A DNA stretch of 40,328 nucleotides. It comes from Candidatus Endomicrobiellum roisinitermitis (GTDB lineage Bacteria; Elusimicrobiota; Endomicrobiia; Endomicrobiales; Endomicrobiaceae). A program made the translations under genes and the position numbers. This document shows, in pieces, positions 1 through 40,328 of this stretch (positions are counted from its first letter, which is position 1; every line of letters begins with the position of its first letter). The stretch covers positions 1 through 40,328 of the forward strand of contig JAITSL010000005.1 of NCBI GenBank assembly GCA_031287855.1, in the 5' to 3' direction. The notes beneath the pieces were generated by a model that saw nothing but the letters and a program-made list of their open reading frames with translations, was not told the DNA's origin and searched no databases.

Positions 1-828
1 ATATATAAGATAAATGAGTATCTTAAGGTTGATTCCTATGGCAAATATTGCCTAACAAATTTAGCAGGAAAAGAAACTTCATTACCAGAAAATCAATCAG
101 TTAAGTTTGATAGTGAACATATGCAGAAAGTAAAGATAGGGAGTAGAATAATTCATGAAGTAGAGAGTAAAGATAAAAGAAGTTCTAGCGTGTTTATGGG
201 ATGTGGATTTGAGTATTATTTGCATAATGACTTTAATGCAAGCATAATGAGCAAAAGAGTTGAAGCGCCAGAAATAGGAGGAGGGTGTGGTGTCATAGAA
301 GCCGGGTTTGTTACCTGTATAGGGAATGTTAATGTAGATCTTTGTGCATCATATTGTAATGGGCGTGCAAAGGATAGTGTTGATGGGACTCTGAAGTTTA
401 TGTACGCGATAGGTAGTGGAGGAAGAGGGAGTAAAGAAGAAGAGAAAGAAGCTAGAAAGAGAAGAAGAGCAAAAGAAGAGTTAAAGGGAGTAGTATATTA
501 TGGTTTTGATAAAGAGGAATTGAGCAAAGAAGCAGAAGATATACTAGATGAAAATGTGAAGTATCTGAAAAAGAATCCAAAAGTAAAAGTGATAGTGGAA
601 GGGCATGCAGATGAGAGGGGGACAAGGGAATATAATATGAAGGTGGGGAAAAAGAGAGCAGAGAAAGTAAAAGAGTATTATGTAAGAGAAGGGATAAAAG
701 GAAGTAGGATAAAAGTAGAGACATATGGAGAAGATAAGCCAGCAGATAGTGCAAGAGATGAAGAAGGTCAGTCTAAGAATAGGAGAGTAGTGACAAGAGT
801 AGTAGGTAGTAAAAAAGAGTGGAATTAA
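1..828 (+). CDS. 3' part of surface protein: barrel end plus OmpA C-terminal domain (partial)
   Basis: The reading frame is open from base 1, so this is the 3' end of a longer gene; the ATG at 121 is internal, not a start. The first ~140 visible codons have alternating hydrophobic/polar strands and end in KFMYAI, like the last strand of an autotransporter-type outer-membrane barrel. A Gly/Ser/Lys/Glu-rich linker follows. The last ~105 residues are an OmpA/Pal-type peptidoglycan-binding domain: YYGFDKEEL opens it, EGHADERGTREYN is the central motif, and SKNRRV is the closing arginine motif. The family role is anchoring outer membrane to peptidoglycan. Barrel followed by OmpA tail is an unusual order for an autotransporter. 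The gene ends just before a strong hairpin. The OmpA call is secure; the barrel is inferred from strand pattern. Confidence 0.85.
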   Translation: MYKINEYLKVDSYGKYCLTNLAGKETSLPENQSVKFDSEHMQKVKIGSRIIHEVESKDKRSSSVFMGCGFEYYLHNDFNASIMSKRVEAPEIGGGCGVIEAGFVTCIGNVNVDLCASYCNGRAKDSVDGTLKFMYAIGSGGRGSKEEEKEARKRRRAKEELKGVVYYGFDKEELSKEAEDILDENVKYLKKNPKVKVIVEGHADERGTREYNMKVGKKRAEKVKEYYVREGIKGSRIKVETYGEDKPADSARDEEGQSKNRRVVTRVVGSKKEWN

Positions 829-857
829 TAGTTAAGTTGTAGGTACTATAAAGTATA

Positions 858-910
858 CAAAAGGGGGAGCAGGTATATTATATACCTATACCTAGCTGCT
901 CCCTCTTTTG
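858..910 (+). terminator. Hairpin terminator, possibly bidirectional
   Basis: Two 15-base arms, CAAAAGGGGGAGCAG and CTGCTCCCTCTTTTG, pair with a single G.T wobble around a 23-base loop. It lies 30 bases after the stop of the OmpA-tailed gene and just beyond the 3' end of the convergent small gene on the minus strand, so it could stop transcription from both sides. The U-tract is weak on the plus strand. Confidence 0.6.
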
Positions 911-922
911 GCATTGCTCTTT

Positions 923-1083
923 CTATTTTATCTTAGCTAAAGTTTTGTGAAAAACAGCTACACCTTTTTTAAATCCTTTTTGCATTCTCTAAAAGTCATA
1001 TTTTTAGTTGCCTGATAATGATACTCTCTAATTTTATGAATGTCGTCAATAGTAAAGTTAGAGCTAATCCTTAATTGTTCCAT
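923..1083 (-). pseudogene. Small conserved-type protein gene with a one-base frameshift
   Basis: Reading right to left, an ATG at 1083 with a good Shine-Dalgarno (GAGGTAAC before ATG) starts a frame of 41 codons ending at 958, with the peptide start MEQLRISSNFTIDDIHKIRE. Adding one A to the A6 run at about 965-970 restores a frame to a stop at 923 whose tail (GVAVFHKTLAKIK) is a plausible amphipathic helix, giving about 53 residues. The shape recalls short antitoxin-like or regulatory helical proteins, but I cannot name a family. The homopolymer break suggests recent inactivation or a slippage-dependent gene. Confidence 0.45.
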
Positions 1084-1112
1084 TTTGTTACCTCTATATT
1101 CAACAACATTGC

Positions 1113-1126
1113 TGGTCTGCAGACCA
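1113..1126. promoter_or_regulatory. 14-bp perfect palindrome, candidate operator
   Basis: TGGTCTGCAGACCA is a perfect 14-base palindrome 30 bases upstream of the start of the small minus-strand gene. Its place suggests a repressor site, possibly autoregulatory. No matching regulator is recognisable; inference only. Confidence 0.3.
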
Positions 1127-1222
1127 TAATTTCTTTATATCCTTATAAAAAAGATACGGCTTTAACGCCTTACATAGTTTTATAATTCATAAAGCATTAA
1201 GTTGCTTTTATTTTATTGCTTA

Positions 1223-1252
1223 TTGAAATATAACTTTGGAATATACTATAAT
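1223..1252 (+). promoter_or_regulatory. Sigma70-type promoter for the pur/pyr gene train
   Basis: TTGAAA (1223-1228) and TATAAT (1247-1252) are separated by 18 bases, about 65 bases before the first gene of the nucleotide cluster. It is the best promoter-like sequence in the 829-1317 gap. No PUR box or PyrR-binding-loop motif was found in the leader. Confidence 0.5.
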
Positions 1253-1317
1253 TATAATTATAAATACAAAGCCTCATTATATTTATAGTATATAAATTTT
1301 GCAAAAGAGGTGGGGAA

Positions 1318-1629
1318 ATGGGCTTTTGTGTAAATTGTTTATTTCAAGGGGATAATAGTGTTGATGAACAAGGCAATGGAAGAGTTTTTTGTATGGTTAA
1401 AAGGAAATGGCTCCCTGAAAATGAATCTTGTGAAAATTTTACAGACTATGCTGATTTGAGCAAAGAGATACGTAGTCAATACGCGTTTGAAATAAGAGAT
1501 GTTAAAAATGTTCATGGTAAGATGGGGTGGGCAATCAAACAAAATTGGAAAGCAATGATAATAGCTTTTATTGTGGCTTTTATAGCTTTTATAGCTACAA
1601 TTAAGTTTTTTGATGAATATATTTTTTAA
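1318..1629 (+). CDS. Small cysteine-containing membrane protein of unknown function
   Basis: 103 residues. The N-terminus has four cysteines at 4, 7, 25 and 38 (a CxxC pair plus two more), compatible with metal binding. The C-terminus holds one hydrophobic helix of about 20 residues (roughly 78-97) before a short end. It should sit in the inner membrane with the Cys-rich part outside the bilayer. A strong ribosome site (AGAGGTGGGG) precedes the ATG. It is the first gene of the purine/pyrimidine train, only 14 bases before purD. I do not recognise a family; the linkage does not prove a role in nucleotide synthesis. Confidence 0.65.
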   Translation: MGFCVNCLFQGDNSVDEQGNGRVFCMVKRKWLPENESCENFTDYADLSKEIRSQYAFEIRDVKNVHGKMGWAIKQNWKAMIIAFIVAFIAFIATIKFFDEYIF

Positions 1630-1643
1630 TTTTTGGAGTTTTT

Positions 1644-2921
1644 ATGAAGGTATTAGTTATAGGTTCTGGCGGGAGAGAGAGTGCGATATGCTGGCGGTTT
1701 GCTAAAGACGCTAACATAGAAAAAGTGTATTGTGCTCCGGGTAATGATGGTATTGCAAAAATTGCTGAAATTGTAAATATTCCTGCTTGTGATTTTGAAA
1801 ATTTGGCAAACTTTGTTAAAGAAAAAAAAATAGACTTTACTTTTGTTGGACCTGAAATACCTTTGTCTTTGGGAATAGTAGATTATTTTAATTCTTGTGG
1901 TTTAAAAGTAATAGGTCCTTCAAAAGATGCTGCAAAGTTGGAGTCAAGTAAAATATACTCTAAAGAATTTATGAATAAGTACGGTATTGCCACTGCAAAG
2001 TATAGTTCTTTTTCAGATATAGATAATGCTTTAAATTATATAGATACTTTAGAGGATAATAAGAGACTTGTAATAAAAGCTGATGGCCTTGCTGCAGGCA
2101 AAGGCGTGCACATATGTTCGGGTAAAGAAGAAGCAAAAAATGTTGTATATAAAATGATGAAAGAAAAAGTTTTAGGAGATGCAGGAAATAATGTAGTTGT
2201 GGAAGAATATATAGATGGACAAGAGCTTTCATATTTAGTTTTTACAGATGGTATTGCTTATTCTTTAATGCCTGTTTCTCAAGATCATAAGCGGATAAAT
2301 GATAAAGATCAGGGGGTAAACACTGGAGGAATGGGCGCCTATGCTCCTGCGCTTCTAGCTACTGTAGAACTAAACAAAAAAGTTGAAGATATAGTAAAGA
2401 AAGTTATCTATGGTATTTCTCAAGAAAAGCTAGAATATAAAGGTGTTTTGTATGTAGGGATAATTGTAAGTAATGGTTTACCGTATGTTTTAGAATTTAA
2501 CTGTCGTTTTGGCGATCCTGAAACACAAGCTATATTACCCTTATTAGAAACTAATTTGTCTGATATATGTATTGCAATTTTAGAGCAGAAACTTTCAAAA
2601 GTGCAAGTTAAGTGGAAAAATAAATTTTCAGTATGTGTAGTACTTACTTCAGGTGGATATCCGGAAAGTTTTAAAACAGGTTTTGAAATAAAAGGGTTAG
2701 ACAATATTGTTGATAATAATACAGTAATATTTTATGCTGGGGTAAAGTCTGTTAATGACAAGTTTGTTACCTCTGGTGGGAGGGTTGTTGGGATTACTTC
2801 AGTTGCTGACAATATAGAAGATGCTATAAATAAAGTTTATGCAAGTGTAAATCTTATACATTTTGATGGCATGCATTTTAGAAGAGATATTGCATGGAGG
2901 GCTTTGAGTGGGAAAAAATGA
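1644..2921 (+). CDS. purD: Phosphoribosylamine-glycine ligase (GAR synthetase)
   Basis: Step 2 of IMP synthesis: joins glycine to 5-phosphoribosylamine with ATP. 425 residues, normal for the family. Landmarks are the N-terminal GSGGRES loop (residues 7-13), the ATP-grasp lysine segment KADGLAAGKGV (~145-155), DQGVNTGGMGAYAP (~222-235), and NCRFGDPETQ (~287) with acidic Mg ligands. The usual GGREHA here reads GGRESA, a minor change. The start has GGAG six bases upstream. The 3' end overlaps purE by 14 bases, implying translational coupling. Confidence 0.96.
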   Translation: MKVLVIGSGGRESAICWRFAKDANIEKVYCAPGNDGIAKIAEIVNIPACDFENLANFVKEKKIDFTFVGPEIPLSLGIVDYFNSCGLKVIGPSKDAAKLESSKIYSKEFMNKYGIATAKYSSFSDIDNALNYIDTLEDNKRLVIKADGLAAGKGVHICSGKEEAKNVVYKMMKEKVLGDAGNNVVVEEYIDGQELSYLVFTDGIAYSLMPVSQDHKRINDKDQGVNTGGMGAYAPALLATVELNKKVEDIVKKVIYGISQEKLEYKGVLYVGIIVSNGLPYVLEFNCRFGDPETQAILPLLETNLSDICIAILEQKLSKVQVKWKNKFSVCVVLTSGGYPESFKTGFEIKGLDNIVDNNTVIFYAGVKSVNDKFVTSGGRVVGITSVADNIEDAINKVYASVNLIHFDGMHFRRDIAWRALSGKK

Positions 2922-3465
2922 TGTTGCAATTATTGTTGGTTCTAGCTCCGATTTAATCTTGGCTAAAGAGACGGTTAATGTTTTAAAAGAGTTTGAACTA
3001 TCTTATAGTTTAGATATTGCTTCAGCCCATAGGACAGAGGAATATTTAAAGCAATGCGTAGAAGGTGCAATTAGTGCGGGAGTTAAAGTTTTTATAGCAA
3101 TAGCTGGTATGGCTGCAGCTTTACCAGGAGTAATAGCTTCGCATACTATCTTGCCTGTTATAGGCGTGCCAGTAGACGGAAAAAATCTTTTTGGCTTAGA
3201 CTCTTTATTTTCTATGGCTCAAATGCCCAAAGGTGTGCCTGTTGCAACGGTTGCATTAGGTAAGGCAGGGGCAATAAATGCTGCAATTTTAGCTGTGCAA
3301 ATTGTAGCTATAAGTGATGATGGGCTAAAAGAAAAGTTAAAAAAACATAAAGAGAAAATTGCAGAAGCCGTCATAAAAGAAGATTTAAAACTTCAAAAAG
3401 ATGGAATAGATAAGTATCTTGAAAGGTTAAATAAACAAAATGACAGAAATTATATTAAATGCTAA
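2908..3465 (+). CDS. purE: PurE-type AIR carboxylase or N5-CAIR mutase
   Basis: 185 residues. The GTG start is supported by GGAGG seven bases upstream and overlaps purD by 14 bases. The core has GSSSD at the N-terminus, ASAHRTEEYL (phosphate and catalytic histidine loop), an AGMAAALPG loop, and the long SLFSMAQMPKGVPVATVALGKAGAINAA stretch (cut here by eye, in two halves) typical of the family. In textbook class I PurE the loop reads GGAAHLPG with a conserved His; here that His is Ala. No purK (N5-CAIR synthase) lies in this cluster. The enzyme may use CO2 directly, as class II does, but that is inference. The C-terminus has a Lys-rich helical extension. Overlaps pyrR by 26 bases. Confidence 0.9.
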   Translation: MGKNDVAIIVGSSSDLILAKETVNVLKEFELSYSLDIASAHRTEEYLKQCVEGAISAGVKVFIAIAGMAAALPGVIASHTILPVIGVPVDGKNLFGLDSLFSMAQMPKGVPVATVALGKAGAINAAILAVQIVAISDDGLKEKLKKHKEKIAEAVIKEDLKLQKDGIDKYLERLNKQNDRNYIKC

Positions 3466-3973
3466 ACAGTTTCAAGATAAAGTAAGCAAACTTGCAAAGG
3501 AAATTTTTGAAAATAACAAAAATGTTGCAGATCTTGCAATTGTAGGAATCCAAAACAAAGGCGTTTTTTTGGCTAAAAGGATTATTTTTGAAATTGCAAA
3601 ACTAGCAAACATTAAAGAGTCACAAATTCCTTTTGGAACTTTAGACATAACTCTTTATAGGGATGATCTTGAAAATTTTGACTCTAAAATGCATACAATA
3701 AAAGATACAGAAATTCCGTTTGATATGAGCCGTAAAAATATTGTCTTAATTGATGATGTCTTATACACAGGGAGAACTGTAAGAGCTGCTTTAGATGTTT
3801 TGATGAGCTTTGGTAGGCCTAAGTCTATAAGTCTTGCTGTTTTGGTTGACAGAGGCTTTAGGGAATTGCCAATAGAACCAAACTATGTAGGTGTAAAGTA
3901 TGAAAGTCAAAAATTTATAAAAGTGTCTTGCAAAGAGTCAGATGAAGTAGATGAAGTAAAAATAGAGATTTGA
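3440..3973 (+). CDS. pyrR: PyrR: pyrimidine operon regulator / uracil phosphoribosyltransferase
   Basis: 177 residues, normal for PyrR. The PRPP-binding loop is IVLIDDVLYTGRTVRAALD (~100-118), and DRGFRELPIEPNYVGV is the PyrR-specific segment that separates it from other PRTases. Family members bind pyr mRNA and attenuate transcription in response to UMP, and many also convert uracil plus PRPP to UMP. It lies directly before pyrB, as in Gram-positive pyr operons, but inside a pur/pyr hybrid train. I found no obvious PyrR binding loop or attenuator in the 34 bases before pyrB, so its RNA target here is not visible. Confidence 0.94.
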   Translation: MTEIILNAKQFQDKVSKLAKEIFENNKNVADLAIVGIQNKGVFLAKRIIFEIAKLANIKESQIPFGTLDITLYRDDLENFDSKMHTIKDTEIPFDMSRKNIVLIDDVLYTGRTVRAALDVLMSFGRPKSISLAVLVDRGFRELPIEPNYVGVKYESQKFIKVSCKESDEVDEVKIEI

Positions 3974-4007
3974 TAATGAGAACTAAAATTAAACAGAGGA
4001 ATTGTTA

Positions 4008-4946
4008 ATGTCTTTTAATCGCAAAGATTTGCTAGGCCTAGAGCACTTAGATAGAAAAGATTTGCAAACAATTTTGGATTCGGTAAAACCTTTTAAAAGT
4101 CTTTTTACAAGATCTTTGAAAAAAGTTCCAACACTAGTAGGTAAAACAGTGGTAATTCTTTTTTATGAGCCATCGACTCGCACTAGGACATCTTTTGAGA
4201 TTGCTGCAAAAAGACTTTCTGCAGATGTTGTAAATGTTGCAGTAAGTACTTCTAGTGTAGTTAAAGGTGAGAGTCTTATAGATACAGGTAGAACTCTTGA
4301 AGCTATGAAAGCAGACTATATAATAATTAGACACTCTCTTGCAGGCGTGCCAGATATTTTGGCAAGAAATTTAAGTGCTTCAATAATAAACGCTGGAGAT
4401 GGCTTTCATGAACATCCAACACAAGGTCTGCTTGATTTGTATACGATGTATGAAAAAAAGAAAAAGCTTGAAGGATTAAAGGTTTTACTTGTGGGGGATA
4501 TTTTACATTCTAGAGTTGCTAAATCTAATATATGGGCATTAACAAAAATGGGTGCGCAAGTTGCAGTTTCTGGGCCACCTACATTGATCCCTGCAGGGAT
4601 AGAAGATTTAGGTGTAAAAGTATACTACGATTTGGATGAAGCTGTAAAACAAGTGGACGTGGTAAACATTTTAAGAATACAGCTTGAACGCCAAAAAGAG
4701 AACCTTTTCCCTTCAGTTTACGAATATGTGGAACTATATCAGCTTACTAAAAGAAGGTTGAGATCTGCAAAAAAAGATGTTTTAATTATGCATCCAGGGC
4801 CTATGAATAGAGGCATAGAAATATCTTCTGATGTTGCAGATAGCTCTAATGCTGTTATTAATGAGCAGGTTACAAATGGCATAGCTGTTAGAATGGCAGT
4901 TTTATATCTCTTAAACCCAAAGAGGAAAAATGAGTCTTCAAATTAA
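4008..4946 (+). CDS. pyrB: Aspartate carbamoyltransferase catalytic chain
   Basis: Carbamoyl phosphate plus aspartate to carbamoyl aspartate, the first committed pyrimidine step. 312 residues from the ATG at 4008, chosen over the TTG at 4002 because AGAGGA ends seven bases before that ATG. The carbamoyl-phosphate loop FYEPSTRTRTSFE lies near residue 52, VVKGES carries the mobile lysine loop, HEHPTQGLLDLYT and HPGPMNRG complete the active site. No pyrI regulatory chain is adjacent, so control is probably through PyrR only. The 3' end overlaps pyrC by 17 bases. Confidence 0.96.
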   Translation: MSFNRKDLLGLEHLDRKDLQTILDSVKPFKSLFTRSLKKVPTLVGKTVVILFYEPSTRTRTSFEIAAKRLSADVVNVAVSTSSVVKGESLIDTGRTLEAMKADYIIIRHSLAGVPDILARNLSASIINAGDGFHEHPTQGLLDLYTMYEKKKKLEGLKVLLVGDILHSRVAKSNIWALTKMGAQVAVSGPPTLIPAGIEDLGVKVYYDLDEAVKQVDVVNILRIQLERQKENLFPSVYEYVELYQLTKRRLRSAKKDVLIMHPGPMNRGIEISSDVADSSNAVINEQVTNGIAVRMAVLYLLNPKRKNESSN

Positions 4947-6201
4947 AAATATTAGAATAGTGGACCCTTCCTGCAATAAAGATTTTGTTGGTGATATTTA
5001 TATTGAAAATGGTAAAATTGTTTCAAGTTTATCTAGTAAAGCAGATGAGATTGTTGATGGCAAAGGAAAAATTGCAGTCCCTGGTCTCATAGACGTTCAT
5101 GCGCATTTAAGGGAACCTGGGCAAGAAGGCAAAGAAACAATTTATACAGGTACGCGTTCGGCTGCAAAAGGCGGAATAACTACAGTTTTTTGTATGCCTA
5201 ACACTAAGCCTGTGATAGACAACGCTCCTACTGTGGAGTTTATTCTTTTAAAAGCTCAGAAAGAAGGGCTAATAAATGTGTTCCCTATAGGATGTGCTAC
5301 AAAAGGTTCTTGCGGGCAAGAACTTTCTGAAATAGGGGTTCTTAAGAAAGCTGGTATTGTAGCAGTTAGTGATGACGGCTTACCTGTATCTAATTCTCAA
5401 ATTATGCGTCGTACTTTAGAATATGCAAAAATGTTTAATCTGCCTGTTATTTCTCATACTGAAGATAAGGAGCTAAGCAAGGATGGCGTAATGAATGAGG
5501 GTAGAAATTCTACTATTTTAGGTCTTAGAGGTATACCAAAACAAGCTGAAGAAATTATAGCAAGTCGTGATATAATGCTAGCAGAACTTACAGGTGGGTA
5601 TTTGCATATAGCTCATGTTTCCACTTCAGGATCTGTTGATTTGGTAAGACAAGCAAAGAAAAAAGGCGTAAAAGTAACAGCAGAAACATGTCCGCACTAT
5701 TTTACTTTAACTGACGATATAGTAAAAGTGTATGATGCAAATACAAAGATGAATCCTCCTCTTAGAGAACAAAAAGATGTAGATGCTATAAAACAAGGAC
5801 TTGTTGACGGGACAATAGACGTTATAGCAACAGACCACGCACCTCATACTCAAGATGAAAAAAGCCAAGAGTTTGATTTGGCTCCTTTTGGAATTATAGG
5901 TTTTGAAACCATGTTAAGTCTTGTTTTAAATGAGCTGGTAGATAAAAAGATTTTAAGTTTTTCTGAAGCTATATCAAAAATGACTTCTAATCCTGCAAAG
6001 ATTTTTAATTTAAATGGTAGAGGATCTTTGAAAGAAGGAAGTATTGCAGATATAACAATTATAGATCCACAATACTCTTATGAGTTTAAGAAAGAAAGCA
6101 TTGTGTCAAAGAGCAAGAACTCTCCATTTTTAGGCAGACAATTTAAAGGTGGTGCGGTTATGACTATAGTTGATGGTAATATTGTTTGGCAAAGCAGTTA
6201 A
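4930..6201 (+). CDS. pyrC: Dihydroorotase, class I
   Basis: Cyclises carbamoyl aspartate to dihydroorotate. 423 residues; the start has AGAGGA upstream and overlaps pyrB. Metal site motifs are DVHAHLREPG (55-64), AVSDDGLPV, SHTEDKEL, IAHVST and ATDHAPHTQ. The length and the SDDG motif place it with the long class I dihydroorotases of Bacillus and Aquifex type, not the short E. coli type. 33 bases separate it from pyrK. Confidence 0.96.
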   Translation: MSLQIKNIRIVDPSCNKDFVGDIYIENGKIVSSLSSKADEIVDGKGKIAVPGLIDVHAHLREPGQEGKETIYTGTRSAAKGGITTVFCMPNTKPVIDNAPTVEFILLKAQKEGLINVFPIGCATKGSCGQELSEIGVLKKAGIVAVSDDGLPVSNSQIMRRTLEYAKMFNLPVISHTEDKELSKDGVMNEGRNSTILGLRGIPKQAEEIIASRDIMLAELTGGYLHIAHVSTSGSVDLVRQAKKKGVKVTAETCPHYFTLTDDIVKVYDANTKMNPPLREQKDVDAIKQGLVDGTIDVIATDHAPHTQDEKSQEFDLAPFGIIGFETMLSLVLNELVDKKILSFSEAISKMTSNPAKIFNLNGRGSLKEGSIADITIIDPQYSYEFKKESIVSKSKNSPFLGRQFKGGAVMTIVDGNIVWQSS

Positions 6202-6234
6202 TCTTAGATTTGATTGTGCTGTTAATGAGGTTTT

Positions 6235-7008
6235 ATGTGTACACTTAAAAGATTTGACATAACTTGCAAAATAATTTCTAATAAGGAAGTATGTACAAAC
6301 TATTTTGAGCTGAAAATTAAAGCTGGGAGCATTGCTAAATATTGTTTGCCAGGTCAATTTTTTATGATAGGTGTTCCTGGAGTTTTTTTACGTCGTCCTA
6401 TAAGTGTGTATGATTCAAAGAAGAGTGTTCTAAGTTTTTTATATAAAGTTGTTGGAAAAGGAACAGGTATTCTTTCTAGAATGCGTTCAGGGCAACTGCA
6501 GATTTTAGGACCTTTAGGAAAAGGGTATGACTTAGAAATTTGCAAAGATTTAAATTATGTTGCTGTTGCTGGCGGGACAGGTATAGCATCGCTTCATTTC
6601 CTTGCGATTAAATTAGGCAAGAATAAACCTTACAAAAAAAAAGGAACGCTATATTATGGAGCTCGTTCAAAAAAAGATTTGTTGTGTCTTGACAAATTTA
6701 AAGAAATAGGTTGGAAAGTGGTGGTTTCTACTGAAGATGGTTCAAAAGGATATAAGGGATATATTACCGACATATTAGAAAAGAAAGTAAAAGATAGTGA
6801 TGTTTTATTTGCGTGTGGGCCAATGCCTATGCTTAAAAAAGTTGTACAAATTGCAAAAGGAAAAAAAGTAAAAGGTTTTGCTTCTCTTGAAGAAAAGATG
6901 GCCTGTGGTGTGGGTAATTGTCAAGGCTGTGCAGTAAATATAAATGGTGCGATAAAAATGACGTGTAAAGATGGGCCAGTTTTTAAAATAGAAGAAGTAA
7001 ATTTATAA
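6235..7008 (+). CDS. pyrK: Dihydroorotate dehydrogenase electron-transfer subunit (FAD, 2Fe-2S)
   Basis: 257 residues. The FAD-binding motif RRPISVYD and the nucleotide-binding GGTGIASLHFLA mark the ferredoxin-reductase-like fold. The C-terminus has four cysteines, C224-x4-C229-x2-C232-x11-C244, for a [2Fe-2S] cluster. It passes electrons from the PyrD subunit to NAD+. The gene is one base from pyrD, consistent with a stoichiometric class 1B complex. ATGAGG upstream gives a usable ribosome site. Confidence 0.95.
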   Translation: MCTLKRFDITCKIISNKEVCTNYFELKIKAGSIAKYCLPGQFFMIGVPGVFLRRPISVYDSKKSVLSFLYKVVGKGTGILSRMRSGQLQILGPLGKGYDLEICKDLNYVAVAGGTGIASLHFLAIKLGKNKPYKKKGTLYYGARSKKDLLCLDKFKEIGWKVVVSTEDGSKGYKGYITDILEKKVKDSDVLFACGPMPMLKKVVQIAKGKKVKGFASLEEKMACGVGNCQGCAVNINGAIKMTCKDGPVFKIEEVNL

Positions 7009-7009
7009 A

Positions 7010-7945
7010 ATGGTGCTTTGTATGAAACCCAGTTTGGCTATAGATTTTATGGGAATTAAATTAAAAAATCCAGTGCTTACAGCGTCTGGAGCATTTGGTT
7101 ATGGGTATGAACTTGCAGATTTAATTCCTTTAAACAAGCTTGGCGCAATTTTAACAAAAACAATCACTTTAGAACCTAAATCAGGTAACCTTCAACCAAG
7201 AATTGCAGAAGTTTCTTCCGGTCTGTTAAATAGTATAGGGTTACAAAATATAGGAGCTAAAGCATTTATTAAAGAGCCTCTTGAAAATTTAAGTAAAGTG
7301 GGCCTTCCAATAATAGTTAGTGTAGCCGGAAGTTGCGTTAAAGAATATGTTCAAACGGTAGAAATATTAAGTGCGCAAGATACAATATCGGCAATAGAAC
7401 TTAATTTATCTTGTCCGAATTTAAAAAAGAAAATAGTTTGTCACGACTTGCCTTTGACACAGGAGGTAATAAAAAGTGTAAAAAAAGTGTCAAAAGTTCC
7501 TGTTATTGTCAAACTTTCTCCTCTTGTTACAGATATTGCAGAACTTTCTTTATGTGCACAGAATGCGGGTGCTAATGGAATAACCCTTGCAAATACTTAC
7601 CCTGCTATGGCTATAGATGTTAAAACTTTTAAATATAAACTTTCTACTGCCAAAGGTGGACTGTCCGGAGCTTGTGTTAAACCTATGTCTGTTCGTTGCG
7701 TTTATGATGCTTATCAAAATATAGATATCCCAATTGTAGGGTGTGGTGGCATAGAAACAGGCGAGGATGTTTTAGAGTTTATGCTTGCTGGAGCAAGAGT
7801 TGTAAGTGTGGGCAGTGCAAGTTTAGTTTCACCAAAAATATTGATAAAAATTATATCTGAAATAGAGAAAGTTTTGAAAGAAAAAAATATAAAAGACATT
7901 AGAGAAGTTGTGGGTATGTTAAATACTACAAAAAACGCTTGTTAA
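7010..7945 (+). CDS. pyrD: Dihydroorotate dehydrogenase, class 1B catalytic subunit
   Basis: Oxidises dihydroorotate to orotate with FMN, working with PyrK. About 311 residues. Key segments are NPVLTASGAFGYG (FMN site), SIGLQNIG, and ELNLSCPN with the catalytic Cys135 that defines class 1 enzymes (class 2 has Ser). GCGGIETGED near the C-terminus binds the FMN phosphate. The start at 7010 follows the pyrK stop directly; an alternative ATG at 7022 would remove four residues. Neither has a strong Shine-Dalgarno, so coupling to pyrK is likely. Confidence 0.95.
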   Translation: MVLCMKPSLAIDFMGIKLKNPVLTASGAFGYGYELADLIPLNKLGAILTKTITLEPKSGNLQPRIAEVSSGLLNSIGLQNIGAKAFIKEPLENLSKVGLPIIVSVAGSCVKEYVQTVEILSAQDTISAIELNLSCPNLKKKIVCHDLPLTQEVIKSVKKVSKVPVIVKLSPLVTDIAELSLCAQNAGANGITLANTYPAMAIDVKTFKYKLSTAKGGLSGACVKPMSVRCVYDAYQNIDIPIVGCGGIETGEDVLEFMLAGARVVSVGSASLVSPKILIKIISEIEKVLKEKNIKDIREVVGMLNTTKNAC

Positions 7946-7969
7946 GGAAATATAAAGTAAGCCAAAAAA

Positions 7970-8614
7970 ATGAAAAAAACAATTTTAGCTTTAGATGTTT
8001 ATGATTTTAAGAAAGCACAAAATCTTGTGAAAAAAACTTCTCAATATATGGACGTTTATAAAGTTGGCCCTATACTATTTTTGCAGTCAGGTAAAGAAAT
8101 AATTAAAGTAATAAATGACAATGGGAAAAAAGTTTTTTTGGACTTAAAGTTTCATGATATACCTGCAACTGTAAAACGCTCTGTAGAGTCTGCTAGAGAG
8201 CTGGGAGTGTTTAGCTTAACAGTGCATTCTATCGGCGGAGAAGAGATGTTAAAGGCTGCTTCGTCTATTGAAAATAGGCCAAAAATCTGGGCAGTTACTG
8301 TTTTAACTAGCCAAATTACAACGTCTGAAGAAGTTTTAATAAGGGCAAAACTAGCCAAATCTTGTGGTATAGATGGAGTTATAGCGTCACCTTTAGAAAT
8401 ATCTATAATAAAAGAAGGTTGTGGATCTGATTTTGATGTTGTTACACCTGGAATAAGGCTGGCAAAAGTAGAAGATGATCAAAAAAGGGTTGCAACGCCA
8501 GAATCTGCTATCAGCGCTGGCGCTGATTTTATAGTTGTTGGAAGACCAATTATAGAAGCCTCAGACCCAGCTGAAGCTGCAAAAAACATTTGTGAGTCTA
8601 TAGAAAAGTTATAA
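7970..8614 (+). CDS. pyrF: Orotidine-5'-phosphate decarboxylase
   Basis: Final step to UMP. 214 residues, in the normal short range. The catalytic motif is DLKFHDIPATV with Asp58, Lys60 and Asp63. VTPGIRL and FIVVGRPI form the phosphate-binding end of the TIM barrel. Placed after pyrD and one base before the LysE-type gene. Confidence 0.95.
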   Translation: MKKTILALDVYDFKKAQNLVKKTSQYMDVYKVGPILFLQSGKEIIKVINDNGKKVFLDLKFHDIPATVKRSVESARELGVFSLTVHSIGGEEMLKAASSIENRPKIWAVTVLTSQITTSEEVLIRAKLAKSCGIDGVIASPLEISIIKEGCGSDFDVVTPGIRLAKVEDDQKRVATPESAISAGADFIVVGRPIIEASDPAEAAKNICESIEKL

Positions 8615-8615
8615 A

Positions 8616-9296
8616 ATGGGACTATTTGTAAAAAACGCGAACGACTTATTTAAAAACGGTTTTAAAATGGGATTTCTATTACAAGTAGGAGGTATAGGCC
8701 CTATTTGTATGTTAATGTTTCGCCTTTCTTTGTCTTTGCCAGTATCAAAACTTCTTTTAGGTGTTATAGGTATAACTTTAGCAGATATTATTTATATATG
8801 TTTGTCAGTGCTATCTATATCTGTGTTAATAAAAAAAATACAACGTTATCAACGCATTTTTGATATTGTCGTAGGGTCAGTTTTAATTATTTTTGGTGTA
8901 TTGTTTATAACTGCAGGTCATGTTATAGATGCAAATACTTTTAAAGGTCAAGATTTGTTTCTTTGGTTGTGCGGATTGACGATGGCTAATCCTATCACAA
9001 TATTATTTATTACTGGGATTTTTTCTTTGGAATTAAGCAAGCGTAATATGCAATTTAGAGAAACTTGTGTTTTTGCAGGTGGGTTTTTACTTGCAACACC
9101 TGTATTTATGACTTTTGTAATTTTAATAGGCAGTCTTACAGGAAAGGTTTTGCCAGAATTTGTTGTACCTTTAATTAACTCTTTTATGGGATTTATGTTA
9201 GTGTTTTTAGGAGCAAAAAATATATTTTTTAAAAAACAAAAATTAGGAGTAAAAAATGCAACAAGAAGAATTAAAAACTTTATTCAAAGAAAATAA
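8616..9296 (+). CDS. LysE/RhtB-type membrane exporter
   Basis: 226 residues with about six hydrophobic segments. The N-terminal FLLQVGGIGPICMLMF corresponds to the GPG-containing first helix of LysE/RhtB amino-acid exporters, and LTMANPITILFITGIFS to their conserved NPK-like segment. Family members export amino acids such as lysine, threonine or homoserine; the substrate here cannot be told. It sits between pyrF and pyrE and its 3' end overlaps pyrE by 41 bases, so it is locked into the operon. The basic C-terminal tail may be cytoplasmic. Confidence 0.75.
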   Translation: MGLFVKNANDLFKNGFKMGFLLQVGGIGPICMLMFRLSLSLPVSKLLLGVIGITLADIIYICLSVLSISVLIKKIQRYQRIFDIVVGSVLIIFGVLFITAGHVIDANTFKGQDLFLWLCGLTMANPITILFITGIFSLELSKRNMQFRETCVFAGGFLLATPVFMTFVILIGSLTGKVLPEFVVPLINSFMGFMLVFLGAKNIFFKKQKLGVKNATRRIKNFIQRK

Positions 9297-9831
9297 TGCT
9301 CTTTTAACTGGACATTTTAAACTTTCAAGTGGACTTCATTCTGATACATATTTTCAATCTGCTTTAATTCTACAATATCCTAAAAAGGCAGAAATTTTAT
9401 CACAAGAGCTTGCAAAGAAGCTTAAAGAAAGTGGCATAGAAGTTGATGTGGTTGTTTCTCCTGCTATTGGGGGCATAATTATAGGGCAAGAGATGGCAAG
9501 AGCTTTAAGGGTCAGAGCAATATTTACAGAAAGAGTAGAGGGTACAGTTTTACTTAGGAGAGGTTTTTCTGTAAAAGAAAATGATAAAATTTTAATTGTA
9601 GAGGATGTTATAACTACAGGTCTTTCAACCAAAGAAGTTATAAACGCTCTTAAATCTTCAGGTGCTAAAATAGTAGCGGTTGTTTCTCTTGTTGATAGGA
9701 GTGCAGGTAAAGTGGATTTTGGAGTCCCAAAGTTTTCTCTTTTAAGTCTGGAAATTAAAAGTTATAAAGAAGAAGAATGTCCCATGTGTAAGGGAGGCGG
9801 TATTGCATTAAAGCCTGGGAGCAGAAAATAG
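9256..9831 (+). CDS. pyrE: Orotate phosphoribosyltransferase
   Basis: Orotate plus PRPP to OMP. 191 residues. The PRPP loop is VEDVITTGLST (115-125). SSGLHSDTYFQ at the N-terminus and SPAIGGIIIGQE are typical. The C-terminus carries a CPMCKGGG pair of cysteines seen in many clostridial-type PyrE proteins. AGGAGT precedes the ATG, which lies inside the exporter gene. With pyrB, C, K, D and F this completes UMP synthesis from carbamoyl phosphate. Confidence 0.95.
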   Translation: MQQEELKTLFKENNALLTGHFKLSSGLHSDTYFQSALILQYPKKAEILSQELAKKLKESGIEVDVVVSPAIGGIIIGQEMARALRVRAIFTERVEGTVLLRRGFSVKENDKILIVEDVITTGLSTKEVINALKSSGAKIVAVVSLVDRSAGKVDFGVPKFSLLSLEIKSYKEEECPMCKGGGIALKPGSRK

Positions 9832-9916
9832 TAAAAAATTATAAAGCTACTTGTGCGTTTGTCAGGTTGCATATAGGCAATTATTAAGATTTACAGTAGC
9901 GCTTTTGAGGTGTGAT

Positions 9917-11221
9917 ATGGAAACGGAAGTAATAAGCGGTATATTAACTGTAAAGCTTAATATGTTACAAACGGTTGCTTTGGGTGTTGTTATGTACTAT
10001 TTTGGCGTTTTGACAAGAAAAGTTTTGCCTTTTTTTGTTAAGTTGTCAATCCCAGCATCAGTTATTGGTGGCTTAACAGCGGCAATTTTAACTGCATTTT
10101 TGCAGACTCAAAATATTGTATCTTTTCAATTTGACTCAACTTTGCAGGGCATGTTAATGATTATGTTTTTCTGTACAATAGGAATGAATGCAAGTTATAA
10201 ACTGTTAATGAATGGTGGAGTTTTAATACTTGCGTTTTGGGTAGTTTGTGCTATAGCTGTGGTATTGCAAAATTTAGCAGGCATTGGTATAGCTAAAATG
10301 TTTGGCATGCATCCTTTATTAGGTCTAATTTGTGGCTCGGTATCTATGATAGGTGGATTAGGTACAGCAGGAACTTTTGGAAGCTTTTTTGAAAATAGTT
10401 TTGGTGTCACTGGAGCTATGACTGCTGGTATTACTTGCGCTACATTTGGTATGATTGCAGGGTCAGCTTTAGGTGGCCCTTTGTCAGAATGGATTATAAA
10501 GAAACGTAAAGTAATTACTCCTCATTCAGAGATGCATGATCAAGTTGTAAGTAACACAGGTGATAGATCTTCAGATTATGAAGAAATTGGTGTTTTGGCA
10601 GAAGAAGAAGGCATTATAGCTGTACCGTCATCGTCATACGATGAACAAGAGGATATGGTAAGCGGCCCTCATTTAATGAGAAACATTTCTTGGGTTCTTG
10701 TTGCTATGGGAATAGGTTCAGCACTTAGTTATTGGTTTAATAAAGTTGGCATATTGTTACCTGCTTATTTGATTACAATGCTTGTAGCTGTAATATTTAG
10801 AAATATTGGCGATCTGTCAAAAGCGTTTGAGATAGATACAAAAGCTATAGGTATGATATCAGATATTTCTCTTGCTATTTTTGTTACAATGGCAATAGGC
10901 ACTTTGAACTTGAGCCAACTGTCAGGATTAGCGCTACCTATTTTTGTTATGTTAGTAATCCAAATGATTATTGTAATATTAATAGCTTATTTTCTTGTTT
11001 TTAAATTGCTTGGTAAAGACTATGAGTCAACAATTATGTCAGCAGGGTTTGTCGGTTTTGGTTTGGGAGCTACCCCAAACGCTTTAGCAAATATGCAAAC
11101 TTTATCGTCCAAACATGGAACTGCGCTAAAAGCTTTATTTGTTGTTCCTATAGTGAGCGCTTTTTTAATTGACTTTACTAACGCGTTGCTTATTATGTTT
11201 TTTGCTAATTTATTTAAATAG
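9917..11221 (+). CDS. gltS: Sodium/glutamate symporter, GltS type
   Basis: 434 residues from the ATG at 9917, chosen because GAGGTG lies just upstream; an in-frame TTG at 9851 has no ribosome site. About ten to twelve hydrophobic segments are arranged as two halves around a hydrophilic loop (~205-255, acidic and Ser-rich). The signature GFGLGATPNALANMQ is the conserved GltS re-entrant loop, and the first half has GTAGTFG. Family members import glutamate with Na+. Its place between pyrE and purM suggests that imported glutamate feeds amide-nitrogen and amino-acid demands of a host-dependent cell; that link is inference. Confidence 0.9.
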   Translation: METEVISGILTVKLNMLQTVALGVVMYYFGVLTRKVLPFFVKLSIPASVIGGLTAAILTAFLQTQNIVSFQFDSTLQGMLMIMFFCTIGMNASYKLLMNGGVLILAFWVVCAIAVVLQNLAGIGIAKMFGMHPLLGLICGSVSMIGGLGTAGTFGSFFENSFGVTGAMTAGITCATFGMIAGSALGGPLSEWIIKKRKVITPHSEMHDQVVSNTGDRSSDYEEIGVLAEEEGIIAVPSSSYDEQEDMVSGPHLMRNISWVLVAMGIGSALSYWFNKVGILLPAYLITMLVAVIFRNIGDLSKAFEIDTKAIGMISDISLAIFVTMAIGTLNLSQLSGLALPIFVMLVIQMIIVILIAYFLVFKLLGKDYESTIMSAGFVGFGLGATPNALANMQTLSSKHGTALKALFVVPIVSAFLIDFTNALLIMFFANLFK

Positions 11222-11229
11222 GGTAAAAA

Positions 11230-12192
11230 ATGTCTATTACTTATAAAAAAGCTGGTGTAAATATTGATGCAGGTAATGAGCTTGTAAAAAGGATTAAAAG
11301 AAAACTTCCTAAAATTGGAGGTTTTGGTGGACTGTTCCCTATAGAAGGTTCAAAATATAATCTTGTAAGTTCTACTGATGGTGTGGGCACAAAACTTAAG
11401 CTTGCATTTCTATTAAACAAACACGCCACAGTTGGAATAGATCTTGTGGCAATGAATGTGAATGATTTGATATGTGTTGGCGCAAAACCTTTATTTTTTT
11501 TAGATTATTTCGCTTGTGGGAAGTTAGATGTTAACCTAGCTGAGCAGGTTATTAAAGGAATAAATAAGGGTTGCCACCTCTCAGGCGCTGAACTTGTTGG
11601 CGGTGAGACTGCAGAGATGCCTGGCTTTTATAAGAATGGGGAATATGATTTAGCTGGGTTTGCTGTTGGCGTAGTTGAGAGGAACAAAGAAATTAATGGA
11701 AAGAAAATAAAACCAGGGAATATTGTTATTGGGCTTCCTTCAAGTGGTCCACATTCCAACGGCTATTCTTTAGTAAGAAAAATATTTTCAGATATCCAGT
11801 TAAAGAAATACTCTAAACAGTTGCTTGCCCCTACAAAAATATACGTTAAAGAAATACTTGCAGCGATTTCAAAATTTAATTCTAAAAAACAAAATATAGT
11901 TGGCATGGCTCATATTACAGGCGGAAGTTTTTACGATAAAATTGCAAGGATTTTACCGGAAAATGTAAAAGTTATAATTAAAAAAAGTTCATGGGAAGTT
12001 CCTAAAATTTTTAAACTTATTCAAGAACAAGGCAATGTTTCTGATGAAAATATTTATAGGACATTAAATATGGGCATAGGAATGGTTTTAATTGTGTGCA
12101 AAGAATCAGCGTTAGATATTAAAAAATTTTTTAAAGGCGCAAAGATTATAGGTTATGTTGAGAAAGGTAGCAAAGGGGTAGAATTAATATGA
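11230..12192 (+). CDS. purM: Phosphoribosylformylglycinamidine cyclo-ligase (AIR synthetase)
   Basis: Step 5 of IMP synthesis, closing the imidazole ring with ATP. 320 residues, slightly short against a usual ~340. Landmarks are STDGVGTKLKLA (48-59), NVNDLICVGAKPLFFLDY, and GGETAEMPGFY. GLPSSGPHSNGYSLVR and HITGGSFYDKIAR are in the second half. AGGG precedes the ATG. The last four bases (ATGA) overlap purN. Confidence 0.96.
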   Translation: MSITYKKAGVNIDAGNELVKRIKRKLPKIGGFGGLFPIEGSKYNLVSSTDGVGTKLKLAFLLNKHATVGIDLVAMNVNDLICVGAKPLFFLDYFACGKLDVNLAEQVIKGINKGCHLSGAELVGGETAEMPGFYKNGEYDLAGFAVGVVERNKEINGKKIKPGNIVIGLPSSGPHSNGYSLVRKIFSDIQLKKYSKQLLAPTKIYVKEILAAISKFNSKKQNIVGMAHITGGSFYDKIARILPENVKVIIKKSSWEVPKIFKLIQEQGNVSDENIYRTLNMGIGMVLIVCKESALDIKKFFKGAKIIGYVEKGSKGVELI

Positions 12193-12785
12193 TAAGACTT
12201 GCAGTTTTAGTTTCTAGTGGAGGCTCTAATATGCAAGCCATAGTAAATTCTACTAAAAACGGTATTTTAAAAGGTATTGCCGAAGTTGTTTTAGTTATTT
12301 CTAATAATGTTAATGCTTATGCTTTACAAAGAGCAAAGAGAGAGAATATAAAATCAGTATGTGTTCAAAAGAAATTTTTTGCAGATTTAAAAGATTTTAA
12401 TAATAATATATTACAAGAGATGGTAAACGAAAAAATAGATTTGATTTGTCTTGCAGGTTACACGATGCTTGTAGATGACAATATAATAAATAGCTATAGG
12501 GGCAAAATATTAAACATTCATCCTGCCCTTCTGCCTAAATTTGCAGGTAAAGGGATGTATGGTCATTATGTTCATGAAGCAGTTATCAAGGCTAAAGAGA
12601 AAAAGTCAGGAGCAACAGTGCATTTTGTTGAAAAGGAGTATGATACTGGCGAAGTGATTTTGCAAAAAGAAGTTGATGTTTTTGATAAAGATTTGCCAGA
12701 AGATTTGGCAAAAAGAGTTTTAAATTTAGAGCATCAAATATACCCCCAAGCTATTAAGAAAGTCATAGAAAATAAATTCAGGTAA
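12189..12785 (+). CDS. purN: Phosphoribosylglycinamide formyltransferase (folate-dependent)
   Basis: Transfers formyl from 10-formyl-THF to GAR. 198 residues. The catalytic triad is visible as N109 and H111 in NIHPALLPKF and D152 in EYDTGEV; LVSSGGSNMQAI binds the phosphate. Coupled to purM by an ATGA overlap, a common pair across bacteria. Confidence 0.95.
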   Translation: MIRLAVLVSSGGSNMQAIVNSTKNGILKGIAEVVLVISNNVNAYALQRAKRENIKSVCVQKKFFADLKDFNNNILQEMVNEKIDLICLAGYTMLVDDNIINSYRGKILNIHPALLPKFAGKGMYGHYVHEAVIKAKEKKSGATVHFVEKEYDTGEVILQKEVDVFDKDLPEDLAKRVLNLEHQIYPQAIKKVIENKFR

Positions 12786-12797
12786 AAGGATAAAAAA

Positions 12798-14093
12798 ATG
12801 ATTTCTCGTTATACGAAGCCAAAAATGGCTGCAGTTTGGTCAGAAAAAAACAGATTTCTAAAAATGCTAGATGTGGAAATTTTTGCAGCAGAGGCCATGT
12901 CTGAAATTGGAATAGTTCCAAAAAAGGCACTAGGGGTTATAAGGAAAAAAGCAAAAATTAATGTAAAAAGAATTAATGAGATAGAAGTTACGGTAAAACA
13001 CGACGTTATAGCTTTTTTAACTGCTGTTGTAGAAACAATAGGCCCCGAGGGTAGTTTTTTGCATTTAGGTATGACTTCATCAGATGTTCTAGATACGGCT
13101 ACTGCTGCTCAATTAAGAGAGTCTACCAAACTTTTAATAGAAGAAGTAAAAAAGTTGGCAATTATAGCTGAAAATATTGCCAAAAAATATAAAATGACAC
13201 CTATAATTGGTAGAACGCATGGTGTTCATGCAGAACCTATGACGTTTGGTCTTAAGGTTGCTTCTTGGTACAGTGAAATTATGAGGTCTTTAGATAGGTT
13301 AAATTTTACATTGGAAACTGTAAGTTACGGTAAAATTTCTGGAGCTGTAGGCACTATGGCTTATGTAGATCCTAAAATAGAAAAATATGTTTGCCAAAGT
13401 ATGGAACTACAACCAGAACCTATTTCTACTCAAATTATTCCACGAGACAGGCATTCTGTTTATTTTTCTTGTCTTGCTCATGTAGGAACTTGTTTGGAAA
13501 GAATTGCTGTTGAAATAAGGCATCTTCAAAGAACAGAAGTAACAGAGCTACAAGAACCGTTTACAAAAGGCCAAAAAGGCTCTTCTGCAATGCCACACAA
13601 AAGGAATCCAATAATTTCAGAAAATATTTGTGGTCTTGCTAGACTTTTAAGAGGGTATGCTGTAACTGCTATGGAGAATGTTGCTCTTTGGCATGAAAGA
13701 GATATAAGCCATTCGTCTACAGAAAGAATTATGCTTCCAGATGCGTCCATAGCTTTACATTACATGCTTGTAAGAATGCAAGATTTGCTTTTAGGACTTA
13801 ACGTTTATCCTGAAAATATGCAAGCTAATTTAGATAAAACAAAAGATGTTATTTTTTCTGGAACTTTACTTATTTCTCTACTTGATAAAGGTCTAGCTAG
13901 GGAAGAGGCTTATACAATTGTGCAATCAGTTGCTTTTGATGCAAAAGATAATGGGATATCTTTAGAGAAAGCATGTTTAAGGAGTAGGGAAATAAGCAAG
14001 TATTTAACAGATAAAGAGATAACAAGGGACTGTAATGTTACTGCTCACTTTAAAAATATAGATTATATATTTAAGCGTGTTTTCCAAAAGTAA
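12798..14093 (+). CDS. purB: Adenylosuccinate lyase
   Basis: Cleaves SAICAR and adenylosuccinate, so it serves IMP synthesis and AMP formation. 431 residues. The fumarase-family signature KGSSAMPHKRNPI lies near residue 260, with GMTSSDVLDTA and GRTHGVHAEPMTFG upstream. AAGGA stands before the ATG. It is the last purine gene in the train. Its 3' end overlaps the following small gene by 17 bases. Confidence 0.96.
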   Translation: MISRYTKPKMAAVWSEKNRFLKMLDVEIFAAEAMSEIGIVPKKALGVIRKKAKINVKRINEIEVTVKHDVIAFLTAVVETIGPEGSFLHLGMTSSDVLDTATAAQLRESTKLLIEEVKKLAIIAENIAKKYKMTPIIGRTHGVHAEPMTFGLKVASWYSEIMRSLDRLNFTLETVSYGKISGAVGTMAYVDPKIEKYVCQSMELQPEPISTQIIPRDRHSVYFSCLAHVGTCLERIAVEIRHLQRTEVTELQEPFTKGQKGSSAMPHKRNPIISENICGLARLLRGYAVTAMENVALWHERDISHSSTERIMLPDASIALHYMLVRMQDLLLGLNVYPENMQANLDKTKDVIFSGTLLISLLDKGLAREEAYTIVQSVAFDAKDNGISLEKACLRSREISKYLTDKEITRDCNVTAHFKNIDYIFKRVFQK

Positions 14094-14376
14094 ATTAAGT
14101 GGAATATATAAGCGCGGGATCTTATCTACGTTATTAGGTTGTGTTTATTACACTATAAACCCTGTGTTTTTTGCCTTGCATTGTCAAAAAAAAGAGTCTA
14201 TAGCTCAAGCTAATCTTGACGCTACAACAAGTTTTACAATAACAGATGTGGTAATTTCGTATTTCAAAACAAAACTTTTAGAGCAAGTGTCTCAAATTCA
14301 AAATGAGAGAGTAAAAAAGTACGAGGCAAAATATGGAAGCCAGAGCGTTAAAAAATGTTTTGCCCAGAGAGTTTAA
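14077..14376 (+). CDS. Truncated exported protein, possible stub of a TolC-type outer-membrane factor
   Basis: 99 residues from a GTG start without a clear ribosome site. A basic N-terminus and a hydrophobic run (about residues 11-33) resemble a signal peptide. The rest, AQANLDATTSFTITDVVISY and the helix after it, has the heptad-like pattern and Y/L spacing of outer-membrane efflux protein helices, where a similar segment follows the signal peptide closely. Its end runs 44 bases into the ABC-2 permease in another frame. An efflux operon normally carries an outer-membrane factor, a HlyD-type adaptor and an ATPase next to the permease; all that remains is this piece and the permease. I read it as a deletion relic; the family call is tentative. 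Confidence 0.35.
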   Translation: MFSKSKLSGIYKRGILSTLLGCVYYTINPVFFALHCQKKESIAQANLDATTSFTITDVVISYFKTKLLEQVSQIQNERVKKYEAKYGSQSVKKCFAQRV

Positions 14377-15493
14377 GTTTATATTTAAATCGAAAGATAT
14401 GCTCTTAATATGTTTTATTACACCTTTAATTTATGGCTTAATGTTTTCTTATCTTTATATAAACAAAGGAGCAGCAAATATTAGTTTAGGTGTAGTTAAT
14501 CAAGATGGTTTGTCTTTGTCAAGACACTTTATTAGAGATGTTAATGCCACTCCAGAATTAGAGACTATAACTCGATATAATTCTTTTCAAGAAGCTTTAA
14601 ATAATGTTTTTAAAAATAACATAAATGGTTTTTATGTCATTGCAAGTGATTTTAGTAAAAATATAAAAAAAGTAAGAATAGCACCTGTCCTTGACGTTGT
14701 AAATTCTAGTAATTTTCTTGTCGCAAGTAATGTGTTAAAAAAAATTGCTGTAACGTCAATCGATTTTTCTAAAAAACAGTTTCGAAAAATATTAGTGGAT
14801 AAAGGTTATTCTTATAAGTCAACTGCTAATGCATTTAATCCAATAAAAATAAACACTGTGTATTTATTTAATACACAAATGAACTATTCAGGCTTTTTAC
14901 TCCCATGTCTATTGCTTGCTGTTTTGCAACAAATAATTTTAATAGCTGTTTGTACTTCCATATCTTTAGAAAAAAATAACAAATATGAAATTTATAAAAT
15001 AGCCAGTGGGAGTTTTTTAGCTATTTTTCTTGGTAAAACAATTCCATATATTTTAGTAGGATCTTTAATTAATGTTTTAAATATCTATATAATTTTGCCT
15101 ATTGATGATATTTACGCTTCGTCTATTTTAGGCCTATTTGTTTTATCTACGATTTTTATTATAGCAATTGTGTGTTTTGCTGTAACAGTGCCTGTTTTTT
15201 TTAAGTCTCAAGAAATGGCCATGGCTGTGTTAATGTTTTATTCTTTACCAATTGTACTTTTATCAGGCTTTGCTTGGCCTCATACTGCATTGCCTAGTTA
15301 TTTAGAATTTACTTCTTATATTTTTCCATCAACATATTCTATGAACTACATTAGGATGTTTATTTTGGGTGATGTTAAGATAGAATATGCAAGGAATTCT
15401 ATTGTTGCTTTAATAGTATTTTCTTTTGTTTGTTTTTTTATAACATATTTAGTGGAAATAAAAACAAAAAAGGTTTTTGCTTTACATCAATGA
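14333..15493 (+). CDS. ABC-2 type transporter permease
   Basis: 386 residues. One N-terminal membrane helix (~25-45) precedes a ~140-residue extracytoplasmic domain, then five helices. This is the layout of drug- or polymer-export ABC-2 permeases such as the YbhS/YhhJ type. The conserved C-terminal segment LLSGFAWPHTALPSYLEF and FPSTYSMNYIR is typical of that group. No ATPase gene is adjacent, so a partner must be supplied elsewhere or the protein is a relic. GAGG lies about nine bases before the ATG. Overlaps the AsmA-like gene by ATGA. Confidence 0.8.
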   Translation: MEARALKNVLPREFKFIFKSKDMLLICFITPLIYGLMFSYLYINKGAANISLGVVNQDGLSLSRHFIRDVNATPELETITRYNSFQEALNNVFKNNINGFYVIASDFSKNIKKVRIAPVLDVVNSSNFLVASNVLKKIAVTSIDFSKKQFRKILVDKGYSYKSTANAFNPIKINTVYLFNTQMNYSGFLLPCLLLAVLQQIILIAVCTSISLEKNNKYEIYKIASGSFLAIFLGKTIPYILVGSLINVLNIYIILPIDDIYASSILGLFVLSTIFIIAIVCFAVTVPVFFKSQEMAMAVLMFYSLPIVLLSGFAWPHTALPSYLEFTSYIFPSTYSMNYIRMFILGDVKIEYARNSIVALIVFSFVCFFITYLVEIKTKKVFALHQ

Positions 15494-16392
15494 AATTAAA
15501 TTTAAAGAAAATATTTATTGTTTTAACTGTTATAATAACATCTGCTTTTTTGTTGTATTTTGTTATCTTTACACTCTGTTTTAATAATGCAAGTCTTTTA
15601 AATAAAACAAAAAATATTATAACTATTTTAACACAAAAAAAAGTTAGAATCTCAAAAGTGTCTTGTTCTCCATTTGGAAATTTTAAAATTTCAAATTTTA
15701 ACTTGTCTAATATGGGTGGTTTTGATAATGGGGTGCTTTTATCTATCGATAACCTTTTTGTGAGAATATCCATGTTTAAACTTTTAAGAGCACATTTTAT
15801 AGCAAATGACTTTTATATTAATGGGTTTAGGCTCAATTTGAATTTTGAAAATAAAAAAAAGTTTAATTGTTTTGAATTTTATAAAAACATTAAAACTAAT
15901 TTTAATCAACACTACGCAAGATATTCTTTTATTAAAAAAATGGAAATAAAGTATATCTTTATTGAAAATGGGATTATAAATTTAAAGTTAGATTTAGGAC
16001 ATATTAAGATATATAACATTGTGCTAGACTCTAATGTGTTTAATTATGAGAGTAATTATTTTAAAGGCAGCATGTTTTTTAATTTTAAATTAGGAAACGT
16101 TCAAACAGAAACAAGTTGTGACTTTGATTATGATAAAGCAACAAAAACTTTAAGGGTAACAGGTTTTAAATGTGAAGATTTATCTTTATATGCAGAAGGT
16201 GTTGTTAGATTTCTTGAAAATGGCGATACGACTATAGAGTATAGTGCCAAAATTAATAGATCTAAATATAAAAATTTGGTATACACCTTAACAGGTATTA
16301 ATCCTATTAATGGTAATTCTATAAATGATATAGAAGATGTTGTTATTTATTATCCAAACATTAAAGCAAAAGAAATCAGAACTTCTATATAG
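15490..16392 (+). CDS. AsmA-like inner-membrane protein, probably truncated
   Basis: 300 residues from the ATG at 15490, which overlaps the permease stop (ATGA). An N-terminal membrane anchor (~8-31) is followed by KKVRISKVSCSPFGNFKISN and a pattern of short beta strands (SIDNLFVRISMFKLLRAHF) as in the AsmA/YhjG family, whose members span the periplasm and help lipid or outer-membrane protein homeostasis. AsmA-family proteins are usually much longer. After the stop, other frames still read like coding sequence, so the gene has probably lost its 3' part by frameshift. The substrate or partner is unknown. Confidence 0.55.
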   Translation: MKLNLKKIFIVLTVIITSAFLLYFVIFTLCFNNASLLNKTKNIITILTQKKVRISKVSCSPFGNFKISNFNLSNMGGFDNGVLLSIDNLFVRISMFKLLRAHFIANDFYINGFRLNLNFENKKKFNCFEFYKNIKTNFNQHYARYSFIKKMEIKYIFIENGIINLKLDLGHIKIYNIVLDSNVFNYESNYFKGSMFFNFKLGNVQTETSCDFDYDKATKTLRVTGFKCEDLSLYAEGVVRFLENGDTTIEYSAKINRSKYKNLVYTLTGINPINGNSINDIEDVVIYYPNIKAKEIRTSI

Positions 16393-16556
16393 AACCAAAA
16401 TAAACTTTGAAGCTGTAGAAGATATTTTTTACTTCCATCTGGAACAAAAAATACTGATGTTTCAGTAAATCTTACCGAATATCTGAAAAATTTTCAAAAT
16501 AAAAAAGTGATGTGTTATGTTGTAACAATATGTTTTTTTGTCCACTGGTTTACAAG
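16393..16556 (+). pseudogene. Degraded continuation of the AsmA-like gene
   Basis: Immediately after the stop, one frame reads TKINFEAVEDIFYF and another then reads GTKNTDVSVNLTEYLKNF, both protein-like and separated by a frame change, with no start codon or ribosome site. This fits the 3' remains of the upstream gene after indels. No homologue could be compared, so the call is weak. Confidence 0.3.
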
Positions 16557-16650
16557 GTAGCTTTAGGAGAAAAATGGAAACTAAACTCTTTAACCATGTC
16601 TCTAAAAATGATGTCGATAAGTCTTCTGGTTCAATTTACAAGTTTCTTTT

Positions 16651-16680
16651 ATGTTGGAAATTTTAAAATTATGGTATAGT
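16651..16680 (+). promoter_or_regulatory. Extended -10 promoter-like sequence
   Basis: TATAGT at 16675-16680 is preceded by TGG (an extended -10 arrangement) and by TTGGAA/ATGTTG-like -35 candidates at 16651-16659. It lies just before the remnant at 16683 and could drive that region or the downstream nucleotidyltransferase gene. Confidence 0.3.
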
Positions 16681-16682
16681 CG

Positions 16683-16863
16683 TTGTGGTTACAATGGGCA
16701 TAGATCTAATCGGAAGTAAGAGTTTACTTAGAATCGATCCGATTATTGGGAAACATGAAATATGCCAAGTCCTGATGTCATGACTAAGGCAATGTAGTTG
16801 TTTATAAAAGATACAAGAACCTGTAAGACAAGTTTGTTTTATATAATTTGTTATAATAATTAT
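16683..16863 (+). pseudogene. Possible Clp/Hsp100 ATPase fragment; alternatively a structured leader
   Basis: One frame reads MGIDLIGSKSLLRIDPIIGK followed by HEICQVL before a stop. This matches in spacing the junction before the first AAA+ module of ClpB/ClpC proteins, where a GIDL-type motif is followed nine residues later by DPVIGR and an E-I-x-x-VL helix. Past the stop, EPVRQ stands where EPGVGK would lie. If so, it is a short, multiply broken relic. The DNA also contains nested inverted repeats (GGCATA/TATGCC outside, AATCGG/CCGATT, AAGTAA/TTACTT inside), so a structured RNA leader is an alternative. I cannot decide between them. Confidence 0.3.
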
Positions 16864-18222
16864 ATGAGAAATATAGTCATACCTGATAAATACAAGTCTA
16901 TAATTGACAAGATTACTATTACTGCACAAGAGTACAATTTTGATGTTTATATAGTGGGTGGGTTTCTAAGAGACATTATTTTAAATAGAGAGTCCAAAGA
17001 TCTAGATATAATGGTTTGTCTAAAAAAAAATGACACTGATGGAAATAAGCACCTTGCTGGTATAAATTTTTCTAGAATTTTATCTAAAAAGTATAATTTA
17101 AGTAACCCTGTTGTTTTTGAAAGATTTGGTACTGCTAAGTTGCTTATAGACAATGAAGAAGTTGAATTTGTAATGCCTAGAAAAGAATACTATAATTTAA
17201 ACTCAAGAAATCCAGATACTCAAGTTACGTCTTTGCAACAAGATGCTTTAAGAAGAGATTTTACTATAAATGCATTATTTTTAAAGCTTGATAATAATAC
17301 TATTTTAGATTTTACTTCCAATGGTCTTAGCGATATTGAAAAAAAAATTATTAGAGTAACAGATACTCAAAATGCAAGAATTATTTTTGAGCAAGATCCT
17401 TTAAGAATTTTACGAGCTGTTCGTCAACATTTACAACTAAGTTTTACTATAGATCAGGACACATATAATGCGATGAAACTTTCATCAAAGCGTATAAGAG
17501 TTGTGTCTTATGAACGTATAAGAGATGAAATAAATAAAATTTTAGTAGAAAATGAACCTTCAAAAGCATTTTTGATGATGGATGACTTAGGCTTATTGCA
17601 GGAAATTTTACCTGAAATAGCAAATTTAAAAAATCTTGAGCATTCTTTAAAAGTTTTGGATGGAACAAAAAATGATATTAGCATAAGAATGTTTGCCCTT
17701 TTACATGAAATTGGAAAATGGGCAACTTGTAGAGATGAGAATAATACAAATTTTTTTTATGATTGTAATATTGAAAGTGCTAAAATTGCAGAAGTTGTTT
17801 TAAAAAGGTTTAAATATTCTAAAGATTTTATACAAAAAGCAGTGCTTATTATTATGAATAGTTTATATCCTAAAATGCTGTATTCTGGTATTTGGACAGA
17901 TGTTGCTGTACGTAAGTTTGCTAAAAGATGTGGTAATGAATTGGAATCAATAATAGAGGTCTCTAAGACTAATTTTGACAAAGATAATATTAAGGTTTTT
18001 GAAGAACTGCTTTTTAAAATTGAAAAATTAAAGTTAAAAAAAATGTTATATATAAAACCGGATTTAATAGCTGGCAAAGAATTAATGATGATATTTAATA
18101 GACCGCAAGGGAAATGGGTACAAGCTGTTAAAGATAAAATTGAAGAAATGCAAATTGAAGATCCTAATATTACTAAGGAAGATGTCATTGAGAATATAAA
18201 AAAATTAAATGATTTAAACTAA
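16864..18222 (+). CDS. cca: CCA tRNA nucleotidyltransferase / poly(A) polymerase family with HD-like domain
   Basis: 452 residues from the ATG at 16864; an in-frame TTG at 16798 lies in poorly conserved sequence. The class II nucleotidyltransferase head has VGGFLRD (31-37) and the metal-binding DLD (46-48), followed by RRDFTINALF (130-139) and FEQDPLRILRAVR, the tRNA/nucleotide recognition helices. ALLHEIGKWA is the HD-domain position, with the histidine but not a full HD pair. The family adds or repairs CCA at tRNA 3' ends or polyadenylates RNA; which of the two cannot be told from sequence alone. There is no Shine-Dalgarno before the ATG, only A/T sequence. Confidence 0.85.
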   Translation: MRNIVIPDKYKSIIDKITITAQEYNFDVYIVGGFLRDIILNRESKDLDIMVCLKKNDTDGNKHLAGINFSRILSKKYNLSNPVVFERFGTAKLLIDNEEVEFVMPRKEYYNLNSRNPDTQVTSLQQDALRRDFTINALFLKLDNNTILDFTSNGLSDIEKKIIRVTDTQNARIIFEQDPLRILRAVRQHLQLSFTIDQDTYNAMKLSSKRIRVVSYERIRDEINKILVENEPSKAFLMMDDLGLLQEILPEIANLKNLEHSLKVLDGTKNDISIRMFALLHEIGKWATCRDENNTNFFYDCNIESAKIAEVVLKRFKYSKDFIQKAVLIIMNSLYPKMLYSGIWTDVAVRKFAKRCGNELESIIEVSKTNFDKDNIKVFEELLFKIEKLKLKKMLYIKPDLIAGKELMMIFNRPQGKWVQAVKDKIEEMQIEDPNITKEDVIENIKKLNDLN

Positions 18223-18233
18223 GAGAGGCCACA

Positions 18234-18470
18234 ATGACTGAAGATAAAGAACAAGAACAAATTCCGCAAGAAAATAATAATATTGAAACTGAATCTGGTC
18301 AAATTAAAAAAGAAGAAAGTATTGAACGTACCCGCGATATTGAAGGGCTGCTTATAGGTGGAGTTGTAGGTTTAATAGTTGGAATAATAATTTCATTTAA
18401 TGCTATTTTTGCAATGCAGATTGGAATGTTTTTAGGTCTTATAGTTGGTGTAAGAATTAAAAAAAAGTAA
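18234..18470 (+). CDS. Small glycine-rich membrane protein
   Basis: 78 residues. The first 40 are charged (Glu, Gln, Lys), and the last 38 form two short glycine-zipper-like membrane helices (GLLIGGVVGLIVGIIIS and MQIGMFLGLIVG) ending in a Lys cluster. GAGAGG stands before the ATG. It lies 11 bases after the nucleotidyltransferase gene and 29 bases before the TPR gene. I do not recognise the family. Confidence 0.6.
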   Translation: MTEDKEQEQIPQENNNIETESGQIKKEESIERTRDIEGLLIGGVVGLIVGIIISFNAIFAMQIGMFLGLIVGVRIKKK

Positions 18471-18499
18471 CTTGCTTTAAAATACAGCAAGGAGAGGTT

Positions 18500-21016
18500 A
18501 TGCAGGAAGATAATTCCTATAAGAAAAGTATAATTGAAAATTTAAGTAAGCAAATTGAATCTATAAACCAAGAAATTCAGCAATTGGCGACTTCTCATGC
18601 TGCAAAATTACAAGAATATATATATAGCTTTAAAGAAGAGTTAGATTTAATTTCTAAAGAAAATGAAGAAATTATTATTGAAAAAGAAAGGCAAGATAGT
18701 CTTTCAAATATTAGAAGTGTAGCAGACTCAGACGTGAGTTTGCATAAAAATGCAAACCAAAATTCAAGTTCCAACTCTAACACGAGTTCGACTAACAATC
18801 AAAATGATATATTAAAAGATATAAGGTCTAAACTTAAGAATTTAGACGATATAATAAAAAAAGCAAAAGAATCTAAAAATGACAATGAGACAAAAACTCA
18901 AGGTGATATATCTCAAAAATCTTCTAGCAATGAAATAGAAAATCAAGACAGTATATCTCAAAACATTTCTAACAATGAAAAAACAAATGAAAATACACAA
19001 CAGGACAAAGAAGAGTCCCCCTGTGATATTAGGACTCAGGAACCTACTGCTTCTAATGAAGAAAAACAAGATGTTGATAAGAATACTATTGTAAAAAAAG
19101 AAGACGATACTGTTACTATTGGAAAATTTGACGAACTTATTAGAACAGAGCCAACTAATTTTAAGCATTATATGGAAAGAGCAAATTTGTATCTTAAAAA
19201 AAATAATTACGATAAGGCAGAAGCTGACTACAAAAAAGCTCAAGAACTTACTCAATCAAAAGACATATATGTTTTACTTGCTTTAGCAAATCTTTATAAT
19301 TTAAATAACAGCCCTAAAAAAGCCTTATCGTTATATGATCAAGCTTTAGAAATAAATCCATCTGACATAGATGTTTTACAGCAGAGGGCAACATGTTATT
19401 TAAATTTACAAAAAGAAGAAGAGTTTTTAGAAAATATTGAAAAAGCAATATCCTTAGATGAAAATAATGCAAAAAATTATGCTATAAGAGCAGAGTATAA
19501 TGCTTCAAAAGGGTACTATCGTAAAGCGCTTGAGGATGTAAATAAAGTTATAAAACTTCGTTCTGACAATGTAAGTGCAAAATATTTTAGAGGTGTAATG
19601 TATTATAATCTTGAAAAATATAATGAATGTTATGATGATATGAAACAAAGTATAGAATTTAAAACAAATGAAAATGAAGTGTATAAGTATATTGGAATTT
19701 GCAGTTTTAAATTGAATAAACTTGAAGTTGCAAAAGAGTATTTAATAAAAGCTGTTGATATTGGTGTTGGAGATGAGTCCGTTTTTTATTATAAGGCTCA
19801 GGTTGAGTATGAGATTGGAAATTTTGACGCAAGTCTTAAAGATGTGTCAAAAGTTATAGATATGAACCCTAAAGAATATAAATATTATTTACTTAGAGCT
19901 AGAGTTTGTGATAAAAAAGGATTTTTTGATCAAGCAGATAAAGATTATGAAAAAGCTTATAAGTTGGAGTCAACTTTAGATCTGCTTATTGAAAAAGCTG
20001 ACTTTTTAATAAAGCATGAAAAATATAAACAAGCTTTAAAAGACTACACCCTAGCAATAAGTTTAGATGGGACGAAGGCAAACTTTTATAAACAACGTTC
20101 TTATATATATGAAAAACTTGGTAAATCTAGTAAAAGTAAGGATGACTTGGATAAAGCTTTATCTATAAATCCTTCATTAGCAGCACAAGCACAAGTATTA
20201 CCAACTTTAGAAACAACATTTGTTTTGGTGTCACAGGAGGAACAAAAACCAGTTCAAAATTCAGATGTTGAGCAAGTTTCTTCTTTAATGTCACTAGAGG
20301 AGTCTGATCCGGCTTTAAATTCGGAGCAGATATCTCAAAAACAGAGTATTGATCAACATCAAATAGAAGCTAAAAAAGAAGCTGTTATTGAAGAAAATAT
20401 TAAAGATCAAGAGCATTCTGGTGTGCAAAATGAAAAAGAAATAAATCAAGCTAAAGAGATGGAGCTTTCAAATGTAAATTCAGTTCAAGACCCAGAGCCA
20501 GTTTTAGAGCCTCAATCAATTCCAGCATCGAAAGCTCAAGTAGCACCAATACAGGTGTCTGGGGTAAGTGCTGATGTTGTTTTTAATAGAGCTAATATTA
20601 ACTATAAAAATAAAAAATTTGATACAGCTTTAAAAGATATAGAAACTATTATTTCGCAAGATCAAAAATATGTAAAGGCTTATAATCTTAGAGCCGAAAT
20701 TTATCATCAACTTCAAGATCTTGATAAAGAATTACAAGATTTGAATAAATCAATAGAACTTGCGCCTAGTTTGTTTTTGCCTTATCTTAAAAGAGCCGAG
20801 ATTTATGTGTTGCAAAATAAAGAAGATCTAGCTTTCTCTGATTTTGCTAAAGCAGTAGAATTAAACCCTAAAAATGGTGGTGGTTATCTTGGACTTGCAA
20901 GAATTTATGCAAAGCGAGGACAAAAAGATAAAGCTTTAGAAAATTATAATAATGCAAAAAAATATGACTTAAAATCTGTAAAGATAGTAGATCAAGAGAT
21001 GCAAGCTTTGTCCTAA
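18500..21016 (+). CDS. Large tetratricopeptide-repeat protein
   Basis: 838 residues with AAGGAG before the ATG. Residues ~1-60 form a coiled coil; ~75-205 are Asn/Ser/Glu-rich and low in complexity. A long run of TPR units covers ~210-565 (repeated forms of YxxRAxxYxxxxxYxxAxxD), a second acidic linker ~570-690, and another four or so TPR units ~693-835. There is no signal peptide, so it is probably a cytoplasmic or membrane-peripheral scaffold for protein interactions. The low-complexity linkers may vary between strains. No catalytic domain is visible and the partner is unknown. Confidence 0.85.
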   Translation: MQEDNSYKKSIIENLSKQIESINQEIQQLATSHAAKLQEYIYSFKEELDLISKENEEIIIEKERQDSLSNIRSVADSDVSLHKNANQNSSSNSNTSSTNNQNDILKDIRSKLKNLDDIIKKAKESKNDNETKTQGDISQKSSSNEIENQDSISQNISNNEKTNENTQQDKEESPCDIRTQEPTASNEEKQDVDKNTIVKKEDDTVTIGKFDELIRTEPTNFKHYMERANLYLKKNNYDKAEADYKKAQELTQSKDIYVLLALANLYNLNNSPKKALSLYDQALEINPSDIDVLQQRATCYLNLQKEEEFLENIEKAISLDENNAKNYAIRAEYNASKGYYRKALEDVNKVIKLRSDNVSAKYFRGVMYYNLEKYNECYDDMKQSIEFKTNENEVYKYIGICSFKLNKLEVAKEYLIKAVDIGVGDESVFYYKAQVEYEIGNFDASLKDVSKVIDMNPKEYKYYLLRARVCDKKGFFDQADKDYEKAYKLESTLDLLIEKADFLIKHEKYKQALKDYTLAISLDGTKANFYKQRSYIYEKLGKSSKSKDDLDKALSINPSLAAQAQVLPTLETTFVLVSQEEQKPVQNSDVEQVSSLMSLEESDPALNSEQISQKQSIDQHQIEAKKEAVIEENIKDQEHSGVQNEKEINQAKEMELSNVNSVQDPEPVLEPQSIPASKAQVAPIQVSGVSADVVFNRANINYKNKKFDTALKDIETIISQDQKYVKAYNLRAEIYHQLQDLDKELQDLNKSIELAPSLFLPYLKRAEIYVLQNKEDLAFSDFAKAVELNPKNGGGYLGLARIYAKRGQKDKALENYNNAKKYDLKSVKIVDQEMQALS

Positions 21017-21020
21017 AAGT

Positions 21021-21088
21021 TTATGCCGATTACTTCAACAGCAATGCAGAAAACCTAACATATCCTTAAATTATGGCATAAGTTTTTT
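21021..21088 (+). terminator. Candidate terminator after the TPR gene
   Basis: TTATGCC (21021-21027) pairs with GGCATAA (21075-21081), which is followed directly by G and a run of six T. The 7-bp stem with a large loop is weak, but its place right after the last gene of the plus-strand block fits termination. Confidence 0.35.
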
Positions 21089-21129
21089 CAGTTTATCTAA
21101 CAAAATTTGACTGTGAAATTGTACATTAG

Positions 21130-21158
21130 TTGACATAAAGATAAAAAAATTATATAAT
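21130..21158 (+). promoter_or_regulatory. Perfect consensus sigma70 promoter
   Basis: TTGACA (21130-21135) and TATAAT (21153-21158) are both exact consensus, with an optimal 17-base spacer. It points at the 58-residue gene starting at 21275, which would have a 5' leader of about 110 bases. No other promoter in the window is as good. Confidence 0.75.
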
Positions 21159-21274
21159 GTTAGATTGTATATACATAATATAGGTTTGAGTAAATTATAT
21201 AATTGATAGCAATTTAGTAATTTTGTAAAGTATTTTTCTACAATAAACATATAGATAGTTAGGGGATATTTAGT

Positions 21275-21451
21275 ATGAATGAAAAATTGTTAAAAGAATT
21301 TGCAGTAAAAACTGGATACCTAGATGATATAGAAGGCGCTAATCGTAGTTCTGTTTCTAATAAGTCTGAGATAGGCAAAAAATTACATTCAGATCTGAAG
21401 TTGTCACTTTTAGCATATAATTTCGATTGTTTAATAGATGACTTTAGTTAA
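21275..21451 (+). CDS. 58-residue protein of unknown function
   Basis: The ATG at 21275 is preceded by AGGGGA eight bases upstream and, about 120 bases further up, by a perfect consensus promoter. The peptide begins MNEKLLKEFAVKTGYLDDIE and is mixed-charge, soluble, without membrane helix, with one Cys near the end. It stands alone between the convergent TPR and queE transcripts. I do not recognise it. The promoter and ribosome site argue for a real, strongly expressed gene, but the product could equally be an RNA whose leader matters. Confidence 0.55.
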   Translation: MNEKLLKEFAVKTGYLDDIEGANRSSVSNKSEIGKKLHSDLKLSLLAYNFDCLIDDFS

Positions 21452-21519
21452 TTTTTTGTAACCTGTAAATAATTCTAGAATTTCTAAAAAAATTATACAA
21501 TTTTGCCTTATATACTCTT

Positions 21520-22257
21520 TTAGCGTATTTTGTATATTTTATGCAATTGTACCATTAATGTTACGTTATAAAGATATTTTTTTGAAAACATGTAAAACAA
21601 ATGTAAGTTTTGTATTTTAGGTTTATTTTTATCTAATGATGGTTGTAGTATTAATGGCGTGTTTTTAGCTGTGGATTTTATTATTTTTATAGTTTGTTTT
21701 ATTTCTTGTAGTGTTGTGTTTTTTGTCATTACACATTTTATAAAAACGCTATTTGTTTTTTTACAAGTTGCGATTTCTAAAAATTTTTTATGTTCTTTCC
21801 AAAAAGATTTTTTGCATTCTGAAGGAAATTTAAAGTCCATAGCAACTATATCACAAAATTTTATAATTTGAGTTAAATTTTTGTATAAAATGCCGTTTGT
21901 TTCAAGATATATGGTAAATCCTCTTATTTTAAGTCTAGGTATTATTTCTTTTAAAAAATCAACATATAATAAAGGTTCTCCGCCAGTAAAAGCAATAGAA
22001 GGTTTAGTAAAAGCAAAACTTTTTTTATTTTTTGTGTATATAGCTTCAACCTTTTTTATAACTTCTAAAACAGTTAAATGTTTTGCTTTTTTTGATACAA
22101 CTATAGAATAGCTGGTGTCACAGTAATTACATTTAAGGTTGCACCCGGCAAACCTTACAAAAATTTGAGGGAGGCCTGTATATAAAGCTTCTCCTTGAAA
22201 AGAAAAAAATACTTCATGAAATGGAGCTTGTATATTATTTAATAATGGTAGGGTCAT
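21520..22257 (-). CDS. queE: 7-carboxy-7-deazaguanine synthase (radical SAM)
   Basis: Third enzyme of preQ0 synthesis: ring contraction of 6-carboxytetrahydropterin to 7-carboxy-7-deazaguanine. 245 residues. The radical-SAM motif C39-x3-C43-x2-C46 lies in AGCNLKCNYCDTSYS, preceded by FFSFQGEALYTGLPQIFVRF, the QueE substrate-binding start. FTGGEPLLY is the GGEP motif for SAM. The start overlaps queC by 23 bases, so the two are coupled. Confidence 0.93.
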   Translation of the reverse strand: MTLPLLNNIQAPFHEVFFSFQGEALYTGLPQIFVRFAGCNLKCNYCDTSYSIVVSKKAKHLTVLEVIKKVEAIYTKNKKSFAFTKPSIAFTGGEPLLYVDFLKEIIPRLKIRGFTIYLETNGILYKNLTQIIKFCDIVAMDFKFPSECKKSFWKEHKKFLEIATCKKTNSVFIKCVMTKNTTLQEIKQTIKIIKSTAKNTPLILQPSLDKNKPKIQNLHLFYMFSKKYLYNVTLMVQLHKIYKIR

Positions 22258-22891
22258 CGATTTTTGCCTCTTTAAATCCTTTTGCCCTTAGTTTGCAGGA
22301 ATCGCATTGCATACATGGTTTATCAAACCCATTATAACAAGTCCAAGTATTTTTATAGATTACATTTAATTTTGTTCCTAATTTTATTATTTGAGCTTTA
22401 TTTAACTTTAAAAGAGGTGCTTGAATTATTATTTTTGTTTTTAAACTTTTTAAAACGTTATTATATGCTTTTATAAACTCTGGAGTACAATCAGGATAAT
22501 TAGAAAAATCCACAGCATTAACTCCAATAAATATGTTATTAGCGTTAATTGATTGTGCAAAAGAGAGTGCGTAGGAAAGAAATAAGGTGTTTCTACCAAG
22601 CACATAAGTTGGCGGGATAGTTCTAGGTAAACGTTTATGTATGGGAACTTTTTTGTTTTTATTAGTTAAAACATCGTTTGCCCAAGGTAACCTTATTTTG
22701 ATAAGAGAGTAATTGACATTTGCTAAATTGGCAATTTTTATTGCAGAGTTTATTTCTTTTTTATGTTTTTGTCCATAATCAAATATTATACAGTTGCATT
22801 TATACCCCTTTGATAGTGTGTAATATAATATTGTTGTAGAATCTAGCCCTCCAGAAAGTAAAACTACTGCTTTTTTTGCTGGCGATTTCAT
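22235..22891 (-). CDS. queC: 7-cyano-7-deazaguanine synthase
   Basis: Converts 7-carboxy-7-deazaguanine to preQ0 with ATP and ammonia. 218 residues. The PP-loop ATP site is SGGLDS (13-18). Four C-terminal cysteines (C185, C193, C196, C199, in WTCYNGFDKPCMQCDSCK) form the zinc site. It is followed by queE and preceded 67 bases upstream by queD. Confidence 0.95.
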   Translation of the reverse strand: MKSPAKKAVVLLSGGLDSTTILYYTLSKGYKCNCIIFDYGQKHKKEINSAIKIANLANVNYSLIKIRLPWANDVLTNKNKKVPIHKRLPRTIPPTYVLGRNTLFLSYALSFAQSINANNIFIGVNAVDFSNYPDCTPEFIKAYNNVLKSLKTKIIIQAPLLKLNKAQIIKLGTKLNVIYKNTWTCYNGFDKPCMQCDSCKLRAKGFKEAKIDDPTIIK

Positions 22892-22958
22892 ATTTCATGT
22901 TCCTTTAAATATTTGCAAGTCTTTAAATCAGATAGTATTATAAGTTGTATGATTTATT

Positions 22959-23327
22959 TTATATGCTTGCTATTGCACAAGAAGATTGACTCTCCCACAC
23001 TTCTACTTCGCATACTTTAGCATTTTCTGTTTCTATAGATTTTAATTGTTCTAGAATAAATGATGCTAAATTTTCTGCAGTCGGATTAATTTTGTCAAAA
23101 GGTTCTATTTCGTTTAAGAATTTATGATCTAAATATAAAATAATTTTCTCCAAATGTTTTTTTATGTAATTGAAATCTATTAACATGCCGGTCTTGTCTA
23201 ATTTTGTTCCGCAAAAAACTGCCTTTATTTTCCAATTATGGCCGTGTAAATTTTCACATTTACCTTTGTATTCTCTAAGACAGTGCGCTGAAGAAAAATT
23301 TTTTGTAACTGAAAGTTTGTAGTTCAT
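22959..23327 (-). CDS. queD: 6-carboxy-5,6,7,8-tetrahydropterin synthase
   Basis: First committed step of queuosine synthesis, from dihydroneopterin triphosphate. 122 residues from the ATG at 23327, preferred over an in-frame ATG at 23345 because GGGA lies just upstream and family members begin near this point. Zinc ligands H15, H28 and H30 (FSSAHC, NLHGHNW) and catalytic Cys24 are present. The C-terminal CEVEVWESQ is typical. With queC and queE it gives preQ0; queF, tgt and queA are not in this window. Confidence 0.93.
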   Translation of the reverse strand: MNYKLSVTKNFSSAHCLREYKGKCENLHGHNWKIKAVFCGTKLDKTGMLIDFNYIKKHLEKIILYLDHKFLNEIEPFDKINPTAENLASFILEQLKSIETENAKVCEVEVWESQSSCAIASI

Positions 23328-23331
23328 TTTT

Positions 23332-24174
23332 TTATCCCAAATCAATTTTTTTAATATTTGTTATTTCTTTTCCAAAAAAACGATATCCTATTTTTTTAAA
23401 TTTTGAAGGGTTGTCACTTACATAAAATTTAAAATATGGTTTGTCGTTGTTTGCCAATAAGTTTTTTTCTATTAAAATGTTTTTAACTTCTTGGGATATT
23501 GCTTGTGCAGAATCTATTAAAGTAATATTGTCTGCAAGATGTTTTCTTATTATATTTTTTAAAAGTGGATAGTGTGTGCATCCTAAAACAATAGTGTCAA
23601 TTTTTTTGTTTAAAAGTGGTTGTATGTACTTTTGCACAATAGCATATGTAAACTCGCAATTGATAAATCCTTCCTCTACGATTGGGACAAACAGAGGACA
23701 AGCTTGCTGGTATACTTTTACTTTTGCAAGTTTATTTATTTCTTTAGGGTAAGATTTGCTGTTTATGGTACCTTCAGTACCTATGATACCAATCTTTTTG
23801 TTTTTAGAAGCAAGGATTGAGATTTTTGCTCCAGGTTTTATAACTCCTACTATTGGAATTTTAAACTTTTTTTGCAAGACTGGCAAAGCAAATGCTGTTG
23901 CAGTGTTGCACGCTATGACAATTAATTTAACTTTTTGTTTAATTAAAAAAGATGTTATTTCTTTTGAAAATTTTATAACTGTATTTTGTGACTTAGACCC
24001 ATACGGCACATGTGCGGTATCGCCAAAATATATTAAATTTTCATAAGGTAAAACCTTACATATTTCTGACATTACTGTAAGTCCGCCAAAACCAGAATCA
24101 AAAATACCTATTGGATTATTGTTTATTGGTTTGCTCTTTTGCTTTTTTTGCATAATATTTAACAATTCCTTCAT
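23332..24174 (-). CDS. murI: Glutamate racemase
   Basis: Makes D-glutamate for peptidoglycan. 280 residues from 24174, which overlaps the amidase gene by 59 bases; an in-frame ATG at 24153 would shorten it by seven. GIFDSGFGGLTV is the N-terminal signature. The two catalytic cysteines lie in VIACNTATA and LGCTHYPLL. The gene stands after a cell-wall amidase and before queD. Confidence 0.94.
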   Translation of the reverse strand: MKELLNIMQKKQKSKPINNNPIGIFDSGFGGLTVMSEICKVLPYENLIYFGDTAHVPYGSKSQNTVIKFSKEITSFLIKQKVKLIVIACNTATAFALPVLQKKFKIPIVGVIKPGAKISILASKNKKIGIIGTEGTINSKSYPKEINKLAKVKVYQQACPLFVPIVEEGFINCEFTYAIVQKYIQPLLNKKIDTIVLGCTHYPLLKNIIRKHLADNITLIDSAQAISQEVKNILIEKNLLANNDKPYFKFYVSDNPSKFKKIGYRFFGKEITNIKKIDLG

Positions 24175-25840
24175 ATATGGAGTCTGCTATTGCAGCACGA
24201 AATCTCCTTGTGTTTAACTTTGCTTCTTCTGCGTAATTACTTAAAAAAGCGCATTCTACAAGCACTGATGGCATTTGCGCGCCTCTTAAAACATAAAAAC
24301 TTGCTTGTTTTATACCTCTATTAGGTATTTTAAGTCTCAATGGCATTTTCTCTAATATAAATGCGCTAAGCTCAGATGAGGCGTTCATATATTCGTTAGC
24401 TGTCATGGACCATAACATTTCTTGTAACAAAGCACGTTTTTTGTTTGGCTTACCTTCCAATTCCAAAACGGAATTTTCCAAAACTGCAGTAGCTGCTGCT
24501 TCAGAGTCTGTTGCTTTTTCTGACAAAAAGTAAATTTCAAACCCATTTGCATTTTTGTTTAAGTTTGCATTGCAGTGTATTGATATGAACAAATCTGCAT
24601 TATGTTCGTTAGCGATGTTTGTTCTTTCTGCAAGAGGGATAAAAGTATCATCTTTCCTTGTAAGAATTACTTCATAATCATTGTCGTTGTCAAGAATAGA
24701 TTTTAACTCTTGCACGATTGCAAGGTTTACATCTTTTTCCTTTGTGCCGTTTACACCTATTGCCCCGGGATCTTCTCCACCATGTCCTGCGTCTAAAACT
24801 ATATTTTTTTTGTTTTTTGTAGGTTTCTTGTAAGACATAGTTGGCATTGTTTGAGTATCGTCAACTATATTAAAACTGTCATCAGCAATAGTATCTTGTG
24901 TGAATTTTGATACAGCAATTGCGTCTAAGTCTGTATTATCTATATTATTTTCAGTCATAGGAATGATTTGTGCTTGTCCATATATGTAAGGAGATGTAAT
25001 ATCTTTTTGTTGTAATTGCTCATCTTCGTCTTGTTCTAATTCCTGATCTTTAATAATATTTTCGTCAAATATTTTGATTGGTATAGAATGAAGTAGATCT
25101 ATTGTTATTCTGTTAGGATTAACCAGTTTTTCTACTTTGTAAGATTTTACTGTTTGTTGCAGATTTATCTTTACAACAGCAGATTTACCATTAGAATAGT
25201 ATTGAATATTTTTGATGATGCCATTATTTATTTCTAAAAGATCTTTCTGAACTTTACCTTTTAAAATAGTTAAAGTTATGCTTTGAGAAGTTTTTGCTAT
25301 GGTGTAAGATAGAGGTTCGTCTAAATGTATGGTGATTTTAGAACTTTCTTCTTTAGAAAAAAATCTTACTGTTGATATGTTTGATTTGTGTGTAACAATA
25401 AGCAGTAAAGCAGAAGGGTTCCATTGTACTATACTTTCTGTAATTTGTGAAAATTCGTTTGACGTAAGAATTTCGGGTGCTATATAGATACTTCCTTTTA
25501 TAAATCTAGAAGGTAAAGACATCCTTTTTTTTTTTCTGCCAAATACTACAGTAGTACTGTTTGCTTTAATGTCTATTTTCCTATTGTTTAAGCTCATAGT
25601 AACCTGAGAACTTACAGGCTTCCATTCTAAGTTTGCATTGTATATCTTAGCTATTTCTTTTATAGAAAAATATTTTGTTTGATCAGATATTGTGTATATA
25701 TTAATGCCATCAATTGTTTGGCCATCTACAACAACATTGATGTTTTCAGATGAAATCTTACCTTTTGGTTGAGCAAATATTGTTTTGTTGAAAATAAGTA
25801 TAATAGAAATTAAAGATAATAAAGTAAATAGTTTTTTCAT
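24116..25840 (-). CDS. N-acetylmuramoyl-L-alanine amidase with AMIN domain
   Basis: Cuts the bond between MurNAc and the stem peptide. 574 residues. A signal peptide (1-23) is followed by a copper-amine-oxidase-N-like domain (~30-150), an AMIN-type domain (~165-260, septal or wall targeting), an acidic linker, and the Amidase_3 zinc domain (~345-565). The zinc motif is VLDAGHGGEDPGAIG, with ISIHCNANLN, and PSVLVECAFLSN holding the catalytic Glu. It is periplasmic and probably acts in daughter-cell separation. The ATG overlaps the rpe stop (ATGA). Resembles AmiC in domain order. Confidence 0.9.
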   Translation of the reverse strand: MKKLFTLLSLISIILIFNKTIFAQPKGKISSENINVVVDGQTIDGINIYTISDQTKYFSIKEIAKIYNANLEWKPVSSQVTMSLNNRKIDIKANSTTVVFGRKKKRMSLPSRFIKGSIYIAPEILTSNEFSQITESIVQWNPSALLLIVTHKSNISTVRFFSKEESSKITIHLDEPLSYTIAKTSQSITLTILKGKVQKDLLEINNGIIKNIQYYSNGKSAVVKINLQQTVKSYKVEKLVNPNRITIDLLHSIPIKIFDENIIKDQELEQDEDEQLQQKDITSPYIYGQAQIIPMTENNIDNTDLDAIAVSKFTQDTIADDSFNIVDDTQTMPTMSYKKPTKNKKNIVLDAGHGGEDPGAIGVNGTKEKDVNLAIVQELKSILDNDNDYEVILTRKDDTFIPLAERTNIANEHNADLFISIHCNANLNKNANGFEIYFLSEKATDSEAAATAVLENSVLELEGKPNKKRALLQEMLWSMTANEYMNASSELSAFILEKMPLRLKIPNRGIKQASFYVLRGAQMPSVLVECAFLSNYAEEAKLNTRRFRAAIADSIYEGIVKYYAKKAKEQTNKQ

Positions 25841-26487
25841 AAGGCAAGAGATTTTATGGATTCTTTAAAATTTGTTGAAGAAAAAATATAACTTCCACTA
25901 ACTAAAATATCTGCGCCTGCATTGATGCAGACTTTAGCAGTTTGGTTGTTAATCCCACCATCAACTTCCACAAGACAATCGTATTTATGTTTGCTAATAA
26001 GGTTTTTTAAGTCATTTATTTTGCTAACCATATCGTCCATGAAAGATTGGCCACAAAAACCTGGTTCAACTGTCATAACTAAAACTAGATCTAAGTAAGG
26101 CAATAATTCTTTGATTTCTGATATACTTGTCTTTGGTTTTATAGATATACCTGCTTTAATGCCAGAATTTTTTATATCTTGTATTAGATTTTTTTTGCTA
26201 ACATTAACTTCGCTGTGGAAAGTTATTAAATCTGCGCCAGCTTTTTTAAAATCTTGATAATATTTTTGAGGTTCACTAACCATAAGATGTACATCAAAAA
26301 AAAGATTCGTGACTTTTCTAATAGATTTAACAACAGAGGCTCCTATTGTAATGTTAGGCACGAAATGTCCGTCCATAATGTCTATATGTAACCAGTCAGC
26401 TTTGGCATGTTCTACCATTTGTATGTCTTTTTCCAAATTTGCAAAATTTGCAGACAGAATGGAAGGAGCTATAATAATTTTCTTCAT
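25837..26487 (-). CDS. rpe: Ribulose-phosphate 3-epimerase
   Basis: Interconverts ribulose-5-P and xylulose-5-P, linking the pentose pathway to PRPP supply. 216 residues. APSILSANF at the N-terminus and the metal site HIDIMDGHFVPNITIG are typical; FHSEV and MTVEPGFCGQSF follow, and VDGGIN closes the barrel. Located between a PASTA protein and the amidase, coupled to the latter by a 4-base overlap. Confidence 0.95.
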   Translation of the reverse strand: MKKIIIAPSILSANFANLEKDIQMVEHAKADWLHIDIMDGHFVPNITIGASVVKSIRKVTNLFFDVHLMVSEPQKYYQDFKKAGADLITFHSEVNVSKKNLIQDIKNSGIKAGISIKPKTSISEIKELLPYLDLVLVMTVEPGFCGQSFMDDMVSKINDLKNLISKHKYDCLVEVDGGINNQTAKVCINAGADILVSGSYIFSSTNFKESIKSLAL

Positions 26488-26524
26488 ATATTTTTATTTG
26501 CCTCGCGTTTTATGATTGTTATTG

Positions 26525-27256
26525 TTACAAATTAGGCTCACTTACAGATACGGTTAATGTAATATATTTAGCATCAGTTATATTTGTGTCTGGTTGAGGA
26601 TATTGATTTATAATAGTATTATTTTCAACATCTTGATAGTTTTTTGTTTTTATATCTATATTAACATTATTTTTTAATGCCCAAATTTTAGCTTCTTCTA
26701 TATTTTGATTTACAAAATTTGGCATAAGTATTATTCCTTCAGGGGGAAACCCTTCAGAAACAACTATATTTACGACAGAATCTTTATCTACTTTTTGTCC
26801 TGGTTTAATATCTTGAGAAATAACATAATCTTTTTCTACTGCTGTAGAAAATTTCCTTTCAACTTCGCCCATAACAAGAGTCAAATGTCTTAAAGTTATA
26901 TCAGCAGAACGTATAGTTTGTCCAACAAGATTTGGCATATAGACGATTTCTCCACCTTGGCTTATTATTACTTTAATTGTTTTTCCTTCTCTTGCCAACA
27001 TGCCAGCTTGAGGACTTTGTCTTAAAATTGTTCCAGCTGGTACATTTTGATCTGGCTCTTCCCCATCTTTAATTAAGCCAAAACCTATTTTGGAAAGTTC
27101 GTCTAAAGAATCGTAAAGACTTTTTCCAACAAGATTTGGTACATCTATTTCTTTTCTACTATGAATCAGAGAGTTCATTATCATATTGAAAGATAAATAA
27201 ATTGAAGTTCCTATAATTATTATAGCCGTAAATATTTTAATGATTTTGTTTTGCAA
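26525..27256 (-). CDS. Membrane-anchored PASTA-repeat protein
   Basis: 243 residues with a TTG start (AGAGGT upstream). One N-terminal helix (~8-28) anchors it. Three PASTA repeats follow (~36-105, 106-173, 174-243), each opening with a form of VPNLVGKSLYDS and ending in a V-x-I-x-V-S strand. PASTA domains bind muropeptides or beta-lactams and occur in serine/threonine kinases and PBPs, but there is no kinase or transpeptidase part here. Its place before rpe, amidase and murI points to a cell-wall role. Confidence 0.85.
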   Translation of the reverse strand: MQNKIIKIFTAIIIIGTSIYLSFNMIMNSLIHSRKEIDVPNLVGKSLYDSLDELSKIGFGLIKDGEEPDQNVPAGTILRQSPQAGMLAREGKTIKVIISQGGEIVYMPNLVGQTIRSADITLRHLTLVMGEVERKFSTAVEKDYVISQDIKPGQKVDKDSVVNIVVSEGFPPEGIILMPNFVNQNIEEAKIWALKNNVNIDIKTKNYQDVENNTIINQYPQPDTNITDAKYITLTVSVSEPNL

Positions 27257-27328
27257 AATTTACCTCTATATATTTTATTACACTAATTTATTTTTAAACT
27301 AAATAATCAGTTTGAAATGTTATTTAAA

Positions 27329-28327
27329 TTATTTCTGTGCCCAAGCCATTTTTGCGCGTAGTCTAGCGCCAACTGTTTCAATAGCTCTTTGACTTACTTT
27401 TTTTCGTTCTTTATTAAAAAAAGATTTTCCTTCTTGGTTTTCTTTAAGCCAATTTTGGGCAAATTTACCTGATTGTATGTCGTCTAAAACTTTTTTCATT
27501 TCTGTTTTTGTTTGTTCTGTTATTATACGTCTTCCTGTTACGTACTGGCCGTATTCAGCTGTGTCAGAAATTGAGTGGTTCATTTTGCTAAAACCACCTT
27601 CAAAAATTAAATCTACAATTAATTTTACTTCGTGACAACACTCAAAATAGGCAATTTCAGGTTGATATCCTGCAGCAACAAGTGTTTCAAACCCGGAATT
27701 TATTAGTTCTACAAGCCCGCCACATAAAACTGCCTGTTCTCCAAACAGGTCAGTTTCAGTTTCTTCTTTAAATGTTGTTTCTAAAACTCCACATCTAGTG
27801 CCTCCAATACCTTTAGCATAAGCAAGAGCTAATTCTTTTGCTTTCCCGCTAGCGTTTTGTTCAACAGCTATTAAACAAGGAACGCCTTTACCTTCTTCAT
27901 ACTGTCTTCTTACTAAATGTCCAGGACCTTTAGGGGCAATCATAATTACGTCTAAATCTTCTGAAGGTACAATTTGTTTAAAACGTATATTAAAACCATG
28001 AGAGAAACTTAACACAGCACCCCTTTTTATGTTAGGTTTTATATCTTCTTGCCAAACTTTCTTTTGTGCTTCGTCTGGAAGTAAAATATGCACCCAATCT
28101 GCTTGTTTTACTGCTTCTGCAACACTAAGAGGATTCCAACCGTCTTCAATAGCTTTTTTATAGTTATCTCCTGTAGGTCTTTGAGCTACTATAACATTTA
28201 AACCAGAGTCTTTTAGGTTTAAAGCGTGTGCATGTCCTTGACTGCCATATCCTAGAATCGCTATAGTTTTATTTTCTAAAAGTTTTAAATTTGCGTCATT
28301 TTCATAATACATTATAGCCTGTGTCAT
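27329..28327 (-). CDS. ilvC: Ketol-acid reductoisomerase
   Basis: Second enzyme of valine/isoleucine synthesis: converts acetolactate or acetohydroxybutyrate with NADPH. 332 residues, the short class I form. The dinucleotide motif is [14 protein letters not shown] (~25-38). Metal-site segments include [12 protein letters not shown] and [18 protein letters not shown] stands before the ATG. It is the last gene of the ilv operon. Its substrate would come from IlvB/IlvN, which are broken here, yet ilvC itself is undamaged. Confidence 0.96.
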
Positions 28328-28343
28328 TTTGTCTCCCTTAAAT

Positions 28344-28544
28344 CTATCTTCTTTGTTTTAGTGATGTATTTTTGTTTAAAGCAATAATACCTTTAGAGAA
28401 TATTTCTTTTATACCATAAGGTAATACCATTTTATAAAAGAATTTATTTTTTCTTGTTCAGCTGCAATTTCTACAGTTATGGAATCTAAAGTCATACCTA
28501 TAATTGTGCCTTTAAAAATACTAAACCAAAACTATGTGTTGCAT
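28344..28544 (-). pseudogene. ilvN: Acetolactate synthase small subunit, remnant
   Basis: The ATG at 28544 opens MQHIVLV, as at the start of IlvN/IlvH, then stops. After a deletion of the middle, the frame resumes with TLDSITVEIAAEQEKINSFI, then a one-base shift at a short A run (T4 on the plus strand at 28430-28433) leads to MVLPYGIKEIFSKGIIAL, the hallmark C-terminal part of the first IlvN domain (P-[FY]-GIKE followed by G-x-x-AL). The stop is at 28344. ACT-domain feedback regulation is lost. It lies between ilvB and ilvC as in an intact operon. Confidence 0.85.
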
Positions 28545-28590
28545 AAAATATACCCACTTACTAAATTATACAAAATAGTTATTAAATAAT

Positions 28591-29432
28591 TTATCCATTC
28601 ATTCTTGTTACAATGCCATCAAGAGATGTTCCGGATGGAACCATAGGAAAAATGTTTTCTTCTATTACAATCCATATATCTAAAACCACTGAACATTTTG
28701 CCTTTAACATTTTTATTAAATTTGTAACAGCAATATCAGCTTTTTTTGATATTTCAAGGATTTCCTTTTCCGCGTTGGAAACAATAACGCCACTACCTAT
28801 ATAAAATAGGGGTCTTTTACTATTGTTTATAATCTCAGCTGCTTTTTTAATTTGTCCTGGATGCCCTTCATAAGTAGGTTTATACCAACGTATTTCTATT
28901 CTTTCTGGATAGACAAATTCACAGACTCCATGCTTAACATCAATAGGTACATCTACCAGAACAGGGCCTGGCCTTCCCGTTGTTGCAATATAGAACGCTT
29001 CTTTTATAGTCCTTGCTAAATCTTTTACGTTTTCAACTAAAAAGTTATGTTTTGTTAGAGACCTTGTTATGCCTATAGTATCTGCTTTTTAAAACGCATC
29101 TTGCCCTATAACGCTTGTTGATCTTGTCCTGTAATTGCTACTATGGGAACAGAATCCATATATGCAGTGCCAAGCCCAGTAACTATGTTTGTCGCACCAG
29201 GGCCTGAGCTAGCTATAACCATACACCAGGCTTACCTGTGGAACGAGCGTAACCGTCAGCCAGCCATGTGTGAAGCAACTTGCTAGTGTCTTATTAAAAT
29301 AAAATTTAGTTTTGAATCATAAATTGCGTCAAATATAGGTAAAGCCTGTCCTTCTGAGAGTCCAAAAGCAACTTCAACATTTTCTTTTAACAAGCTTCCA
29401 ATTAAAATTTGTACGCCTGTCTTGTTTTTCAT
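28591..29432 (-). pseudogene. ilvB: Acetolactate synthase large subunit, remnant
   Basis: The ATG at 29432 starts MKNKTGVQILIGSLLKENVE and FGLSEGQALPIFDAIYDSKL, the IlvB N-terminus, and stops at RH. The normally following E-G-A-A-H motif (with the active-site Glu) is lost. Later frames give [28 protein letters not shown], then GRPGPVLVDVPIDV and RPLFYIGSGVIVSNAEKEIL. Near 28720 it jumps to EENIFPMVPSGTSLDGIV, the protein's extreme C-terminus, so about 250 codons, including most of the ThDP-binding domain, are deleted. Several stops and shifts. Clearly non-functional. Confidence 0.92.
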
Positions 29433-29561
29433 ACTGGTTTCCTTAATGCCACTACTTGCTTGTGTCAAGCAAAACTGATTCTTAAAATTTATCAATAAAC
29501 ATTTTGACGACAGCAGTTTTGCCAATTCTAGAAATACAGCCAATAAAAGCTAACTTTTTCA

Positions 29562-31211
29562 TTATTTTAAAATTGCACCAATATCTGCTGACTGCACAAG
29601 TTTTGCATAGCGAGCCATATAACCTGTTTTAATTTTAGGTTCAGGTTTAACAACCTTTAAAAGTCTTTCTTTTATTTCAGCGTCACTTAGATTAACGTTT
29701 AGAGTTCTTTTCGGTATGTTGATATTTATAATATCACCCTCATTAATAGCAGCTATTGGCCCACATGCTGCAGCTTCAGGAGAGATATGCCCTATACATG
29801 GGCCTCTTGTTCCTCCTGAGAAACGTCCGTCTGTAAGGAGAGCAACAGAATCACTTAATCCCATACCGTATAATGCGCTTGTGGGGCTTAACATTTCTCG
29901 CATTCCAGGCCCGCCTACAGGTCCTTCATATCTTATAACAACAACGTCTCCAGGAACAATTTTGTTGTCGATGATTGCTTTCATGGCATCCTCTTGGCAA
30001 TTAAAAACGCGCGCTTTGCCTGCAAAAACTTTCATTTTTTCACTTATGGCCGCCTGCTTAACAACACAGCCGTTAGTAGCAATATTGCCTTTTAAAATTG
30101 CAATACCGCCTTCCGGTTTATAAGGATTTTCAACTCTTATAACATCTTTATCTAAAATCTTTGACAATTTTGCGATTTCGATTATGTCACAACCCGTTAC
30201 CGTTTTAGAACAAGCTAAACTTTTTTGAACCGCATGTAGTACGGCAGGTACACCGCCGGCATTGTCTAAATCTTCCATAAAATAATCCCCTGCGGGCTCT
30301 AAGCACGCTATCTGCGGGGTTCTTTTAGAGATTTCGTCAAACAAATTCAAAGGTAATTTAATTCCAACTTCATTTGCTATAGCCGGAAGATGTAGAACTG
30401 TGTTTGAAGAACCGCCTAAGGCCATGTCGACAGTAATTGCATTTTTAAAAGCGTCTAATGTTAAAATATCGCTAGGTTTTATATCTTTCTTTACAAGTTC
30501 AACAATTCTTATACCTGATTCATAAGCAATTCTTTTTTTCTTTGCAGTGACAGCAAGGGCAGTTGCACAACATTGCAAAGACATTCCCATAGTTTCAGTT
30601 AAACATGCCATAGTGTTAGCTGTGTACATTCCTTGACAAGCACCAGCACCTGGACAAACTGTTAGTTCAAGTTCTGCAAGTTGCTGTTGTGTAATTTTAC
30701 CTGCTTGAAATTGTCCTACAGCTTCAAAAGTGTCCCTTACCATAGAACGTCTTTTTTTATCATACATACCGGTCATCATAGCTCCAGCTGTAACAACTAT
30801 AGAAGGAATATTAAGTCTTGCCGCGGCCATAAGCATGCCAGGTGTAACTTTATCACAGTTTGATAAAAGCACAAGACCGTCTAATCTATGAGCATTTGCA
30901 ACAATCTCTATTGAATCTGCAATTATTTCTCTTGAACCTAAAGAATAGTGCATGCCGCTATGCCCCATAGCAATGCCATCACATACTGCCGGCACACCAA
31001 AAATAAAAGGGACTCCATTACCTACTGAAACACCTCTTTCTATATATCTTTCTAAGTCACGCATTGTTATATGACCCGGGACCAAATCTGAAAATGATGA
31101 AGCAATCCCTATAAATGGTTTATTTATATCTTTTGGACTTATACCAGTAGAATATAATAAACATCTATTGGGCGCTCTTAAAGTACCTTTTTTTATTTGG
31201 TTACTTCTCAC
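29562..31211 (-). CDS. ilvD: Dihydroxy-acid dehydratase
   Basis: Third enzyme of the branched-chain pathway, Fe-S dependent. 549 residues. Cluster cysteines lie in [14 protein letters not shown] and [28 protein letters not shown] is the conserved C-terminal motif. First gene of the minus-strand ilv operon. Intact, although the synthase genes behind it are destroyed. Confidence 0.96.
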
Positions 31212-31242
31212 AAAGTCCTCTCATTTGTCTAGTTTTAATTTT

Positions 31243-31271
31243 ATTATATTAGTTTAGTATTGTACTAAACT
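31243..31271 (-). promoter_or_regulatory. Palindromic operator over the ilvD promoter region
   Basis: AGTTTAGTA (31251-31259) and TACTAAACT (31263-31271) are perfect 9-base arms around TTG. On the minus strand TATAAT (31248-31243) lies just downstream, so the palindrome covers the spacer and -35 zone of the ilvD promoter. This is a repressor-site arrangement; the regulator is unknown. It ends 14 bases before the left cassette repeat. Confidence 0.45.
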
Positions 31272-31285
31272 TTATTTGGTATGCA

Positions 31286-31407
31286 TAATTAAGAGAGTAT
31301 TCAATTACAGATATATGAGAATATTTTTTGGAATTTATGCAATACTTGATTGCACTGTAGAGTCCAAAGCAATCTCAATGAAATATTAAGCATTGTATGC
31401 CCCCATA
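31286..31407 (+). repeat. Left copy of ~122-bp inverted repeat bounding the MNT-HEPN cassette
   Basis: This block matches the reverse complement of 33757-33878 without a gap. In the central ~107 bases I count eight mismatches, mostly transitions, so about 92% identity. Recognisable markers are GAGAGTATTCAATTA at the outer end and AATATTAAGCATTGTATG at the inner end. No short target duplication is evident outside the two copies. Confidence 0.9.
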
Positions 31408-31446
31408 TTGACAAAAACAAATCGCAATACAATTAAAAGGGTCTTG

Positions 31447-31860
31447 CAACTTTTACCAGTCAGGATTTCCAAATATGCTGATGAGTAATCCTGTTTTAGC
31501 TCAGGAGGAATTGAAATTGAGGAAAGCTAGTTCGGAGCCAAAAAAGTTATAGGAAACATAGACCGCTGAGCCTGTCGAAAGGCCAAGGTATTTGGCATGA
31601 AAAAGTACTACGACAAAATATATAGACAGGTTGTGGCTAATTGTTCAGATACAGAATTAGTGCCGATAATCAAGAAGTTAGTTCCAAACGATTCAACTAT
31701 TTACAGTGACTAATAGAAGGCTTATGATGGTAAATGCCTGATACAAGAAGCATTATGGTGTACAAGACACTGAAGAGATCTTTGCTAATGAGACAGTTCA
31801 GGTATTTCCTCTCTAGTCTTGCCCCAATGTAAAATTTAGTAGCCAAGCAAAACAGCAAGA
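31447..31860 (+). pseudogene. IS1595/ISXO2-type transposase remnant
   Basis: Frames read RISKYADE and SGGIEIEES-stop-FGAKKVIGNID, matching the DDE transposase stretch with the first catalytic Asp/Glu context (E-I-D-E-S-Y-F-G). Then KVFGMKK, VVANCSDTELVPIIKKLV and DSTIYSD-stop-stop-KAYDG follow (second Asp in the IYSD motif), then HYGVQDTEEIFANETV and LVAKQN. Several stops, shifts and the loss of the N-terminal zinc/HTH part make it inactive. It lies inside the inverted repeats, before the MNT-HEPN genes. Confidence 0.8.
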
Positions 31861-31921
31861 GTTGCCGCTAGCAGAAGAATATGTAGAGTGTTTAGGGAAG
31901 TAAGAGAAGGAGGTCAATTAT

Positions 31922-32177
31922 AATGTTAAAGTTCCTAAAGGATAAGTTCATAAAGGTGGAGTCGTCGGGTTGACAAAAGTAGTTGAAAAATAAGATAATA
32001 AATTAGATTTAAGTGCCAGTGTATTACAATTTAAATGATGTTGAAATATAAAACAAAGAGGCATTGCAAGCAGTATCTGTGGACAGAAGTGTTGAGTTAG
32101 GTAAAGAGTGTGATAGTGAGGAAATATTTTTTAAAAACTTAGATGGTCAAAACGAAGATATCGAAGTGCCGTTCTAA
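31922..32177 (+). pseudogene. Degraded coding sequence of unknown origin
   Basis: Protein-like pieces remain between stops: NVKVPKG, VHKGGVVGLTKVVEK, YYNLNDVEI, and an open run of 41 codons (32052-32174) ending DGQNEDIEVPF. The acidic tail with a final P-F recalls SSB-type C-terminal tips, but the rest gives no support for SSB. With the flanking transposase relic this fills 31408-32234, where I see no intact gene. Confidence 0.3.
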
Positions 32178-32234
32178 AGAAATATAGGATATTAGGGGAT
32201 ATGACAATATATTGGCTAAAGAGAGAGGATCTCT

Positions 32235-32642
32235 ATGAAGACAGTAACACAGATGCCAGTACCAGAAGCGCCAGTCTCAAAAAAGCGTGCAGAAAAACCA
32301 AAAGAAATAAATGATTATTTAAGTCTAGTAGTTGAAAGGTTAAAAGCAGCAGACCCATACAAGATAGTATTGTTTGGGTCTTATGCTAAAGGCAATGCTA
32401 AACCTGATAGCGATATAGATTTGATGGTGATACTAAATACTGAATATTTTTCAAAAAATGGAACTGAAAAATTAAAAAGAGATTGTAGGATAATACGTTT
32501 AGTGTCAGATATACATTATGAATATGGTATGGATTTTAAAGTTTATTCAAAGTCGGAGTTACAAGAACTTAAAAATAGAGAGAATTTCTTCATACAAGAG
32601 GTAGAAAGAACTGGAGAAACATTATATGAAAAAGGTAACTAA
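32235..32642 (+). CDS. MNT-type nucleotidyltransferase (antitoxin-like), copy 1
   Basis: 135 residues. The nucleotidyltransferase motif GSYAKGNAKPDSDID (48-62) fits the GSx10DxD pattern of MNT-domain antitoxins, which pair with HEPN proteins; in the studied MntA-HepT system the MNT protein adenylylates the HEPN toxin. Residues 1-22 are a Pro/Lys-rich extension absent from copy 2. The 3' end overlaps the HEPN gene by 17 bases. GAGAGGAT stands before the ATG. 95 bases (32298-32392) are identical to 33046-33140 in copy 2. Confidence 0.88.
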   Translation: MKTVTQMPVPEAPVSKKRAEKPKEINDYLSLVVERLKAADPYKIVLFGSYAKGNAKPDSDIDLMVILNTEYFSKNGTEKLKRDCRIIRLVSDIHYEYGMDFKVYSKSELQELKNRENFFIQEVERTGETLYEKGN

Positions 32643-33003
32643 GGAATGGATAATTCATTCGCAAGATGACATGAATATTGTTAAAAATCTTTTTGCGGAT
32701 GGTATATCTGTACAGGGTGTTATCTTTCATTGTCAACGTGCAGTAGAGAAATATTTTAAAGCGTTTTTATTAGAGCACGGAGCTAAATTCAACAAAACAC
32801 ATGATTTAGAAAATCTATATAAAGAAGTAAGAAAAATTAAGGATTTTAAGTTGGAGTTAGATACAATAATTGAGCTTTACAAAAGATATTCTGACACGAT
32901 TTATCCGGGAGATATTTGGCCACCCACACAAGAGGAAGCCAGAGAGTTTTACAAGTTCGCCTTAGAGGTAGAACAAAAAATCAAAAAAGAGTTAGGTGCT
33001 TAG
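32626..33003 (+). CDS. HEPN-domain protein (toxin-like), copy 1
   Basis: 125 residues. The four-helix HEPN fold of the PF05168 type is seen in HSQDDMNIVKNLF, FHCQRAVEKYFKAFLLEHG, KTHDLENLYKEV and YKRYSDTIYPG. I see no RX4-6H ribonuclease motif, so the catalytic mode of classic HEPN RNases, and the RX4HXY site adenylylated in HepT, are not evident. The gene overlaps its MNT partner. The last ~55 bases are identical to the end of copy 2. Confidence 0.85.
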   Translation: MKKVTKEWIIHSQDDMNIVKNLFADGISVQGVIFHCQRAVEKYFKAFLLEHGAKFNKTHDLENLYKEVRKIKDFKLELDTIIELYKRYSDTIYPGDIWPPTQEEAREFYKFALEVEQKIKKELGA

Positions 33004-33030
33004 CTCCTAGTAGGAAGAAGGAGATAAAAC

Positions 33031-33390
33031 GTGAACACAAAAAGGCCAAAAGAAATAAATGATTATTTAAGTCTAGTAGTTGAAAGGTTAAAAGCAGCAG
33101 ACCCATACAAGATAGTATTGTTTGGGTCTTATGCTAAAGGGGAAGCAAAGCCTGACAGCGATATAGATTTGATGGTGATACTGGATAATGAGTATCTTTC
33201 AAAAGATGGTGCTGAGGAAACGAAAAGAGATTGTAAGGTAATAGAGTTGGTAGACGATATACATTATAAATATGGTATGGATTTTAAAATTTTCTCAAGA
33301 GCAGAATTTCAAGAACTTAAAAATAGAGGTAGTTTTTTTGTATACGAAGTAGAGCGCACGGGGGAGACTATATATGAAAAATATAATTAA
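33031..33390 (+). CDS. MNT-type nucleotidyltransferase (antitoxin-like), copy 2
   Basis: 119 residues from a GTG start with AAGGAG seven bases upstream. The motif GSYAKGEAKPDSDID (32-46) keeps both Asp residues. The N-terminal half is nearly identical to copy 1, while the C-terminal half (from DNEYLSKDGAEE) has diverged. Overlaps its HEPN partner by 17 bases, the same arrangement as copy 1, so the pair was duplicated as a unit. Confidence 0.88.
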   Translation: MNTKRPKEINDYLSLVVERLKAADPYKIVLFGSYAKGEAKPDSDIDLMVILDNEYLSKDGAEETKRDCKVIELVDDIHYKYGMDFKIFSRAEFQELKNRGSFFVYEVERTGETIYEKYN

Positions 33391-33778
33391 AGAGTGGATA
33401 GACTTTGCCCAAAAAGATATGCGTACTAATGAGAAGCTTTTGAAATATAGTGATTTTGATACAGAAATTGTTACCTTCCATTGTCAGCAAGCAATAGAGA
33501 AATATTTCAAAGCGTTTTTGTTAGAAAATGGGTGGCAACTACAAAAGACACACGATATAGTAACATTACATAAAGAGATAAAAAAGATTAAAGATTTTGG
33601 TTTTGACTATGGCATAATAAACAGTATCTACAAGATGTATTCTGATATTCGTTATCCGGGCTATTACAAGCCACCCACACAAGAACAAGTCCGAGAGTTT
33701 TACAAGTTCGCCTTAGAGGTAGAACAAAAAATCAAAAAAGAGTTAGGAGTAGAGGGTATGGGATCATACAATGCTTAA
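33374..33778 (+). CDS. HEPN-domain protein (toxin-like), copy 2
   Basis: 134 residues; WIDFAQKDMRTNEKLL, FHCQQAIEKYFKAFLLENG, KTHDIVTLHKEI and YSDIRYPG give the HEPN pattern, again without RX4-6H. The 3' end differs from copy 1: after KKELG the frame runs into the right inverted repeat, which supplies the last residues (YNA and the bases before). The cassette end therefore forms part of the gene. Confidence 0.86.
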   Translation: MKNIIKEWIDFAQKDMRTNEKLLKYSDFDTEIVTFHCQQAIEKYFKAFLLENGWQLQKTHDIVTLHKEIKKIKDFGFDYGIINSIYKMYSDIRYPGYYKPPTQEQVREFYKFALEVEQKIKKELGVEGMGSYNA

Positions 33779-33878
33779 TATTTCATTGAAATTGCTTTGG
33801 GCTCTGCAGTGCGATCAAATATTGCAGAGATTCCAAAAAATATTCTCATATATCTATAATTGAATACTCTCAAAATTA
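33757..33878 (-). repeat. Right copy of ~122-bp inverted repeat bounding the MNT-HEPN cassette
   Basis: Reverse complement of 31286-31407 (see that entry). Its inner end overlaps the last codons of HEPN copy 2. Its outer end is 60 bases from the tRNA-Asn promoter. Both copies can encode the same short outward peptide starting MRIFFGI, which may be chance. Confidence 0.9.
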
Positions 33879-33937
33879 ATAGTCAAAATGTTTAATTTAA
33901 TAGTACAAATAAGTCGTGTATTTGCCAATATAATTAC

Positions 33938-33965
33938 TTGAATTTTTTTAAAAAACAAGTATAAT
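33938..33965 (+). promoter_or_regulatory. Promoter of tRNA-Asn
   Basis: TTGAAT (33938-33943) and TATAAT (33960-33965) with a 16-base spacer, ending 31 bases before the tRNA. ACTTG/CAAGT arms frame the spacer. Confidence 0.6.
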
Positions 33966-33996
33966 ATAAACAGCAATTTGAGTATAGTTGTTTAAT

Positions 33997-34068
33997 TCCG
34001 ACGTAGCTCAATGGTGGAGCAATCGGCTGTTAACCGATCGGTTGCTGGTTCGAGTCCAGCCGTCGGAG
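33997..34068 (+). tRNA. tRNA-Asn (anticodon GTT)
   Basis: 72 nt. Acceptor TCCGACG pairs with CGTCGGA; D arm GCTC/GAGC; anticodon stem ATCGG/CCGAT around loop CTGTTAA, anticodon GTT; T arm GCTGG-TTCGAGT-CCAGC; discriminator G. CCA is not encoded, consistent with use of a CCA-adding enzyme. G at position 34 is the queuosine position; a preQ0 gene set lies on the other strand. Confidence 0.97.
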
Positions 34069-34168
34069 TTTATATTTAGTGAAGAGATGTTACCGCTACC
34101 AGTGCAAGCATAGGAATAAGGTATAAATTTTACTTGTAAGCTAATAAAAATTATAACTATGAAAAGAT

Positions 34169-36004
34169 ATGAAAGAAATAACAAAACAACACAACACAAC
34201 ACAACACAACACAACACAACACAACACAACACAACACAACACAACACAACACAACACAACACAACAGACAATACCCCTTATTAGCTCGCTGTTTGTTTTT
34301 TTCTTTTTTACCAACAACGGTTTTGGCGCGTCCGGAGATAAGGAAGAATATATCGGCCAACAGATTCAACAGCAGCAGCAACAGGAGAAAAATTACAGAG
34401 ACAACATCAGAAGAATATTGGAAACAAAGCGAGTCAAAGATTCAAAGAAGTTAGGGCCAGTCCTTGATACAATTGAAGAAACGCCGCCGGTATCGTTAAG
34501 CGATGCCGCCGGCGTTTATAAATTTAATAAGATAGTTTTAATCGGTAACAGGGTATTTTCTTACAAAAAGTTATACAAGGCAATATTAAGGGATTTTAAG
34601 GGAAAACGTTTCTCTGTTGCAATCAATGATCACAGATTATTATGTTAAGCGCGGATATATAGCGGTAAAAGTTTATTTTGATAGAAAACATATCACATTG
34701 GATTCATTTGCATTTATTATAGAAGAGGGAATAGTAAGTAAAATAACGCTTAAAAACTCAAAGGACTTGTCGTTTAGAAAAAAGACCCGTCTATTTTTTG
34801 CATTTCCATTTTTGAAAGGGCGCCGCATAAATATAAACGATTTTGAACAGGGTCTAGATCAGATGAACAAGCTGGAGTCTAATAACATTACTATGCAAAT
34901 GAGGCCGGCGGGATTGGAGAATTTAGGCGATAGCGCTTCAGTTTATTTAATAACGATAAAAAAGACGCAAATATAGATTACGGGCAAATCCATGCTTTCC
35001 CTACGCTTGACTTGTTTGGTAATGATCACGAAAAAAAACGATTTAGTAAGTCTTTATACACATCATTTTCTTTTCCGTTTGGTTACTGGTCGTTTACCTC
35101 TGTGTTAAACTACGCAACATATAAAACGCTTGTAGAGGGGAAATACACCTTTTTTAATATTACAGGGGAAAGCGTAGGTCAAACATATTGGCTAGACAGG
35201 GTTATATGGAGAAAGCGGCAATATAAAATGAATTTAGGTGCGTCGCTTGGAATACAAGACAGCCAAGGTTATGTCAGAGACATAAGAAGCCAAACGGGAA
35301 GTGCAAGAAGGAGCAATTTATCGCTATACTTAAATAACACAATATATACAAGATATGCGATGCTGATAATAAAACCGTCATACCAAAAAGGACTTTCATG
35401 GTTTGGAGCAAAGATAGACAAAGACGTTTATGTAGATGAAGTTAGGCTTGATTCAGAGCCTCGCTTACAATATGATATAGTCAAACTTTACATGTATTTT
35501 AACGCGCAGGTAATAGCGCATATGTATTATAGTTTGATGATGGATTGGCAATATAGCTTTAACAGTTTATACGGAAACGAACAGTTCAGCGTTGGTGGAC
35601 AATACAGCGTTAGAGGTTTTAGGAATAGCACAATTAGTGGCAATAGTGGGTTTTATGTGCGCAATGAGGCAAGGACAAATTTGTTGAGAATATTTAATGT
35701 TTCTATATTTTATGATTTTGGATATGTTAAAAATAAACACAAAAGGCCTTACGATGATAGGTACAACAGTCAAAGTGGTTCATTAAGCGGGTGTGGAGTG
35801 TGTGTTGGATGGGATTTGCAATATATTAATATGTCCTTGACATATGCAAAATGGTTGCACAGGGCCAGATATTTGCAAGAGCGAGACGGTATAAAAAAAG
35901 AAGATAATGTTGTCTATTGGCGAATAGGAGCAAAAGTAATAACAAGAGAAATAAAGAATAAAATTATAGAGAGTGGTGGAAAATTGCCGCCAGGAATAGA
36001 GTAG
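34169..36004 (+). pseudogene. TpsB/FhaC/CdiB-type two-partner-secretion outer-membrane transporter, frameshifted
   Basis: Three blocks together make one ~610-codon gene. Block 1 (34169-34648): ATG, an (ACAAC)16 tract giving Gln-His-Asn-Thr-Thr repeats, a hydrophobic signal segment (IPLISSLFVFFFF), a Gln-rich helix and the first POTRA-like part. Block 2 (34617-34976, other frame): ITDYYVKRGYIAVKVYF, FAFPFLKGR and FEQGLDQMNKLESN, the hallmark POTRA/ShlB linker. Block 3 (from ~34958, first frame again, to 36004): the beta barrel, with YSVRGFRNSTISGNSGFYVR, the VRGY/F motif of loop 6. Shifts lie near 34620 and in the A6 run at 34958-34963. Family members export large TpsA or CdiA proteins; no such partner is here. 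GC is higher than in neighbouring genes, suggesting acquisition. Confidence 0.85.
34186..34265 (+). repeat. Pentanucleotide microsatellite, 16 units of ACAAC
   Basis: Sixteen perfect ACAAC units inside the 5' coding end of the TpsB-type gene, between the ATG and the signal segment. With a unit of five, gain or loss of one unit shifts the frame. An ATG at 34159 in another frame also reads through the tract. The current length keeps the 34169 ATG in frame with the signal segment and POTRA region. Confidence 0.97.
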
Positions 36005-36014
36005 AGGAGATATA

Positions 36015-36566
36015 ATGAAAAATTATAAAAAATTATTATTAGATGATATAAAAAGTGAATTGACAGATAAAGATGAATATAGCACTCATGTGAACTATTT
36101 GATCGGAAAAAATAAGAGTAAGAGAGAGTATTTAGTAGAGGGTATAAAAATCTTTAAGATTTTAATTGATATTTGTATAGAGAATGGTTTGGTAAATGAT
36201 TTTATTCCACATTTTGTTATATATTTAAAAGATGCAAGAGGGATTAAAAATCCTAATGAAAATATTGCAAGTATAGCAAATCTATTAAAGATATTGGATG
36301 AAGAAACACCTCCATCGGTATTTATGACCCAAAAAGTTATGAGTACTGGTACTTATACGTCTCAAGAGATGAGAAGTTTCTACTTCCCAAAAACTGCTGT
36401 GGAGAAATTATTTAATGAAAGTTTCGACAAAAATATTTATATGTATTATTATTTTTATAAGATTGGTAATGAAAAAATATATGAGAGAGCTATTAGTATT
36501 GAATATAATAAGCATGATGTTAAGAAAATAAAGTATCATAAAAGCTTGGAATTAGAGATAAAATAG
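36015..36566 (+). CDS. Unknown protein, immunity-like paralogue 1
   Basis: 183 residues, Lys- and Tyr-rich, soluble, no signal peptide. AGAGGAGAT precedes the ATG and the gene begins 10 bases after the TpsB-type gene, so they were co-transcribed. It is a clear paralogue of the next gene: LVEGIKIFKILIDICIENGL aligns with LLEGIKIYKSLVDISIENEW, followed by similar F-I-P/L-V-P and Y-L-K/H-L-K positions. In two-partner inhibition loci the small genes at this place are immunity proteins; that role is inferred from context only. Confidence 0.6.
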   Translation: MKNYKKLLLDDIKSELTDKDEYSTHVNYLIGKNKSKREYLVEGIKIFKILIDICIENGLVNDFIPHFVIYLKDARGIKNPNENIASIANLLKILDEETPPSVFMTQKVMSTGTYTSQEMRSFYFPKTAVEKLFNESFDKNIYMYYYFYKIGNEKIYERAISIEYNKHDVKKIKYHKSLELEIK

Positions 36567-36609
36567 ATAAAAGTAGAGATATAAAGATAGTAAAATAAGA
36601 GAGGGGAAA

Positions 36610-37188
36610 ATGACAGATTATAAGGATATGGTATTAAAATATTTAAAAGAGAATTATACTAACAAAAAAAGCACAGAATTTATTATAAGTATAGATAATT
36701 TTATAAAAGAAAAAGATAATAAGTTATATTTACTTGAAGGAATAAAGATATATAAAAGTTTAGTAGATATTAGTATAGAGAATGAGTGGGTAGATGATTT
36801 GGTACCAAGTTTTTATATACACTTAAAAACCACAAAAAATGTAGAAGTTCCAGATGTTAAAAACATTACTCTAAATAAGATACTTAAAGACATGGACAAG
36901 ATTAAGTGTCCAGAAATGCTAATGATAAAAAAAATTATTAAAGCAACATTTTATAATAATAAAGAGGTATGTAAGTTTGGAATAGAAAATAGTGTAGTTG
37001 AAAAAATATTTGAAGAGAAAATAAATTGTGATTTTTATGCACACTATGAATATATAAAGAAATATAAGCTACTAAAAGAGGAAGAAAGTGACTATTATGA
37101 TAAGTATATATCGATAGCGTATAATGAAAATCATATAAGAGATGTAAAAGATATAGATGAATTAGTTTTTAAAAAGAGGTATTCATAA
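36610..37188 (+). CDS. Unknown protein, immunity-like paralogue 2
   Basis: 192 residues, paralogous to the preceding gene over most of its length, with the same order of motifs and a similar end (ISIAYNENHIRDVKDI against ISIEYNKHDVKKI). Lys/Asp-rich and probably cytoplasmic. GAGAGGGG precedes the ATG. Tandem, diverged copies behind a transporter fit an immunity array, but no known immunity fold is recognised. Confidence 0.6.
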   Translation: MTDYKDMVLKYLKENYTNKKSTEFIISIDNFIKEKDNKLYLLEGIKIYKSLVDISIENEWVDDLVPSFYIHLKTTKNVEVPDVKNITLNKILKDMDKIKCPEMLMIKKIIKATFYNNKEVCKFGIENSVVEKIFEEKINCDFYAHYEYIKKYKLLKEEESDYYDKYISIAYNENHIRDVKDIDELVFKKRYS

Positions 37189-37229
37189 AATAATAGTTAA
37201 TATTTTCTGGAATAAATATAGGCTCGACT

Positions 37230-37454
37230 GTGATGCTGCTTGGAGGACTTGCGGTTGGCGCTGCGAGAAGTCGAGTTGCTACAAGTATCTCAAGAGCAAG
37301 AGCAATAAAACGTTATGTTAAATCGAGAGGTAAAAAATTTAAGGAGTTGAGAAAAAACCATTGGGAAAATGAATTTAATGTTAAAAATGAGGCAAAAAAT
37401 GAAGGTAATAAGATGAAAGTTTTGAATAAAAAAGCCAAAGGTGACTGTTTATGA
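37230..37454 (+). CDS. Fragment with a basic C-terminal-toxin-like tail
   Basis: About 74 residues from a GTG (ATG three bases later), without a good ribosome site; the frame is open back to 37197. A small hydrophobic Gly/Ala-rich segment is followed by a very basic stretch, RARAIKRYVKSRGKKFKELR, and KNHWENEF. The F-K-x-x-[FW] pattern after a basic run recalls the region before nuclease domains at the ends of polymorphic toxins. I read it as a possible relic of a secreted-toxin tail. Weak; it may be a chance frame. Confidence 0.3.
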   Translation: MMLLGGLAVGAARSRVATSISRARAIKRYVKSRGKKFKELRKNHWENEFNVKNEAKNEGNKMKVLNKKAKGDCL

Positions 37455-37537
37455 AAAAAAGCTTTAAGGCAAAGGGAGCAAAAACGATAAATGAAATAGC
37501 GCAACAGTATGAAGTACGTTCGAAGAGTAGAGTTTAA
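37451..37537 (+). mobile_element. IS3-type orfA (HTH) remnant
   Basis: The 28-residue frame starting MKKSFKAKGAKTINEIAQQY, then EVRSKSRV and a stop, resembles the N-terminal helix-turn-helix of IS3-family OrfA (F-K-A-K-V-A-L-E-A, then TI-x-E-[IL]-A-x-x-[YF]-x-V-H), with a short internal deletion and early truncation. No orfB or inverted repeats seen. Confidence 0.55.
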
Positions 37538-37652
37538 GCATAAATTATTTTATAAAATTTCTATTTCAATTGGGTATAAATTTGTTTTTAGCTAAACATT
37601 TTTATATACGTTAGACTGTCGTTATATTCTAAATTTAGGAGGATACATTAAG

Positions 37653-38249
37653 ATGGGTAGTATTATGAAAAGTTTAATGGTCTTTGTTTTGTTATTAACA
37701 GCTGTTATGACTGGGGTTACAAAGCCAAATAATGATAGAGAATTTATTTTAAAATTTGGAATTCAACCTTTAAACACTCTGTCACGAAAAAGTGAAGGCA
37801 ATAATGTAAGCTTTAACACAAAAATTGGGTTTTCTGCAGGATTTGAATATTTTCAATATTTAAATAATATTGCCGCATTAGGGCTTGGAGCAATGTATGA
37901 TTTTCCTAGAAAGGCAATTGATAATGATAATGATGATGATAGTATATCTTTTGTGCCACTTTTTGCAGCTGTGAAATTGCGCACACCTGCACAGGGGTTA
38001 GATAACGATAACACATTTATGTTTTGTTCAGGCAGGATAGGAGCTAGTATACCTATAATATCAGGTTTGTCCGATGGAGCAAAGCAAAAACCAGGATTTT
38101 ATTGTGGTGCGGGAATAGGATTTAATATAAATTATATAGTTATAGAAGCAATATACGCAATAAATAACTTTAGTGTTTCTGGTGATTTTGGGAAAAATGA
38201 TTTTGACTGTCAGACAATATCACTTTACGCTGGGTTTAAGTTTAAATAA
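37653..38249 (+). CDS. Outer-membrane beta-barrel protein, small
   Basis: 198 residues. AGGAGG lies ten bases before the ATG. Signal peptide ~1-22 (SLMVFVLLLTAVMTG). The remainder shows alternating strands suited to an eight-stranded barrel: ILKFGIQPL, GFSAGFEYFQYL, VPLFAAVKLRT, ISLYAGFKFK. An Asp/Asn-rich loop (DNDNDDD) lies near residue 90. It ends in Lys, not in the usual aromatic residue. Function unknown; probably surface-exposed. Confidence 0.65.
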   Translation: MGSIMKSLMVFVLLLTAVMTGVTKPNNDREFILKFGIQPLNTLSRKSEGNNVSFNTKIGFSAGFEYFQYLNNIAALGLGAMYDFPRKAIDNDNDDDSISFVPLFAAVKLRTPAQGLDNDNTFMFCSGRIGASIPIISGLSDGAKQKPGFYCGAGIGFNINYIVIEAIYAINNFSVSGDFGKNDFDCQTISLYAGFKFK

Positions 38250-38367
38250 ACTGAGTTAGCCTGTCTGAGAAAAAATAGATTATAATTGTTACTTAATTAA
38301 TATCAGCTATTAAGCGCTCCTACGCAGGAATGAAGGGATGGAACTCTAATAAAAAAAGGGAATGTTT

Positions 38368-39147
38368 ATGAAAAAGGTTTTACTGTCACTGTTAATGTTT
38401 TTTGTTTTTAGCGGCGTGTTAAGCGCAAAAAATTTATAAAGGTTGAAAAGCTTTTATATTGGTGGTACTGTAGGTGGTATGGACGGCATGTCCAGCAAAG
38501 ATAACTTAAAAGATATAGAAGATATATGTCATAATGTACATAATAAATTATATCCACTACATGGTCCACCTTGGTTGACTACGAATCTTTTTGATCCAAA
38601 GTCTTTTTGTGGATTGGAAATAGGTTATGAGCTTCCGCTAATAAGAGAAAATCAATTATTAGGCGTAAGATTTGGCTATAATTGGCACGAAGACATGTAT
38701 CTAGTTGTAAAAACAGTCTACTCAAGCATTCCCACAGAAGTAAATTCAAGATTGACATTAAAAGAAGTAAGTTCAGAATGGACATTAGAAAACGTAATGC
38801 AGTCAATCCCTGTAACGGTTTACTATAAATACGAATTTAAAAAGACTAAATTTTCGGTGCTTGGCGGTGTAGGGTTAACTTTCGTTGAGATGAAAGTTAT
38901 ACAAACGAATGAACAGAAGAATCTTGATGATAAACAAGAGGAGCGTATTTATAGAAGTGGTTCCAAAGCGTCACCTCATATAGCAGGAGGTTTGGAATAC
39001 AGATTTAGCAAACTTTTAGGCCTGTCGTTTGACTTAAAATACACGATAAATTCGGAAACTAAATGGGAAATTTATGGGACTGACTACGTCTTTAAAAGAG
39101 AGTTAGGTTTTCAAGGGGCGTTTACGATAAGATTTTACGCTTTCTAG
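38368..39147 (+). pseudogene. Outer-membrane beta-barrel protein with stop codon after the signal peptide
   Basis: The ATG at 38368 (GGGA upstream) encodes a textbook signal peptide, MKKVLLSLLMFFVFSGVLSA, then KNL and a TAA at 38437-38439. The same frame then stays open for 235 codons (38443-39147) with a glycine-rich start (FYIGGTVGGMDGM) and barrel strands, and ends GAFTIRFYAF with the C-terminal Phe typical for BAM-inserted barrels. A single nonsense change separates signal from barrel. No other defect is seen, so inactivation is recent, or a TTG at 38443 yields an unexported product. Confidence 0.75.
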
Positions 39148-39237
39148 TTTTATTTGTTTAATTGAATACTAGTTCCCAGGCAGTCAATGCTGGAATTAAC
39201 ATAAAATAACATAAAATTTAAAAAAGAGGACGCCAAA

Positions 39238-40328
39238 ATGAAAAGTCAGGGATTAGATGAACCAATAGTAAAGTCTGAAGATAAATATGGTAAAGGAGGA
39301 GCGACGCAGGCAATCACAAAAAGTGAGATAAAGAATGATGTAAATGAGAAAGAAAAGATGGTAAATAAAAACAGAATAAAATTATTGCTAATACTTTGTC
39401 TTAGTTTGAATATATCTAGTTATTTTCTTATGGCTCAAGACATAGTAATACGTGATACAGTGGTTAATCACTATGTTTTTGGAAATGGGGATGCAGGAGA
39501 TAATGGAAACGGAACTTTTGATACTATAGTACTAGCTTCCCAGAATAATAGTGTAACTATTTTGGGCATTGCAGGTGTTGGCATTATTGCTGGGGCTATA
39601 GATAGACCAGAAATTACAGAAGATGTTAGATCAAATAGCCTTGTCATAGATATAAGTACTAGTGTAACAGATCTTAGATGTGGGACGACAGCTGACGTAT
39701 GCGGAGGAATAGGGAGAAATTCTGGAAGTAATGCAATAGAAAACATTTTAAGGATAAACAATGGAGATATACAAAGAGATGCGTTTGGGGGAATCAGTCT
39801 TCTAGGAGAAGCAAAAAATAACAAGGTAATAATATCAGGAGGAGTATTAAGAGGTGATATAGGAGGAGGAGCAACTCAAGACTCTAATGCAAATGAAAAT
39901 AAAGTAATAATTAGTGGGGGAGAGATTTTAGGTAATATTTATGGAGGCATGTCTGGAGATGGAGGAGCAGTAGGGAACACGGTAGAAATTAGTGGGGGAG
40001 AGTTTTTAGGTAATATTTATGGAGGCATTTCTAGAGATGGAGGGGCAGTAGGGAACACGGTAGAAATTAGTGGGGGAGAGTTTTTAGATAATATTTATGG
40101 AGGCAGGTCTAGAGATGGAGGGGCAGTAGGGAACACGGTAGAAATTAGTGGGGGAGAGTTTTTTGCAGATGTTTATGGAGGCAAGTCTAGAGATGGAGGA
40201 GCAGTTGGTAACACGGTAGAAATTAGCGGGGATCCAAAATTTTCAACAAATACATTTATATATGGAGGATTCACTTCTACTGCTTCAGTAGCAGATGTTT
40301 TTACGAATAATACTTTAAATATAAAGAC
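39238..40328 (+). CDS. Repeat-rich surface protein, 5' part (continues beyond the window)
   Basis: The ATG at 39238 (AGAGGA upstream) opens a frame that reaches the window end, at least 363 codons. A charged 43-residue N-terminal extension comes before a signal-type helix (RIKLLLILCLSLNISSYFL), like the extended signal peptides of some autotransporters. The passenger starts after MAQD. From ~39820 there are repeated 26-residue units with EISGGEF, NIYGG and DGGAVGNTV, each rung G-rich as in beta-helical adhesins. An internal ATG at 39358 is a poorer start. By analogy with the protein at the left edge it may end in a barrel and an OmpA tail, but that part lies outside. Confidence 0.75.
   Translation, partial: MKSQGLDEPIVKSEDKYGKGGATQAITKSEIKNDVNEKEKMVNKNRIKLLLILCLSLNISSYFLMAQDIVIRDTVVNHYVFGNGDAGDNGNGTFDTIVLASQNNSVTILGIAGVGIIAGAIDRPEITEDVRSNSLVIDISTSVTDLRCGTTADVCGGIGRNSGSNAIENILRINNGDIQRDAFGGISLLGEAKNNKVIISGGVLRGDIGGGATQDSNANENKVIISGGEILGNIYGGMSGDGGAVGNTVEISGGEFLGNIYGGISRDGGAVGNTVEISGGEFLDNIYGGRSRDGGAVGNTVEISGGEFFADVYGGKSRDGGAVGNTVEISGDPKFSTNTFIYGGFTSTASVADVFTNNTLNIK
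39820..40240 (+). repeat. 78-bp tandem coding repeats
   Basis: Three near-identical 78-base units occupy 39976-40053, 40054-40131 and 40132-40209; diverged units lie before (from ~39820) and a partial one after (to ~40240). Each encodes one 26-residue rung. Identity between units is high enough for recombination to change their number. Confidence 0.9.

Follow-up and report, generated by a model that had tools for sequence, protein, structure and literature searches.

A probable fossil IS1595-type transposon with two HEPN/MNT gene pairs in two sister Endomicrobium species

The window analysed here is a 40,328-nucleotide stretch of Candidatus Endomicrobiellum roisinitermitis, a symbiont that groups with the Endomicrobium/Endomicrobiellum of termite guts (assembly GCA_031287855.1, contig JAITSL010000005.1, positions 1 to 40,328), in which the spacer between ilvD and a tRNA-Asn gene holds a cassette bounded by two long inverted arms and containing a transposase relic and two tandem MNT-HEPN gene pairs (Table 1). 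The arms, each 122 nt long and 90% complementary, are separated by 2349 nt. A search of the 1.26-Mb genome with the left arm recovered the right arm at E 9.5e-43 and nothing besides the two arms, so the pair is not due to chance. An earlier note on this DNA had described such a pair of ~122-bp inverted repeats framing an IS1595-type relic and two MNT-HEPN pairs near a tRNA gene; the repeats and their orientation proved real, and profile matches were found for both the relic and the genes. The proximity to the tRNA gene also holds, with tRNA-Asn starting 117 bp past the right arm. Integration targeted to that gene was rejected, as tRNA-Asn is intact at this distance and a promoter-like block that recurs in congeners lies between.

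Table 1 Features of the cassette and its neighbours, in window positions.
Feature	Position	Strand	Basis or remark
ilvD, left neighbour, intact	29562..31211	-	Pfam
Left target-site duplication candidate ATAATTAA	31285..31292	.	7/8 match to right one
Left long arm	31286..31407	+	Repeat comparison
Left terminal inverted repeat proper, 26 bp	31293..31318	+	26-mer common to both ends
IS1595-family transposase relic	31390..31734	+	blastx, PF12762, NCBIfam below cut-off
Promoter-like TTGACA-18-GATAAT, candidate promoter of gene pairs	31970..31999	+	11/12 consensus
Fragment of unidentified reading frame	32019..32174	+	Common to sister species only; 2/41 genus genomes
MNT1 nucleotidyltransferase	32235..32642	+	PF18765/PF01909 above Pfam cut-off
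HEPN1	32626..33003	+	PF05168 above Pfam cut-off; alignment; 17-nt overlap with MNT1; without motif Arg
MNT2 nucleotidyltransferase	33031..33390	+	PF01909/PF18765 above Pfam cut-off
HEPN2	33374..33778	+	PF05168 above Pfam cut-off; final 22 nt within right arm
Right long arm	33757..33878	-	Repeat comparison
Right terminal inverted repeat proper, 26 bp	33846..33871	-	Same 26-mer
Right target-site duplication candidate AAAATTAA	33872..33879	.	7/8 match to left one
tRNA-Asn(gtt), right neighbour, intact	33996..34069	+	117 bp beyond right arm

Judged by its sequence, the relic has a partial, broken IS1595-type DDE domain. Pfam DDE_Tnp_IS1595 (PF12762) matches 31504-31734, across four internal stops, at 26.8 bits, 27.2 with neighbours and 27.7 in a second scan (cut-off 27), the NCBIfam IS1595 model NF033547 gives 32.9 bits where 75 is required, and blastx against an IS1595 transposase reaches E 3e-14 in a 3-sequence test set. 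An intact DDE catalytic set is absent, and because the first catalytic Asp is changed to Glu (residues read from the blastx alignment), in-frame stops occur and the C-terminal third is missing, we treat this as a relic and not as an active IS1595 member. With the transposase broken and no other IS1595-domain match in the host genome at E ≤ 0.001, the suggestion of present mobility is not supported, and the cassette is now apparently immobile. The relic further matches PHROG phrog_9697 (function unknown) at E 1.2e-13, and a second PHROG more weakly, which shows that phages carry relatives of the transposase. Carriage by phages was nevertheless rejected, the relic being without a match in phages and HEPN2 without one in viral_contigs (six-pattern scan), as was carriage by plasmids, since the 20 of 88 records listed match the tRNA-Asn end only.

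Both gene pairs fit class II HEPN/MNT modules in their sequence features, with PF05168 beside PF01909, a GSX10DXD motif and no RX4H; the corresponding motif region reads RYPGYYKPP in HEPN2 and IYPGDIWPP in HEPN1. Assignment to HepT/MntA type VII toxin-antitoxins (class I) was rejected because RX4HXY is absent from both HEPN proteins and the MNT proteins score 38.8 and 39.9 bits against the NCBIfam MntA antitoxin model, below its cut-off of 60. The structure model of HEPN2 is HEPN-like (pLDDT 88). Structural Z-scores run high easily for helical bundles, and the family call for HEPN2 is taken from Pfam; a Foldseek search of the model against the PDB gave nothing at E ≤ 0.001 (best 1.7e-3, 1ufb), the HEPN2 sequence had 0 PDB matches, and the family profile had 2 weak ones. 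Upstream, both hexamers of the candidate promoter also occur in the sister species (by eye), and promoter-like sites as a whole (14) are not above shuffles (12.9, sd 3.8). The fragment at 32019-32174 matched neither Pfam nor PHROG.

A sister species, Endomicrobium sp. Gx481_bin217 (G021; contig JAISBM010000016.1), carries this cassette as well, at the corresponding site between ilvD and tRNA-Asn and in an identical orientation. The two flanking genes are 2784 bp apart in this genome and 2410 bp apart in G021, compared with 178-497 bp without a cassette in 12 of 28 other congeners; the tRNA-Asn stretches of the other 16 showed no ilvD, and neither MNT2 nor HEPN2 had a match in the 28 stretches. 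Divergence between the two carriers is uneven: the second pair is 97-98% identical in amino acids and the slot-1 pair 53-54%, which indicates either a swap in slot 1 or the contraction of an array. MNT2 and HEPN2 look to be under purifying selection, with dN/dS against G021 of 0.17 and 0.04, respectively. The claim that the right arm supplies the end of HEPN2 holds in this genome, for its last 22 nt, and fails as a conserved feature, since HEPN2 of G021 stops at position 9460 of its stretch (L007), before the arm match that starts at 9480-9490; the overlap is thus specific to this genome. A broader reading of the same pattern, in which the site serves as a platform where slot 1 is repeatedly replaced by different HEPN/MNT pairs while slot 2 and the flanks stay fixed, seems unlikely to us; if true, sister symbionts would differ in toxin-antitoxin specificity at one former transposon site.

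The true ends of the element are probably GAGAGTATTC at 31293 and 33871. Allowing up to 3 mismatches, the 26-mer end was found at either end of the cassette and, as a third copy, elsewhere in G021 (C10), where it matches for 26-28 bp and then diverges; a zinc-ribbon-like reading beside this third copy had no significant Pfam match and is therefore given no weight. Across 340 genomes of the phylum, the end sequence occurs in 2 and in none of the other 338 (reversed control 0), and the end-pattern search yielded no intact copy of the cassette's element. Immediately outside the ends lies the candidate target-site duplication, which is short and imperfect (7/8), a level reached by 20 of 8288 flank 8-mer pairs, or ~0.24% by chance for one set pair of places. 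On the left, homology to the nearest empty sites ends 3-12 bp left of the duplication; on the right it restarts only ~57 bp beyond the arm, so the right edge is placed by the end sequence alone. For reference, of five other IS1595 loci examined in the genus only L039, an intact congener copy, gave a clear pair of ends; these measure up to 28 bp and are flanked by a perfect duplication of 8 bp, TATACTTA. ISApl4 of the same family is described, in the available text of PMC12561309, as making 8-bp, preferably A/T-rich duplications.

These edges bear on whether a transposon was involved at all. Ordinary toxin-antitoxin genes might have entered the spacer by homologous recombination, the arms and relic being unrelated debris, and HEPN/MNT genes do occur elsewhere in the genus without arms or relic, e.g., as a single pair in G004 (L057, the same locus as L070). 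In both species, however, the arms mark the limits of the gained block, with the left arm 3-12 bp from the homology break, and they carry the 7/8 duplication, which makes this explanation improbable. Insertion of a mobile element, as proposed earlier, is instead favoured by the single site occupied in two sister species, the empty spacer in 12 of 28 congeners, and the duplication.

The arms themselves are unusual in that their homology spans ~115 bp, compared with 14-28-bp ends in the elements we compared, in line with the earlier remark that they exceed normal IS1595 ends. It is possible, albeit short of an even chance, that they are not terminal repeats but a single IS end, the one nearest the transposase, present in two facing copies, with the gene pairs trapped between, the right copy cut at 122 bp and the left retaining more of the transposase gene. 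Only 26-28 bp of the end are common to the third copy in G021, so that the remaining ~90 bp per arm are extra, and transposase homology enters the left arm, by ~6 codons in blastx; among the tblastn rows listed, alignments start at residue 13, 22 or 26, and residues 1-31 of the frame lie in the arm. The NRNT motif is found 127 bp in from the end of this element, compared with 161 bp for the intact IS of the congener (the latter counted by hand), which makes it plausible that the transposase gene began within the arm, and a pseudo-compound IS1595 transposon has been reported (PMC12561309, text available in part). Nevertheless, a search for the inner end that a left IS copy would have found none, its best score of 18 lying under the shuffle median of 20, the transposase-aligned stretch of the arm is short, and all four arms of the two carriers keep a TAA at the position that, in the left arm, falls in the transposase frame.

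Inverted arms of such length could also recombine and flip the gene pairs, switching or varying their expression, and inversion between terminal repeats of 23 bp is reported for Wolbachia in the part of PMC3004938 available. Yet both carriers, the only two known, have the segment in one orientation, and across their four arms 0 gap-free columns show within-genome homogenisation whereas 2 follow the side, i.e., no recent homogenisation was seen. On these grounds we reject the invertible segment as very improbable, and the comparison of strains proposed in the earlier note gives presence in G021, absence from the spacer in 12 of 28 congeners, and no inversion.

We consider it likely that the cassette is a dead IS1595-type transporter IS (tIS), or a close derivative, carrying two class II HEPN/MNT pairs: the relic and both pairs, passengers without a role in transposition, lie inside 31293-33871, and tIS of this family have been published (PMC5704250 and PMC3129680, each available in part). 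Under this model, a unit with two tandem class II pairs as passengers would have been moved by the IS1595-type transposase whose fragment remains, and inserted into the ilvD/tRNA-Asn spacer in the common ancestor of the two Endomicrobium species. The transposase has since been lost and the second pair conserved, and the slot-1 pair was presumably exchanged later, with recombination among the units of a longer array as the simplest route. MNT, encoded first in each pair with GSX10DXD intact, may nucleotidylate and restrain HEPN, in which case the pair could now work on the chromosome as a toxin-antitoxin or stress module. Several observations run against a tIS: the relic scores at the Pfam cut-off and below that of NCBIfam, the ends begin GAGAG where the three IS1595 elements compared begin GGGG, the arm homology is far longer than their ends, and the searches turned up neither an intact copy among the 340 genomes nor the inner end that a separate left IS copy would have.

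Taken together, the cassette is mostly ordinary, its single oddity being the first-pair swap between two sister species. It suggests that HEPN/MNT pairs can reach a small symbiont genome by a selfish route, an IS1595-type transposon, and be retained there once the transposon has died; two species with the same cassette and different first pairs offer a small natural test of toxin-antitoxin turnover. An IS1595-type element with HEPN/MNT passengers is undescribed among the matches listed from non-subscription literature, and the available portions of PMC12457778 and PMC9296519 describe none.

Among known systems, as described in the available parts of the works cited, the closest are the IS1595-family tIS tISCpe8 and MTnSag1/tISSag10 (PMC5704250), which likewise enclose a transposase and passengers in one pair of inverted ends. 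The cassette differs in its dead transposase, ~115-bp arms and HEPN/MNT passengers; its ends start GAGAG, against GGGG in the three IS1595 elements that the end comparison covered. The gene pairs resemble class II HEPN/MNT modules (PMC7641770) in having MNT first, GSX10DXD, no RX4H and tyrosines near the motif, but here two of them sit in tandem within the remains of a transposon, and HEPN1 also lacks the Arg. TnSod9 (PMC7157771) similarly carries a HEPN-MNT pair as a passenger, although it is a Tn3-family transposon with tnpA/tnpR whereas the cassette is IS1595-type and decayed. Finally, in the pseudo-compound transposon Tn7560/ISApl4 (PMC12561309), IS1595-family copies also flank cargo, but the transposase gene of ISApl4 is complete and its ends measure 14 bp, whereas the cassette retains fragments only.

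Comparison of homologous loci across the genus indicates that the cassette (31286-33878) is an insertion between ilvD and the tRNA-Asn gene of its host, whose named relatives are Endomicrobium and Endomicrobiellum. A sister-species genome (G021; Endomicrobium sp. isolate Gx481_bin217, JAISBM010000016.1) carries it at the same site in the same orientation. A match to the tRNA-Asn gene and its flank was present in 37 of the 41 genus genomes, and 28 non-carrier loci were fetched with up to ~1.5 kb on each side. In 12 of these, ilvD adjoins the tRNA-Asn gene at 178-497 bp (end bases counted), while the distance in the two carriers is 2784 bp (window) and 2410 bp (G021); the other 16 are uninformative because ilvD was not seen within the fetched stretch. 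None of the 28 stretches matched MNT2 or HEPN2. On the left, the window is homologous to empty sites up to 31273 (genome G045) or 31282 (genome G018), and on the right again from ~33936, which places the left edge close to the arm but the right edge only to within ~57 bp.

The two inverted repeats of the earlier note were confirmed as 122-nt arms, 90% alike and in opposite orientation, and its view that they exceed ordinary IS1595 ends also held. The draft genome (1.26 Mb, 98% complete, with the window being all of contig C42) contains no match to the arm sequence besides these two. A 26-base end, GAGAGTATTCAATTAyAGATATATGA, lies at both cassette edges in both carriers and, allowing ≤3 mismatches, has no occurrence in the remaining 338 of 340 phylum genomes (reversed control, 0); its placement and rarity therefore mark the probable limits of the element (table). 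The element flanks, ATAATTAA and AAAATTAA, are alike at 7 of 8 positions, a score reached by 20 of 8288 flank pairs (0.24%), and are the same in G021. The end also occurs at a third place in G021, on contig C10 (53479-53504; locus L008, 6479-6506), without the long arm and with unrelated sequence inside; it may mark a second element of this family, now decayed.

Each arm continues ~90 bp past the 26-bp end, compared with ends of 14-28 bp in three IS1595 elements. In the left arm these additional bases sit where the transposase gene start is expected, which suggests a pseudo-composite whose arms are two copies of one IS end rather than one very long terminal repeat; we consider this possible but somewhat doubtful, as an inner end of a left IS copy was looked for and not found, and a TAA is preserved in all four arms at a position that is in frame with the transposase of the left arm. 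Arm identities between species (left-left 105/115, right-right 97/102) are similar to left-right identities within a genome (105/115 and 92/102), and gap-free columns group the arms by side twice and by genome never. This would fit arms still almost identical at about the time the species separated and diverging by drift thereafter, without recent conversion or flipping. The proposed inversion between the arms is accordingly not borne out, both carriers having the same orientation, with two carriers providing weak evidence on either point.

Between the arms lie the transposase relic, a debris stretch, and MNT1-HEPN1-MNT2-HEPN2, all in one direction. The relic matches Pfam DDE_Tnp_IS1595 at the cut-off, a Piscirickettsia IS1595 transposase (36% over 113 columns) and, by tblastn, 41 plasmid records, the best annotated as IS1595-family. 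It contains in-frame stops, has Glu for the first catalytic Asp and lacks the C-terminal part; G021 lacks the whole stretch from the arm to ~31811. Since the host genome yielded no other IS1595 domain at E ≤ 0.001, nothing recognisable of the relic's family is left to move the element, which speaks against the present mobility suggested earlier. The cassette is in a decayed state. Of the 41 genus genomes, 6 contain IS1595 domains; one intact copy, in G010 (locus L039), has a perfect 8-bp duplication and ends of ≤28 bp.

The two gene pairs, in each of which MNT overlaps its HEPN by 17 nt, have had different histories. Pair 2 is conserved, and selection is the probable cause, as suggested by 97% and 98% amino-acid identity (aligned cores) between the carriers and by low Nei-Gojobori dN/dS (HEPN2 0.04, MNT2 0.17; ilvD 0.19), from one pair of short genes and without confidence interval, within debris of 87% identity (outer flanks, 97% and 90%). 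For pair 1, identity is 54% (MNT1) and 53% (HEPN1), inside a 5′ leader and 3′ spacer recognisably common to both species. Neither the two MNT1 nor the two HEPN1 are sisters in trees; the host's MNT1 groups with pair-2 genes (support 0.91; HEPN counterpart weak, 0.77-0.80), and a 50-base block near the MNT1 start is identical to MNT2 of the same genome. Together, these sequence comparisons point to replacement of slot 1, or to a longer array that contracted in a different way in each lineage. The G021 copy of HEPN1 is broken, but its MNT1 still has an open 150-aa frame. Among the 41 genus genomes, 4 have HEPN2 relatives; those from genomes other than the two carriers lack both arms and relic. 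The host also has a broken second HEPN/MNT locus without arms (L065, C51:3990-4199).

Several neighbouring features were also recorded (table). The ACAAC tract is a candidate phase-variation tract for the two-partner secretion translocator, because gain or loss of repeat units would cause a frameshift; the ORF containing it has no Pfam match. About 899 bp of the open G021 acetolactate synthase gene (locus L007, 3920-4818 of 3790-5526) are missing from the window. At the G021 site, the sequence after tRNA-Asn matches that of window 38346-39150.

Features of the window around the cassette
Feature	Position	Remark
Acetolactate synthase gene (named by eye)	28525-29543	Pseudogene in appearance; ilvD intact
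Left arm	31286-31407 (+)	
Element, probable extent	31293-33871	2579 bp
Transposase relic	31390-31734	
MNT1	32235-32642	
MNT2	33031-33390	
Right arm	33757-33878 (-)	
tRNA-Asn	33996-34069 (+)	
~4.3 kb 3′ of tRNA-Asn	34073-38345	Absent at G021 site; includes translocator
ORF	34169-34648	
(ACAAC) x 17 pentanucleotide tract	34181-34266	Near start of ORF
POTRA_3 frame	34617-34976	Just downstream of ACAAC tract
ShlB/FhaC-type translocator frame	35012-36004	Downstream of POTRA_3
78-bp tandem repeat, 4.1 copies	39909-40231	At contig end; possibly encodes repetitive surface protein

Both HEPN genes fall in PF05168, and the predicted HEPN2 structure (pLDDT 88) resembles HEPN proteins (best 2hsb, Z 14.8, rmsd 2.4, 119 aligned; 1ufb, Z 14.4, rmsd 2.5, 120 aligned), although helical bundles easily score high Z. 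On alignment, the RX4H RNase motif is absent from HEPN1 and HEPN2: HEPN2 has RYPGYY, HEPN1 lacks the Arg, and four aligned relatives outside the two carriers have RYPD or RYPGD. Several PF05168 proteins are described, in the part of the source available, with D in place of H (PMC3710099). A class I RNase model is not to be taken for granted here. In the most probable scenario, HEPN, the putative toxin, is nucleotidylated and restrained by MNT. Both MNTs match the PADLOC candidate defence family PDC-S09 (MNT1 E 2e-14, MNT2 E 1.6e-13), so the pairs may have a role in phage defence; neither HEPN matched a PADLOC family.

Among the literature matches listed, as far as their accessible text goes, none described HEPN/MNT passengers in an IS1595-type element or the cassette locus in Endomicrobia. 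IS1595-type insertion sequences with passengers (tIS) and a HEPN-MNT pair inside a Tn3 transposon have been published, and close relatives are reported, in the portion consulted of PMC2701414, to differ by recently gained or lost HEPN-MNT modules. The cassette pairs themselves fit class II as defined, in the excerpt consulted, for PF05168/PF01909 pairs, with GSX10DXD in MNT and a HEPN that lacks RX4H and keeps a tyrosine (PMC7641770).

Follow-up and report, generated by a model that had tools for sequence, protein, structure and literature searches.

Slipped-strand contingency loci of the Haemophilus influenzae and opa type carry, just behind the start of a surface gene, a repeat whose unit is not a multiple of three, with alternative start codons placed in different frames. 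Examples with the repeat in the 5' coding end are loci of H. influenzae (PMC2651432) and the opa genes of Neisseria gonorrhoeae (PMC13183285). A related arrangement is found in Streptococcus gallolyticus, where slippage of (GCAGA)n in the pil1 leader peptide has been shown to control a premature terminator, the leader of pil1 (and of pil3) carrying (GCAGA)22 before that terminator (PMC3894217). Simple-repeat phase variation has been studied mostly in animal pathogens; the locus described here lies in an eroding endosymbiont of termite-gut flagellates, a member of Ca. Endomicrobiellum (Endomicrobiaceae, Elusimicrobiota), a genus of termite-flagellate endosymbionts (PMC11257099). Literature searches on ACAAC phase variation, Endomicrobium two-partner secretion and repeat phase variation in endosymbionts returned nothing about this locus.

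Positions 34186-34265 of the window, the whole stretch of 40,328 nucleotides that was analysed, consist of sixteen perfect ACAAC units; the period extends one base further, to 34266. TRF calls the tract at 34181-34266 with 17.2 copies and a 98% match. Its 81 bases constitute the longest period-5 run of the window, and no such run above 19 bases arose when the window was shuffled 200 times with dinucleotides preserved. The (ACAAC)16 tract that the earlier note had reported is confirmed. The tract occupies the 5' end of a TpsB-type gene, and the features of the locus are as follows, with identities and residue numbers referring to the TpsB of free-living E. proavitum, an intact protein of 707 aa that served as the reference for decay.

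33997-34068, forward strand: tRNA-Asn (Rfam tRNA, 70.3 bits; anticodon GTT from the sequence), the landmark upstream of the tract
34159-34161, forward strand: first ATG, in the TpsB frame at 14, 17, 20 ... units only
34169-34171, forward strand: second ATG, in the TpsB frame at 13, 16, 19 ... units, the state of the assembly
34186-34266, forward strand: ACAAC tract plus one base, free of stops in all frames, reading as HNTTQ repeats
34268-34330, forward strand: signal-peptide-like segment TIPLISSLFVFFFFTNNGFGA, directly 3' of the tract, inferred from the translation
34331-34648, forward strand: TpsB linker and start of the first POTRA domain, with a premature stop at its end; 48% identity to residues 38-141
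34605-34931, forward strand: POTRA region in another frame (tblastn frame +2); 45% identity to residues 111-253; POTRA_3 E=9e-15
34911-34940, forward strand: deletion point; residues 254-330 absent, the first barrel strands among them
34940-36004, forward strand: remaining TpsB beta-barrel in an open frame; 49% identity

The proposed position of the tract, between a start codon and the signal-like segment of a TpsB-type gene, holds, with two upstream ATGs rather than one. The ATGs at 34159 and 34169 stand in different frames, and the third frame is without a start codon. At 16 units, the frame of the ATG at 34159 stops five codons past the tract, and at 15 or 18 units neither ATG matches the TpsB frame. 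Inspection revealed no good Shine-Dalgarno or ribosome-binding-site-like sequence before either ATG. With its five-base unit, stop-free frames, staggered ATGs and signal-like segment, the locus has the anatomy of a slipped-strand contingency gene. Gain or loss of one ACAAC unit would shift the frame between the two staggered ATGs and the TpsB signal segment, and three phases would result. The gene would be on from the second ATG at 13, 16 or 19 units; at 14, 17 or 20 units it would be on from the first ATG, its N-terminus then being slightly longer; and at 15 or 18 units it would be off. The locus thereby resembles the H. influenzae and opa genes in its non-triplet repeat near the start and its alternative ATGs in different frames, whereas it differs in its termite-flagellate endosymbiont host, its ACAAC unit and its status as a pseudogene. 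It also differs from pil1: the tract is fused into the TpsB ORF, with no separate leader ORF at the locus, and no terminator-like hairpin was detected just 3' of the tract, where the predicted fold is no better than that of shuffles.

The source genome is a draft assembly of 57 contigs and 1,263,672 bases. A repeat census was made on a 331 kb sample, about 26% of the assembly, in which the best pentamer run aside from the ACAAC tract reached 3.2 units and the best tetramer run likewise 3.2 units; long repeats are therefore not a general property of the genome. Across the source assembly, no further ACAAC tract of at least four units was found.

Profile searches bear out the TpsB-type assignment, with matches to the ShlB barrel (PF03865, E=5e-50) and POTRA_3 lying in separate frames. 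The nearest solved relatives are CdiB (6wim, E=7e-17; also 6wil) and FhaC (4ql0, E=5e-7). The gene shares its ShlB barrel and POTRA domains with these TpsB proteins of two-partner secretion, yet differs from FhaC and CdiB in its frame change, in the loss of the first barrel strands and in the lack of any TpsA detected in the genus. Alignment with E. proavitum TpsB divides the gene into three pieces with 45-49% identity, covering residues 38-141, residues 111-253 in a second frame, and residues 331-704 in the first frame again. The frameshift asserted by the earlier note is thus present, near 34605, and beyond it lies a large barrel deletion of about 77 residues relative to E. proavitum. Two more barrel stretches are missing, and the ShlB match begins at position 61 of 311, positions 1-60 being absent. 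Consequently, no single reading frame encodes a complete barrel, and even in the on frame the frame change and the deletion leave no intact gene. Comparison with the TpsB copies of two other genomes (G017 and G019) agrees on this decay. The window TpsB is therefore a pseudogene in every phase that the tract can take.

The partner protein, a TpsA with a TPS domain, was found in 0 of 42 genus genomes, in a search whose positive controls were also unmatched. The same TPS model matches the TpsA of E. proavitum (E=1.7e-35), where TpsA adjoins the intact TpsB. A pattern-based search of named genomes found no relatives of the TpsB barrel. The original claim of a slippage switch is supported in part. 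The anatomy, the length differences between species and the tracts before surface genes in related Endomicrobiaceae favour it, but with TpsB reduced to a pseudogene and TpsA undetected in the genus, a working transporter is no longer there to be switched.

Comparison of the same site in relatives relied on the tRNA-Asn landmark, which was matched in 37 of the 42 genus genomes; in many of them a guaB-like gene, read from the sequence by eye, lies 3' of it. At this tRNA-Asn, Ca. Endomicrobiellum incisitermitis (G011, JAISOG010000020.1) carries ATGATAAA and then nothing but repeat for 118 bases, up to the contig end. The largest k of the MEGAHIT assemblies in PMC11257099 is 119, and 118 equals k-1 at that value, so the assembler stopped inside this tract, whose true length is at least 23 units. 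At the same place, another congener (G016) carries ATGAAACACAAC and then a flank homologous to the post-tract sequence of the window (0/2000 shuffles), representing a one-unit remnant. With one genome per species, the tract at this single tRNA-Asn thus measures 16, at least 23 and one unit in three species. Invariant length among relatives, which the earlier note had named as evidence against a switch, was not what the homologous loci displayed, the differences being between species. The TpsB genes of G017 and G019 are without a tract in the available sequence, the 5' end of the G019 gene being cut by a contig end.

A close relative, G001, is without window positions 34073-38345, its tRNA-Asn being joined to the next outer-membrane gene. 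The missing 4.3-kb segment comprises the tract, TpsB and three further ORFs. A 10-base repeat, CTAATAAAAA, stands at 34141 and 38346 and may be due to chance.

Of greater interest is what was found beyond the window, in the leaders of E. proavitum. A scan of the phylum found (ACAAC)8 in 4 of 341 genomes: that of the window, G011, G289 (Kf353_bin125, Endomicrobiaceae) and G293, which is E. proavitum Rsa215. Short leader ORFs of E. proavitum contain some 15 tracts of the type (ACAAC)n or (GACA)n, and most of these ORFs precede genes for adhesins or outer-membrane proteins. Its ACAAC tracts comprise 27.8, 40.8, 24.8, 24.8, 7.6 and 5.8 units, in leader ORFs about 125-150 nt 5' of very large Chlamydia-PMP, autotransporter and OmpA-type genes. 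Its GACA tracts comprise 9-34 units; (GACA)n replaces ACAAC at the equivalent place of paralogous adhesin genes, and additional GACA tracts lie mostly 5' of outer-membrane genes. Of 77 genomes of the family, 8 have GACA tracts, and no Endomicrobiellum genome is among these. Other pentanucleotide tracts before surface genes, which the earlier note had proposed to look for, are numerous in related Endomicrobiaceae, along with tetranucleotide ones; the sampled 26% of the tract's own genome has nothing comparable. The earlier note described the contingency design as one known in pathogens. It also occurs outside them: among the relatives found, the one with the most tracts is E. proavitum, a free-living isolate from the termite gut.

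The frames that follow the E. proavitum tracts differ in their ends. The first meets a stop immediately and the second shortly ahead of a hairpin, while the third enters or passes the hairpin and in some cases overlaps the gene's start codon. Terminator-like hairpins with T-runs follow 12 of 16 tracts, compared with 7 of 83 control gene upstreams (Fisher p=7e-8, a value that overstates independence, as the copies are partly paralogous). Under our own assignment of start codons, 12 of 14 leaders stand in the early-stop frame (binomial p=8e-5, generous for the same partly paralogous copies). The layout of pil1 is found here: a short leader ORF with a repeat of 5- or 4-base units, frames that end early, meet a terminator-like hairpin or pass it, and then a surface gene. 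The differences from pil1 are the other phylum, the use of at least two alternative units and the number of loci, about 15 within a single genome. On this layout the E. proavitum leaders look like repeat-gated attenuators, in which the number of repeats would set whether translation ends early or continues into the terminator-like hairpin upstream of the gene. The leaders suggest a separate origin, in a second phylum and with two different units, of the repeat-gated attenuation demonstrated in one Gram-positive species.

Repeats of this type also affect what assemblies reveal. In G289, contigs C20 and C7 carry 118 bases of ACAAC or GACA repeat at a contig start or end, indicating that such tracts break short-read assemblies. 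ACAAC and GACA tracts are probably under-reported.

The relationship between the window tract and these leaders was assessed from their flanks. About 30 nt of post-tract sequence in the window suggestively resembles the E. proavitum leaders, the best copy being equalled in 6/2000 shuffles and others in up to 331/2000, while similarity upstream of the tract was not significant. With a probability of roughly 0.7, the window tract would be a slipped-strand contingency switch that has outlived its TpsB gene, and it probably derives from a habit shared across the Endomicrobiaceae, in which short leader ORFs with long (ACAAC)n or (GACA)n repeats are placed ahead of genes for adhesins and outer-membrane proteins. 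Slippage and switching at the locus, and the descent of the tract from the leader system, are what we infer from this anatomy and these comparisons. The relic would have been kept long and pure through slippage or through recent function. Recent activity, which the earlier note had read from the purity of the tract, is possible; purity does not prove it, because slippage alone can keep a tract pure. A broader reading, to which we give about even odds, holds that Endomicrobiaceae possess a genome-wide set of leader attenuators gated by repeats, (ACAAC)n and (GACA)n being interchangeable, which in a free-living member phase-vary outer-membrane proteins and giant adhesins. The window tract would then be a surviving fragment of the system that was transferred to TpsB and remained there as the lineage became intracellular.

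An unlikely alternative is that the tract is a neutral microsatellite which grew inside an already decaying gene and was never a switch. It accords with the pseudogene state of TpsB, with the tract-free 5' end of the intact E. proavitum TpsB and with the capacity of slippage by itself to maintain purity. Against it, nothing comparable occurs elsewhere in the sampled genome, a congener's tract at the same site is still longer, and the repeat sits exactly between the start codons and the signal-like segment, in a family that uses such tracts before surface genes.

Continued activity of the switch is a more doubtful proposal still, under which slippage would vary a 159-residue N-terminal product or, by polarity, the downstream genes from 36015 onward. 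That product terminates within the first POTRA domain, ribosome-binding-site-like sequences are present for the ORFs at 36015 and 36610 individually, and the close relative G001 lacks the entire 34073-38345 segment; these points weigh against the on phase of the assembly, the purity of the tract and the presence of more same-strand ORFs downstream, which would otherwise favour it. An assembly artefact in the unit count or the frame breaks is scarcely credible, for although the 57-contig draft and the difficulty of assembling tandem repeats lend it some ground, an ordinary short read is longer than 81 bases, an independent genome has the tract at this site too, and a base-call error cannot yield a missing block of 77 residues. 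The exact count of 16 could be a population consensus.

Under the preferred reading of a switch that outlived its gene, its purpose would have been lost during the move into flagellates. The scale of repeat tracts is far larger in the cultured, free-living E. proavitum than in the endosymbiont, and the pair could be used to ask whether bacteria that become intracellular give up random surface switching, and for how long a tract persists after its gene.

In public genomes at large, (ACAAC)6+ tracts stand in at least 120 places, and some of those among the matches listed lie 5' of lipoprotein or secreted-protein ORFs. An enrichment of ACAAC tracts before start codons across phyla was considered and rejected, an ATG standing at most 22 nt upstream in 17/38 cases on the ACAAC strand and in 12/38 on the other (p=0.35). 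In unrelated phyla, the Spirochaetes genome E21_bin371 has several long ACAAC tracts immediately 5' of long ORFs, some of them lipoprotein-like, and long ACAAC tracts in the same position are present in termite-gut Margulisiibacteriota.

Two further observations concern the neighbourhood in the window. Positions 32235-33778 hold two tandem pairs of MNT nucleotidyltransferase and HEPN genes in a toxin-antitoxin layout, and G001 also has two such pairs. At 39909-40231, near the contig end, a 78-base tandem repeat of 4.1 copies belongs to a repetitive surface-protein ORF that runs from 39238, and the LOFI repeat model matched it above the cut-off.
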